Position numbers and translations under genes: made by a program
The notes under the pieces: generated by a model
The model's input: the letters and a program-made list of their open reading frames with translations, nothing else
Databases searched by the model: none
What the model was told of the DNA's origin: nothing
NCBI GenBank assembly: GCA_020201275.1
Contig: JAIVHB010000001.1
Location: forward strand, 1 to 43,454
Length of the DNA: 43,454 nucleotides
Reading direction: 5' to 3'
Source of the DNA: Rhodothermaceae bacterium
GTDB lineage: Bacteria; Bacteroidota; Rhodothermia; Balneolales; Cyclonatronaceae
Part shown: one piece after another, positions 1 to 43,454 of the stretch
Numbering within the stretch: the stretch's first letter is position 1
How the letters are laid out: each line of letters starts with the position of its first letter

Positions 1-423
1 ACCCTTGAAATCCGCGACAGCCGGGTATCTTCGGGCGTTAGCAGAATCGCGGAAATACCGGCCGTTCGGGCCAGGGTAAATGAGCTGTTGAGGGAGGTGG
101 CCACACGCAACGATATAATAGCCGACGGGCGCGATCTGGGTACGGCTGTATTCCCTGATGCCGACCTCAAATTCTTTATGGTGGCCGATCTGAAAACCCG
201 CTCGCAGCGCCGCATCAAGCAACTGGAAGAGATGGGGCTTTCGGGCGACCCCGATACCATCAGGAGAAACCTTGAAGAGCGCGACAAAATCGATTCAGAG
301 CGGGCAGCCGACCCATTGCGACGTGCTGAGGATGCCATACTGATCGATACCTCAAAACTTGAGTTTACGCAGCAGGCTGATCTGATCCTCACAGAAATTA
401 AAAAGAATAAAAACAGGGGTTAA
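1..423 (+). CDS. cmk: Cytidylate kinase (CMP/dCMP kinase), C-terminal part
   Basis: The window opens inside this gene; the frame is open from base 1 and stops with TAA at 421-423, leaving about 140 C-terminal residues. Cytidylate kinase phosphorylates CMP and dCMP with ATP in the cytoplasm to supply pyrimidine nucleotides. The visible part carries the family signature DGRDLGTAVFPDADLKFF followed by an arginine-rich TRSQRR segment (lid and nucleotide-binding region) and the usual ending in which serine/aspartate-rich residues precede a predicted terminal helix. The N-terminal P-loop lies outside the window. It sits directly upstream of rpsA, the same pairing as in E. coli and many other bacteria, which supports the call. 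Confidence 0.93.
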   Translation, partial: TLEIRDSRVSSGVSRIAEIPAVRARVNELLREVATRNDIIADGRDLGTAVFPDADLKFFMVADLKTRSQRRIKQLEEMGLSGDPDTIRRNLEERDKIDSERAADPLRRAEDAILIDTSKLEFTQQADLILTEIKKNKNRG

Positions 424-592
424 CGGCGTGTAATTTGCCGCCACATTTTCTGACCGGGCATATGTGTATTATGTGAATATAAAATCATATATTAAAGGCT
501 CTCCGAAACCCGGGGAAACAAATAACTGAATTACTAAACTCTTATCCCATCCAAATTGCCGGATGCGGAATTTACATGGCACAGGAATTTTC

Positions 593-2986
593 ATGGCAGA
601 TGAACTAAACAAAGAAACTACAAACGAGGAAGCAGAACTAACGGAACAGGAAACAACCGCTACCGATACTGCCGGTGAACCAGCTGCCGAGAAGGTGGAA
701 GGCACAGCCGAAAAAAAAGAAGAAAAAGTAACTGAAGAACCCGCTGCTGCCGCCGATGAGGCGAAAGCTGATGATACGGAAACCGCACCCGCCGGGGATG
801 TAAGCACCGGGGCCGGCGAAACGGCAGCTGAATCAGATGAAACCGGGGGGGCACCTGCTGCAGAGCAGACCGAAGAGCCGGCCGCCACACAGGCAGAAAC
901 CACTGAAACACCGGCTGAAGAGTCCGGGCCTGCTGAAGAGACCTCACCTGCTGATGAACCTTCACGTGAAATCCCCACATTTACCGGTGAACTGAGCAGC
1001 AGAATCTATACCCTGGATGAGCTTCAGGAAGCGTCGGAAGACTACGACGACAGTGAGTACAACGACCTGATGAAAATGTATGAGGGTACGCTGAACTTCA
1101 TCACTGAAAAAGAAATTGTAACCGGCCGCGTAATCGGCCTTGATGAGAAGTATGTAATCGTCGATATCGGATTCAAGTCGGAGGGTATCGTACCCCTTAA
1201 CGAATTCCGGGATGCGGAAAGCGTCAAAATCGGCGACGAAGTTGAGGTGTTCCTCGACAGGGTTGAAGACCGTGAAGGCCAGCTCGTACTCTCCCGCCGC
1301 AAAGCGGATACACTCAGAACATGGCAGAAAATTGAGGAATCACACCAGAACCAGACTGTTATAGAGGGCTATATCAAACGCCGGATCAAAGGCGGTATGG
1401 TTGTTGATGTATTTGGAATTGATGCATTCCTTCCCGGTTCGCAGATCGACGTGCGTCCCGTGCGCGACTTTGATGCCTATGTGGGCCGCACCATGGAATT
1501 CATGATCGTAAAGCTGAACATGGGTTCAGAAAACGTTGTTGTATCGCACCGTGCACTTGTTGAAACCGATCTCGAAGATCAACGCACTGAAATCCTCTCC
1601 ACCATGGAGTCGGGGCAGATTCTCGAAGGTGTGGTTAAAAACATCACCGATTTTGGTGTATTCATCGATCTCGGCGGCGTCGATGGCCTCCTCCACATTA
1701 CCGACCTCTCGTGGGGCCGTGTAGAGCACCCATCCGAAATTGTGAAACTGGATCAGCGCCTCAACGTGGTTGTTCTGGAATTTGATGAGCAGCGCAAACG
1801 GATCTCTCTTGGCCTGAAGCAGCTTCAGCCGCATCCGTGGGACGAGATCGATGCCAAATTCCCCGAAGGATCAAAAGTACAGGGCAAGGTTGTATCCATT
1901 GCCGACTACGGCGCCTTTATTGAGCTCGAAAAAGGTGTTGAAGGCCTGGTTCACATCAGCGAAATGTCGTGGACCCAGCATATCAAACATCCGTCGCAAC
2001 TGGTCGAGAAAAACCAGATTATTGAATGCGTTGTGCTAAACATCAATAAGGATGAGCGCAAAGTTTCCCTTGGTATCAAGCAACTCGAAAAAGATCCGTG
2101 GGACAATATCCTGGAACGCTACCCCATCGATTCACGTCACAAGGGCGTGGTGAGAAACCTCACCAATTTTGGTGTGTTTGTTGAACTCGAGCCCGGTATC
2201 GACGGTCTGATCCACATCTCCGACCTGAGCTGGACCGATAAAGTGAACCACCCGAGTGAAATTGTGAACAAGGGCGACGAAATCGAAGTTATTATTCTTT
2301 CGGTTGATTTTGAAAATCGCAGAATCTCGCTTGGTCATAAGCAGATCCTTGAAAACCCCTGGGACCAGTTTGTTGACCAGTACGCTTCGGCAACCGAGCT
2401 TGATGCCACGTTTGTGCGCCATACAGATAAGGGTGCATACGTAAGGGTTCCCCTCGGTCTGGAAGCGTTTATGCCGATCAAGGAAGCGGAAAATCCCGAT
2501 TCCTTCAAAGGTGATATAAAAGAAGGTGATGCACTGAAAGTGGCTGTAATTGATTTCGATGAACAGTCGAGAAATATTGTGGTCAGCCAGAAAGAGCTCA
2601 ACCGCGATAAAAGCGAGAAAACTGAATCGAAAGCAGCAAAAAAATCGAAGGCGAAGAAAGAGAAAGTCGTTTCGACCGGTGCTGCACTTACCCTCGGCGA
2701 AATGTCGGGTCTTGCAGACCTGAAGGAAAAACTGAGCGAGCAGGAAGCTGCTGCTGAGGCCAAGGCAGGTAAGGAAGCCAAGGCTGAAGCCGAAGGTGAT
2801 GCAAAGGAAGAAAAGGGAGAAAAAGAAGAAAAAGAAGAAAAAGAAGAAAAACCAAAAGCTTCCAAGCCGGCTAAAGAGTCAAAAGCTGAGAAAAAAGATG
2901 CAGCTGAGAAAACAGATGCAAAGGCAGACACTGCTGACGAGGCAGAAACTGAAGATTCAGATGATGCTGATGAAGAGACCAAATAA
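593..2986 (+). CDS. rpsA: 30S ribosomal protein S1 with long acidic N-terminal extension
   Basis: S1 binds mRNA on the 30S subunit and helps start translation, which matters in lineages with weak Shine-Dalgarno sites. Starting at the ATG at 593 (MADELNKET) gives 797 residues; an in-frame ATG at 563 would add ten. Residues 1-130 are an acidic Ala/Glu/Thr-rich extension without globular features. Six S1 (OB-fold) repeats then follow at roughly 174-240, 256-322, 342-412, 428-498, 515-585 and 602-670. Repeats 3-5 are the most canonical, with GVV..ITDFGVFIDL- and GLLHITDLSW-type motifs. Residues about 670-797 form a Lys/Glu/Ala-rich tail. E. coli S1 is 557 residues, so about 240 residues here are low-complexity extensions. 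A strong terminator follows. Confidence 0.96.
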   Translation: MADELNKETTNEEAELTEQETTATDTAGEPAAEKVEGTAEKKEEKVTEEPAAAADEAKADDTETAPAGDVSTGAGETAAESDETGGAPAAEQTEEPAATQAETTETPAEESGPAEETSPADEPSREIPTFTGELSSRIYTLDELQEASEDYDDSEYNDLMKMYEGTLNFITEKEIVTGRVIGLDEKYVIVDIGFKSEGIVPLNEFRDAESVKIGDEVEVFLDRVEDREGQLVLSRRKADTLRTWQKIEESHQNQTVIEGYIKRRIKGGMVVDVFGIDAFLPGSQIDVRPVRDFDAYVGRTMEFMIVKLNMGSENVVVSHRALVETDLEDQRTEILSTMESGQILEGVVKNITDFGVFIDLGGVDGLLHITDLSWGRVEHPSEIVKLDQRLNVVVLEFDEQRKRISLGLKQLQPHPWDEIDAKFPEGSKVQGKVVSIADYGAFIELEKGVEGLVHISEMSWTQHIKHPSQLVEKNQIIECVVLNINKDERKVSLGIKQLEKDPWDNILERYPIDSRHKGVVRNLTNFGVFVELEPGIDGLIHISDLSWTDKVNHPSEIVNKGDEIEVIILSVDFENRRISLGHKQILENPWDQFVDQYASATELDATFVRHTDKGAYVRVPLGLEAFMPIKEAENPDSFKGDIKEGDALKVAVIDFDEQSRNIVVSQKELNRDKSEKTESKAAKKSKAKKEKVVSTGAALTLGEMSGLADLKEKLSEQEAAAEAKAGKEAKAEAEGDAKEEKGEKEEKEEKEEKPKASKPAKESKAEKKDAAEKTDAKADTADEAETEDSDDADEETK

Positions 2987-3013
2987 AATTCTCTATCATA
3001 GCGTTTAATTCCG

Positions 3014-3047
3014 GAGGGGGAAACATTACGTTTCTCCCTCTTTTTTT
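3014..3047 (+). terminator. Rho-independent terminator after rpsA
   Basis: An 11-bp stem (3014-3024 pairing with 3030-3040, one G-U pair) with a 5-nt loop is followed by seven T residues. It ends the cmk-rpsA transcription unit. Confidence 0.9.
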
Positions 3048-3106
3048 GAGTTAAAGTATTTCAGACACATATAGCGCGGCATTTGTCTGAACAGATAACA
3101 ACTAAT

Positions 3107-4150
3107 ATGCTACGAATTCAGGAAGCCGTTAGTGCGGCACAAACGTTTGAGCTGATGAAGAAGCTGCTGGGGCACATAGTACCCGAAGCCGAACTGTTGC
3201 TCAAATCTGAAATTGCCTTTGAGATCAACCGCTTGAAAAAGGAGAAAAAAGCGGTAATTCTCGGTCACAACTATATGGAACCGGCCCTCTACCACAGTAT
3301 TCCTGACCATGTGGGCGACTCCCTGGGGCTGAGCCGCATATCGGCCGAAACCGATGCCGATCGTATAATATTTTGCGGGGTAAGGTTCATGGCAGAAACC
3401 GCCAAAATCCTGAATCCGGGCAAGATGGTTCTGCTGCCTGCCAGGGTTGCGGGATGTTCGCTGGCAGCAAGTATAACCGCAGATGATGTACGCAATATTA
3501 AAAAGGCCTATCCCGGGATACCGGTTGTTACCTATATAAATACCTATGCCGACGTCAAGGCCGAAACCGATGTGTGCTGTACATCCAGCAATGCGGTAAG
3601 CATTGTGAACCAGCTTGAGTCGGATACAGTGATCTGTTTGCCTGATGAATTCCTTGCGAAGAACATAGCCCGGGAAACCGGCAAACGGATCCTTTTCCCT
3701 GGTGATATACTCCAAAACGGGGAACCAGCCATGGTTGCATGGCACGGCAAATGTGAAGTTCATGAAAAATTTACCGTCGGCGACATCTCCGCTGCCAGGG
3801 CTCAGTTTCCCGATACGGTTGTCGTGGCACATCCGGAATGTCCGCCGGATGTGGTTGAGGCCTCCGACTATTCAGGAAGCACCACGGCCATGGTCGATTT
3901 TGTGAAAAATTCTGATGCCAGGCGTTTTCTGCTGCTCACTGAGTGCAGTATGAGCGACAATATAGCGGCCGAGAACCCAGACAAGGAGATGCTGGGCATG
4001 TGCAGTGTCAGGTGCCCTCACATGAACGAAATCACTCTTGAAGATACACTGGCGTGCCTGAAGGAAGACAAATACCAGATCGAAATTGATGAGGATATTC
4101 GGGTCAGGGCCAGGAAATCGCTCGACCGCATGCTGGAAATGAGCAACTGA
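3107..4150 (+). CDS. nadA: Quinolinate synthase A
   Basis: NadA condenses iminoaspartate with dihydroxyacetone phosphate to quinolinate, the precursor of NAD, using a [4Fe-4S] cluster. The ATG at 3107 gives 347 residues; a TTG at 3083 in the same frame would add eight. Seen in the sequence: the substrate-site segment LGHNYMEP near residue 54, and three cysteines at positions expected for cluster ligands, C117 (GCSLA), C216 (GKCEVH) and C303 (CPHM). The CTSSNA and HPECPPD motifs are also present. About 45 residues precede the conserved core, compared with very few in the short Thermotoga enzyme. No nadB or nadC lies next to it, so the rest of the pathway must be elsewhere. The gene stands alone between two terminators. 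Confidence 0.95.
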   Translation: MLRIQEAVSAAQTFELMKKLLGHIVPEAELLLKSEIAFEINRLKKEKKAVILGHNYMEPALYHSIPDHVGDSLGLSRISAETDADRIIFCGVRFMAETAKILNPGKMVLLPARVAGCSLAASITADDVRNIKKAYPGIPVVTYINTYADVKAETDVCCTSSNAVSIVNQLESDTVICLPDEFLAKNIARETGKRILFPGDILQNGEPAMVAWHGKCEVHEKFTVGDISAARAQFPDTVVVAHPECPPDVVEASDYSGSTTAMVDFVKNSDARRFLLLTECSMSDNIAAENPDKEMLGMCSVRCPHMNEITLEDTLACLKEDKYQIEIDEDIRVRARKSLDRMLEMSN

Positions 4151-4250
4151 ACTGTCCAGTTCAGCAGCCGGTTACCGGTTATCATAACCAGGCCGGAAAA
4201 TGCAGACACGGCCTGGTCATCATGGCACACACCAATTGAACGCCATAAAA

Positions 4251-4272
4251 AAGGCACCCTCAGGGATGCCTT
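4251..4272. terminator. Bidirectional terminator between nadA and the small reverse gene
   Basis: AAGGCA (4251-4256) pairs with TGCCTT (4267-4272), with CCC/GGG pairing inside. There is an A-run on the left and a TTATTTT tract on the right, so it can stop transcription from both convergent genes. Confidence 0.75.
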
Positions 4273-4297
4273 ATTTTCAATAATAACCGTACAGATG

Positions 4298-4552
4298 TTA
4301 TTTGGAATCTTTATAGAAAAAGATTTTGTTGTTTACAGTGTCTTTACCACTGCGGATTTTACTGCCTGATTCCCTGTTAAATGTGTAAACCACATTTCTC
4401 ATGGAATTCAGTTCTTTATCGGTTGAATAGGTTACCTCGAGTGCTTCTCCACCTGGTTTCAGCTTGTTAAGCGCATCAAGCAGCGGACGAAATTTCGAAG
4501 AACTTTTCTTTGTTATTTTAACGTCTGATCTTGGTACAAATTTAATCTTCAT
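4298..4552 (-). CDS. Small basic protein of unknown function (84 aa)
   Basis: I do not recognise this protein. It is 84 residues, begins MKIKFVPRSDVK, is rich in Lys and Ser, has no membrane segment and no Cys, and looks like a compact alpha/beta domain with a predicted central helix (around LDALNKLKPGG) followed by alternating beta and helix. It has its own ATG, and the terminator just past its stop fits a real gene. It lies 89 bases downstream of the MoxR gene on the same strand and might share its transcript. Absence of the usual MoxR partners (DUF58, VWA) makes it a possible but unproven functional neighbour. Confidence 0.65.
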   Translation of the reverse strand: MKIKFVPRSDVKITKKSSSKFRPLLDALNKLKPGGEALEVTYSTDKELNSMRNVVYTFNRESGSKIRSGKDTVNNKIFFYKDSK

Positions 4553-4641
4553 TATACAGTTGGTTAATTAGTTGTTAAATAAGTTGTCTGTAATTTAACT
4601 GAATTATTTGAAAACTGTCAATGTTTTTGTACAGATTAAAA

Positions 4642-5640
4642 TCAGGGAACATGAACGGTTGATAAAACTTTTTCTATAAGATGTTCCGATGTAATGTCTT
4701 CGGCTTCGGCTTCATAGGTTGGAATAATCCTGTGACGCAGTACATCCATGGCAACTTCCCGTATATCTTCAGGAGTTACATAGGCACGGTGCTCCATAAA
4801 TGCATGAGATCTTGCCGAGAGATTCAGATTAATGGATGCCCTTGGTGAAGCGCCGAAATTGATAAGTCCTTCGATTTCTTTAAGATTATATTTTGCCGGT
4901 TTTCTTGTCGCAAAAATGATATCGATTATATACTGTTCCACTTTTTCGTCCATATAGATATCGTTGATCACTTTACGGGCTTTCAGAATATCAGCCGGTT
5001 TCACAACAGCATTCAGTTTTGGCTTATCGCCTGTTCTGGCCATTTTCCGCATGATTTCCATCTCTTCGATGGGTGAGGGGTAATCAATTTTTATTTTGAG
5101 CATGAAACGGTCGACCTGGGCTTCCGGCAGGGGGTAGGTACCTTCCTGTTCCACGGGGTTCTGGGTGGCCAGTACCAGGAACGGTTCATCGAGAGGGTAG
5201 GTTTGATCGCCGATTGTTACCTGGCGTTCCTGCATTGATTCAAGCAGTGCACTCTGCACTTTCGCCGGAGAGCGGTTGATCTCGTCGGCCAGTATGATAT
5301 TGGCAAAAATGGGTCCCTTTTTCACCGTGAAATCCCCGACTTTCTGATTATAGATGAGCGTTCCGAGGAGGTCGGCGGGCAGCAGGTCGGGGGTGAACTG
5401 GATGCGCTGGAACTTAGTAGAGATCACCTGTGCAAGGGAAGATACGGTGAGTGTTTTTGCCAGGCCGGGTACCCCCTCAAGCAGCACGTGGCCATTAGAG
5501 AGCAGACCGATGAGCAGCCGGTCGATCATATAACGTTGCCCCACAATTACTTTACTGAGTTCCGAGTTAATCGAATCAATAAACGTGCTGGATTCTTCAA
5601 TTTTTTCCGACAGGGCGGACATGTCAACCGATTTTTGCAT
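4642..5640 (-). CDS. MoxR-family AAA+ ATPase
   Basis: MoxR ATPases act as chaperone-like AAA+ machines, usually helping partner proteins with VWA domains mature at the envelope. This one is 332 residues, a normal length. Visible motifs are the family's variant Walker A GVPGLAKT (56-63), Walker B IILADE (115-120) followed by INRSPAKVQSALLE, sensor 1 ATQNP (158-162), and the arginine-containing LPEAQVDRFM segment. The C-terminal lid domain ends near VLRHRIIPTYEAEAE. MoxR genes usually sit in operons with DUF58, VWA and TPR genes; here only the 84-residue unknown lies downstream and uppP is divergent upstream. The substrate therefore cannot be read from context. Confidence 0.93.
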   Translation of the reverse strand: MQKSVDMSALSEKIEESSTFIDSINSELSKVIVGQRYMIDRLLIGLLSNGHVLLEGVPGLAKTLTVSSLAQVISTKFQRIQFTPDLLPADLLGTLIYNQKVGDFTVKKGPIFANIILADEINRSPAKVQSALLESMQERQVTIGDQTYPLDEPFLVLATQNPVEQEGTYPLPEAQVDRFMLKIKIDYPSPIEEMEIMRKMARTGDKPKLNAVVKPADILKARKVINDIYMDEKVEQYIIDIIFATRKPAKYNLKEIEGLINFGASPRASINLNLSARSHAFMEHRAYVTPEDIREVAMDVLRHRIIPTYEAEAEDITSEHLIEKVLSTVHVP

Positions 5641-5765
5641 GGTTTATAATTTTAGCTGTGAATTCAGAGTGAAACTTGCTTTTAAAATGAGTATCATTTG
5701 CCCCTTGATGCTGAAACGGCAAATTAACAGATCAGGCAAAGATAACAAGGCAGGAGCTCAAATAA

Positions 5766-6587
5766 ATGGATATTATTGAAGCTATTCTTCTCGGCATTCT
5801 GCAGGGTATTACCGAATTTTTGCCAGTGAGCAGTTCCGGACACCTGGTACTGGCCCAGGCTTTACTTGGCCGGGAACTGGATCGCGGGATCACATTTGAA
5901 GTGGTTGTACACTTTGGTTCACTGTTCAGTATTTTGGTCATCTTCCGTGAAAGGATCAAACTTTTGATTGTTACGGCATTCCGGTTTATTTCGGATCCCA
6001 AAAACATGGCCGAAAACTGGAAAAACCAGTACAACGTTCGTTTTATATTTTACGTATTGCTGAGTATGATCCCGGCCATGCTGGTCGGTTTTCTGCTTAA
6101 AGACTACATCGAAGCCGCTTTTGCAAGTCCGGTTCTGGTTTCGTGCATGCTGCTGGTTACGGGCGGGCTGCTCTACTCCACACTTTATACATCACACAAC
6201 GATCAGGATGTTACAGCGCTGAAGGGATTCATCATGGGTGTGGCACAGGCATTTGCTATTATGCCGGGTATCAGCAGGGCTGGCACAACCATAACAACGG
6301 GGTTGTTTCTCCGGCTTAAACGGTCGGAAGTTGCCGATTTCTCCTTTATTATGCTGTTGCCTGTTCTTGTCGGAGCAATGCTTCTTGAATTCCTCGACAT
6401 ACTGGATACAGGTCTTCAGGGAGTGGCGGCCGGCGAACTGACTGCGGCATTCTTTGCATCATTCATATCCGGGGTGATTGCCTTGAAATACCTTATAAAG
6501 CTGTTGAAAGAAAAAAGCCTCCACTATTTCGCGTGGTATTGCTGGATAATAGGCGTGTCGGGCATCATCTATTTTGGATTTCTTTAA
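5766..6587 (+). CDS. uppP: Undecaprenyl-diphosphatase (BacA/UppP family)
   Basis: UppP removes a phosphate from undecaprenyl pyrophosphate at the inner membrane, recycling the lipid carrier used for peptidoglycan and other surface polymers; overproduction gives bacitracin resistance. The 273-residue protein is strongly hydrophobic throughout. It has both family motifs: EFLPVSSSGH near residues 17-26, preceded by the GILQGIT segment, and PGISRAG near 169-175. An AGGAG sequence lies about 11 bases before the ATG. It is divergent from moxR and just upstream of the nuo operon, but the latter has its own promoter. Confidence 0.95.
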   Translation: MDIIEAILLGILQGITEFLPVSSSGHLVLAQALLGRELDRGITFEVVVHFGSLFSILVIFRERIKLLIVTAFRFISDPKNMAENWKNQYNVRFIFYVLLSMIPAMLVGFLLKDYIEAAFASPVLVSCMLLVTGGLLYSTLYTSHNDQDVTALKGFIMGVAQAFAIMPGISRAGTTITTGLFLRLKRSEVADFSFIMLLPVLVGAMLLEFLDILDTGLQGVAAGELTAAFFASFISGVIALKYLIKLLKEKSLHYFAWYCWIIGVSGIIYFGFL

Positions 6588-6607
6588 GTAATGCCGGGAA
6601 AAATTTG

Positions 6608-6638
6608 TTGATGAACGACTCTTAATTGGGTACATTTG
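6608..6638 (+). promoter_or_regulatory. Bacteroidota-type promoter of the nuoJKLM-pcd-nuoN operon
   Basis: TACATTTG at 6631-6638 matches the Bacteroidota -7 element TAnnTTTG at every fixed position, with TTG (6608-6610) 20 bases upstream as the -33 element. The nuoJ ATG lies 24 bases past the -7 box, which leaves a short leader. The consensus is established for Bacteroidota; its use here is inferred. Confidence 0.65.
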
Positions 6639-6661
6639 GGCACTTTAAAAATTAGCCGAGA

Positions 6662-7177
6662 ATGATAACGTATCTGTTTCTGTTTTTCGCCCTGCTTGCT
6701 CTGGGAACGGCCATACTTGTAGTAACCAACAAGAGTACCGTTAACAGTGCGCTGGCACTTGTTTTTCACATGCTCTCGATTGCAGGGCTCTACTTACTGC
6801 TCCGGGCTCAATTTCTTGCCGTGGTTCAGGTTCTCGTTTATGCCGGAGCTATCGTGGTGCTGTTTTTATTTGTGATTATGCTGCTCAATCTTGAGAAAGA
6901 GGAGAAGCTGTTTGCCGAATTCAGCTTCAGGCATGCAATCGCCTTTTTTGCGGGCATTGCTGTGCTTGCCCAGTTGCTGTATGCCCTGGGCAGCTGGACA
7001 GGGGTACTCCCGGAATTTGCCGATCAGATGATTGCCATAGGAACGGTTGAAGCAATCGGCGATGAACTGTTCACCACCTATCTGCTGCCCTTCGAAGTAA
7101 CAGCGATTCTGCTTACCGCTGCAGTTGTTGGTGCGCTGATGATAGCCCAACGAAAATTAAAATCCCAGGATAAATGA
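6662..7177 (+). CDS. nuoJ: NADH-quinone oxidoreductase subunit J
   Basis: NuoJ is a membrane-arm subunit of respiratory complex I that links quinone reduction to proton movement. The protein has 171 residues with about five hydrophobic helices. It shows the family pattern in which [12 protein letters not shown] is followed by the helix containing [19 protein letters not shown], the third helix with its pi-bulge region. It is the first gene of a nuoJ-K-L-M-pcd-N cluster. Subunits A-I are not in this window, since the upstream gene is uppP, so the complex I genes are split over at least two loci. Its TGA stop overlaps the nuoK start (ATGA). Confidence 0.93.
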
Positions 7178-7476
7178 TTATCACAAGCTGGTACCTGGCG
7201 TTGAGTGCCGTACTGTTCAGTATAGGAGTGATCGGAGTACTGACCCGTAAAAATGCCATCGTCATTCTGATGAGTGTCGAAATTATGCTCAATGCCGTAA
7301 ACCTTACACTGGTTTCATTCAGCGCCCAGATGGGCGATGTACAAGGGCAGATACTGGTTTTCTTCTCACTTTGCGTAGCGGCAGCCGAGGTGGCCGTCGG
7401 GCTTGCCATCATCATAGCTATCTACCGGAATAACCTCACCGTCGACATAACGAAAATCAACCTGTTGCGATGGTGA
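7174..7476 (+). CDS. nuoK: NADH-quinone oxidoreductase subunit K
   Basis: NuoK is a three-helix membrane subunit of complex I, related to MrpC. It is 100 residues, the normal length. The two membrane glutamates needed for proton transfer are visible in [10 protein letters not shown] and [11 protein letters not shown]. The ATG overlaps the nuoJ stop by four bases, so the two are probably translationally coupled. Confidence 0.95.
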
Positions 7477-7521
7477 CCCATGTTTTATACTGTTATCCGA
7501 CCAGACTATACCCGATAACTC

Positions 7522-9543
7522 ATGAATGTATTAACTGAATATGTTTGGCTGATTGTTGCCATCCCGTTGCTGGGTTTTCTGATCAACGGTTTACTTGGCC
7601 TTTCGTCGGAAGGTTACAGAAAACAGAAAACCCTGATAGGTTCTCTTGCCACAATTGCCGTTTTTATCCCTTTCCTGATGGCTGTCGGCATATTTCTGTC
7701 GTTGGGAGCCGATTCTGAAGCCGTTGTTGTACGGTTGTTCACCTGGATTGAGGCAGGTGCGTTCACCTCCGATATCGCTTACCGGGTGGATCAGCTGTCG
7801 ATTATCATGGTGCTTTTCGTAACGGGTGTAGGTGCGCTCATCCACCTGTATTCCATGGGATACATGAAAGATGATGAGGGTTACTGGAAGTTTTTTGCCT
7901 ACATGAACCTTTTCATTTTCGCCATGCTCAACCTGGTTCTGGGCAATAACCTGCTGCTGCTTTTCCTGGGATGGGAAGGCGTGGGGCTCTGTTCCTATCT
8001 GCTTATCGGTTTCTGGTACGGCGACATGGCCAAATCTGAGGCGGGCCAAAAGGCGTTCATCTACAACCGGGTGGGCGATTTTGCGTTCCTGATAGCCATG
8101 TTCCTGGTATTTATTTCGGTTGGAAGCCTCGATTTTGACGTCATCTTCGCCGGCCTCAGCCAGATTCCGGGCGATTACGTTTTCTGGATTGCCATTCTGA
8201 TGTTCATCGGAGCAACCGGTAAGAGCGCACAGATTCCATTGTTTGTATGGCTGCCCGATGCGATGGCCGGTCCCACACCCGTTTCCGCCCTCATTCATGC
8301 GGCCACTATGGTAACCTCCGGTGTCTATCTTATTGCCCGTTTCTCCGGTCTTTATGTGCTAACACCCGAGGTTATGCTGTTTGTAGCTGTAATCGGTGCC
8401 CTCACCGCCATCGTAGCCGCTACCATTGCCCTCACTCAGTACGACATCAAGCGTGTACTGGCCTATTCCACGGTATCGCAGCTGGGATTCATGTTCCTGG
8501 CCCTGGGCTCCGGCGGGTTTATAGCCGCGATGTTCCATGTGGTTACCCATGCCTTCTTCAAAGCCTGCCTCTTCCTCGGATCCGGATCCGTTATACATGC
8601 CATGCACCATGTGGAGCACAAACTGCATGATAAAGGCAACGATGTGCATTTCGACCCGCAGGATATGCGCAATATGGGAGGGTTGCGTGAGTACATGCCC
8701 TCCACCTACAAAACCTTCCTGCTGTCTACCTTTGCCATTGCGGGCATACCGATATTTTCCGGCTTTTTCTCAAAAGATGAGATTCTGGCCATGGTGTTCA
8801 ATGCCGGCCTTGGGCAGTATGGCACCGTTTACTTCTTTCTCTGGGGTATTGCCGTTATCACGGCATTCCTTACTGCATTCTATATGTTCAGACTTACACT
8901 CACCACATTCCACGGAAGCTTCAAACTTCCGAAGCTTATACGTGGTGCTGAAGGATCCGAGAAGTATCTGCACGAAAGTCCGTCGACCATGACTTCGGCC
9001 CTCTGGGTGCTGGCGGTGCTGGCGGTGGTCGGCGGCCTGATGGGAGTGCCCGACTTTTTCGTTTCAACATTTACAGGTGAATCGGCCCACATCAACTGGC
9101 TGCACGGCTGGCTTGAGGGGGTAACCCACGAACCCCCGCTTATACTCAGCTATGCCGTTAAATGGATTCTGCTGGCTCTTGCCATTGTGGTGGCTGTGAG
9201 TGCGGTAATACTGGCTTATAAAGTATACGACAACGACCGTGGGGTTGAAACCGATGCCGCCATCGCCAAACGATTCGGTGGCCTGTACGATCTCTGGGCA
9301 GACAAGTACAATGTTGACGAGATCTATGAAACCATGGTCATTAATCCGCTTGTAAAGGTATCAGACCGGGTTCTGGCAGTGTTTGATATCAAAATAGTTG
9401 ATGGTTTTGTCAACTTCATCGGCGCGTTTGTACGCTTTTTCGGTGGGCTTTTCAGATACTTCCAGACCGGTGTTACACAGAACTATGCGTTTGCCCTTGT
9501 TCTGGGAGTGGTAGTGGTACTTGGGATGTTAATCTTCGGATAA
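7522..9543 (+). CDS. nuoL: NADH-quinone oxidoreductase subunit L
   Basis: NuoL is the distal antiporter-like proton pump of complex I. The protein has 673 residues with many membrane helices. Key segments are the glutamate helix GWEGVGLCSYLLIGFWY near residue 150 and the lysine-bearing broken helix TGKSAQIPLFVWLPDAM near residue 232, followed by GPTPVSALIHAATMV. The C-terminal part (after about 560) contains the long horizontal lateral helix region typical of NuoL rather than NuoM/N. A 45-base gap separates it from nuoK, and nuoM begins 13 bases after its stop. Confidence 0.96.
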   Translation: MNVLTEYVWLIVAIPLLGFLINGLLGLSSEGYRKQKTLIGSLATIAVFIPFLMAVGIFLSLGADSEAVVVRLFTWIEAGAFTSDIAYRVDQLSIIMVLFVTGVGALIHLYSMGYMKDDEGYWKFFAYMNLFIFAMLNLVLGNNLLLLFLGWEGVGLCSYLLIGFWYGDMAKSEAGQKAFIYNRVGDFAFLIAMFLVFISVGSLDFDVIFAGLSQIPGDYVFWIAILMFIGATGKSAQIPLFVWLPDAMAGPTPVSALIHAATMVTSGVYLIARFSGLYVLTPEVMLFVAVIGALTAIVAATIALTQYDIKRVLAYSTVSQLGFMFLALGSGGFIAAMFHVVTHAFFKACLFLGSGSVIHAMHHVEHKLHDKGNDVHFDPQDMRNMGGLREYMPSTYKTFLLSTFAIAGIPIFSGFFSKDEILAMVFNAGLGQYGTVYFFLWGIAVITAFLTAFYMFRLTLTTFHGSFKLPKLIRGAEGSEKYLHESPSTMTSALWVLAVLAVVGGLMGVPDFFVSTFTGESAHINWLHGWLEGVTHEPPLILSYAVKWILLALAIVVAVSAVILAYKVYDNDRGVETDAAIAKRFGGLYDLWADKYNVDEIYETMVINPLVKVSDRVLAVFDIKIVDGFVNFIGAFVRFFGGLFRYFQTGVTQNYAFALVLGVVVVLGMLIFG

Positions 9544-9556
9544 ATTCAGTTTCCTG

Positions 9557-11164
9557 ATGGATATTCTTTTACAGATCGTTATTTACCTGCCGCTTCTCGG
9601 AGCGCTGGTTCTTCTGGCTGCACGCACAGATGAGATGGTGCGTATGATCAGCCTTTTTGTTACACTGGCAAGCTTTGCCCTGTCGGTGCCCCTGATGCTG
9701 AATTTTGATGTGGCCAATTCGCATGTGGGCCAGTTTATGACGGAGACGGGCCCTCTTCTGGCCGGACTGGATGTTAAGTACATTACCGCGCTCGACGGCC
9801 TGAGCCTGCTGTTGTTCATGCTCACCACTTTTTTTGGCCCGATAGTGGTGCTGTCTGCGTGGACATCCATCAGGAAGCATGTGAAGGGTTTCTTTGCCAT
9901 GCTGCTAATTCTGCAAACAGGTTCGCTGGGGGTATTCGCCTCGCTTGATCTGGTCGTTTTCTATGTATTCTTCGAGGTGACTCTTATCCCGATGTACTTC
10001 CTTATCGGTATCTGGGGCGGTGATGGCCGGATTGCTGCCACCATCAAATTCTTTCTGTACACACTGGTCGGCTCCCTCATCATGCTGGTAGCGTTAATCT
10101 ATCTCGGCTTCCATGCCGGTGATGCCATTAACAACGGGGTATTTACCACAGACTGGCGCCTGCTCAGCAGCCCGGCCTATCAGATCGGCCTGGTTGAGCA
10201 AACATGGATGTTCCTTGCATTTGCGCTTGCATTCAGTATCAAGGTACCCTTGTTCCCCTTCCATACCTGGCTGCCGTACGCCCACACAGAGGCACCGACT
10301 GCCGGCTCTGTAGTACTTGCGGCGATCATGCTGAAGATGGGAACCTACGGTCTGGTCAGGTTCTGCCTTCCTTTTTTCCCGAATGCTACCGAGGCTTTCG
10401 CTCCCTGGATGGGTGCACTGGCCGTAATCGGTATCATTTACGGGGCACTTGTGGCCATGGTGCAGAAAGACGTCAAGAAGCTTGTAGCCTACTCATCGGT
10501 GAGCCACCTCGGCTTTGTAGTACTCGGCATCTTTGCCCTGAACACCATGGCTGTGCAGGGTGCCATCATACAGATGGTGAACCACGGCCTTTCTACCGGG
10601 GCGCTCTTCCTTATTGTCGGCATGATCTACGACCGCAGGCATACCCGGATGATTTCCGATTTCGGCGGGCTGAGTGGTGTGATGCCGGTATTTGCCGTAT
10701 TCTTCATGATTGCCACACTGGCTTCGGTCGGGTTGCCGGGACTGAACGGGTTTGTAGGCGAATTTCTGATCCTGAACGGAGCATTCCATTCCGACGTGCT
10801 CAATTCCTTCTGGTTCACCATTTTCGGTGCAACTGGAGTTATTCTTGCTGCTGTTTATATGTTGTGGATGTACAGGAGAGTGATGTTCGGACCGGTTACC
10901 AACAAACTCAATGAAAAACTGGCCGACCTGAACGCACGCGAAATAACCCTTCTTGTACCGGTGATGATCTTCATCGTGTGGATCGGTATCCGGCCAACCC
11001 ATTTTACACAGTATTCCGAGCATCAGGTTACGCAGCTGCTGGAGGAATCGCGCCAGAAAAGCGCCTCGATCATGCAGGCGGCAAGGGCAGACGAACTTCC
11101 TGGCTGGGCCGGAAAATTCTACGATATCACACAAGAATTCGCATCCAAAATCGGAGAAGAATAA
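9557..11164 (+). CDS. nuoM: NADH-quinone oxidoreductase subunit M
   Basis: NuoM is an antiporter-like proton channel of the complex I membrane arm. It has 535 residues. Visible motifs are the glutamate helix FFEVTLIPMYFLIGIWGG near 140-157 and the lysine helix FSIKVPLFPFHTWLPYAH near 225-242, followed by TEAPTAGSVVLAAIMLKMG. The C-terminus extends about 40 residues past the last helix as a soluble, charged tail. Its TAA stop shares one base with the ATG of the pterin dehydratase gene (TAATG), suggesting coupled translation. Confidence 0.96.
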   Translation: MDILLQIVIYLPLLGALVLLAARTDEMVRMISLFVTLASFALSVPLMLNFDVANSHVGQFMTETGPLLAGLDVKYITALDGLSLLLFMLTTFFGPIVVLSAWTSIRKHVKGFFAMLLILQTGSLGVFASLDLVVFYVFFEVTLIPMYFLIGIWGGDGRIAATIKFFLYTLVGSLIMLVALIYLGFHAGDAINNGVFTTDWRLLSSPAYQIGLVEQTWMFLAFALAFSIKVPLFPFHTWLPYAHTEAPTAGSVVLAAIMLKMGTYGLVRFCLPFFPNATEAFAPWMGALAVIGIIYGALVAMVQKDVKKLVAYSSVSHLGFVVLGIFALNTMAVQGAIIQMVNHGLSTGALFLIVGMIYDRRHTRMISDFGGLSGVMPVFAVFFMIATLASVGLPGLNGFVGEFLILNGAFHSDVLNSFWFTIFGATGVILAAVYMLWMYRRVMFGPVTNKLNEKLADLNAREITLLVPVMIFIVWIGIRPTHFTQYSEHQVTQLLEESRQKSASIMQAARADELPGWAGKFYDITQEFASKIGEE

Positions 11165-11448
11165 TGAGTACCCCGTTGTCTGAAACTCAGATTAAAGACA
11201 GCCTTACAGCACTCGACGGCTGGAGAACCGAAGGCGACAAACTGATGAAGGATTTCAAATTTCCCGGCTTCAGAGAGGCTATGGCTTTCATGGTAAGGGT
11301 TGGATTTGAGGCTGAAGAACAGGGCCACCACCCGGAGATGTTCAATGTGTACAACAACGTAACTATCGGGCTGGCAACGCACGATGCCGGTAACAAGGTT
11401 ACGGCCATGGATGTGAAACTGGCCAAAGCGATCGATACTCTATTATAA
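11164..11448 (+). CDS. pcd: Pterin-4a-carbinolamine dehydratase (PCD/DCoH family)
   Basis: PCD dehydrates 4a-hydroxytetrahydropterin formed by aromatic amino-acid hydroxylases; bacterial versions have also been linked to molybdopterin metabolism. The 94-residue protein matches the normal length and carries the active-site motif EQGHHPEMFNVYNNV plus the T-HDAGNKVTAMD segment and ending KLAKAID. It lies inside the nuo operon: its ATG overlaps the nuoM stop, and the nuoN start follows 12 bases after its own stop. A pcd homologue among complex I genes has been reported for Rhodothermus marinus, so the association is a lineage trait rather than a chance insertion. Why a pterin enzyme travels with complex I is unknown. 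Confidence 0.93.
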   Translation: MSTPLSETQIKDSLTALDGWRTEGDKLMKDFKFPGFREAMAFMVRVGFEAEEQGHHPEMFNVYNNVTIGLATHDAGNKVTAMDVKLAKAIDTLL

Positions 11449-11460
11449 TTGCATTTGCAG

Positions 11461-12912
11461 ATGGAAATTTTAAACGACATGGTTCTCTACCTGCCCGCTA
11501 TTATCATTGCGCTGGCCGGGCTCATTGTTATGATGGTGGATGCCTACACGAAGAATACGGCCACGATCTATACCGTATCGGTCGGATCACTGGTACTGGC
11601 ACTCGCTGCAGCGGTTTACGGTCTTTTTTTACCGTCGGCGGAGATTTTTTACGGTATGGCCACAACGGGCGGAACGGCGGCATTCGGCACGGCACTTGTT
11701 GTGGCGGCAACCCTGTTTGTAGTGGTGCTGTCCAGAGAGTACCTCACCGGCATCAATCACAATTTTGCGGAGGTTTATACCCTCATTCTTTTCGGAACGG
11801 TAGGAATGATCGTGCTGGCAACGGCCAGCGACCTGGTTACCGTATTTCTGGGACTTGAAACCATGTCGATTGCCTTGTATGTGCTGGCCGGTATTGTAAG
11901 GGATGAGAAAACGGGAATCGAGGCTGCTCTGAAATATTTCCTTCTCGGTTCATTCGCAACAGGATTTTTTCTGTACGGAATCGCGCTGCTATATGGTGCA
12001 ACCGGAACAACACGTCTGGCCGAGATCGGTCTGTATGCCGATGCAGGCCTGATCTACTGGGCAGGAGTGGGGCTGCTGCTCGTCGGATTCTTCTTTAAAG
12101 TTTCGGTGGTTCCCTTCCACATGTGGACACCCGACGTTTATGAGGGCGCGCCGACAACCATTACCGCCTATATGGCTACAGCAGCGAAGACGGCTGCCTT
12201 TGTATCCCTCATACTGATACTGGAGAGGGCCATACCCCTTGCCGTTGAACAGTGGAGCAGTGTGCTTGTGGTGATCGCCATACTCACCATGGTACTCGGT
12301 AATACTGTAGCCATGGTACAGAACAATGTAAAGCGGATGCTGGCCTATTCCAGTATAGCCCATGCCGGTTATGTTCTCGTGGGTCTTGCCGCCGGCACGG
12401 CCGCCGGTTATTCGGCGGTGCTGTATTATCTGCTGGCCTATACCCTGATGAATATCGGAGCCTTTGGCGTGGTGGCCTATTATGAGCGCCACAAGGGCAT
12501 GAAATTCAACAGTGTTGACCAGTATGCCGGGTTGGGGTACAAGCAACCCATGATGGCCGTACTTCTCGGAATATTTCTCTTCTCGCTTGCCGGGATCCCA
12601 CCGTTTGCCGGATTCATCGGCAAGTACCAGGTCTTTGCGGCAGCCATACAGGCCGATCTGATCGGGCTTGCCATAGTAGGTGTATTGGCAAGTGTGGCGG
12701 GGGTATACTACTACCTGCGCGTTCTTGTGTTTTTGTACATGAAGGAAGGCACAGAAGAAATTGAACTCACCCGGGCCGGGGTGCCTTACAGATTTGTACT
12801 GCTGCTGCTGGCGTTACTCACTATCTATTTCGGGATTCTACCGGGCGGGTTATCGGAGCTTCTAACGGGATTCTATCAGGGCTCACTTTATTCAGTTGCC
12901 CCGCTGCCCTGA
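11461..12912 (+). CDS. nuoN: NADH-quinone oxidoreductase subunit N
   Basis: NuoN is the antiporter-like subunit of complex I next to NuoK. Starting at the ATG at 11461 (MEILNDMVLYLP) gives 483 residues; TTG codons at 11449 and 11455 are less likely starts. Seen are the glutamate helix FLGLETMSIALYVLAG and the lysine helix FFFKVSVVPFHMWTPDVYEG, then GAPTTITAYMAT. It is the last gene of the cluster, and a separate promoter precedes rpsF about 100 bases on. Confidence 0.95.
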   Translation: MEILNDMVLYLPAIIIALAGLIVMMVDAYTKNTATIYTVSVGSLVLALAAAVYGLFLPSAEIFYGMATTGGTAAFGTALVVAATLFVVVLSREYLTGINHNFAEVYTLILFGTVGMIVLATASDLVTVFLGLETMSIALYVLAGIVRDEKTGIEAALKYFLLGSFATGFFLYGIALLYGATGTTRLAEIGLYADAGLIYWAGVGLLLVGFFFKVSVVPFHMWTPDVYEGAPTTITAYMATAAKTAAFVSLILILERAIPLAVEQWSSVLVVIAILTMVLGNTVAMVQNNVKRMLAYSSIAHAGYVLVGLAAGTAAGYSAVLYYLLAYTLMNIGAFGVVAYYERHKGMKFNSVDQYAGLGYKQPMMAVLLGIFLFSLAGIPPFAGFIGKYQVFAAAIQADLIGLAIVGVLASVAGVYYYLRVLVFLYMKEGTEEIELTRAGVPYRFVLLLLALLTIYFGILPGGLSELLTGFYQGSLYSVAPLP

Positions 12913-12913
12913 G

Positions 12914-12944
12914 TTGTACTGGCTCAGGAATAGTTGTATATTTA
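12914..12944 (+). promoter_or_regulatory. Probable promoter of rpsF-rpsR-rplI
   Basis: TATATTTA (12937-12944) matches TAnnTTTG in all but the last base. TTG at 12914-12916 lies 20 bases upstream, which fits the Bacteroidota -33/-7 spacing. The leader to rpsF would be about 60 bases. Confidence 0.45.
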
Positions 12945-13009
12945 AGGCTTCCTGCTATCGGGATTCCCCGATGGCTGTTGTAAACATCCAAAGGAAACCT
13001 ATATAATAA

Positions 13010-13390
13010 ATGAAAAAAAACTATTACGAACTAACCTTCATCGTGAATGCTGTTCTCGATGAGGAGCAGATCAAAGCATCCGTTGAGAAGTATAAAGACT
13101 TCATCACCAACGGTGGAGCTGAAATTGAAGAGATCGATGAGTGGGGCATTCAGCGCTTCGCTTACGAGATGGACGGGAAAAACAGCGGATTCTACGTAAA
13201 TGCCTTTTTTACGGCCCCTGTAGACCTGATAGCCAAAATGGAACGTCAGATGCTGATTGATGACAACATCCTCCGCTTTCTGACCCTTAAATATGACAAT
13301 AAAATGCTTCATCACCGCGATCTTCAGAAAAAGGGCAAATTGCCTGTTGTTTTTGAACCGCGTGAAAAAGAAGCCACAGAGGAAAGCTAA
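13010..13390 (+). CDS. rpsF: 30S ribosomal protein S6
   Basis: S6 binds 16S rRNA together with S18 in the 30S platform. The protein has 126 residues, begins MKKNYYELTFIVN as is typical, and contains the conserved IDEWGIQRFAYEM and GFYVNAFFTAP segments. The tail after residue 105 is charged and low-complexity, ending in EEATEES-like acidic residues. It leads the rpsF-rpsR-rplI operon; the ssb gene found between rpsF and rpsR in many bacteria is absent here. Confidence 0.96.
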   Translation: MKKNYYELTFIVNAVLDEEQIKASVEKYKDFITNGGAEIEEIDEWGIQRFAYEMDGKNSGFYVNAFFTAPVDLIAKMERQMLIDDNILRFLTLKYDNKMLHHRDLQKKGKLPVVFEPREKEATEES

Positions 13391-13426
13391 CCCATCAAAC
13401 GATCTACTAAAAAACCAGCAAACAGT

Positions 13427-13678
13427 ATGCTTAAAAATCCACAGCACCCGAAAAAGGGCAACCTCCGTAACAAAGAGTGCAAATTTTCTAAAGCAGGCGT
13501 CATATACATCGACTACAAAGATGTTAAAACCCTTCAGCGGTTTACAAACGACCAGGGGAAAATACTGCCCCGCCGCGTAACCGGTACAAGTGCCCGGTAT
13601 CAGCGTCAATTGACCAAAGCAATCAAAAGGGCACGCCATCTTGGCCTCATGCCGTTTGTTGCTGAAAACCTGCGTTAA
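13427..13678 (+). CDS. rpsR: 30S ribosomal protein S18
   Basis: S18 pairs with S6 on the 30S platform. It is 83 residues, with the diagnostic core [34 protein letters not shown] and [14 protein letters not shown]. It retains a single cysteine near the N-terminus (NKECKF). It begins 36 bases after rpsF and 25 bases before rplI. Confidence 0.97.
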
Positions 13679-13703
13679 TCATAGCACCCGGAGATAACAA
13701 ATT

Positions 13704-14153
13704 ATGAAACTGATATTAAAACAGGATGTTGCCACTGTTGGAGAACGCGGCGATATCGTTGATGTAAAAGACGGTTACGGACGTAACTACCTGATACCCC
13801 AGGGTCTGGCTATTTTCGCCAGTAAATCTGCCATCCGTACTGCGGAAAATGAAGAAAAGCAGATTTCCCTGAAAAAAGAACTGGACATCAAAAATGCAAC
13901 AAAACTTGCAGAAAAGATTGCTGCTACGTCCATTACCCTCACGGTAAAAGCCGGTGAAGACGGGAAAATATTCGGTACAATTACCACCCAGCAGGTTGCC
14001 GATGCACTGGCTGAAAAAGGTCTTGAAATCGACCGTCGTAAAATTGACATCACATCCGATGTGAAGGCACTCGGAGAGTATGCGGCAACGGTTGCCCTTA
14101 CAAAAGACATCAAACCGGAGCTTAAAATCTGGGTTGTTAAAGAAGAAGAGTAA
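13704..14153 (+). CDS. rplI: 50S ribosomal protein L9
   Basis: L9 bridges domains of 23S rRNA at the L1 side of the large subunit. It is 149 residues, with the N-terminal signature MKLILKQDVATVGERGDIV and DGYGRNYLIPQGLA, a connecting charged helix, and a C-terminal domain with KAGEDGKIFGTITTQQ and RKIDITSDVKALGEY. It ends the S6-S18-L9 operon in front of a strong terminator. Confidence 0.97.
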   Translation: MKLILKQDVATVGERGDIVDVKDGYGRNYLIPQGLAIFASKSAIRTAENEEKQISLKKELDIKNATKLAEKIAATSITLTVKAGEDGKIFGTITTQQVADALAEKGLEIDRRKIDITSDVKALGEYAATVALTKDIKPELKIWVVKEEE

Positions 14154-14194
14154 CCTTTTCCGGTTCTTAACTGTCTGATTCTGAAAAAACATGC

Positions 14195-14227
14195 AAGGCC
14201 ATCCCGGTTTGGGATGGCCTTCTTTAT
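14195..14227 (+). terminator. Rho-independent terminator after rplI
   Basis: A perfect 11-bp stem (14195-14205 with 14211-14221), loop GGTTT, and a CTTTATT tail. The group II intron remnant begins three bases later; class C introns are known to target the 3' side of such hairpins. Confidence 0.92.
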
Positions 14228-14229
14228 TG

Positions 14230-14322
14230 GTGCGCCCGGCAGGGCGCATTAACTTGGGAGTGAAAGTCTCCTATGCACCCGACAGGGGGAAGCATTAGCC
14301 GAACGGCGAGGGTGTACCCGGT
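14230..14322 (+). mobile_element. Truncated 5' end of a group II intron (class C-like), domain I remnant
   Basis: The stretch starts GTGCGCCCGGCAGGGCGC, the standard 5' end of bacterial group II introns. It continues with GGGAGTGAAAGTCTCC and AGCATTAGCCGAACGGCG followed by AGGGTGT. From memory these blocks line up in order with domain I of the Oceanobacillus iheyensis class C intron (GUGUGCCCGGCA, AGGGUGAGAGUCCC, GUUAGCCUAACGCAAGGGUGU). After AGGGTGT the similarity stops: there is no further domain I, no maturase/reverse transcriptase gene, no domain V hairpin and no 3' splice site. It is therefore a dead fragment of about 90 bases. Its place just after the rplI terminator stem fits the class C target preference. 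Confidence 0.82.
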
Positions 14323-14326
14323 TAAT

Positions 14327-14386
14327 GATGGCAGCTTCCCGTGTTGTCAGTTTCTGTGTGATGCAGCTTCCCCGAGTTGGCAGTTC
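14327..14386 (+). repeat. Two imperfect 27-base direct repeats
   Basis: GATGGCAGCTTCCC-GTGTTGTCAG (from 14327) recurs as GATGCAGCTTCCCC-GAGTTGGCAG (from 14360), about 33 bases apart. It lies between the intron remnant and the barrel protein gene. No other function is evident in the stretch 14323-14501. Confidence 0.5.
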
Positions 14387-14501
14387 AGATGGAGAAATGG
14401 AGAACATCATTTATATTAGCGGGTAATCTTACATCCAGCAGATTATTTATTGACCAGGGATACCAAACTTCCATTCACGATTCTGACACAGTAAACTGAT
14501 T

Positions 14502-17500
14502 GTGTGCTCATTCAAGCCGCATTTGTGGATATTGCTATCGGTACCCCTGCTCCTTTCGTACGAGTATGGCCTTGCCCAGACAGGGCTTGAACGGGTACGT
14601 TCTGTTGAAGTTGCCGGTGCCGGGCAACCGCTTTTTCTCGACTACTTCGTGATAGAGTCGGATCTAAGGGTCTATCTGGCCGACAGCCTCATTTCACCGC
14701 AGGAATGGACTTACAGTCAGGCTGAGGGTACATGGCAGCTGAACCGGCCGTTCTGGCCCGATGATGAACCGCGGATACTCACTTTCCGATACCGTGTGAT
14801 TCCCGTCTCGCTGCAACCGGTTTACAGGGCAAGGGAACTGGTACCTGCAGAAACAGACACCGCCGAAGGGCTGCCCGATGGTACTGCCCTTGTAAGCAGG
14901 CCCTTTACCCGGAGTGATCTGTTCGGTGATTCCCGGCTCACACGCAGCGGTTCATTATCGAGGGGTATTTCGTTTGGCACCAACAGGGATTTCAGCCTTG
15001 AGAGTGGTCTGCGTTTCGAACTGAGCGGGTATATTACCGATGATGTTGAGGTGCTTGCAACCCTTACCGATCAGACAACACCCATCCAGCCCGACGGAAG
15101 TACACAGAACCTGCGTGAGTTCGACAAGGTGTATATCCGCCTGAACAGTCCTTACGGACAGGTACAGCTCGGCGATATCGATGTATCACTACAGAACAGT
15201 CAGTTTGCCCGTGTACAGCGCCGCCTTCAGGGAGCCGATGTACTTACTTCATCGCCACAGATAGGAAGTCTGAACGCGGCAGGGGCCGTAGTTCGCGGTG
15301 AATTCCGAACGCAGTCCCTGGCGGGATCAGACGGGGTTCAGGGCCCCTACAGGCTCAGCGGGTCGAAGGGAGAACAGTTTATCATTGTGCTGGCCGGAAC
15401 CGAGAGGGTTTACCTCGACGGGGTCAGGCTTAACCGGGGCGAGGAAAACGATTATGTGATCGATTATGGCCTGGGTGAGATCACCTTTACAGCCAGCCGG
15501 ATCATGACCAACGCAAGCCGCATCGTGGTTGAGTTCCAGTACATCACACAGGAATACACCCGAACCATCATTGCAACCGAGGCCGAAGCCGGTAACCTGA
15601 TGGATGGCAGGTGGATGGTAGGTGCGAGTTTCATCCGTGAGTCTGACGATAAGAACCTGTTGTCGGAGTTCGGCCTGAGCGATGAAGAACGGTCTATACT
15701 GGAAATGGCCGGCAACGATCCTGATCAGGCCGTTATAAGCGGGGTCGATTCGGTCGGTTTCAGCCGGGATGCCGATTATATACTCTACGCCCGGCGCGAT
15801 ACGGTTTTCCAGGGCCAGCCCTACTCAATTTTCCGGCATGAGCCGGGCGACACGTCCGGTGTATTCAGGGTGAGGTTCAGCCGTGTGGATGACGGAACAG
15901 GCTCGTACCGCCGTGCCAGAAGCACCTCGAACGGTATCGTCTATGAATGGGTGGGCCCGGGCCGGGGCAATTATGAGCCGTTCCGGAGAATCCCGGCACC
16001 CGAAAACCGGATTATGGCCACTATCAGAAGCAGTTACCGCATTACCCCCGACATCTCCATTTATGGTGAGCTCGCCGGCAGCAGTTTCGACCGGAACCGT
16101 TTCTCGAGCTTGGGCAACACGAATAATAACGACAGCGGCTACTATACCGGAATCAGCATTACCGAAACGGAAACCGTTGCCGGGTTAATCTCATTTGATT
16201 TCAGCCATCGTTTTACCGGCCGCAATTTCAGTTACTTCGACCGTATACGTGATGTAGAGTTCGACAGGACCTGGAATATAACCGATACGGAAATTACAGG
16301 TGAGCGCATATCTGAGGCTGCAATGGCCTGGCAACCCGCATCAGAAACCCGGTTCAAATACACATTCGGCATACTCGGCCGCGCTGATATTGGAGCCTTC
16401 AGGCACAATGCAGGTCTGGTCAGCCGCGAAGAGGGGCTTCCGTTTATAGAATACGATGTAACCTATGCCGATAGCAGGGAAGAACTGTTTGGCGTAAAAG
16501 GACAGTGGCTGAGGCAGACAGGCACCGCCGGCTATGATGTGGCTGCAGGATCGCATACGATAACTCCCGGCTTCAGGGTTGAACATGAAAACCGCGAACA
16601 GGTTCTGATCGGTACCGACTCGCTCACCCGTCAGAGTCTGATGTTTCTGGATCTGATGCCGGGTCTCACTTTCCGTTCATCCGAAGACCGGTTTAAGGCA
16701 TCCTTTTCATATGCATTTCGCGATGACAACCGGGCAGACAGGGGGCTGATGAGGGATGAATCCCGTTCGTTTACCCGGCGGTATTCTGTAGAGTACCGTC
16801 CCGGAGCCGTGATGCAGACAACCAATACGCTTGCCTTCAGAAAGCGGGAATATTCCGATTATTTCAGGGAAACATTGCAGTTTCAGGACAACAGAAGTGT
16901 AGTTCTGCAGTCGAACACCTTGTTCCGGCCGATGAACCGCTTTATTGACCTGCTCCTGTTTTACGAGATCAATACCGAAAGCCGGGCCCTGTTGCAGGAG
17001 ACTTTTATAGAGATTGGTCCTGAACTTGGCCAGTATATATGGGTTGACCTGAACAACGACGGGGTGCAGCAGATCGATGAATTCTTCCCGGCAACTGTAC
17101 CCGGCGAAGGGATTTATGTTAAGCAGTTTATCCCATCCGATGAGCTTTTTCCTGTGATCTCCCTTAATACCCGCCTGAGAAGCAGGATCAGTCCCGAAAG
17201 GATTATCAGGGCTGATGCATCCAATCCAACAGTGCTGGAAATTCTTCGGAACATAGAACTTAACAGCGTTCTCGACATCAGAGAGCGCAATACGACCAGC
17301 CGATTGGAAGATATATATCTGCTGAGGCTGAATACATTCAGAGACGATTCACTCACAATCGAAGGGCGCCTATACTGGCAGCAGGAGGTAGATCTGTTCA
17401 CACAGAGCCGGCTGTTCGATCTCAGATTTTCAGTTGATCAGAACCTTGGCCTTAACAGAAGGGCGACTGGTCTTGATGAGCAAGAGTCGGTTTCCTTCCG

Positions 17501-18011
17501 GTTTTATACCACACTCAGAGCGCTGCGCGGCTGGCAGTTCACAATAGCAGGCCGGTCGGCGAGCAGCCTGAACACCAGCGAAAACCTGTCGGGCCGAAAC
17601 TACGACATCCGTGATATGGGCATTGAGCCGGAGATCAGATATGAAATAAGCCGGGCGTGGCAGGTAGGGTTAGGCTCCTCAATAATTCGCAAAACTGACC
17701 GGTTTTCGACCGACAATGCGACCCTGAATACGTTCCGGCTGCGGGCGGATACGCGAATATTTTCAGGCATGGGGTTGCAGGGGCAGGGGAGAATTGAGTT
17801 CAGGTCGAACCGGCTGACCGGAACAACAAGCAGCCTTGGAGAATTCGAAATGACGGAAGGCGCCGGGCTGGGCAGCACATTCCTGTGGAGCGCCGGATTA
17901 TCCTGGCGTGTGAGTGAATTCATACGGGCAACGGTGAATTACGACGGCCGTACAATTTCCGACCGGCCGGCCGTACAAACACTGCGCGTGGTATTTACAG
18001 CTGTATTCTGA
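14502..18011 (+). CDS. Large outer-membrane beta-barrel protein, function unknown
   Basis: The start is GTG at 14502; an in-frame TGA at 14484 limits the frame upstream. The 1,169-residue product begins with a signal peptide whose core is LWILLSVPLLLS and likely cleavage after GLAQ (residue about 26). Residues 130-300 contain a compact segment with LGDIDVSLQNSQFARVQRR and the recognisable block VYLDGVRLNRGEENDYVIDY followed by GLGEITFTASR, seen in large surface proteins of Bacteroidota, Chlorobi and relatives. The remaining two thirds alternate polar and hydrophobic residues like barrel strands and end in VVFTAVF, a C-terminal aromatic as in BamA-type insertion signals. An acidic DLNNDGVQQIDEF loop near residue 850 resembles a calcium-binding loop. 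Export to the outer membrane is well supported; its cargo or role is not. Confidence 0.75.
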   Translation: MCSFKPHLWILLSVPLLLSYEYGLAQTGLERVRSVEVAGAGQPLFLDYFVIESDLRVYLADSLISPQEWTYSQAEGTWQLNRPFWPDDEPRILTFRYRVIPVSLQPVYRARELVPAETDTAEGLPDGTALVSRPFTRSDLFGDSRLTRSGSLSRGISFGTNRDFSLESGLRFELSGYITDDVEVLATLTDQTTPIQPDGSTQNLREFDKVYIRLNSPYGQVQLGDIDVSLQNSQFARVQRRLQGADVLTSSPQIGSLNAAGAVVRGEFRTQSLAGSDGVQGPYRLSGSKGEQFIIVLAGTERVYLDGVRLNRGEENDYVIDYGLGEITFTASRIMTNASRIVVEFQYITQEYTRTIIATEAEAGNLMDGRWMVGASFIRESDDKNLLSEFGLSDEERSILEMAGNDPDQAVISGVDSVGFSRDADYILYARRDTVFQGQPYSIFRHEPGDTSGVFRVRFSRVDDGTGSYRRARSTSNGIVYEWVGPGRGNYEPFRRIPAPENRIMATIRSSYRITPDISIYGELAGSSFDRNRFSSLGNTNNNDSGYYTGISITETETVAGLISFDFSHRFTGRNFSYFDRIRDVEFDRTWNITDTEITGERISEAAMAWQPASETRFKYTFGILGRADIGAFRHNAGLVSREEGLPFIEYDVTYADSREELFGVKGQWLRQTGTAGYDVAAGSHTITPGFRVEHENREQVLIGTDSLTRQSLMFLDLMPGLTFRSSEDRFKASFSYAFRDDNRADRGLMRDESRSFTRRYSVEYRPGAVMQTTNTLAFRKREYSDYFRETLQFQDNRSVVLQSNTLFRPMNRFIDLLLFYEINTESRALLQETFIEIGPELGQYIWVDLNNDGVQQIDEFFPATVPGEGIYVKQFIPSDELFPVISLNTRLRSRISPERIIRADASNPTVLEILRNIELNSVLDIRERNTTSRLEDIYLLRLNTFRDDSLTIEGRLYWQQEVDLFTQSRLFDLRFSVDQNLGLNRRATGLDEQESVSFRFYTTLRALRGWQFTIAGRSASSLNTSENLSGRNYDIRDMGIEPEIRYEISRAWQVGLGSSIIRKTDRFSTDNATLNTFRLRADTRIFSGMGLQGQGRIEFRSNRLTGTTSSLGEFEMTEGAGLGSTFLWSAGLSWRVSEFIRATVNYDGRTISDRPAVQTLRVVFTAVF

Positions 18012-18484
18012 TTCCGGCACCGGCTACATTTCCATCGTCTTGCCTGTTGATAGAATACTGCCTGCACTGCAAGAGGTGGTACCCGTTCGCAGTTATCCGG
18101 GAACATACAGGCAAATTCTTAACGAACGTGCATTGTGATTATGTGTAGTCCCGCAGCGATGAAAGGCGGGCCAATACGGCAGTTAGCAGGTGATTAGCAG
18201 TGCTGCGGCGGTGCGAAGGGTTATTTTTTTCCGTTTTTTATTAAGGGGATGAAATAAAGCGTAAAAAAATGCATATTGTACCGTGGTGATAAATATTACA
18301 GTATCTGAATAATGGCAAACTGTAAGGGTAATATTATTAAATTTACAGTACTCCATGCCGGAGTTAACCGCCAAATTTCTTTCAGACAAATAGTTACACT
18401 GCTTTGACATTTAAACCAAAATAATCTATCATTTCGCATTATTTTAAACTCTAACCCAAATAAAGGATTAACGGAGTATCTGAT
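18012..18484. other. Intergenic region between the barrel gene and exbB
   Basis: There is no convincing gene in these 473 bases. I see a small GC hairpin (CCCGC 18150-18154 with GCGGG 18166-18170) without a T-tract. An AT-rich half from about 18220 holds the probable exbB promoter. The short reverse frame at 18183-18410 lacks any protein-like composition. Confidence 0.5.
18403..18434 (+). promoter_or_regulatory. Candidate promoter of the exbB-exbD cluster
   Basis: TTTG (18403-18406) is followed after 20 bases by TATCATTT (18427-18434), which matches six of eight positions of a TAnnTTTG element. The position, about 50 bases before the exbB ATG in an AT-rich stretch, is suitable; the match is only partial. 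Confidence 0.35.
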
Positions 18485-19198
18485 ATGACCCTCTCCTCAA
18501 CTGTACTAATGATGCAAGTGACCGACGACATGGGGCTGTTCAACGTGCTTGTCGAGTACTTCAATCAAGGCGGCGATTTCATGTGGCCGGTATTGGTTTG
18601 TCTCATTCTGGGGCTTGCCATATTTCTGGAAAGACTTATAACACTCAATCGCGCCGATATTAACACGCGTCAATTCATATTGCAGGTAAAAGAAGCCCTT
18701 CAAACCGGTGGCATCAGTGCTGCTGAAGAGCTTTGCTCACGTACCCGCGGCCCCGTTGCCTCTGTATTTCAGGCTGGTCTTCTCCGTGCCGACGAGGGTA
18801 TTGAAGCTGCCGAAAAGGCCATTACTTCATATGGTTCCATCGAGATGAGCTTTCTGGAGCGGGGTCTGGTCTGGTTGTCCCTGTTTATTGCACTTGCTCC
18901 GCTGCTCGGATTTACCGGAACCGTAATCGGGATGGTTCAGGCCTTCGATGCTATCGAAGTTGCCGGTGACATCTCTCCGAGTCTTGTAGCCGGTGGTATC
19001 AAGGTTGCTCTTCTCACTACACTTGCCGGACTTATGTCGGCGATTATTCTTCAGGTGGGTTACAATTATTGTGTGTCGAAAATTGACCGCCTTGTTGTAG
19101 ATATGGAAGAGAGCTCGATTGTACTCATCGATTCTATCGCGATGATGCAGGAAGGCAAACCTCTGATTGCACCCAGCGAATCAACCGATAAAGAATAA
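18485..19198 (+). CDS. exbB: MotA/TolQ/ExbB proton-channel family protein
   Basis: ExbB-type proteins form the inner-membrane pentamer that uses the proton gradient, with ExbD, to energise TonB or related systems. The 237-residue protein has a first membrane helix at about 33-50 (WPVLVCLILGLAIFLERL), a cytoplasmic helical domain, and the conserved last two helices. These contain WLSLFIALAPLLGFTGTVIGM and SLVAGGIKVALLTTLAGLMSAI. The conserved LGFTGTV and the threonines of the final helix are intact. It heads a cluster with a small membrane protein and two exbD genes. No tonB is in this window. Confidence 0.92.
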   Translation: MTLSSTVLMMQVTDDMGLFNVLVEYFNQGGDFMWPVLVCLILGLAIFLERLITLNRADINTRQFILQVKEALQTGGISAAEELCSRTRGPVASVFQAGLLRADEGIEAAEKAITSYGSIEMSFLERGLVWLSLFIALAPLLGFTGTVIGMVQAFDAIEVAGDISPSLVAGGIKVALLTTLAGLMSAIILQVGYNYCVSKIDRLVVDMEESSIVLIDSIAMMQEGKPLIAPSESTDKE

Positions 19199-19219
19199 TC
19201 TTCGATCAAGGAAGTTTTT

Positions 19220-19489
19220 ATGGTACCCATTGCAATAGGACTCACACTGATACTCGTAGCAGCCGGAGTAATCGGAATTCTGGTTTTCGGCTTTATGAAT
19301 GTCATTTCCGGCAAGATGGCCCTTGATAAACTGGTAACGATTGCCGTTCCATTCATCATTGCCGTCATTGCCTATTTCGTGTTCGGTGATGCCACCCAGG
19401 CTGCCATCTTCACTATGCTGCTGATGATCGGCATCGTTTTCCTGGGTATTTTTCTTACCGGCGCACGAAGTTCATTTATCAAAATTTAA
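19220..19489 (+). CDS. Small three-helix membrane protein between exbB and exbD
   Basis: I do not recognise a named family. The 89 residues are almost all membrane: helices at about 3-25, 37-53 and 59-82, with a short KMALDK loop and the C-terminal end ARSSFIKI. An AAGGA sequence lies in the short gap before its ATG. It sits 21 bases after exbB and 12 bases before exbD, so it is almost certainly cotranscribed and probably part of, or an accessory to, the ExbB-ExbD motor. That role is inferred from position only. Confidence 0.75.
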   Translation: MVPIAIGLTLILVAAGVIGILVFGFMNVISGKMALDKLVTIAVPFIIAVIAYFVFGDATQAAIFTMLLMIGIVFLGIFLTGARSSFIKI

Positions 19490-19501
19490 CGGTAACCCTT
19501 C

Positions 19502-20056
19502 ATGTTACTAAAGAAAAAAAAGACCAAAGGTGAAGCCGAGGTTCCCTCGTCGTCACTGGCCGATATCGCATTTCTGCTTCTGATCTTCTTTCTGGTGGTA
19601 ACTACCATTGATGTTGACACCGGAATCGGACTAGTGCTCCCGCCCCTGTCTGATGAGCCCCCGCCACCAATCAGGGAGCGGAACATGCTAAAAATCCTTG
19701 TCAACAATCAGGGACTAATTCTGGTTAACGAGTCACCTTCAGCCCTTCGCGATGTGAAAGACCTTGTTATCAGCTTTGTTGACAACAACGGCGAAGATGA
19801 GGAGTTATCCGAATCCCCGCAGATGGCTATTGTTTCTATCAAGACCGACCGTGATACCCCTTACGACATCTACATTGATATGCTTGATGAAGTAATGGGG
19901 GCATACAGAGAGCTCAGGGATGCCGAATCGCGCGTGCGCGGGTTCCGGAGTTATGAGCAATACAGAACATATGTGGATGAACGCGGACTTGAGGATGAAA
20001 TCCGGGATCTGTATCCGCAGAAGATTTCTGAAGCAGAGCCTGATCCAGGTGTATAA
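19502..20056 (+). CDS. exbD: ExbD/TolR-family biopolymer transport protein (first copy)
   Basis: ExbD pairs with ExbB and carries the protonatable aspartate of the motor. The protein has 184 residues. It starts with a lysine-rich cytoplasmic end, and then SSSLADIAFLLLIFFLVVTT gives the single membrane helix with the key Asp at residue 21. The periplasmic domain is longer than the usual ~140-residue ExbD, with an acidic insertion (NNGEDEELSESP) and a charged C-terminal extension (residues 140-184). This makes it distinct from the second copy next door. Confidence 0.9.
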   Translation: MLLKKKKTKGEAEVPSSSLADIAFLLLIFFLVVTTIDVDTGIGLVLPPLSDEPPPPIRERNMLKILVNNQGLILVNESPSALRDVKDLVISFVDNNGEDEELSESPQMAIVSIKTDRDTPYDIYIDMLDEVMGAYRELRDAESRVRGFRSYEQYRTYVDERGLEDEIRDLYPQKISEAEPDPGV

Positions 20057-20073
20057 TCTATTAAAAATTAGTT

Positions 20074-20520
20074 ATGGCACACTTCAAGAAAAAAGCGAAA
20101 GCGAAGCAGGATGTACCGACATCATCGATGCCCGATATCATCTTCATGCTTCTGATCTTCTTCATGGTTACCACGGTACTGCGTGAAGTTGAACTGCAGG
20201 TGAGGGTACAGCTAACCTCGGCTACCAACATCGAAAAGATTGAGCAGAAGCGCCTCGTCAGTTATGTCTACATCGGTCCCCGCGTTCTCGGAGCAAACCG
20301 CTACGGCGATACCAGTGTTCAGATTGATGATGATCTGGTCGAAGATTACCGTGTTATCCGCAGGCTGATGTACGATAAACTCAGGGAACAACCCAAGCTG
20401 ATCGTATCTATACGTGTTGACCGTGAATCGGAGATGGGCGTTGTAAGCGATGTTAAGCAGGAATTACGTGAAGCCGGTACGCTGAGGATCAATTATTCTA
20501 CACGAAGAGATCCAATCTGA
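20074..20520 (+). CDS. exbD: ExbD/TolR-family biopolymer transport protein (second copy)
   Basis: A second ExbD of 148 residues starts 17 bases after the first. Its pattern is the same: lysine-rich start, TSSMPDIIFMLLIFFMVTT with Asp21 in the membrane helix, then a periplasmic domain ending in VVSDVKQELREAGTLRINYS, the usual C-terminal ExbD fold. The two copies differ strongly outside the helix, so they may form a mixed dimer in the ExbB pore. A terminator follows, closing the exbB-X-exbD-exbD unit. Confidence 0.92.
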   Translation: MAHFKKKAKAKQDVPTSSMPDIIFMLLIFFMVTTVLREVELQVRVQLTSATNIEKIEQKRLVSYVYIGPRVLGANRYGDTSVQIDDDLVEDYRVIRRLMYDKLREQPKLIVSIRVDRESEMGVVSDVKQELREAGTLRINYSTRRDPI

Positions 20521-20544
20521 CCTGTTGTATATTATGCTAAAACT

Positions 20545-20577
20545 GAGGCTGCCCTGATTCAGGGTCGGCCTCTTTTT
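20545..20577 (+). terminator. Rho-independent terminator after the second exbD
   Basis: GAGGC and CCCTGA pair with GCCTC and TCAGGG around a small internal bulge, followed by five T residues. It separates the exb cluster from thiL, whose ATG is 12 bases on. Confidence 0.8.
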
Positions 20578-20588
20578 ATTTACATATT

Positions 20589-21620
20589 ATGAGCGACCAA
20601 TCTTTTACCCCCATCCAGGAAGTGGGCAGGCAGCAGCTGATCGACAGCCTGATGCAGTTTGAGACATCACATTCAGCAACTCTGATAAAAGGCATTGGCG
20701 ATGATGCTGCGGTTTTCAGAATCAGTGATTATTTGTCGGGTTTGCTCTCAACCGACAGCCTGGTTGAAGGTGTCCATTTCGACCTTGTCTACACACCATT
20801 CAAACATCTCGGTTTCAAAGCGGTAACGGCGGCTGTCTCCGATATCTATGCCATGAACGGGAAGCCGGATCTGATTACAGTATCGGTGATGCTGCCCAAC
20901 AGGATATCTCTGGAAATGCTGCATGAACTCTATGCGGGAATGCATTCTGCCGCCCATTTTTACAACATCGATATTGCCGGCGGAGATGTTGCCCCAACAC
21001 TTTCCAATATGATTATAACCATGGCGGCCTACGGTACGGCCGGTTCCGAGCGAGTCTGTTACAGATCTGGTGCAAGGAACGGGGATGCGCTCTGCGTTAC
21101 GGGTGATCTTGGCGGCGCATTTGCCGGTTTAAAGTTGCTGATGCGGGAAAAGAATGTGTGGCAGGAGCGGAACGATGATCAATTTGAACCCGATCTCTCC
21201 GGCTTTGATTACGTGGTCGGGCGCCAGCTTGTGCCACATGCCCGTAAAGACCTCATCGAATCGCTTGATGAGGCAGAGATCATACCCGGCGCCATGATCG
21301 ACATCAGTCAGGGTCTTGCAAATGAGGTGATGTATCTGAGCCGGGCCTCGGGTTGCGGAATCAGGCTTTTTGAAGCAGCCCTGCCGGTTGCCCCCGATAC
21401 CCGTTCTGCTGCCGATGAACTGCAGGAGGATGTGGATCAATTTGCCTTGCACGGGGGTGAGGATTATGAAATCCTGTTCACACTGCCCGAAAGAGACGTG
21501 GAACGTTTTGCCGGACTATTCAAGGATTTTGTGGTCATCGGTAAAATCGTACCTGCCAAAGACGGAATTTTGTTGCAGACAGCGGAAGGTGAAATGCACG
21601 AGATCACTCTCCCGGGTTGA
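20589..21620 (+). CDS. thiL: Thiamine-monophosphate kinase
   Basis: ThiL phosphorylates thiamine monophosphate to thiamine diphosphate, the last step of cofactor synthesis. The protein has 343 residues, within the family range. Seen are the ATP/Mg-binding motif GIGDDAAVF near residue 36, LLSTDSLVEGVHFDL, AVSDIYAMNGKPD, the glycine-rich VTGDLGGAFAGL, and GGEDYEILFT near the C-terminus. No other thiamine gene is adjacent. The start is ATG at 20589, 12 bases past the preceding terminator, so its promoter would have to lie inside the exb cluster or overlap the hairpin. Confidence 0.94.
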   Translation: MSDQSFTPIQEVGRQQLIDSLMQFETSHSATLIKGIGDDAAVFRISDYLSGLLSTDSLVEGVHFDLVYTPFKHLGFKAVTAAVSDIYAMNGKPDLITVSVMLPNRISLEMLHELYAGMHSAAHFYNIDIAGGDVAPTLSNMIITMAAYGTAGSERVCYRSGARNGDALCVTGDLGGAFAGLKLLMREKNVWQERNDDQFEPDLSGFDYVVGRQLVPHARKDLIESLDEAEIIPGAMIDISQGLANEVMYLSRASGCGIRLFEAALPVAPDTRSAADELQEDVDQFALHGGEDYEILFTLPERDVERFAGLFKDFVVIGKIVPAKDGILLQTAEGEMHEITLPG

Positions 21621-21841
21621 ACGCTTTCCTTACTGCAGGAGTTAAAACAGCAGGATCAAATATGCGGTACCCGCGTCCGTTATCTAAACGTACGATCTGC
21701 CTGATGATCAACTGCTGATAGTTTCAGAACAGGTTCAATAGTTTATCCAACGGCCATGATGCAGACGGCATAGTTCTGTACTTTGTCGTATCTTTACTAC
21801 TTATTCATTTTATACCGATTACAGATTTTCAGTCGAATTAC

Positions 21842-23992
21842 ATGTCTGATATACCAAATAAAAAAAATCAGCCTCCAAATCAGCAACGGCGCGCACCAAA
21901 ATTCCCGTTCTGGATTTACATTGCAATTATTGTAGGCCTTCTGGTCCTCAATTTCTATACATTTTCGCCCGATCAGGGTACGCGTCTTGAGTACAGCAAA
22001 TTTCTCGACCACGTGAAACAAGGCTATGTGGAAGAAGTGGTCATTGTAAATGGTGTACGTATAGAGGGTAAATTTAAACGTCAGGCCGTTGACGATGGTC
22101 TTGTTGGTTCACGTGCCGATTCGGAATCGTTAATGCAGTTTCAAACCCGTGAACCCTCGTATAGTTTTACCACAACCATGATTGAGGGCGATGAACTGCG
22201 CCCGCTTCTGGATGAAAACAATGTGACGTACGATGCCCGTATCGACGACAACTGGTTTGGCAGCCTACTCTTCTGGCTGCTCCCCATAACACTGATTGTG
22301 GTGTTCTGGTTGTATATTTTCAAACGGATGAATCCCGGACAGCAGGTCCTCAACATCGGCAAAAACAAGGCTGCACTCTACGACAAGCAGGGCGAAAATA
22401 AAGTAACATTTAAGGATGTGGCGGGACTTGAGGAAGCCAAGGAAGAAGTTGAGGAGGTTGTAGAATTTCTAAGAAACCCCAAAAAATTCACTGTGCTTGG
22501 TGGCGCCATACCCAAGGGTGTACTTCTGGTGGGCCCTCCGGGAACCGGAAAAACGCTGATGGCCAAAGCCACGGCCGGTGAAGCCGATGTACCGTTTTTC
22601 AGCCTGAGCGGCTCCGATTTTGTGGAGATGTTTGTGGGCGTGGGCGCCGCACGGGTTAGAGACCTTTTCAAGCAGGCCAAAGAGAAGGCACCTTGTATCA
22701 TATTTATCGATGAAATCGATGCCATTGGCCGCAGCCGCGGGAAGAATGCGATGGCGGCATCCAACGATGAGCGCGAGAATACGCTTAATCAGCTGCTCTC
22801 CGAAATGGACGGATTCAATACCGAAAAAGGGGTCATTATCATGGCGGCCACAAACCGCCCCGACATCCTCGATTCAGCCCTGCTCAGGCCCGGCCGCTTC
22901 GACAGGCAGATACTCATTGACAAGCCCGATCTCAAGGGACGAGAAGCTGTTCTCAAGGTGCACCTGAAAAAAATCAAGGTGGGCACCGATGTAGATACGA
23001 ATCTTCTTGCATCGCAGACGCCCGGATTCGCTGGCGCCGAACTGGCCAATATGTGCAATGAAGCTGCGCTGCTGGCTGCCCGGCGCGACAAGACTTCTGT
23101 TGAAATGATCGATTTTCAGGATGCCATTGAACGGGTCGTTGCCGGTCTTGAGAAGAAAAACAAAATCATCAGCCCGAACGAACGGAAAATTGTTGCATTC
23201 CATGAGTCGGGTCACGCCATTGTAGGATGGTACCTGGAGCATACCGACCCCGTGCTGAAAGTATCGATTGTGCCGAGAGGTCTGGCTGCTTTGGGCTATA
23301 CACTTCAAACACCGCTCGAAGACCGATTCCTGATGACCCGCGAAGAGCTGATCGACCGTATATGCGTACTACTTGGCGGGCGTGTGGCCGAAGAGCTGAC
23401 CTTCGGGAAAATATCGACCGGTGCACAGAACGATCTTGAGCGCATAACCAATATGGCATTCGCCATGGTAGCTATCTATGGAATGAGCGAAGAGTTGGGC
23501 TATCTTTCTTACAACGACTCCCAGAATTCCGACGGCGGACAGTTCGGGTTCAACAGAAAATATTCGGAAGATACCGCGCGGAAAATTGATGAAGCTATCA
23601 GCAATATCATCAAGGAGTGTTACGAGCGTACCAGGAAAATGCTCATATCGCATAAGGCGGAACTTCATATAATGGCTGAAACGCTGCTCGACAAAGAGAT
23701 TCTGACCTCAAAAGATCTGATTGAACTATTGGGAGAACGCCCGTACGGTAACTATCCGATCACGAAAAAAGATGCCGATACAATTGGCGAAATTTTAAGT
23801 GTGGATGATGTTAAAATCGACGAAAAAAAATCAGCCAGGGGAAAAACCCGTACAAAAGACGTGAAAGACTCGGGTAACGGAAAAGCCGAAGCCGCTGAAG
23901 CACCCGAAGAGTCTTCCAAAGATACCGCAGACCACAGTGGTAAGAAGGATTCAGTAGAAGAAGAGCCGGCAGACAAACCCGATTCCAGGTAG
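21842..23992 (+). CDS. ftsH: ATP-dependent zinc metalloprotease FtsH
   Basis: FtsH is the membrane-anchored AAA+ protease that degrades misassembled membrane proteins and regulators. The protein has 716 residues. Membrane helices lie at about 22-41 and 138-161, with a periplasmic domain between. The AAA+ module shows Walker A GPPGTGKT (231-238), Walker B IIFIDEID (286-293), the pore motif [10 protein letters not shown] and an SRH ending [10 protein letters not shown]. The protease domain has HESGH at 454-458 with the third zinc ligand D531 ([10 protein letters not shown]). Residues after about 650 form a Lys/Glu/Asp/Ser-rich unstructured tail. The gene stands alone after a 220-base gap in which I see no other gene. 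Confidence 0.97.
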
Positions 23993-24080
23993 ATAACCTG
24001 CGGAACCTCCGGCTTCTGTTGCCAATTATATGTGCATTTGTATTAATGCCGCATGGTGTTGTTCAGTGTGCGAATGCATG

Positions 24081-24120
24081 CCGGGAATGTTACCCGGATT
24101 TGTTACCGGGCCGGTTTTTT
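24081..24120 (+). terminator. Probable terminator after ftsH
   Basis: Alternating CCGGG/CCCGG blocks (24081-24085, 24093-24097, 24106-24110) can form competing hairpins, followed by CCGG and a T6 run. It overlaps the end of the convergent MFS gene. Confidence 0.5.
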
Positions 24121-25314
24121 GTTCACTCCGAATGCCAGTGCCATAACCGTAAGGGTGAGCAGTACTGCCGCAGGCAGAATTACGTCGAATCCATAGCCGG
24201 CATCAAGCAGCCATCCAAATAGCAGGGGACTGATGGAGGTACTTATTATCATAATGGTTGTGAGCATACTGCGGATAGCACCGATCGTCTTAATTCCATA
24301 CAATTCGGCCCAAAGCGATGTTTTCACACTGGCTCCTAAACCGTCGGTAACCCCCAGCAGGCCAAGGTAGAGAAATGCCGCGGCAGGGTGATCGATCAGC
24401 CAAAGTGAAAGGATGCCAACCAAAAAAGGTGAGAGAAACCAGGGGAATATTTTTTTGGCAGAGTATTTGTCTATGGCCGGTCCCACCCAGAGCGAAAAAA
24501 TCACTTTAAAGCTGGCAAAGGCAATGAAGGCGGCGGCGATCGTTTCTACAGACCACGCCTTGTATTCAGCCAGGCTGATCTGGAACAGAAACAGACCGGT
24601 GATCATAAACGGGGTAAGCAAAATAGCCGGCAGGAAAAAGAAAAACCGGACATCCCGCAGTACATGTCTCCGCTTCCAGATGATATCATTGTCGTCCTTA
24701 CCGGTTACCTGCTGAATAACCTTTGCCGGATGGGTCTCAAGGGTCCTCAGAAGCAGCATAATTGCAGGCAACAAGAGGAAAAACGCAGCGCAGGCAATGA
24801 TGAACCAGCTGCTCCGCCATCCCACCATTCCGATAGTGAAGGCAAACAGGGATGGCAGGACCGCCTCACCAAAAGGCAGGCCCAGCACCGATACACCCAG
24901 TGCTTTACCCCTCAATGAGTCGAAGTAACGGGCCATCGTTGTTTGAGCCGTATGAAAGGTCAGGCCCTGACCGAACAACCGTAATCCCACCAGTGCCGGC
25001 ACAAGAATCCATACCGAGAAAGCCGCCGACATGAGCAGTGCCGAAAGACCCAGGCCGATTGCCACAGCGCCGCTGTACCACTTCAGGTCGTACCGGTCAA
25101 TCAGCTGCCCTGTGACCATCATCAGGAGGGCACTGGCCAGAGTGGCCCCGGAGTAGATAAATCCGAAAGTGGTGTTGGTAAGGCCAAACTCCGTGAGGAA
25201 AAAGGGTACAAACAGTGATAGGAAAAAAGTCTGCCCGAATGCAGAATGAAAGGTCAGCACAGGGCCGAAAGCAGCCAACCGTTTATTGGTGCGAATGAAT
25301 TCGAAATAGGTCAT
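24103..25314 (-). CDS. Major facilitator superfamily transporter
   Basis: A 403-residue protein with about twelve hydrophobic helices and a central hydrophilic loop near 215-235 (VTGKDDNDIIWKRRH). MFS signature A appears in GQLIDRYDLKW after helix 2 and in the second half as GPAIDKYSAKK. The N-terminal half carries FGQGLTFHTAQTTMARYF. The substrate cannot be told from sequence; the pattern resembles the monocarboxylate/oxalate-type MFS group, but that is a weak impression. It begins 30 bases after the SDR gene, so the two probably form an operon. Confidence 0.88.
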   Translation of the reverse strand: MTYFEFIRTNKRLAAFGPVLTFHSAFGQTFFLSLFVPFFLTEFGLTNTTFGFIYSGATLASALLMMVTGQLIDRYDLKWYSGAVAIGLGLSALLMSAAFSVWILVPALVGLRLFGQGLTFHTAQTTMARYFDSLRGKALGVSVLGLPFGEAVLPSLFAFTIGMVGWRSSWFIIACAAFFLLLPAIMLLLRTLETHPAKVIQQVTGKDDNDIIWKRRHVLRDVRFFFFLPAILLTPFMITGLFLFQISLAEYKAWSVETIAAAFIAFASFKVIFSLWVGPAIDKYSAKKIFPWFLSPFLVGILSLWLIDHPAAAFLYLGLLGVTDGLGASVKTSLWAELYGIKTIGAIRSMLTTIMIISTSISPLLFGWLLDAGYGFDVILPAAVLLTLTVMALAFGVNKKPAR

Positions 25315-25344
25315 TCTGGTAGATGCGGGTGTGCCAAAAGTATT

Positions 25345-26112
25345 CTATTTACGGCTGATGGTCTTCATGGTAATTTTTTTTGCAAATGGGAACACACTGC
25401 TCATCAGGGAGAGGGTTTTCAGTTTGGCCGTTGGTACCCAGTGCACTCTGGATCCGTGTGCCGCTTTCCATACAAGACCTGCCATTTCGAGCGGACTCAG
25501 TCTGGCACCGAACATATCAAGAGTCCCCGCACGGTGCTGCTGGCTGCTGATCATGCCCGTATTTACATAGAGGGGCATCAGATCGGTTACAGTGATCCCT
25601 CTTCCTTCCAACTCAATATTCAGCGCCTCTGTGAAACCCTTCACGGCAAATTTGGATGCCGAATATACCGAAAGATCCGGTACGCCATAAAAGGCGGATG
25701 CCGACGACATTGTTATGACTGATGCTCCGGGTGTTTTTTCAAGCAGGGGCAACGCAAGGCGGGTACCGATAACCGGCCCGTCTATATTGATACGAATCGT
25801 TTTGAGGTGCTCATCGAGGGGGACCTCATCAAACGGCCCCATTCGCATGATGCCGGCACAGTTGAACAGCGCATTCATCCTGCCATCGGTATGAATGGAA
25901 AAAAAATCGATGGCGTGCTGGTAGGATTCCGGGTCGGTCACATCCAGCTTCATGTGGCAGCAACGGTCCTGCCCGATTTCATTGGCCGTTTTTTTCAGGC
26001 CTTCTTCATTGATATCGAAAAGCCCGGCAAACCATCCTCTTGTAGTGAAATAGAGCGCGGTTTCCCTGCCAATCCCGTTGGCGGCACCGGTAATAAAAAT
26101 TGATTTTGTCAT
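25345..26112 (-). CDS. Short-chain dehydrogenase/reductase (SDR)
   Basis: A 255-residue classical SDR. NAD(P)-binding TGAANGIG lies at 8-15, NCAG at 84-87, the catalytic serine around 137 (ITMSSAS), and Y150-SASK154. D33 after the second strand (FDINEEG) suggests NAD preference over NADP, an inference from the SDR rule. The C-terminal part after about 210 is basic and hydrophobic (LSLMSSVFPFAKKI) and may lean on the membrane. The substrate is unknown. It is upstream of the MFS gene on the same strand. Confidence 0.92.
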   Translation of the reverse strand: MTKSIFITGAANGIGRETALYFTTRGWFAGLFDINEEGLKKTANEIGQDRCCHMKLDVTDPESYQHAIDFFSIHTDGRMNALFNCAGIMRMGPFDEVPLDEHLKTIRINIDGPVIGTRLALPLLEKTPGASVITMSSASAFYGVPDLSVYSASKFAVKGFTEALNIELEGRGITVTDLMPLYVNTGMISSQQHRAGTLDMFGARLSPLEMAGLVWKAAHGSRVHWVPTAKLKTLSLMSSVFPFAKKITMKTISRK

Positions 26113-26192
26113 GATCGTAAGCGTTAGGTTGTTCGTAAGATAACACTGTTAAGAGAACGAAATGCGCAAGAATTGAAGAATAGTTGAACACA

Positions 26193-26241
26193 AGACATGA
26201 GACATAAGAAATGAGACAAGGCAAAAGACAAGCAGAAGACA
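26193..26241 (+). repeat. Degenerate AGACA-containing purine tract
   Basis: AGACA occurs five times at 26193, 26200, 26214, 26226 and 26237, inside a strand that is nearly all A and G from about 26190 to 26280. It looks like a decayed simple repeat, not coding sequence. Confidence 0.55.
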
Positions 26242-26324
26242 GAAAGCAAAAGTTAGAAGGCGTGAAGCAAAAGGGGGGGAGCCTAAAAGCCCGTATGTTC
26301 CCCACCAGATCGAATATTCGCCAG

Positions 26325-26415
26325 GTCGATACGTCTCATGAATCGGATATCAAAAAATCGCGATACCGGTCAAATCTGAATCCAATTGATCTAACGATTC
26401 ATAAGACGTACCGAT
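26325..26415. repeat. Inverted repeat, arms of about 18 bases
   Basis: GATACGTCTCATGAATCG at 26328-26345 is the near-exact inverse of CGATTCATAAGACGTACC at 26395-26412, with two mismatches and a spacer of about 49 bases. There is no T-tract and no transposase. It could be a folded RNA in the 3' region of the HTTM transcript or a decayed mobile repeat. Confidence 0.55.
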
Positions 26416-26459
26416 GTACCGACGTAGCGATGTTCCCCCGTCTGATGCCGGGCCGCCTC

Positions 26460-27359
26460 TTACATAACCTTTTGCAGCAGCTTTTCTGTTTTGATACGCA
26501 CTGCCTCGCGGTTTATCAGCATGTAATTGAACAGCAACGCCCAGGGATATCCGATCACAATGATCTGGGCGATGGATGCATCAAAACGGATGTTCATGGT
26601 TGCCATGATGCCCAGGTGCATTCCGATAATAAGGGTAGCTATATAGGGCCTGAAACGCTCGAACCAGAAAAGAAATCCACCCAGTTCAATGAGTAGCCCG
26701 GAGAGAAGGATGAGAGTGGCCATGCCCCGGCTCGTCCAGGCCAGCTCCTGCAGCCAGTTGTTGCCGAAAGCGCCCTCACGCGACAGGATGTCGATGCCCT
26801 TTTCACCCATCCACAGCCAAAGATGCCTTCCGTCAATCCAGAACGGACCGGTACCGATAAGTTTGCTAACACCGGCCGACACGTAACTCAGTCCTACAAA
26901 AAAGAAGACGGCACCCATAATAAAGCGGCGGCTCTCTTTGGATGAACGGAAAAAAAGCAGTCCAAGTGCAAAGCAAAGCAGGGTCATGGCCGTCATATGC
27001 GCCCCATGTGAAATTTCGCCAAGGCTGAAGCGGGCTACATACTGGATGTGCATCAGTACTACTGCGAGCATATAGGTCCATACCGGTGTGAGGCGAAACC
27101 AGGTGAGCACAACCAGTACACTAATAAGTGCGGCGTTGATCAACGGCAGTGAATTCCCGTACATAAAAGTGATATCGATATACTGAGCGATGCCGAGCGG
27201 GAGTACAACGTCGGAAATACGGAGTGTGTACATGCCCCAGTACCAGACTGTCCAGACTATGTGGTACACCATATAGAGCTCGAACAACTTGAAATGGAGC
27301 ATCTCGCCGGTGGTTTCATCCCGGTCGAATTTGAACAGTGAGGTGAAAAACTTTTCCAC
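26460..27359 (-). CDS. HTTM-type integral membrane protein
   Basis: A 299-residue protein with about seven hydrophobic helices, resembling the HTTM (vitamin K-dependent carboxylase-like transmembrane) group. Features are the N-terminal amphipathic segment, FFFVGLSYVSAGVSKLIGTG, a loop with WIDGRHLWLWM, and MHLGIMATMNIRF near the end. The start is GTG and overlaps the stop of the upstream gene by one base (TAGTG), so the two are translationally coupled. The catalytic activity of bacterial HTTM proteins is mostly unknown, and I assign none. Confidence 0.7.
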   Translation of the reverse strand: MEKFFTSLFKFDRDETTGEMLHFKLFELYMVYHIVWTVWYWGMYTLRISDVVLPLGIAQYIDITFMYGNSLPLINAALISVLVVLTWFRLTPVWTYMLAVVLMHIQYVARFSLGEISHGAHMTAMTLLCFALGLLFFRSSKESRRFIMGAVFFFVGLSYVSAGVSKLIGTGPFWIDGRHLWLWMGEKGIDILSREGAFGNNWLQELAWTSRGMATLILLSGLLIELGGFLFWFERFRPYIATLIIGMHLGIMATMNIRFDASIAQIIVIGYPWALLFNYMLINREAVRIKTEKLLQKVM

Positions 27360-27865
27360 TAGTCCCTGAAATAAAATGATTGGGGAAGGTTGGGGTTGAA
27401 ATAAGTCGTATCGGGATCCAGCAGCAGCATAGGCGTGGCATGTACGGCTACCGAATCGTTGTAGGCGAGTTCACCCCGCACCTTGTAGATCATCACCCGG
27501 CGGTTTTGCAGATGATGTTCACCGAGCATATTCCGCAGGCCCATTACGCGGCCCGGATTCCAGTTACGGGTTTTTGACACAAAATTGGAATAGTCGATCT
27601 GATCCACATTGTGGGCCCTCATGGAGAAATGCTCTCCAGGCAATTCGTCTACAATGGTAATCGTCCACACATCATCATGTGGGTAATCGGTAATATCCAT
27701 GGCCATGGCGCGGGTCCACGGGTTGCCGGCCTGGGAAAACATCGGAAATACGCTGAATGGCCAGAACTCGCCCAGATGAGTGGCAACGAGAATGCCAAAG
27801 ACCAGAATTGTGGCCAGCATGATCCGTATGGATCGTTTAATAGGGATTTTAGGGGTTTCTTCCAT
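27359..27865 (-). CDS. Single-pass membrane protein, partner of the HTTM protein
   Basis: A 168-residue protein with one N-terminal membrane helix (about 14-30, MLATILVFGILVATHL), immediately followed by the motif FWPFSVFPMFSQAG. A soluble domain of about 120 residues then faces the periplasm. The FPFS/FPMFS type of motif is, in my recollection, common in small proteins encoded next to HTTM genes, and here the two genes overlap by a base. The function is unknown. The gene lies 73 bases after the GT4 gene on the same strand, so a three-gene operon is possible. Confidence 0.7.
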   Translation of the reverse strand: MEETPKIPIKRSIRIMLATILVFGILVATHLGEFWPFSVFPMFSQAGNPWTRAMAMDITDYPHDDVWTITIVDELPGEHFSMRAHNVDQIDYSNFVSKTRNWNPGRVMGLRNMLGEHHLQNRRVMIYKVRGELAYNDSVAVHATPMLLLDPDTTYFNPNLPQSFYFRD

Positions 27866-27938
27866 GTCAGATTCCCGTCGGTTTCAGATCGTCTAAAATA
27901 ATGACTTTGCCGGAAATGTGAATGACGTTTCCGTCCGT

Positions 27939-29198
27939 TTATGTGATTTTATCCAGAATTACAGCCAGGGACCTGCTTCCGCTTTCTGCAGTGTAGTGTT
28001 GGGGCACTGAAAATTGCGCATCAATGGTACTATTGCCGCTGAGAATGGATTCAATATAGTCGGCCATTGGCCCGACGGCATCGAACCTGAAGGCCTGTCC
28101 GTTACACTGCTTCACCATTTGGTTGAGCTCAGCGTTTTCTGATACCGCCATCAGCGGTTTTCCTGTGGTTGCATAATCGTAAAATTTGGCCGGTATTCTC
28201 TGAGCAGAATTGTGGGCAATAACCAGAAGGATGTCGGCCGACAACATTAGCGGATAGACACGGGTGTAGGGTACCGGGGCCACCGGATGTATCATATCCT
28301 GCACACCCAGAGCCGTTGCACGTTCAAGTGTTTCAGGCAGAACCTGCCCACTTATCACCAGTCTGAAAGTATCGGATGTTATGCCGCGTTTCTTCAGTTG
28401 GGTGAGCACATCGAGCACTTCAAATCCATCGATAAACCGGCGGAGATTCCCCATAAACAGCAACGACCTGAAAGGCAGCTTCTGCACCTGGCCGTGATTG
28501 ATGAGTTCAATGTCGCCAAAATTTTTAATGCAGGTAAACTTTTCGGGATCCAGCTCGCTGTAATGCTGCCGATAATGACCGAGGGCGGTTTCGGTGTTCA
28601 GGATTGCAGCAGCGCTGTTGGTTATGATTTTGCGTTCCAGGTGGTCGACCAGTTTTCGGATGGGTGCGGGCCTCATCGGCCTTCGCAATTCACATACCGA
28701 CCATGGATCCCTGAAATCGGGTACGAGAGGCAGATTAAACTCCCGAGAAAGCACATTTCCTACATGGGCCGCCGCGAACGGGTCTATATTCACAACAATG
28801 GCGCGGCAGTCTGAATTCTGCAGGATTTTCCGTCCGTTTCTGATCGCAGCGGGTATATCCACAAGGTGTTCGCCGTAGGGTATCAGCTCGGGGTTGTTCC
28901 AGAAATGGTTTCGCGTGCGGGCAGGCCCGGTTATTTTTGGTTTTCTTTCGGGCAAAGTACCGTTCTTAAAGGCATCCCAGGCCATGGCGGCACCCCGGCT
29001 GTATGTTCGGTGGATGTGCAGGTTGCCGGGTACATGTGCGAGCAGGTCGCCGTCTGTTGAATCGTTCATCTTCAGATCGCAGAAAATGACCGGTTCCCAG
29101 CCGAACTTTCGGATGTGCCGGCAGAATTTGAGCGGCCTGAGGGCTCCTACCCTGTTATTGGGCGGAAAATAGGGGGTAATGTAGAGAAACCGTTTCAA
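27939..29198 (-). CDS. Glycosyltransferase, family 4-like (GT-B fold)
   Basis: A 419-residue protein starting with TTG at 29198 (product MKRFLYITPYFPPNN). The N-terminal YFPPNNRVGALRPLKFCRHI is typical of GT4-like enzymes that transfer sugars from activated donors to surface glycans. The C-terminal half has LLFMGNLRRFIDG, and IPAKFYDYATTGKPLMAV takes the place of the usual nucleotide-sugar-binding EX7E region. The acceptor and sugar are unknown. It is divergent from the PIG-L deacetylase, and such pairs often act on the same glycan, but that is inference. Confidence 0.85.
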   Translation of the reverse strand: MKRFLYITPYFPPNNRVGALRPLKFCRHIRKFGWEPVIFCDLKMNDSTDGDLLAHVPGNLHIHRTYSRGAAMAWDAFKNGTLPERKPKITGPARTRNHFWNNPELIPYGEHLVDIPAAIRNGRKILQNSDCRAIVVNIDPFAAAHVGNVLSREFNLPLVPDFRDPWSVCELRRPMRPAPIRKLVDHLERKIITNSAAAILNTETALGHYRQHYSELDPEKFTCIKNFGDIELINHGQVQKLPFRSLLFMGNLRRFIDGFEVLDVLTQLKKRGITSDTFRLVISGQVLPETLERATALGVQDMIHPVAPVPYTRVYPLMLSADILLVIAHNSAQRIPAKFYDYATTGKPLMAVSENAELNQMVKQCNGQAFRFDAVGPMADYIESILSGNSTIDAQFSVPQHYTAESGSRSLAVILDKIT

Positions 29199-29324
29199 TA
29201 AGCAGCCTTCATTAGTTATTCAGGGCAAATTATTGAATTACCGGGGCAAAAGGAAAACCGGCAGGCAATATCTGTCAATATTGGCTGATGTTCCATTGTG
29301 CATGATTTTCGCTATTTTCGTTCT

Positions 29325-30035
29325 ATGAAAATACTCTACATCTTTCCCCATCCCGACGATGAGTCCTTTGGTCCTGCACCGGCTATGCGCCAGCAGCTCA
29401 CGCAGGGTAATCAGGTATACCTGCTCACGCTCACCAGGGGCGGGGCGACCCGGCAGCGCCACAAGTACAACCTGAGCATCGAAGAGATGGGTGAGGTGAG
29501 GTCCGGTGAACTGCAGGCGGCAGCCGATACAATTGGCATCACCGGGCTGATCATTACCGACCTGCCCGACAGCGGCATGAAGGAGATGGATCCGAGGGAC
29601 ATTGAAGCGGTGATAAAAAAACAGATCATGGAGATCAGGCCGGATGTAGTGGTAACCTATGCCGTTCATGGTATCAGCGGCTTTCACGATCATCTGGTAT
29701 GCCATAACGTTGTGAAGCGGGTCTTCTGTGAGCTGAGAGGCGGTAAGGGCATGCCGCGGCGCCTGGCCCTGTACACACTCTCAGACGCCGCGGAGACGAA
29801 CGGACATTTCAGGCTTAACACATCAACAGATGAGGAAATTGACTGTATTGTGGCCACCACCGACGACGAAGTTGAAGCAGGCAGAAAGGCTCTCGACTGC
29901 TACCAAACCTATCTTGAAACCATCGAGAAGACAGGTATCAGGGAGATGGTGAGCATGGATGTATGCTATGAGTTTTTTCAGGAATCATATGATCCTCCGG
30001 TTGATGATGTCTTTTTCGGGCTGAATGTTGAATAA
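29325..30035 (+). CDS. PIG-L/LmbE-family deacetylase
   Basis: Enzymes of this family remove acetyl groups from N-acetylglucosaminyl or related substrates with a zinc ion. The ATG at 29325 (MKILYIFPHPDDE) gives 236 residues; an upstream in-frame ATG at 29298 is less likely because the conserved strand starts at 29325. Seen are the zinc motif HPDDES at 9-14, ITDLPDSGMKEMDPRDIEAV, and the second metal-binding region YAVHGISGFHDHLVCHN. It is divergent from the GT4 gene. BshB-like or glycan roles are possible, but nothing in the sequence decides. Confidence 0.9.
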   Translation: MKILYIFPHPDDESFGPAPAMRQQLTQGNQVYLLTLTRGGATRQRHKYNLSIEEMGEVRSGELQAAADTIGITGLIITDLPDSGMKEMDPRDIEAVIKKQIMEIRPDVVVTYAVHGISGFHDHLVCHNVVKRVFCELRGGKGMPRRLALYTLSDAAETNGHFRLNTSTDEEIDCIVATTDDEVEAGRKALDCYQTYLETIEKTGIREMVSMDVCYEFFQESYDPPVDDVFFGLNVE

Positions 30036-30126
30036 CCGGCACCGGTACAACAACAGGCCGGTTCATCCGTATTAAAATGGAACTGGCTGGATAGCGTTTT
30101 TTATCGCGACATCATAAATCGATACT

Positions 30127-30936
30127 ATGGAAAAGCTACAATTACAACCGGTTTCGTTAAGCCCCGAAAACCGCAGAGGAACCGCTGAAAGTACCAGAAC
30201 CAGCCCCGGCACAAGTATCCGATCGGGTGTACGGTACAGCCTTCACAGCGCCGCACATCTTCTGATTATTTCCCTGATGATTCTGGTTGCGGGTTGTCAA
30301 ACCTCCATGGTTACAAAAACGGGTTCGGGCAGGGTTGTAGAAGACTTCCGCCAAATGGAACCCTTCAGCCAGGTTATGGTCACCGGCACGTTCAATATCG
30401 AGATCGTGCGGGATTCGCTTCATTATGTAATTGTGGAGCTCGACGACAACCTCACCCGGTACGTCCGAATATCGGTTGATGAAGGCAGTCTGCACATCCG
30501 GCCGGAGGAGAAGTTTACCAATTTCATCCCGGCACGGCTTGTGATCGGATCACCCTACATTTCCCACATAATTACGCAGGGCAACCATAAACTAATGGCA
30601 CTGAGTGTAGACAACGATGTTCTCGATATCAGCTCGACCGGCACAATGCATATGGAGCTGGCCGGCCTGGTTGATGAGCTGAATCTGGTTCTTGATGGCC
30701 GGGTTGTAGTCAATGCCGGAGCCCTTGAAGCGCTCTATGTAAAGCTGCACTCCTCCGGGATCTCAACAAGTACAGTAAACGCTGTGCGCACGATACGGGC
30801 AGAAGGTACGGGAAGTACCCGGGTCTGGTACCTGGGGTCGCCCGGCTCGGTTGAGTCAGAAATCGAAGGCCGCGGTTTTGTAAAAAAGGTGGAGGAAGAG
30901 GTTAAGGTGGAAGATGAGGATCTGGATTATGATTAG
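30127..30936 (+). CDS. DUF2807-type lipoprotein (putative head-GIN domain)
   Basis: A 269-residue protein. A hydrophobic core at about 43-55 ends in the lipobox LVAGC, with C57 as the lipidated residue, after an unusually long and polar 42-residue N-terminus. The remaining sequence is a right-handed beta-type domain with repeated short strands (VMVTGTFNIEIVRDS, LDISSTGTMHMELAG, YVKLHSSGISTSTV, IRAEGTGSTRV). This pattern matches the DUF2807 'head GIN' domain of Bacteroidota surface lipoproteins. The tail is acidic (VEEEVKVEDEDLDYD). The TAG stop aligns with a GAG codon in a duplicated copy just downstream, and the frame stays open to 31176, so the annotated end may be a recent nonsense mutation. 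Confidence 0.72.
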   Translation: MEKLQLQPVSLSPENRRGTAESTRTSPGTSIRSGVRYSLHSAAHLLIISLMILVAGCQTSMVTKTGSGRVVEDFRQMEPFSQVMVTGTFNIEIVRDSLHYVIVELDDNLTRYVRISVDEGSLHIRPEEKFTNFIPARLVIGSPYISHIITQGNHKLMALSVDNDVLDISSTGTMHMELAGLVDELNLVLDGRVVVNAGALEALYVKLHSSGISTSTVNAVRTIRAEGTGSTRVWYLGSPGSVESEIEGRGFVKKVEEEVKVEDEDLDYD

Positions 30937-31176
30937 GTTAAAGTTGAGGATTGGGATGTTGATGAATACGAGGTTGAAGTTCAGGACGAAGTAACATACG
31001 CTGGCAGTATTGCTGTTGGTGTTGCTAGTGGTGTTGGTGTTGCTAGTGGTGTTGGTGTTGCTAGTGGTGTTGCTGGTGCTGATGCAGTTGTTGGTGTTGT
31101 TGTTGGTGTTGTTGTTGTTGTTGTTGTTGGTGTTGTTGTTGTTGGTGGTGTTGGTGTTGCTTCCGATGAGGTCTAA
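30901..31176 (+). repeat. Tandem duplication and GNT triplet-repeat tract
   Basis: Bases 30901-30936 and 30937-30972 are a degenerate 36-base tandem duplication (25 of 36 identical by my count). From 31015 there are three identical 18-base units (GTTGGTGTTGCTAGTGGT), and then a (GTT/GGT)n tract to about 31162. All repeats keep the triplet phase of the upstream gene. The tract ends in TAA at 31174-31176, five bases before the end of the convergent T9SS gene. Confidence 0.85.
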
Positions 31177-31181
31177 TGGTT

Positions 31182-33344
31182 TTATTTGATCAGCATCATC
31201 TTCCGGGTCAATACCGTTGATCCGGCCTGCAGCCTGTACAGGTAGATACCGCTGCCATAACCGGATGCATCCCATGCCACTTCATGCCAGCCAGCCGTTT
31301 TCGTACCGCTGAAAAGGGTGGAGACCAGCCGGCCGGTGATGTCGTACACCGCGACGGTTACCTCTTCGGGTTGCTGAACGGCAAAACGGATGTTGGTTGA
31401 AGGGTTAAACGGATTGGGATAATTCTGATCAAGCCGGATCTCACCTGGCAATTCGTCTGTCAATGGCAGATTCGTGCCCGTCCCCGTATTAGTCCTGCTC
31501 ACACTAAAATTATCCCAGTACGACGACTGGTTGGCCCAGCAGTACACCCCGGCCTTGCCGCCGGTGAACGTCGAATCTGTGACCTCGTAAAGTAATTCAT
31601 CATCAAGCCAGACAGTGAGTTCCGGCCCGGTAGCTTCAATTTTCAGGTTGTACCAGCGGTTATTTTCGTAGTACGCGGTATCGGCGATAAGATCGGTCTC
31701 AACTCCATCTACAAATTTTTTCAGTGCGCGGTGCCCGATCTCCTCCCTCCAGTAAAAGAGGTAGAAATTGTCGGCATCCTCGTAGCGGAAAAAGGCACCA
31801 ATGCCATCATTATCGGTTGACCGGAAATCGACGTCGAGCAGGTAGTCGTCCCAGAAGCGGCTGCCGGTGAGGCCGAAGCAGGCCCCCCTCAGATTACCCG
31901 GTACATTATAATTGCTGGTCTGGGCCAATGTGCTGCCGGAGATACCCCATGTACAGTTCCCGAGAAGGGTCCACGCCGGATGAATGGGGGCTGCCGAAAA
32001 ATCGTCGGCAAACAGCAGGGAATCTGTAATACCGGCAACCTCCACAAGATTTTCTTTCTGAAGGGGCGTTGTACCGAACCGGTTGGTCGTACTCAGCCCA
32101 ACCGTATAGACTCCGCCCTCGGTGTATTCATGCCATGGGTTTTTATCGGCAGAGCTGCTTCCGTCGCCGAAACTCCAGTTCCACCCGAATGGTGCCATTC
32201 GGGAATTATCCCTGAATTGGGTGGAATCTCCCAGAAAAATGAAGGGTTTGGTTACCGTGAAATCCGTTACCGGAGGAGCGTCGGTAAACATCGGGTTATC
32301 GAAACCGATCACTTCTGTACCACTGATAAATTCGACAGTAATCCTGAGTTCATCGACCTGCTGCATCAGACCTGCCCAGGTTCCATCCTCCACGATCCAG
32401 TCATTTTCGCTGATGAAGAATGAAAACGTCTTCCAGTTCGCGTATGCTTCCACGATATCGGCAGGCAGCTCCACCCGGGCTGTACCACCCGGACCTGAAA
32501 TGCGTACAAAAAAGTCAAGATCAAGCAGCGATCCGCTGTGACTGATAATATTGATGTCGAAATTGAGAGCCGCCTGGCCATCGATATCGGTCCAGTCGCC
32601 CAGGTAGGCCGGTGGAGCGATGGCGTTGGAAATGACTCCGGTGGCGTCGCCGATACGCAGATAACCGTCGGAATTGCCACCGGTATTCTGAACCGAGACC
32701 GGGCCGGCATTCTCAAAAATCCATCCCTCAAAGCCACCCTGATCAAATGTATTGTTAAGATTGGCCTGCAGTTTTTGAATTTCGGGTGAAAATGTCATAC
32801 CGATATTGTCGAGGCGCACGTACTCGCCACCCACAATAAATTCAGCGGTCAGTTCGAGCAGGGTTACATTTTGTATAAGGTCATCCCAGGTGCCTGATTG
32901 CATCACCCAGTTGTCGGGGTTAAGGCTTATCACATACCGCCGCCACTGCTGGTCGGGGGCATTATAGGAAGACCCGAGCAACCCCCAGGCGCGCCCACCC
33001 GGACCTGATATGGTGAATATGTGCGATGTGTTAATCGTATTGCCGTTTATACGGGTCAGGAAAACATCATAAAAGAGGGAATCATCTTCCGTTGCATTGC
33101 TCCAGTCACCCAGAAACTGACGCGGGGCAATGGCATAGAGCATGTTGCCTGTGGCATCGTCATCCACACGCATAACATTACCGGGATTTCCGGTGCCTTC
33201 TTCCAGGTAGAACTGACCGTCGCCGACTGCGGTCCAGCCGTCAAGACCGGATTCGAAATCCGTAAAAACCTGTGCGGCAGCCCTGGTGTTAAAAATAAGT
33301 AAGAATGTGAGAACCAGCATCAGATGTGATGATGTCCGTATCAT
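31182..33344 (-). CDS. Secreted multidomain protein with T9SS type A sorting domain
   Basis: A 720-residue exported protein. Signal peptide 1-24 ends in TRAAAQ. Two related beta-sandwich repeats follow at about 27-190 and 196-352, each with FESGLDGW/FEGWIF at the start, an ISGPGG motif and an ending L/FDN, like laminin IV-type modules. A PKD domain lies at about 355-440 (WNWSFGDGSSSAD, EYTEGGVYTV). A concanavalin-like module lies at 447-625 (FADDFSAAP, FFRYEDADNFYLFYW, WYNLKIEATG, YWDNFSVS). A T9SS type A sorting domain lies at about 636-720 (DQNYPNPFNPSTNIRF, VYDITGRLVSTL, GIYLYRLQAG). It should be secreted across the outer membrane by the type IX system and attached or released. No enzymatic site is evident. 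A good SD (AGGGAGG) lies just before the ATG. Confidence 0.9.
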   Translation of the reverse strand: MIRTSSHLMLVLTFLLIFNTRAAAQVFTDFESGLDGWTAVGDGQFYLEEGTGNPGNVMRVDDDATGNMLYAIAPRQFLGDWSNATEDDSLFYDVFLTRINGNTINTSHIFTISGPGGRAWGLLGSSYNAPDQQWRRYVISLNPDNWVMQSGTWDDLIQNVTLLELTAEFIVGGEYVRLDNIGMTFSPEIQKLQANLNNTFDQGGFEGWIFENAGPVSVQNTGGNSDGYLRIGDATGVISNAIAPPAYLGDWTDIDGQAALNFDINIISHSGSLLDLDFFVRISGPGGTARVELPADIVEAYANWKTFSFFISENDWIVEDGTWAGLMQQVDELRITVEFISGTEVIGFDNPMFTDAPPVTDFTVTKPFIFLGDSTQFRDNSRMAPFGWNWSFGDGSSSADKNPWHEYTEGGVYTVGLSTTNRFGTTPLQKENLVEVAGITDSLLFADDFSAAPIHPAWTLLGNCTWGISGSTLAQTSNYNVPGNLRGACFGLTGSRFWDDYLLDVDFRSTDNDGIGAFFRYEDADNFYLFYWREEIGHRALKKFVDGVETDLIADTAYYENNRWYNLKIEATGPELTVWLDDELLYEVTDSTFTGGKAGVYCWANQSSYWDNFSVSRTNTGTGTNLPLTDELPGEIRLDQNYPNPFNPSTNIRFAVQQPEEVTVAVYDITGRLVSTLFSGTKTAGWHEVAWDASGYGSGIYLYRLQAGSTVLTRKMMLIK

Positions 33345-33498
33345 GTAAACCTCCCTAAGCAGTTATATTTTATCAATCGATTCGAAAGCCCTGCGTTCAG
33401 ATGGCAGGGTACTATCAGTGTTGGCATGAATGAATGCCTCATTACTACTCAACTTAGCAATAATGACGAAAAAGGGGGAATTAGATTTTTCTTAGACT

Positions 33499-33580
33499 GG
33501 CTCAGTGCAGCTAAGTGCTAAGTGTGGCTCATTGTACTCAGCAAGGCTCAGTATGGCTCAATATAGCACACTTTGGCTCA
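33499..33580 (+). repeat. Short GGCTCA-repeat cluster
   Basis: GGCTCA occurs five times at 33499, 33526, 33545, 33555 and 33575, mostly as GGCTCAGTAT-like units with spacings of 10-27 bases. It lies in the 242-base gap between the T9SS gene and the DUF697 gene. Confidence 0.5.
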
Positions 33581-33586
33581 GTATGA

Positions 33587-34546
33587 TCAGATGCCCGCAT
33601 CCTTTTCCTGAACAGTGGTTCTCCAGAATCCCCACCAGCTTGCTGCTGTAAACTTTTCCCTGCCCATTGCCAGAAGCTTTTTACTAACACCGGTACCACT
33701 GTCGCGTATGATGAATGCCAGCTGTTTACCGGCGTTCAGGCTGGCCGACCGCCGGATTACCCCGCGCGGTTTGCGTTCAAAAGATCCGCAGTAGTGCTTG
33801 GCAACTTCACCCATGCGCAGGGTCAGGAATGCATTGATGGAACCCTCCAGCATGCAATTGGCCACAAATCCGGAGAGTTGCTGCAGGCCGGGAATGGCTC
33901 CGGTTGCCGATGCGGCCATAAGATTGCCGATAACCGGTTCAAGCTGTTCCCCGATATCGATTTCGCCTATTTCGGCGGCTATCAGGGCGGTACCCGTTAC
34001 ATTCACATATACATTCACAATCTCGCGGGGCGACGGTCGCTGATTGTAGATGTGCATGACCCGCCACAGCATGCGGCTGATGAGAATGAGCACCAGAAAG
34101 CCGTCGAGCTTGCCCGCCTGTGAGACGGCGGTACTCACAAATACGACAGATGCCGTGCGGCGCACCTCCTCATCGGCCCGGCCCTTAAGTGTGGCAAGGG
34201 CCTGTGGCAGAGCCTCTTCCCGGGCCATATCGATACCGGCATCCCTGATGTGGGAGTTGCTTTCAAGGCGCTTGCGAAGCTGATCGGTGTAGCGTTTATG
34301 CTCATCCTCATTCTTCGGGTCGGGAATAAGCAATGGTTCAGGAAGCCTGAAATAGAGCCAGAGGGGCATCAGTGCCAGGAAGATATAAACAAGGGTGAGT
34401 GCTATTAGCACAGCGGTACCGAACACGGGATGTAACCGGTCGGCCAGGGCCACCACCTGGGCGGTCTGGTTGATCAGTACCACCACAAACCAGAGCAGAA
34501 ACAGAAGTCCTGCATACAGGGCGATTTTTTTCAGGGAGTTTGACAT
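33587..34546 (-). CDS. DUF697-family membrane protein (YcjF-like)
   Basis: A 319-residue protein. Two N-terminal membrane helices lie at about 8-28 and 44-65. A charged cytoplasmic coil-like stretch (KNEDEHKRYTDQLRKRLESN) is followed by a second hydrophobic region (about 130-250) with SQAGKLDGFLVLILISRMLWRV, VYVNVTGTALIAAEIGE and IPGLQQLSGFVANCMLEGS. This matches DUF697, found in E. coli YcjF. These proteins are often encoded with YcjX-like GTPases, but none is here. The function is unknown. Confidence 0.75.
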   Translation of the reverse strand: MSNSLKKIALYAGLLFLLWFVVVLINQTAQVVALADRLHPVFGTAVLIALTLVYIFLALMPLWLYFRLPEPLLIPDPKNEDEHKRYTDQLRKRLESNSHIRDAGIDMAREEALPQALATLKGRADEEVRRTASVVFVSTAVSQAGKLDGFLVLILISRMLWRVMHIYNQRPSPREIVNVYVNVTGTALIAAEIGEIDIGEQLEPVIGNLMAASATGAIPGLQQLSGFVANCMLEGSINAFLTLRMGEVAKHYCGSFERKPRGVIRRSASLNAGKQLAFIIRDSGTGVSKKLLAMGREKFTAASWWGFWRTTVQEKDAGI

Positions 34547-34570
34547 GTAATCAAGGTATCATGTGGGGAG

Positions 34571-34624
34571 AGAGGCTCCTTCGGGAGTCCGTAGCGCAGC
34601 GGAGGTCCCCGAAGAGTGCCTCTT
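34571..34624. repeat. REP-like long hairpin between ydjC-type gene and DUF697 gene
   Basis: AGAGGC and CTTCGGG at the left pair with CCCGAAG and GCCTCT at the right, and inside them GGA..CCG pairs with CGG..TCC around TAGCGCAG. The whole 54-base element folds on itself. There is no T-run, so it is more REP-like than a classical terminator. It begins two bases past the ydjC-type stop. Confidence 0.65.
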
Positions 34625-34625
34625 T

Positions 34626-35558
34626 CTACTCGAAGTGTGGCGGTTTTTGCATGGTTTTGAGGCCGCGTTCGGAGATCAGGTCGCGATAGGTGATTAGTTT
34701 GACGTTATTGCGTTGCAGGGCTTGCTGGAATTCGGGTGAAAGGAGGGCCTGCAGCTCTCCGTGGCGCTGTTCAGCCATGTCGCCGGGGCCGAATGGATTC
34801 AGGTCGATCATGGCGTTCATGTCGGAATGGGCCGGCGCAACGTGCACCACCTGCAGATTTACGGCATCGGGGTTCAGGTTGTTCACGCGGTCGGCCAGCG
34901 CTTCTGTTTTTTCACCGAGCGGTGCGGTATATGTAACGCTGGAGTCATCTTCACCAAACCATCGAGAGATACCCAGCCCGAAATCTGCAGCAATCTGCTC
35001 GACGATGGCCCGGGTTTCCGCTGTCTGTACAGCAGCACCCATATGATAGTCGAGGTAATCGATCTGCAGGCCCGTATCAACCGCCCGCTGAACCTGCGCG
35101 CGCAGTTCAGCCTCTATCTCACTCAGCTCCGGATTTTTACCGAATAGGGCACCGCGGGAGGGGAAGAAATAACCCTCATCATCCACCAATGAGGGCACGG
35201 CCGACGGACCAAGCACAGGTCCCCACCGGTAATGTTTCCATTCCGCATTCAGGGTGAGATGAACCCCGACAGATACATCGGGATGCCCCCGAAGAATTTC
35301 AACAGCTTCTTTCCACCAGGGGCAGGCGAACATCACCGATACGGAGACCGGCATGCCGGTTTCAATGAGTTCCTTAATGGCCATGTTTTTCCCGTGGCTC
35401 ATGCCAAAATCGTCGCTGCGGATGAGCATCATTAGTGGTTCTGTAATATCAGATGTGGCTGCCGGTGGTGTAACCGGCGATGGTTTAGGGGCAATAAACG
35501 CCATATAGAGGGATACGAGGATTGCCAGAACAGCAGTGAGAGAGAGGATGGTTTTCAT
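34626..35558 (-). CDS. ChbG/YdjC-like carbohydrate deacetylase, exported
   Basis: YdjC-family proteins remove acetyl groups from oligosaccharides such as chitobiose. This 310-residue protein has an N-terminal membrane anchor or signal (ILSLTAVLAILVSLYMAFIA), then a proline-rich linker and the metal-site motif RSDDFGMS at 47-54. VGVHLTLNAEW near residue 98 gives the second histidine, and LDYHMGA near 170 the third. Export is unusual for the mostly cytoplasmic family and points to an outer-surface or periplasmic substrate. The OsmC-like relic reads into its first codons from upstream. Confidence 0.82.
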   Translation of the reverse strand: MKTILSLTAVLAILVSLYMAFIAPKPSPVTPPAATSDITEPLMMLIRSDDFGMSHGKNMAIKELIETGMPVSVSVMFACPWWKEAVEILRGHPDVSVGVHLTLNAEWKHYRWGPVLGPSAVPSLVDDEGYFFPSRGALFGKNPELSEIEAELRAQVQRAVDTGLQIDYLDYHMGAAVQTAETRAIVEQIAADFGLGISRWFGEDDSSVTYTAPLGEKTEALADRVNNLNPDAVNLQVVHVAPAHSDMNAMIDLNPFGPGDMAEQRHGELQALLSPEFQQALQRNNVKLITYRDLISERGLKTMQKPPHFE

Positions 35559-35895
35559 AGTAGTTGCTTTTATGACAATGGTCTTTTAATGATAGCAAAA
35601 AGATGATAGAAATGGGAGTTATTTGCGCATCCGAATAGCTATCAACAACGAACCCGTGCCTGGCGGCGATCGACAGAAACCAGAGCATATGGCAAGCGGA
35701 TATGGATGCAACAAAAGCTTGCTCGGGATCGACGCACGACGGGTCAGACAGCGGGGCCGGCACCACATGTGGCGATGCTGATGCCGGTATGGTAATGCCA
35801 CCGTCGAACGTCCATTGATGTGACCGGCTGTAGCGGTTGTCGGTGAACGGAACGCCTTTACGGTTCCAGCTTATCATAACCTGATGGGAAGACAT
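35485..35895 (-). pseudogene. Truncated OsmC-family peroxiredoxin relic
   Basis: The first 89 codons (35629-35895) match OsmC/Ohr-type proteins: ISWNRKGVPFTDNRYSRSH, then PLSDPSCVDPEQAFVASISACHMLWFLSIAARHGFVVDSY split over two conserved helices, with the family cysteine in SACHM. OsmC proteins of this type are about 150 residues and have a second conserved cysteine in the C-terminal third. Here the homology stops after DSYSD, and the open frame continues into unrelated sequence overlapping the start of the ydjC-type gene by 74 bases. The peroxidatic pair is therefore broken, so the protein is unlikely to detoxify hydroperoxides. Confidence 0.75.
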
Positions 35896-35989
35896 GGAGT
35901 ATATAGTTATAGTATATATGTGGTTGGAGGTGAAAAGGATGATGACAAGCGGGCGATTTCCCGTTTATAACTGCTGAAATTTGCATATT

Positions 35990-36970
35990 ATGACGCTTAT
36001 GTCCAAATCAAGCGAACACCCTATTGTCATCTACGGAAGCTACGGCTACACCGGAGCCATCATCGCCGAAATTGCATCTGCATCGGGGCATCCGGTTATA
36101 CTGGCTGGGCGCGATGCGGAGAAACTTTCCAAACAGGCCGATGCCTGCCTGCGCAATGGGTGTCATTACCTCGACATCACCGGCGAGATAGACGTATTCG
36201 AGTCGATCAAAAAGATGGACGGGGCCTTTCGCACGGCCGGCATCATGGCAATGCCGGGTACAGGCTTCGATGTGGTGCCATCCGATTGCCTGGCCATGCT
36301 GCTGAAAGAGCGGCTTCCCGATGCCGATACACTTGAGCTGGCATTTGCGGGTATTGGCGGAGGCGTATCACACGGAACGGCCACATCAATGGCGGAGAGG
36401 GCGGGCATGGGCGGTGCTGTGCGCCGCGATGGCAGGCTCAAGCCGGTACCAAGTGCATACCTGGTAGAGGAAGTCGACTTCGGACGCGGCCCCAAACCGG
36501 TGGTTTCTATCCCCTGGGGTGACCTTTCGACGGCCTTTACATCCACAGGAATTGAAAACATCACAGTTTACACAGCGGTAAAAAAGTCTGCCATCCGGAT
36601 GCTGAAGTTCTCAAATCTGCTGAATCCGGTTCTGCGCACATCAGCCGTGCGCGGCGTCATAAAAAAATGGATTGACACCCGCCCGGCAGGGCCCACCCCG
36701 GAGCAACGTAATACCGGCAGGAGTATCTTCAGGGGCAGAGTACGGAATGCTGCCGGAAATACGGCAGAGGCAGGCCTCATCACACCGGAGGGCTACAGGC
36801 TAACGGCACTAACTGCCTGGCATATCGCCATGAAAGTGGCTGGAGGCAATGTGAAACCCGGTTATCAGACCCCGGCAACCGCTTACGGTAAAGAACTCAT
36901 TTTTGAGATTGACGGATGCAGGGAGCAGGAGGCAACAGGCGGGTTTTGGAGTCATACTCCTGGTATGTAA
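35990..36970 (+). CDS. Saccharopine-dehydrogenase-like reductase with internal in-frame deletion
   Basis: The family (trans-acting enoyl reductase/saccharopine dehydrogenase-like) binds NAD(P) in an N-terminal Rossmann fold. Seen are IYGSYGYTGAIIAE, VILAGRDAEKLS, then abruptly DACLRNGCHYLDITGE, and later GTGFDVVPSDCLAMLL, GGVSHGTATSMAE and ALTAWHIAMKV. In intact relatives about 45-50 residues, including the D-VLNCAGPFS segment, separate AEKL from the MV-DACL helix. Here they are missing without a frame change, around 36135-36145. The product of 326 residues would lack half the nucleotide-binding fold, so it is likely non-functional or reflects a collapsed assembly. Start at 35990; ATG at 35999 is an alternative. 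Confidence 0.72.
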   Translation: MTLMSKSSEHPIVIYGSYGYTGAIIAEIASASGHPVILAGRDAEKLSKQADACLRNGCHYLDITGEIDVFESIKKMDGAFRTAGIMAMPGTGFDVVPSDCLAMLLKERLPDADTLELAFAGIGGGVSHGTATSMAERAGMGGAVRRDGRLKPVPSAYLVEEVDFGRGPKPVVSIPWGDLSTAFTSTGIENITVYTAVKKSAIRMLKFSNLLNPVLRTSAVRGVIKKWIDTRPAGPTPEQRNTGRSIFRGRVRNAAGNTAEAGLITPEGYRLTALTAWHIAMKVAGGNVKPGYQTPATAYGKELIFEIDGCREQEATGGFWSHTPGM

Positions 36971-36994
36971 CCCGGGTTTTCTAACCAGGGGCTG

Positions 36995-38170
36995 CTATTT
37001 GGTAGAGAAGGCAGTACGCAGCAATTTGCGGGCACCGAATATTGCTTTGAAGAATGGGCGGTGGGGCAGTGACCAGAATATTTTAATCTCTTCGCCGAAA
37101 TGGGTCTCTTCACTCAGGAATTTCAGGATAGCGACCAGCCGGTTCTTTCTGAAGAGGGTTTCGAAAATTTTGAGGGCGCTGGCCGGGTAGTTCTTGATTA
37201 TGTATAGAAGAAGGATGTCGTAGGCTCTGAACCGTTTTGAAGAGGGATTTCGGGGTATTGGCGGTTTTCCTTCCTTTAGCAGCTGAACGATTTCCCGGTT
37301 AACAGTGTGTGTGCGGGTAAAGGTGTACCCGGTACTGGCTTTGGCCAGCCCGGCTGATGCGCCGATATTTATTACACGATCGTTGGCAGCCGGCCTAAAG
37401 CCATTGTCTACCATTGGAATAACACCCCGCTCCTTGCGGATAACGGTGTATGAATTTTCATCCAGGTCAAAGCGGTCTTTCAGGTAATTCCGTATCTCTG
37501 TTTCATAATTTTCAGTGGCAAGAAGGTGCTCTGAAAACAGGGTGTATTCAAATATCGCCCGGGTTTCAGAATAGGAAAGGATATACATGAAGGTAATACC
37601 CTCATGCTGTTCCACCGAAAGATCCATAAAACAGGCTGCTTCGGTGTTGAATGCAGGCCTGTTGGTACGGATTTCCCAGCCGATAAAATGCTGTTTCAGA
37701 TTCAGTTCGTGGGCGTCGATATCGACCGGGCGGATACTCTGAAAAATATAATCGGCATCGAATGTGCCCTCAGAGGTGTGTAGCCGGGCGCGGTTATTAT
37801 GAGTTTCAAAATCTGATATCCGGCATTCAAGCCAGTCAATATTGGCCGACTCGCGAAGCAATGATGTCATTTTGCGGTGGTAGGAGTCGCTCTGAACACA
37901 ATAGTAACCGTAGGGCGTGAGTCCCGACACAGCATGATGATCATCCGTCCTGATTTCGAGCTTTTTCCATTCGTGATCGATCAGATTTGCATCCGGTATT
38001 CCCCTGGATGACCAGAAACACCAGGTTTTGTCGTCGCGGGCCTGCAGGGACTGGTCTGCGATCAGTATTTTTTTGTTGCCGGGACCTTCACGAACAAGAA
38101 ACCAGGCAAGGCTCAGACCTGCGCATCCCGCACCGGCAATTATGTAATCATATGATTGTGCACTGCTCAT
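36995..38170 (-). CDS. crtY: Lycopene beta-cyclase (CrtY family)
   Basis: CrtY closes the ends of lycopene to beta-ionone rings, giving beta-carotene or precursors of polar carotenoids, at the cytoplasmic membrane. The 391-residue protein has the FAD-binding GAGCAGLSLAW at 12-22, the flavobacterial-type DDKTWCFWSS near 46, PYGYYCVQSD, MDLSVEQHEG in the active-site region, KERGVIPM and TGYTFTRTH. The other carotenoid genes (crtB, crtI) are not in the window. The gene is convergent with the damaged reductase gene, only 24 bases apart. Confidence 0.9.
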   Translation of the reverse strand: MSSAQSYDYIIAGAGCAGLSLAWFLVREGPGNKKILIADQSLQARDDKTWCFWSSRGIPDANLIDHEWKKLEIRTDDHHAVSGLTPYGYYCVQSDSYHRKMTSLLRESANIDWLECRISDFETHNNRARLHTSEGTFDADYIFQSIRPVDIDAHELNLKQHFIGWEIRTNRPAFNTEAACFMDLSVEQHEGITFMYILSYSETRAIFEYTLFSEHLLATENYETEIRNYLKDRFDLDENSYTVIRKERGVIPMVDNGFRPAANDRVINIGASAGLAKASTGYTFTRTHTVNREIVQLLKEGKPPIPRNPSSKRFRAYDILLLYIIKNYPASALKIFETLFRKNRLVAILKFLSEETHFGEEIKIFWSLPHRPFFKAIFGARKLLRTAFSTK

Positions 38171-38298
38171 TCGGTATCAGAGGTGTTTGGCTCAATTATC
38201 CGTTGTCGCTGCAGATTTTCGGGTCAACATGAATGGTAAACAATTCGGTACAGCAGGTTGTGTAAAATTCAGAATACCATCATGTTTGCGAAGTTGCA

Positions 38299-39201
38299 TC
38301 AGTGTTTCGGGAGCATTGCTGCAATTGTTTCGCCGTCGTGATTTGAAATTGCTGAATACCACACATCATGCCACTTCCACGATACCACATGCTTGCCGCC
38401 AATTTCTTTTATGTGCACATCATTAATGTCGGTTATTCGGTTAACGGCCGCAACGTCCCGTTCAAGAACACCAAACTTGTTCAATTCATCAAGGGAGAAG
38501 GCAAAAACGTAAATATGGTCCCCGTCATCAACGGTATACTCGAGCAGTGGAGTATGGAAATCGGGAGTAAATTCGGCATAAACAACTCCCGAAAACCGTG
38601 CTCCCTGCAATTCGGGAACGGTGAGACGGAGGTTGTAATCATCATTCAGTATTTCTTCGGCATGTGTCGTGCTTTCCGAGGCAAAGGTGACAGGCAGGAG
38701 ATTGCCGCCGTGATTGTTGTAATGTTCATACACCAGATCTTCCACGATGTAGTATTCTGTTACGGTCGAACTCTGATACACATACAGCAATGCGGCGAGC
38801 AGAAAGACGGCGGCTATGCCCAGCAGTCTGTAAACAGTTAAATCCGGCCGGCGCTTCACATCTGCGGGCGGCTCGTTACCTGTACCAGGGGCATTTTCAG
38901 AACGATCTTTGTCAGACAGATCAGCTGCCCGGGTTTGTGTTGGTGCCTGTGCCTGTGTTTGAGCTTCCGCGGAGATGAGTGCACGGATTTTTACCGAGAC
39001 ATGGTCGGGTGTTTTGGATCGTTTACACCGGGTTGCGATCAGGTGTTTAATTTTACGCTCCCTTTCGAGGGCACGTGTCAGGGTTGTATCACTTTCGGCA
39101 GCACGACGAAATTGTTCTTTTTCCGCGTCCGAAGCTTCCCCGTCGATAACAGCTGTTACAAGTTCAAGCAGTTCTTCTCTATTTGATCGACGTTCCGGCA
39201 T
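38299..39201 (-). CDS. Anti-sigma-factor-like single-pass membrane protein
   Basis: A 300-residue protein. The N-terminal helical part has LLELVTAVIDGEASDAEKEQ and ERKIKHLIATRCKRSKTP, the layout of RskA/anti-sigma N-terminal domains, though the zinc motif HxxxCxxC is not present. A Gln/Ala/Thr linker (79-93) is followed by a membrane helix at 124-141 and then a periplasmic domain of about 155 residues. No sigma factor gene is next to it, which is unusual because ECF sigma genes normally precede their anti-sigma. It is therefore either an orphan regulator or a member of another family with the same layout. Confidence 0.6.
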   Translation of the reverse strand: MPERRSNREELLELVTAVIDGEASDAEKEQFRRAAESDTTLTRALERERKIKHLIATRCKRSKTPDHVSVKIRALISAEAQTQAQAPTQTRAADLSDKDRSENAPGTGNEPPADVKRRPDLTVYRLLGIAAVFLLAALLYVYQSSTVTEYYIVEDLVYEHYNNHGGNLLPVTFASESTTHAEEILNDDYNLRLTVPELQGARFSGVVYAEFTPDFHTPLLEYTVDDGDHIYVFAFSLDELNKFGVLERDVAAVNRITDINDVHIKEIGGKHVVSWKWHDVWYSAISNHDGETIAAMLPKH

Positions 39202-39379
39202 GGATGATTCTGAGATATGTAAAATTGTAATTTATCAGTGATTTATGCTTTTCGCATACTTTAAGTGAATTAAGTAACACAATCCCGTTTGCCAGTGTTC
39301 CACATTTATCAATCTTTTTTGGGGAAAAGATCTGAATGCCGGCGCATTCAAACAGGTACGATGAATCTGAGCCAATTCG

Positions 39380-40288
39380 TCAGGGAAGTTTGCGTTCGAG
39401 CAGATCTACGAGCTGATCACGGTAGAATTTCCCCTGATCATCGTCCATCTTTTTCAGCTCTGCAAGTTGCAGCTTCAGGGCATCGTACAGGCGTTCCGAT
39501 TCGAACTCATTTGCGGTAGAAAGATAGTTTTTCAGCATGTCCTGGTCTTTTTTGAACGCGCGTTCAAAAAACCGGAAGGCATCTTTGGTTCTGTCGGGGA
39601 AAGATAGGAGAACAAGTGCCATGTTGAAGTGAGCAATATAGCCCTGCGGACCAAATTTTTGTGCCGCTTGCAAATCCGACAAGGCGCCTTCAGTATCACC
39701 GCTGAAATATTTACTGAGCGCCCGCTGCGTAAATACTTCGCTGTCGTCGTCTATTTCTTGAGCAACTTCGTCGAAACAGGCGATGGCCTCAGCATAATTT
39801 CCAAGCCGGTCGTGAATTTTTCCTTTAAGCATGGCTAATTCTGCTTCAAAATCCTGTTCCGGATCGGCTTCCTTTTCGAGCGTAATAACAAGCCCGAGTG
39901 CCTGTTTGCCTTTTCCGGTCTCATGCAGAAGCCGGGCTTTGTCGATTTTGGCGTCGCGGTAATCCGGATCGAGTGCAAGCGCTTTTTCAATATCGGTTTC
40001 TGCGTCACTGAACTTTTCCTGACGTATCAGAACCGAACCTCTGAAGCGGTAGGCTGCTTCAAATTCAGGGTTGGCTTTGATTGAATCGGTAAAATAGGTT
40101 ACAGCTGCTTCCAGATCGTATACCAGATCGGCGGCATATCCGAGAACGAAATACTCGTCGGCTGTCCTCGTTTCGGGTTTCTTTTTCAGCAGCTGCCGTG
40201 CAAGCTTGTCGAGTTTCTTTTTCCCGGCCTCAGTAAGCTGTTTTTCTTCAAGTAACAATGGAAGTATCAGGTCGACATCAGAAATCAT
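39380..40288 (-). CDS. Tetratricopeptide-repeat (TPR) protein
   Basis: The ATG at 40288 (MISDVDLILPLLLEEK) gives 302 residues; the frame is open 32 codons further up but that part looks non-coding. TPR helices run from about residue 47 to 280 with units such as EFEAAYRFRGSVLIRQEKFS, DAETDIEKALALDPDY and NYAEAIACFDEVA. There is no signal peptide, so it is probably cytoplasmic and protein-binding. The partner is unknown. It is divergent from the DUF481 gene. Confidence 0.85.
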   Translation of the reverse strand: MISDVDLILPLLLEEKQLTEAGKKKLDKLARQLLKKKPETRTADEYFVLGYAADLVYDLEAAVTYFTDSIKANPEFEAAYRFRGSVLIRQEKFSDAETDIEKALALDPDYRDAKIDKARLLHETGKGKQALGLVITLEKEADPEQDFEAELAMLKGKIHDRLGNYAEAIACFDEVAQEIDDDSEVFTQRALSKYFSGDTEGALSDLQAAQKFGPQGYIAHFNMALVLLSFPDRTKDAFRFFERAFKKDQDMLKNYLSTANEFESERLYDALKLQLAELKKMDDDQGKFYRDQLVDLLERKLP

Positions 40289-40469
40289 GTGTACGAAAGT
40301 TTGGTTAATCCTTATTTTGTGCGCGCTTGAAGTTAACCCAAATTTGGCTTTGGAAAACGAAAAAGATGAAGGCGGTGCCGGCACAGACTGTTTGGTGCAG
40401 ATTTGTCGCAGAATTCTTCAAACGCCGGTTCGGGTAGTTAATTCCAATTTTTACACTGTATTTATATCT

Positions 40470-41045
40470 ATGTACCGCTATACCCTTTTTCTTCTGATTC
40501 CCTTGTTGTTACCCTTTGCGGCCGATGCCCAGGTTTTGAATGTTGAACGTTTCCGGAGCGATGCCGATACGGCCGATGTGTGGATTGGCGAGTTAAAATT
40601 TGATTTTTCCCTGAGCAAACAAAATACAACGGTAATGGCACTGGGCAATGAAACCAATCTTGCCCACTTCACCCGGAACCATGTATACTATTTTCTGAAC
40701 CAGATCAACCTGGTTTCGGTAAGTACAGGCCTGATGATCGAAAATGAATTCTGGAGGGAAAGCGATGAACCTTCGGTTGAAAAGACCCTGCTGAAAAGCA
40801 CTACCAGCCTGCTGATTCGGGGGCGGCTTACAGAGCAGGCAGAAATGGTAATGATAGGATACTATCAGGCGCCACCAGCCTCATTCTTCAAGCCAAGAAT
40901 TACGGGGGACGCCAAACTGAACCTGAAAATCAGCAGCAATCTTACGTTTACCACGCAATTCGTGCTGACATACGATGCCGACCCGCTAATTGATGTAACA
41001 AAAGTAGTCTATCGTCTCACCAATGGCATTGTGATCTCAATTTAA
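40470..41045 (+). CDS. DUF481-type outer-membrane protein
   Basis: The ATG at 40470 gives 191 residues beginning with a signal peptide (LFLLIPLLLPFAADAQ, cleaved after AQ). The mature part alternates polar and hydrophobic residues in barrel-like strands, ending LTYDADPLIDVTKVVYRLTN, a C-terminal pattern of the DUF481 (salt-induced outer membrane protein YdiY-like) family. It is short for the family (about 210-250), so it may be a reduced version. The promoter is not clear. Confidence 0.6.
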   Translation: MYRYTLFLLIPLLLPFAADAQVLNVERFRSDADTADVWIGELKFDFSLSKQNTTVMALGNETNLAHFTRNHVYYFLNQINLVSVSTGLMIENEFWRESDEPSVEKTLLKSTTSLLIRGRLTEQAEMVMIGYYQAPPASFFKPRITGDAKLNLKISSNLTFTTQFVLTYDADPLIDVTKVVYRLTNGIVISI

Positions 41046-41178
41046 ACGGTCACTGAGGCAACGGGGTGTTACATCTGATACATTTTATCGAAATATTACA
41101 CCTTTAATTATACTATGTGCGTATTTTGGCGTTATTGTGTCATTGAAATGGTCCCTTTACTGAATATTCAGAATCCTC

Positions 41179-41712
41179 ATGTTGAAATCGACTTCCCTTA
41201 TTGCCATTCTGGCACTTTTTATATTCTCATGCGACAATTCCGAGACTTCGGCACAGACAAATACATCTGCCGGTAGTGATGATGGTTTAAAAGTAGCATG
41301 GGTACCTCTGCACGAGGCCCTTGAAAATGCAAAAACCGACCGGAAGAAAATTCTTATTGATGTCTATACGGAATGGTGCGCTTACTGCCGGCGAATGAAT
41401 ACAGAAACCTATGCCGATGCCACGGTAATGGAAACAATCAACGATTATTTTTATCCGGTAAGGCTTAATGCAGAGTCAAAAAATTTCATCGATTTTGACG
41501 GTCAGGCGGTTACCGAGCAGGAGCTTGCCCTTGCTTTTGGCGTGCGGGGGTATCCCACCACGATAATTCTGGATTTTGACGGATCGGCCGTTGGGAAACA
41601 GCCGGGTTTTATGGAGGCCACCGATTTCAACAACCTGCTCTCGTATGTGGGATCGAACGCCTATAAAGACACCACATTCGATGATTATCTGAAAATGAAC
41701 GAGGACAAATAA
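41179..41712 (+). CDS. Thioredoxin-fold lipoprotein
   Basis: A 177-residue protein with a lipoprotein signal (IAILALFIFSC, lipidated C18), a low-complexity Ser/Thr/Gly linker to about residue 37, then a thioredoxin fold. The active site is EWCAYCRRMNTETY (CxxC near residues 71-74) and the cis-proline loop is VRGYPTTIILDFDG. It probably reduces or isomerises disulfides at the periplasmic face of a membrane. It lies 18 bases upstream of dsbD on the same strand and is likely a substrate or partner of DsbD. Confidence 0.9.
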   Translation: MLKSTSLIAILALFIFSCDNSETSAQTNTSAGSDDGLKVAWVPLHEALENAKTDRKKILIDVYTEWCAYCRRMNTETYADATVMETINDYFYPVRLNAESKNFIDFDGQAVTEQELALAFGVRGYPTTIILDFDGSAVGKQPGFMEATDFNNLLSYVGSNAYKDTTFDDYLKMNEDK

Positions 41713-41730
41713 ATCTATTTTTTAAATGAA

Positions 41731-43454
41731 ATGCGTTTTCTGTCAATAGTTGCCCTGATAGTATTATTTCTAAGTAATTCCGCATCAGCACAGTTTGATA
41801 TGAGTGCCGACAGGGTTGCGATCAGTACCCGGGTGTCGGTTGAGAAGGTTCCCCAGGGTGGCGAATTCATGGCGGCCGTAATTATGGAGATCGAGGAGGG
41901 CTGGCATATAAATGCCGTAGATCCCACACTCGATTGGCTCATTGCCACCACGTTGAGTGTTGAACCGGGCGAGGATGTGATTATCGCCGATCAGCGCTAC
42001 CCGAATGCGAATGTAATGTCGTTTGCATTCGCCGAAGACGAACCGCTCAGGGTTTACGACGGTAATGCTCCGATTTTCCTGAGTCTGAGAACATCCTCAT
42101 CTATTGAAACCGGCGAGCATGTTATCCGCGGTAATCTCACGGTTCAGGCCTGCGACGATCAGACCTGTCTCCCTCCATCAAACATGCGCATTGAAGTTAG
42201 GTATGAAGTGATGGAGGCCGGGGGTGAAGTTGTACCCGTGAATGAAGAGCTGTTCGCCCTGTTCGATACCTATGGCCAGAGCAACGGGCTTCAGAACGAA
42301 ATTGCCGGCCTGTTTGAAACTGACGGCTTTTTCCTGGCTTTTATTGCCATCTTTCTGATCGGTCTGGCCCTGAACCTCACCCCTTGTGTCTATCCGATGA
42401 TTTCTGTTACCGTATCCCTTTTCGGTACCCAGACGGAGACCAATACATTGAAAGTTTTTTTCAGGGCGGTGATCTATGTTCTTGGAATTGCGACCATGTA
42501 CAGTGTGCTGGGTGTGGTTGCAGCGATGAGCGGTGGTCTGTTCGGATCCTGGCTGCAGAGCCCGTGGATGCTCGGATTTATCGCATTCCTGATGTTCGGG
42601 CTGGCGCTGAGCATGTTCGGCCTGTATGAAATTCAGATTCCCTACTGGCTGACGAAACGCCTTGGCGGATCCGGTGCGGCAACAGGTATTCTTGGTATCT
42701 ATATTTCCGGCCTGGTGGTGGGTATCTTCGCTGCTCCCTGTGTGGGGCCTCCCATCATAGCACTGCTGGCCTATGTCGGGTCGGTGGGTGATCCGGTTTT
42801 TGGATTCTGGTCGTTCTTCATCCTGTCGCTTGGCCTTGGTTTTCCGTATCTGATTCTGGGTACCTTTTCCGGGCTCATGCAGAAACTGCCACGATCTGGG
42901 GTATGGATGGTCTGGGTTAAAAAGGTTTTCGGGATCATTCTGATCGGGGTCGGATTCTTCTACGGTGGATTGGCCCTGTTTCCGAAAATTGTACCCTATG
43001 TAATTCCGGTAACACTTGTGGCCGGAGGTATTTATCTCGGGTTTCTCGAGAAAACTGGTCTTGATAAGAAAGGTTTTACCCGTTTCCGTTATGCATTCGG
43101 TGTGGTTGCGATCGTGCTGGGTGTGATGGTTTTCCAGAATCTGCAGAAGCCGGGTGTTGAATGGCAGTCGTACTCTCAGGTCAAACTGGAGCAGGCTGCC
43201 GAAAACAATCAGGCTGTAATCCTCGATTTTTATGCCGACTGGTGCATACCCTGCCTGGAGCTCGACCAGATTACTTTCACCGATCCGGCAGTGATCGATG
43301 CCACATCCGGTTTTATGCGGCTCAAGGTAGATCTGACCCAGTTCGATTCCCCCGATTCGGAAGAATTGCGCCGGCAATATGAAATAGCAGGCGTACCCAC
43401 CATCGTGTTTCTGAATTCAGAGGGCGAAGAGGTGAAACAGGCCAGGGTTATCGG
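41731..43454 (+). CDS. dsbD: Thiol:disulfide interchange protein DsbD (3' end outside window)
   Basis: DsbD carries electrons from cytoplasmic thioredoxin across the inner membrane to periplasmic thiol proteins. The frame opens at ATG 41731 and stays open to the window edge, giving 574 residues. A signal peptide (VALIVLFLSNSASAQ) comes first. The alpha domain has ACDDQTCLPP with C141 and C146. A membrane core of about eight helices has the redox cysteines C219 (LTPCVYPM) and C337 (AAPCVGPP). The gamma thioredoxin domain has DWCIPC (C505/C508) and the cis-proline AGVPTIVF. All three redox pairs are intact. An ATG at 41726 in another frame is ruled out by an early stop. Confidence 0.95.
   Translation, partial: MRFLSIVALIVLFLSNSASAQFDMSADRVAISTRVSVEKVPQGGEFMAAVIMEIEEGWHINAVDPTLDWLIATTLSVEPGEDVIIADQRYPNANVMSFAFAEDEPLRVYDGNAPIFLSLRTSSSIETGEHVIRGNLTVQACDDQTCLPPSNMRIEVRYEVMEAGGEVVPVNEELFALFDTYGQSNGLQNEIAGLFETDGFFLAFIAIFLIGLALNLTPCVYPMISVTVSLFGTQTETNTLKVFFRAVIYVLGIATMYSVLGVVAAMSGGLFGSWLQSPWMLGFIAFLMFGLALSMFGLYEIQIPYWLTKRLGGSGAATGILGIYISGLVVGIFAAPCVGPPIIALLAYVGSVGDPVFGFWSFFILSLGLGFPYLILGTFSGLMQKLPRSGVWMVWVKKVFGIILIGVGFFYGGLALFPKIVPYVIPVTLVAGGIYLGFLEKTGLDKKGFTRFRYAFGVVAIVLGVMVFQNLQKPGVEWQSYSQVKLEQAAENNQAVILDFYADWCIPCLELDQITFTDPAVIDATSGFMRLKVDLTQFDSPDSEELRRQYEIAGVPTIVFLNSEGEEVKQARVI

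Follow-up and report, generated by a model that had tools for sequence, protein, structure and literature searches.

Gene organization of the unit

The window analyzed here is a stretch of 43,454 nt that constitutes the entire contig C26 of a Rhodothermaceae bacterium genome (3.42 Mb in 253 contigs). At positions 18485 to 20520, a preliminary description of this DNA had placed an exbB gene, a small membrane protein gene, and two exbD genes in this order. All four open reading frames (ORFs) were indeed present on the plus strand, and three of them carry Pfam domains. The first gene, exbB (18485..19198, +), encodes a proton-channel protein of the MotA/TolQ/ExbB family with 237 aa, a member of PF01618 (MotA_ExbB; 2.5e-26, 92.3 bits versus a Pfam cut-off of 22.9). 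Under the equivalog cut-offs of NCBIfam, its scores were too low for both tolQ (62.3 of 221 bits) and exbB (38.2 of 206.2 bits). The consensus of ExbB carries the GT and LTT motifs, the threonines of which presumably line the pore.

The second ORF (19220..19489, +) encodes an unnamed membrane protein of 89 aa that has no Pfam or NCBIfam family at the cut-off and has three helices in a predicted N-out/C-in orientation. It is followed by exbD1 (19502..20056, +), encoding a long ExbD paralogue of 184 aa, and exbD2 (20074..20520, +), encoding a short paralogue of 148 aa. Both proteins passed the PF02472 cut-off of 25.4 bits, ExbD1 with 62 bits (7.5e-17) and ExbD2 with 48.4 bits (1.3e-12). As described before, Asp21 lies in a helix of each ExbD, and it was located in the N-terminal helix of both. 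From exbB to exbD2, the genes are separated by gaps of 21, 12, and 17 nt. A plasmid search using the DNA of the unit returned zero matches.

Upstream of the unit, the window encodes a protein of 1,169 aa (14502-18011, +) that matched no Pfam family and contains a weak SprA stretch (18.4 bits versus a cut-off of 200). A homologue of this protein lies directly upstream of the unit in three other loci (L113, L114, and L126). Two membrane proteins of the proton-antiporter family (Proton_antipo_M) are encoded at 9557-12912 (+).

A conserved small membrane protein without a family entry

The AlphaFold2 model of the 89-aa protein had a pLDDT of 92.6, with helices at residues 2-29, 35-55, and 58-87. 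Charged residues were counted in 44 aligned small-protein rows. Loop 1 (95 K+R versus 22 D+E) and the C-terminus (80 versus 12) were positive, and loop 2 (53 versus 109) and the N-terminus (39 versus 73) were acidic, so the positive-inside rule predicts an N-out, C-in orientation. We take this predicted topology (N-out, with a positive loop 1 and C-terminus and an acidic loop 2) to resemble that of ExbB. An origin as a remnant or paralogue of ExbB was nevertheless rejected, as the hhalign probability of ExbB against three small-protein alignments was 0.1-0.5%.

The window's protein matched no Pfam or NCBIfam family at the cut-off, and a 40-row set of small proteins gave just scattered matches in these two collections, with one to three members each. 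Assignment to a known family was also rejected when PHROGs was included, as matches were below the cut-off or spread over unrelated membrane proteins. Foldseek searches of the PDB with the short and long forms of the protein returned nothing at an E value of 0.001 or lower, and a PDB sequence search returned nothing at an E value of 1 or lower. When the small protein was aligned on eight chains using VIA-align, the best Z score was 5.2 over 48 residues, which may reflect just a common helical arrangement. No description of the small protein was found in the available text of the open-licence literature.

The length of the protein varied among lineages. Short forms of 86-95 aa, a few of them called longer, were found in the window's order and class, and homologues of about 102-116 aa in other groups. 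Flavobacteriaceae and Saprospiraceae mostly had long forms, which span 135-178 aa and carry a fourth helix at the N-terminus. The AlphaFold2 model of a flavobacterial long form (pLDDT 86.2) had one extra long helix at the N-terminus. The profiles of the short and long forms matched with an hhalign probability of 96.9% over 88 columns, and each recovered part of the other set at an E value of 1e-3 or better.

For 24 of 33 close pairs, a dN/dS ratio of the small protein could be computed; it was 0.04-0.19, versus 0.01-0.06 for ExbB, with many pairs in this comparison near saturation. Thus, purifying selection acts on the small protein, which is constrained and evolves faster than ExbB.

Linkage of the small gene to exbD1

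A single-sequence search with the small protein matched 32 of 148 genomes of the phylum, and a 44-row profile matched 51 places in 50 of the 148. In 48 of the 51 matches, one per genome in 48 genomes, the small gene lay directly 5' of exbD1 at a distance of 2-184 nt. The remaining three matches were weak (1.2e-4, 1.8e-4, and 9.1e-4) and fell in reading frames of 415, 415, and 646 aa. Among the 80 named loci that matched the exbD1 alignment best, the full exbB-small gene-exbD1-exbD2 unit was present in 74. Of the others, one (L141) contained the unit without the small gene and five were incomplete, two of which retained the small gene. The records of these best 80 loci include Balneolaceae, Rhodothermales, Salinivenus, Rubricoccaceae, Flavobacteriaceae, Cryomorphaceae, and Saprospiraceae. 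With an identical gene order in 74 of the 80 loci and 48 of the 51 profile matches directly 5' of exbD1, the unit is more than a chance arrangement. In the 74 full loci, the gaps between exbB and the small gene and between the small gene and exbD1 were mostly below 60 nt, as expected of cotranslated parts. The small membrane protein is therefore widely conserved, yet without a name. Loss from most relatives or unconstrained evolution, which had been named in advance as outcomes that would speak against it, was not seen in the synteny and dN/dS data.

Some relatives lacked the small gene. In 14 compared loci, exbB adjoined exbD1 with a gap of 13-50 nt; together with L141, these exbB-exbD1-exbD2 loci indicate that the motor can exist without the small protein. 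In L074, L076, L078, and L141, the order is exbB-exbD1-exbD2-tonB, with tonB directly downstream, which ties the motor lineage to TonB; at least one branch of this lineage keeps tonB in the operon. In L083, which also lacks the small gene, the Pfam-assigned downstream genes encode YqeY, a colicin V production protein, and MutS2, and the other such loci without tonB showed the same downstream gene-size pattern. A clean anticorrelation between the small gene and an adjacent tonB was considered and dropped, as the loci lacking the small gene are split, some having tonB and others having none by profile.

The genes flanking the unit differed among lineages. The unit is followed by thiL and ftsH in the window, and six named loci share this. 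An S41 peptidase gene precedes the unit both in L078, which lacks the small gene, and in the Rhodothermales locus L112, which has it. In Flavobacteriaceae, an asparaginase gene was found upstream in L169, and an OMP_b-brl_2 barrel gene follows exbD2 in all four loci checked, which was counted against a Ton-type function.

Two ancient ExbD paralogues

In a tree of 72 ExbD rows, 35 first copies were separated from 35 second copies by one branch with a support of 100/100, and Balneolota, Rhodothermota, and Bacteroidota (NCBI groups) occurred on both sides. The outgroup row was the genome's own third ExbD, which lies on a very long branch and is of unsure placement. A single fully supported branch with all three groups on each side indicates that the exbD duplication is ancient; a very recent duplication, which had been named in advance as a refuting outcome, is thus rejected.

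The order and number of the copies were counted in 148 loci, of which 136 were complete and 12 were left uncounted, with at least four genomes represented twice. All 136 complete loci open with D1 followed by D2 (131 with one pair, 3 with two pairs, and 2 with an extra D1), and both copies carry the helix Asp in every one of them (in D1 of L088, as judged by eye). Asp21 was invariant in 17 of 17 rows of the ExbD1 alignment and likewise in 17 of 17 rows of the ExbD2 alignment. ExbD1 has a conserved C-terminal extension (S176, A178, E179, and P180) that is missing from ExbD2.

Other arrangements of exbD were also observed. Two exbD1-exbD2 pairs are present in L161, L172, and L176. ExbD1-like genes for which no exbB or second exbD was found in the stretch occur in L072, L073, L075, L093, L099, L103, and L111, and some of the genomes with such a lone gene contain a complete unit as well. 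In L108 (2644-4533, +), L109 (3731-5578, -), and L110 (3890-5470, -), an M56 (BlaR1-type) peptidase is fused to an ExbD periplasmic domain, with both Pfam domains over the cut-off. A literature search for exbD together with M56, BlaR1, and TonB found no paper.

TonB proteins and a second motor in the genome

No tonB gene had been recognized in the window, and a TonB_C search of the whole genome agreed, with no match on contig C26. Candidate TonB partners are encoded elsewhere: TonB_C matched six places on five other contigs, five of the six over the cut-off, none linked to the unit. Among these are three strong orphan TonBs and a fusion of M56 with TonB. Two neighboring orphan tonB genes lie beside an NAD(P)H-hydrate repair gene on contig C240 (L192, 5309-7087, -), and contig C36 has one TonB_C gene. 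The fusion, an M56 peptidase joined to a TonB C-terminal domain, is encoded on contig C100 (L194, 5266-6918, -). The genome also encodes 28 Plug domains over the cut-off (29 matches in all), two ExbBs, and three ExbDs.

In other loci, tonB was likewise rarely adjacent. The loci were screened with a profile built from the genome's own TonBs, a narrow one that may fail to detect divergent TonBs. Of 77 loci, one (L141, without the small gene) had a tonB on the same strand no more than 3 kb downstream, and one was found nearby on the other strand in L120. By this narrow profile, no named locus bearing the small gene had an adjacent tonB, which was also counted against a Ton-type function.

The second motor of the genome is on contig C89 (L195, 3048-6568, +), where genes for a SPOR-domain protein, ExbB, ExbD, and a weak TonB_C/TolA-like protein follow one another, an arrangement also seen in L197 and L198. 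The C89 ExbB scored 98.7 bits for tolQ versus 58.8 for exbB, both below the cut-off. TolB (PF04052) was found in none of seven genomes including this one, whereas E. coli, Caulobacter, and Bacteroides were positive as controls. Three genomes that are 99-100% complete (G061, G069, and G081) had two ExbB matches and five to nine TonB_C matches each. On balance, the C89 motor looks Tol-like and the unit in the window more probably represents the Ton motor, the opposite assignment being less likely.

Comparison with known Ton systems

The unit resembles the E. coli-type Ton motor in its MotA_ExbB and ExbD Pfam families, the ExbD helix Asp, and the GT and LTT motifs of ExbB. It differs in having two ancient ExbD paralogues, an extra three-helix protein, and unlinked tonB genes.

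Tandem exbD genes are known, according to the parts of the sources that were available, from Xanthomonas (tonB-exbB-exbD1-exbD2; PMC3551730), Flavobacterium psychrophilum (PMC9331221 and PMC3551730), and Riemerella (exbB-exbD-exbD-tonB2; PMC4446302). By gene order alone, these clusters are like the window's unit in that one exbB is followed by two exbD genes. However, the available text of the three papers does not describe a small membrane gene between exbB and exbD, which is present here, and tonB, as far as this text goes, is inside the cluster in Xanthomonas and Riemerella, whereas it is unlinked here. The related loci L074, L076, L078, and L141 have exbD genes of the same two groups (L074 and L141 in the tree), but tonB directly downstream and no small gene. 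The Riemerella TonB2 operon was dropped as functional proof, as its reported neighbors, leuS and a phosphate-binding protein gene, differ from those of the compared flavobacterial units.

The reported roles of the second exbD vary. In the available part of PMC3551730, exbD2 of Xanthomonas campestris was dispensable for iron uptake and needed for pectate lyase activity. An F. psychrophilum exbD2 mutant was impaired in growth under iron limitation, as cited in PMC9331221, which conflicts with the statement in PMC3551730 that this gene is not required for iron uptake. Extra proteins are known from the Vibrio TonB2 system, which depends on TtpC, TtpB, and TtpD for function (PMC6957404). It is similar as a Ton motor with additional proteins, compared by description only and from different bacteria. 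Moreover, the accessible sections of a 2025 force-transducer study (PMC12204202) report that TolQ-linked vWA genes carry an ExbD-like helix and mostly form heterologous pairs, which provides a precedent for unlike stalk halves. In the available text of a review on Ton and Tol motors from 2026 (PMC12905483), a term search found neither "accessory" nor "heterodimer" nor "ExbD1." The two-ExbD arrangement is of an already known kind; what is new is the conserved additional membrane protein.

A proposed Ton-type motor with an accessory subunit

We propose, with a probability of slightly over one half, that the unit encodes a Ton-type motor that has a stalk of ExbD1 and ExbD2 plus an accessory subunit in the membrane and that drives unlinked TonB proteins. 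In such a motor, ExbB would form the proton channel, and the unlike proteins ExbD1 and ExbD2, each with a proton-carrying helix Asp, would contribute one half each to the inner stalk. The small three-helix protein would sit against ExbB in the membrane, where it may stabilize the complex or tune its use. The motor would energize TonBs encoded elsewhere and hence TonB-dependent receptors. The ExbD1/ExbD2 heterodimer is an inference. That the small protein is a subunit of the motor is a well-supported inference, and the orphan TonBs are candidate partners of the motor. Besides the two points on tonB and the barrel gene given above, the units lacking the small gene, the faster evolution of the small protein relative to ExbB, and the TonB_C-like gene of the second motor weigh against the proposal.

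It is possible, though doubtful, that the unit is a separate envelope motor driving another outer-membrane process (concerned with a barrel, lipids, or envelope maintenance) and that the exbB-exbD-TonB_C operon of C89 is the Ton motor instead. The loci bearing the small gene lack an adjacent tonB by the narrow profile, an OMP_b-brl_2 barrel gene lies downstream in all four flavobacterial loci checked, and the third gene product of the C89 operon is TonB_C-like, all of which fit this explanation. However, the C89 ExbB scores best as TolQ and, like its counterparts in L197 and L198, adjoins a SPOR-domain protein. Furthermore, tonB follows the related units without the small gene in the four loci named above, and the three nearly complete genomes have just two ExbB matches and five to nine TonB_C matches each. 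A comparably doubtful alternative concerns the stalk: one ExbB may be shared by two homodimeric motors, ExbB-ExbD1 and ExbB-ExbD2, for different TonBs or conditions. The separable roles of exbD1 and exbD2 in X. campestris (PMC3551730), the extension conserved in ExbD1 and missing from ExbD2, and the existence of ExbD1-like genes without a neighboring exbB favor such a division, but the invariable order of D1 and D2 in 136 of 136 complete loci is at least equally consistent with an obligate pair.

For the small protein, it is unlikely that it is a factor helping ExbB or ExbD to assemble or insert, outside the finished motor. Its small size, its location between the channel genes, its evolution at a faster rate than ExbB, and its absence from some relatives would suit such a factor; nothing argues directly against it, and the strict linkage is compatible with both roles. 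It is very improbable that the small gene is a mere passenger that contributes nothing to the motor. It has no known domain and is missing from some lineages, but purifying selection acts on it, and 48 of the 51 profile matches among 148 genomes lie directly before exbD1 across lineages with differing flanking genes. The proposed Ton-type motor also has a more far-reaching form, which we regard as rather improbable: the small protein would be a true fourth subunit around the ExbB ring, at or near the dock of the TonB helix, and a shared asymmetric ExbD1/ExbD2 motor would serve several unlinked transducers, including the M56-fused TonB domains.

Implications

It is not yet settled how ExbB/ExbD motors transfer force to TonB. 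In the available text of the literature found, the motor structures under discussion contain two copies of one ExbD or TolR. If the proposal is true, two fixed unlike ExbD chains would provide a natural label for each half of the stalk and thus a test of rotation and wrapping models. As the small protein has no family entry, it is overlooked by annotation despite its conservation across several classes. If it is a subunit, many Ton motors of Bacteroidota have been described minus one part. Should it prove to be a true fourth subunit, a large share of the Bacteroidota group would possess a Ton motor that is asymmetric and built from four components.
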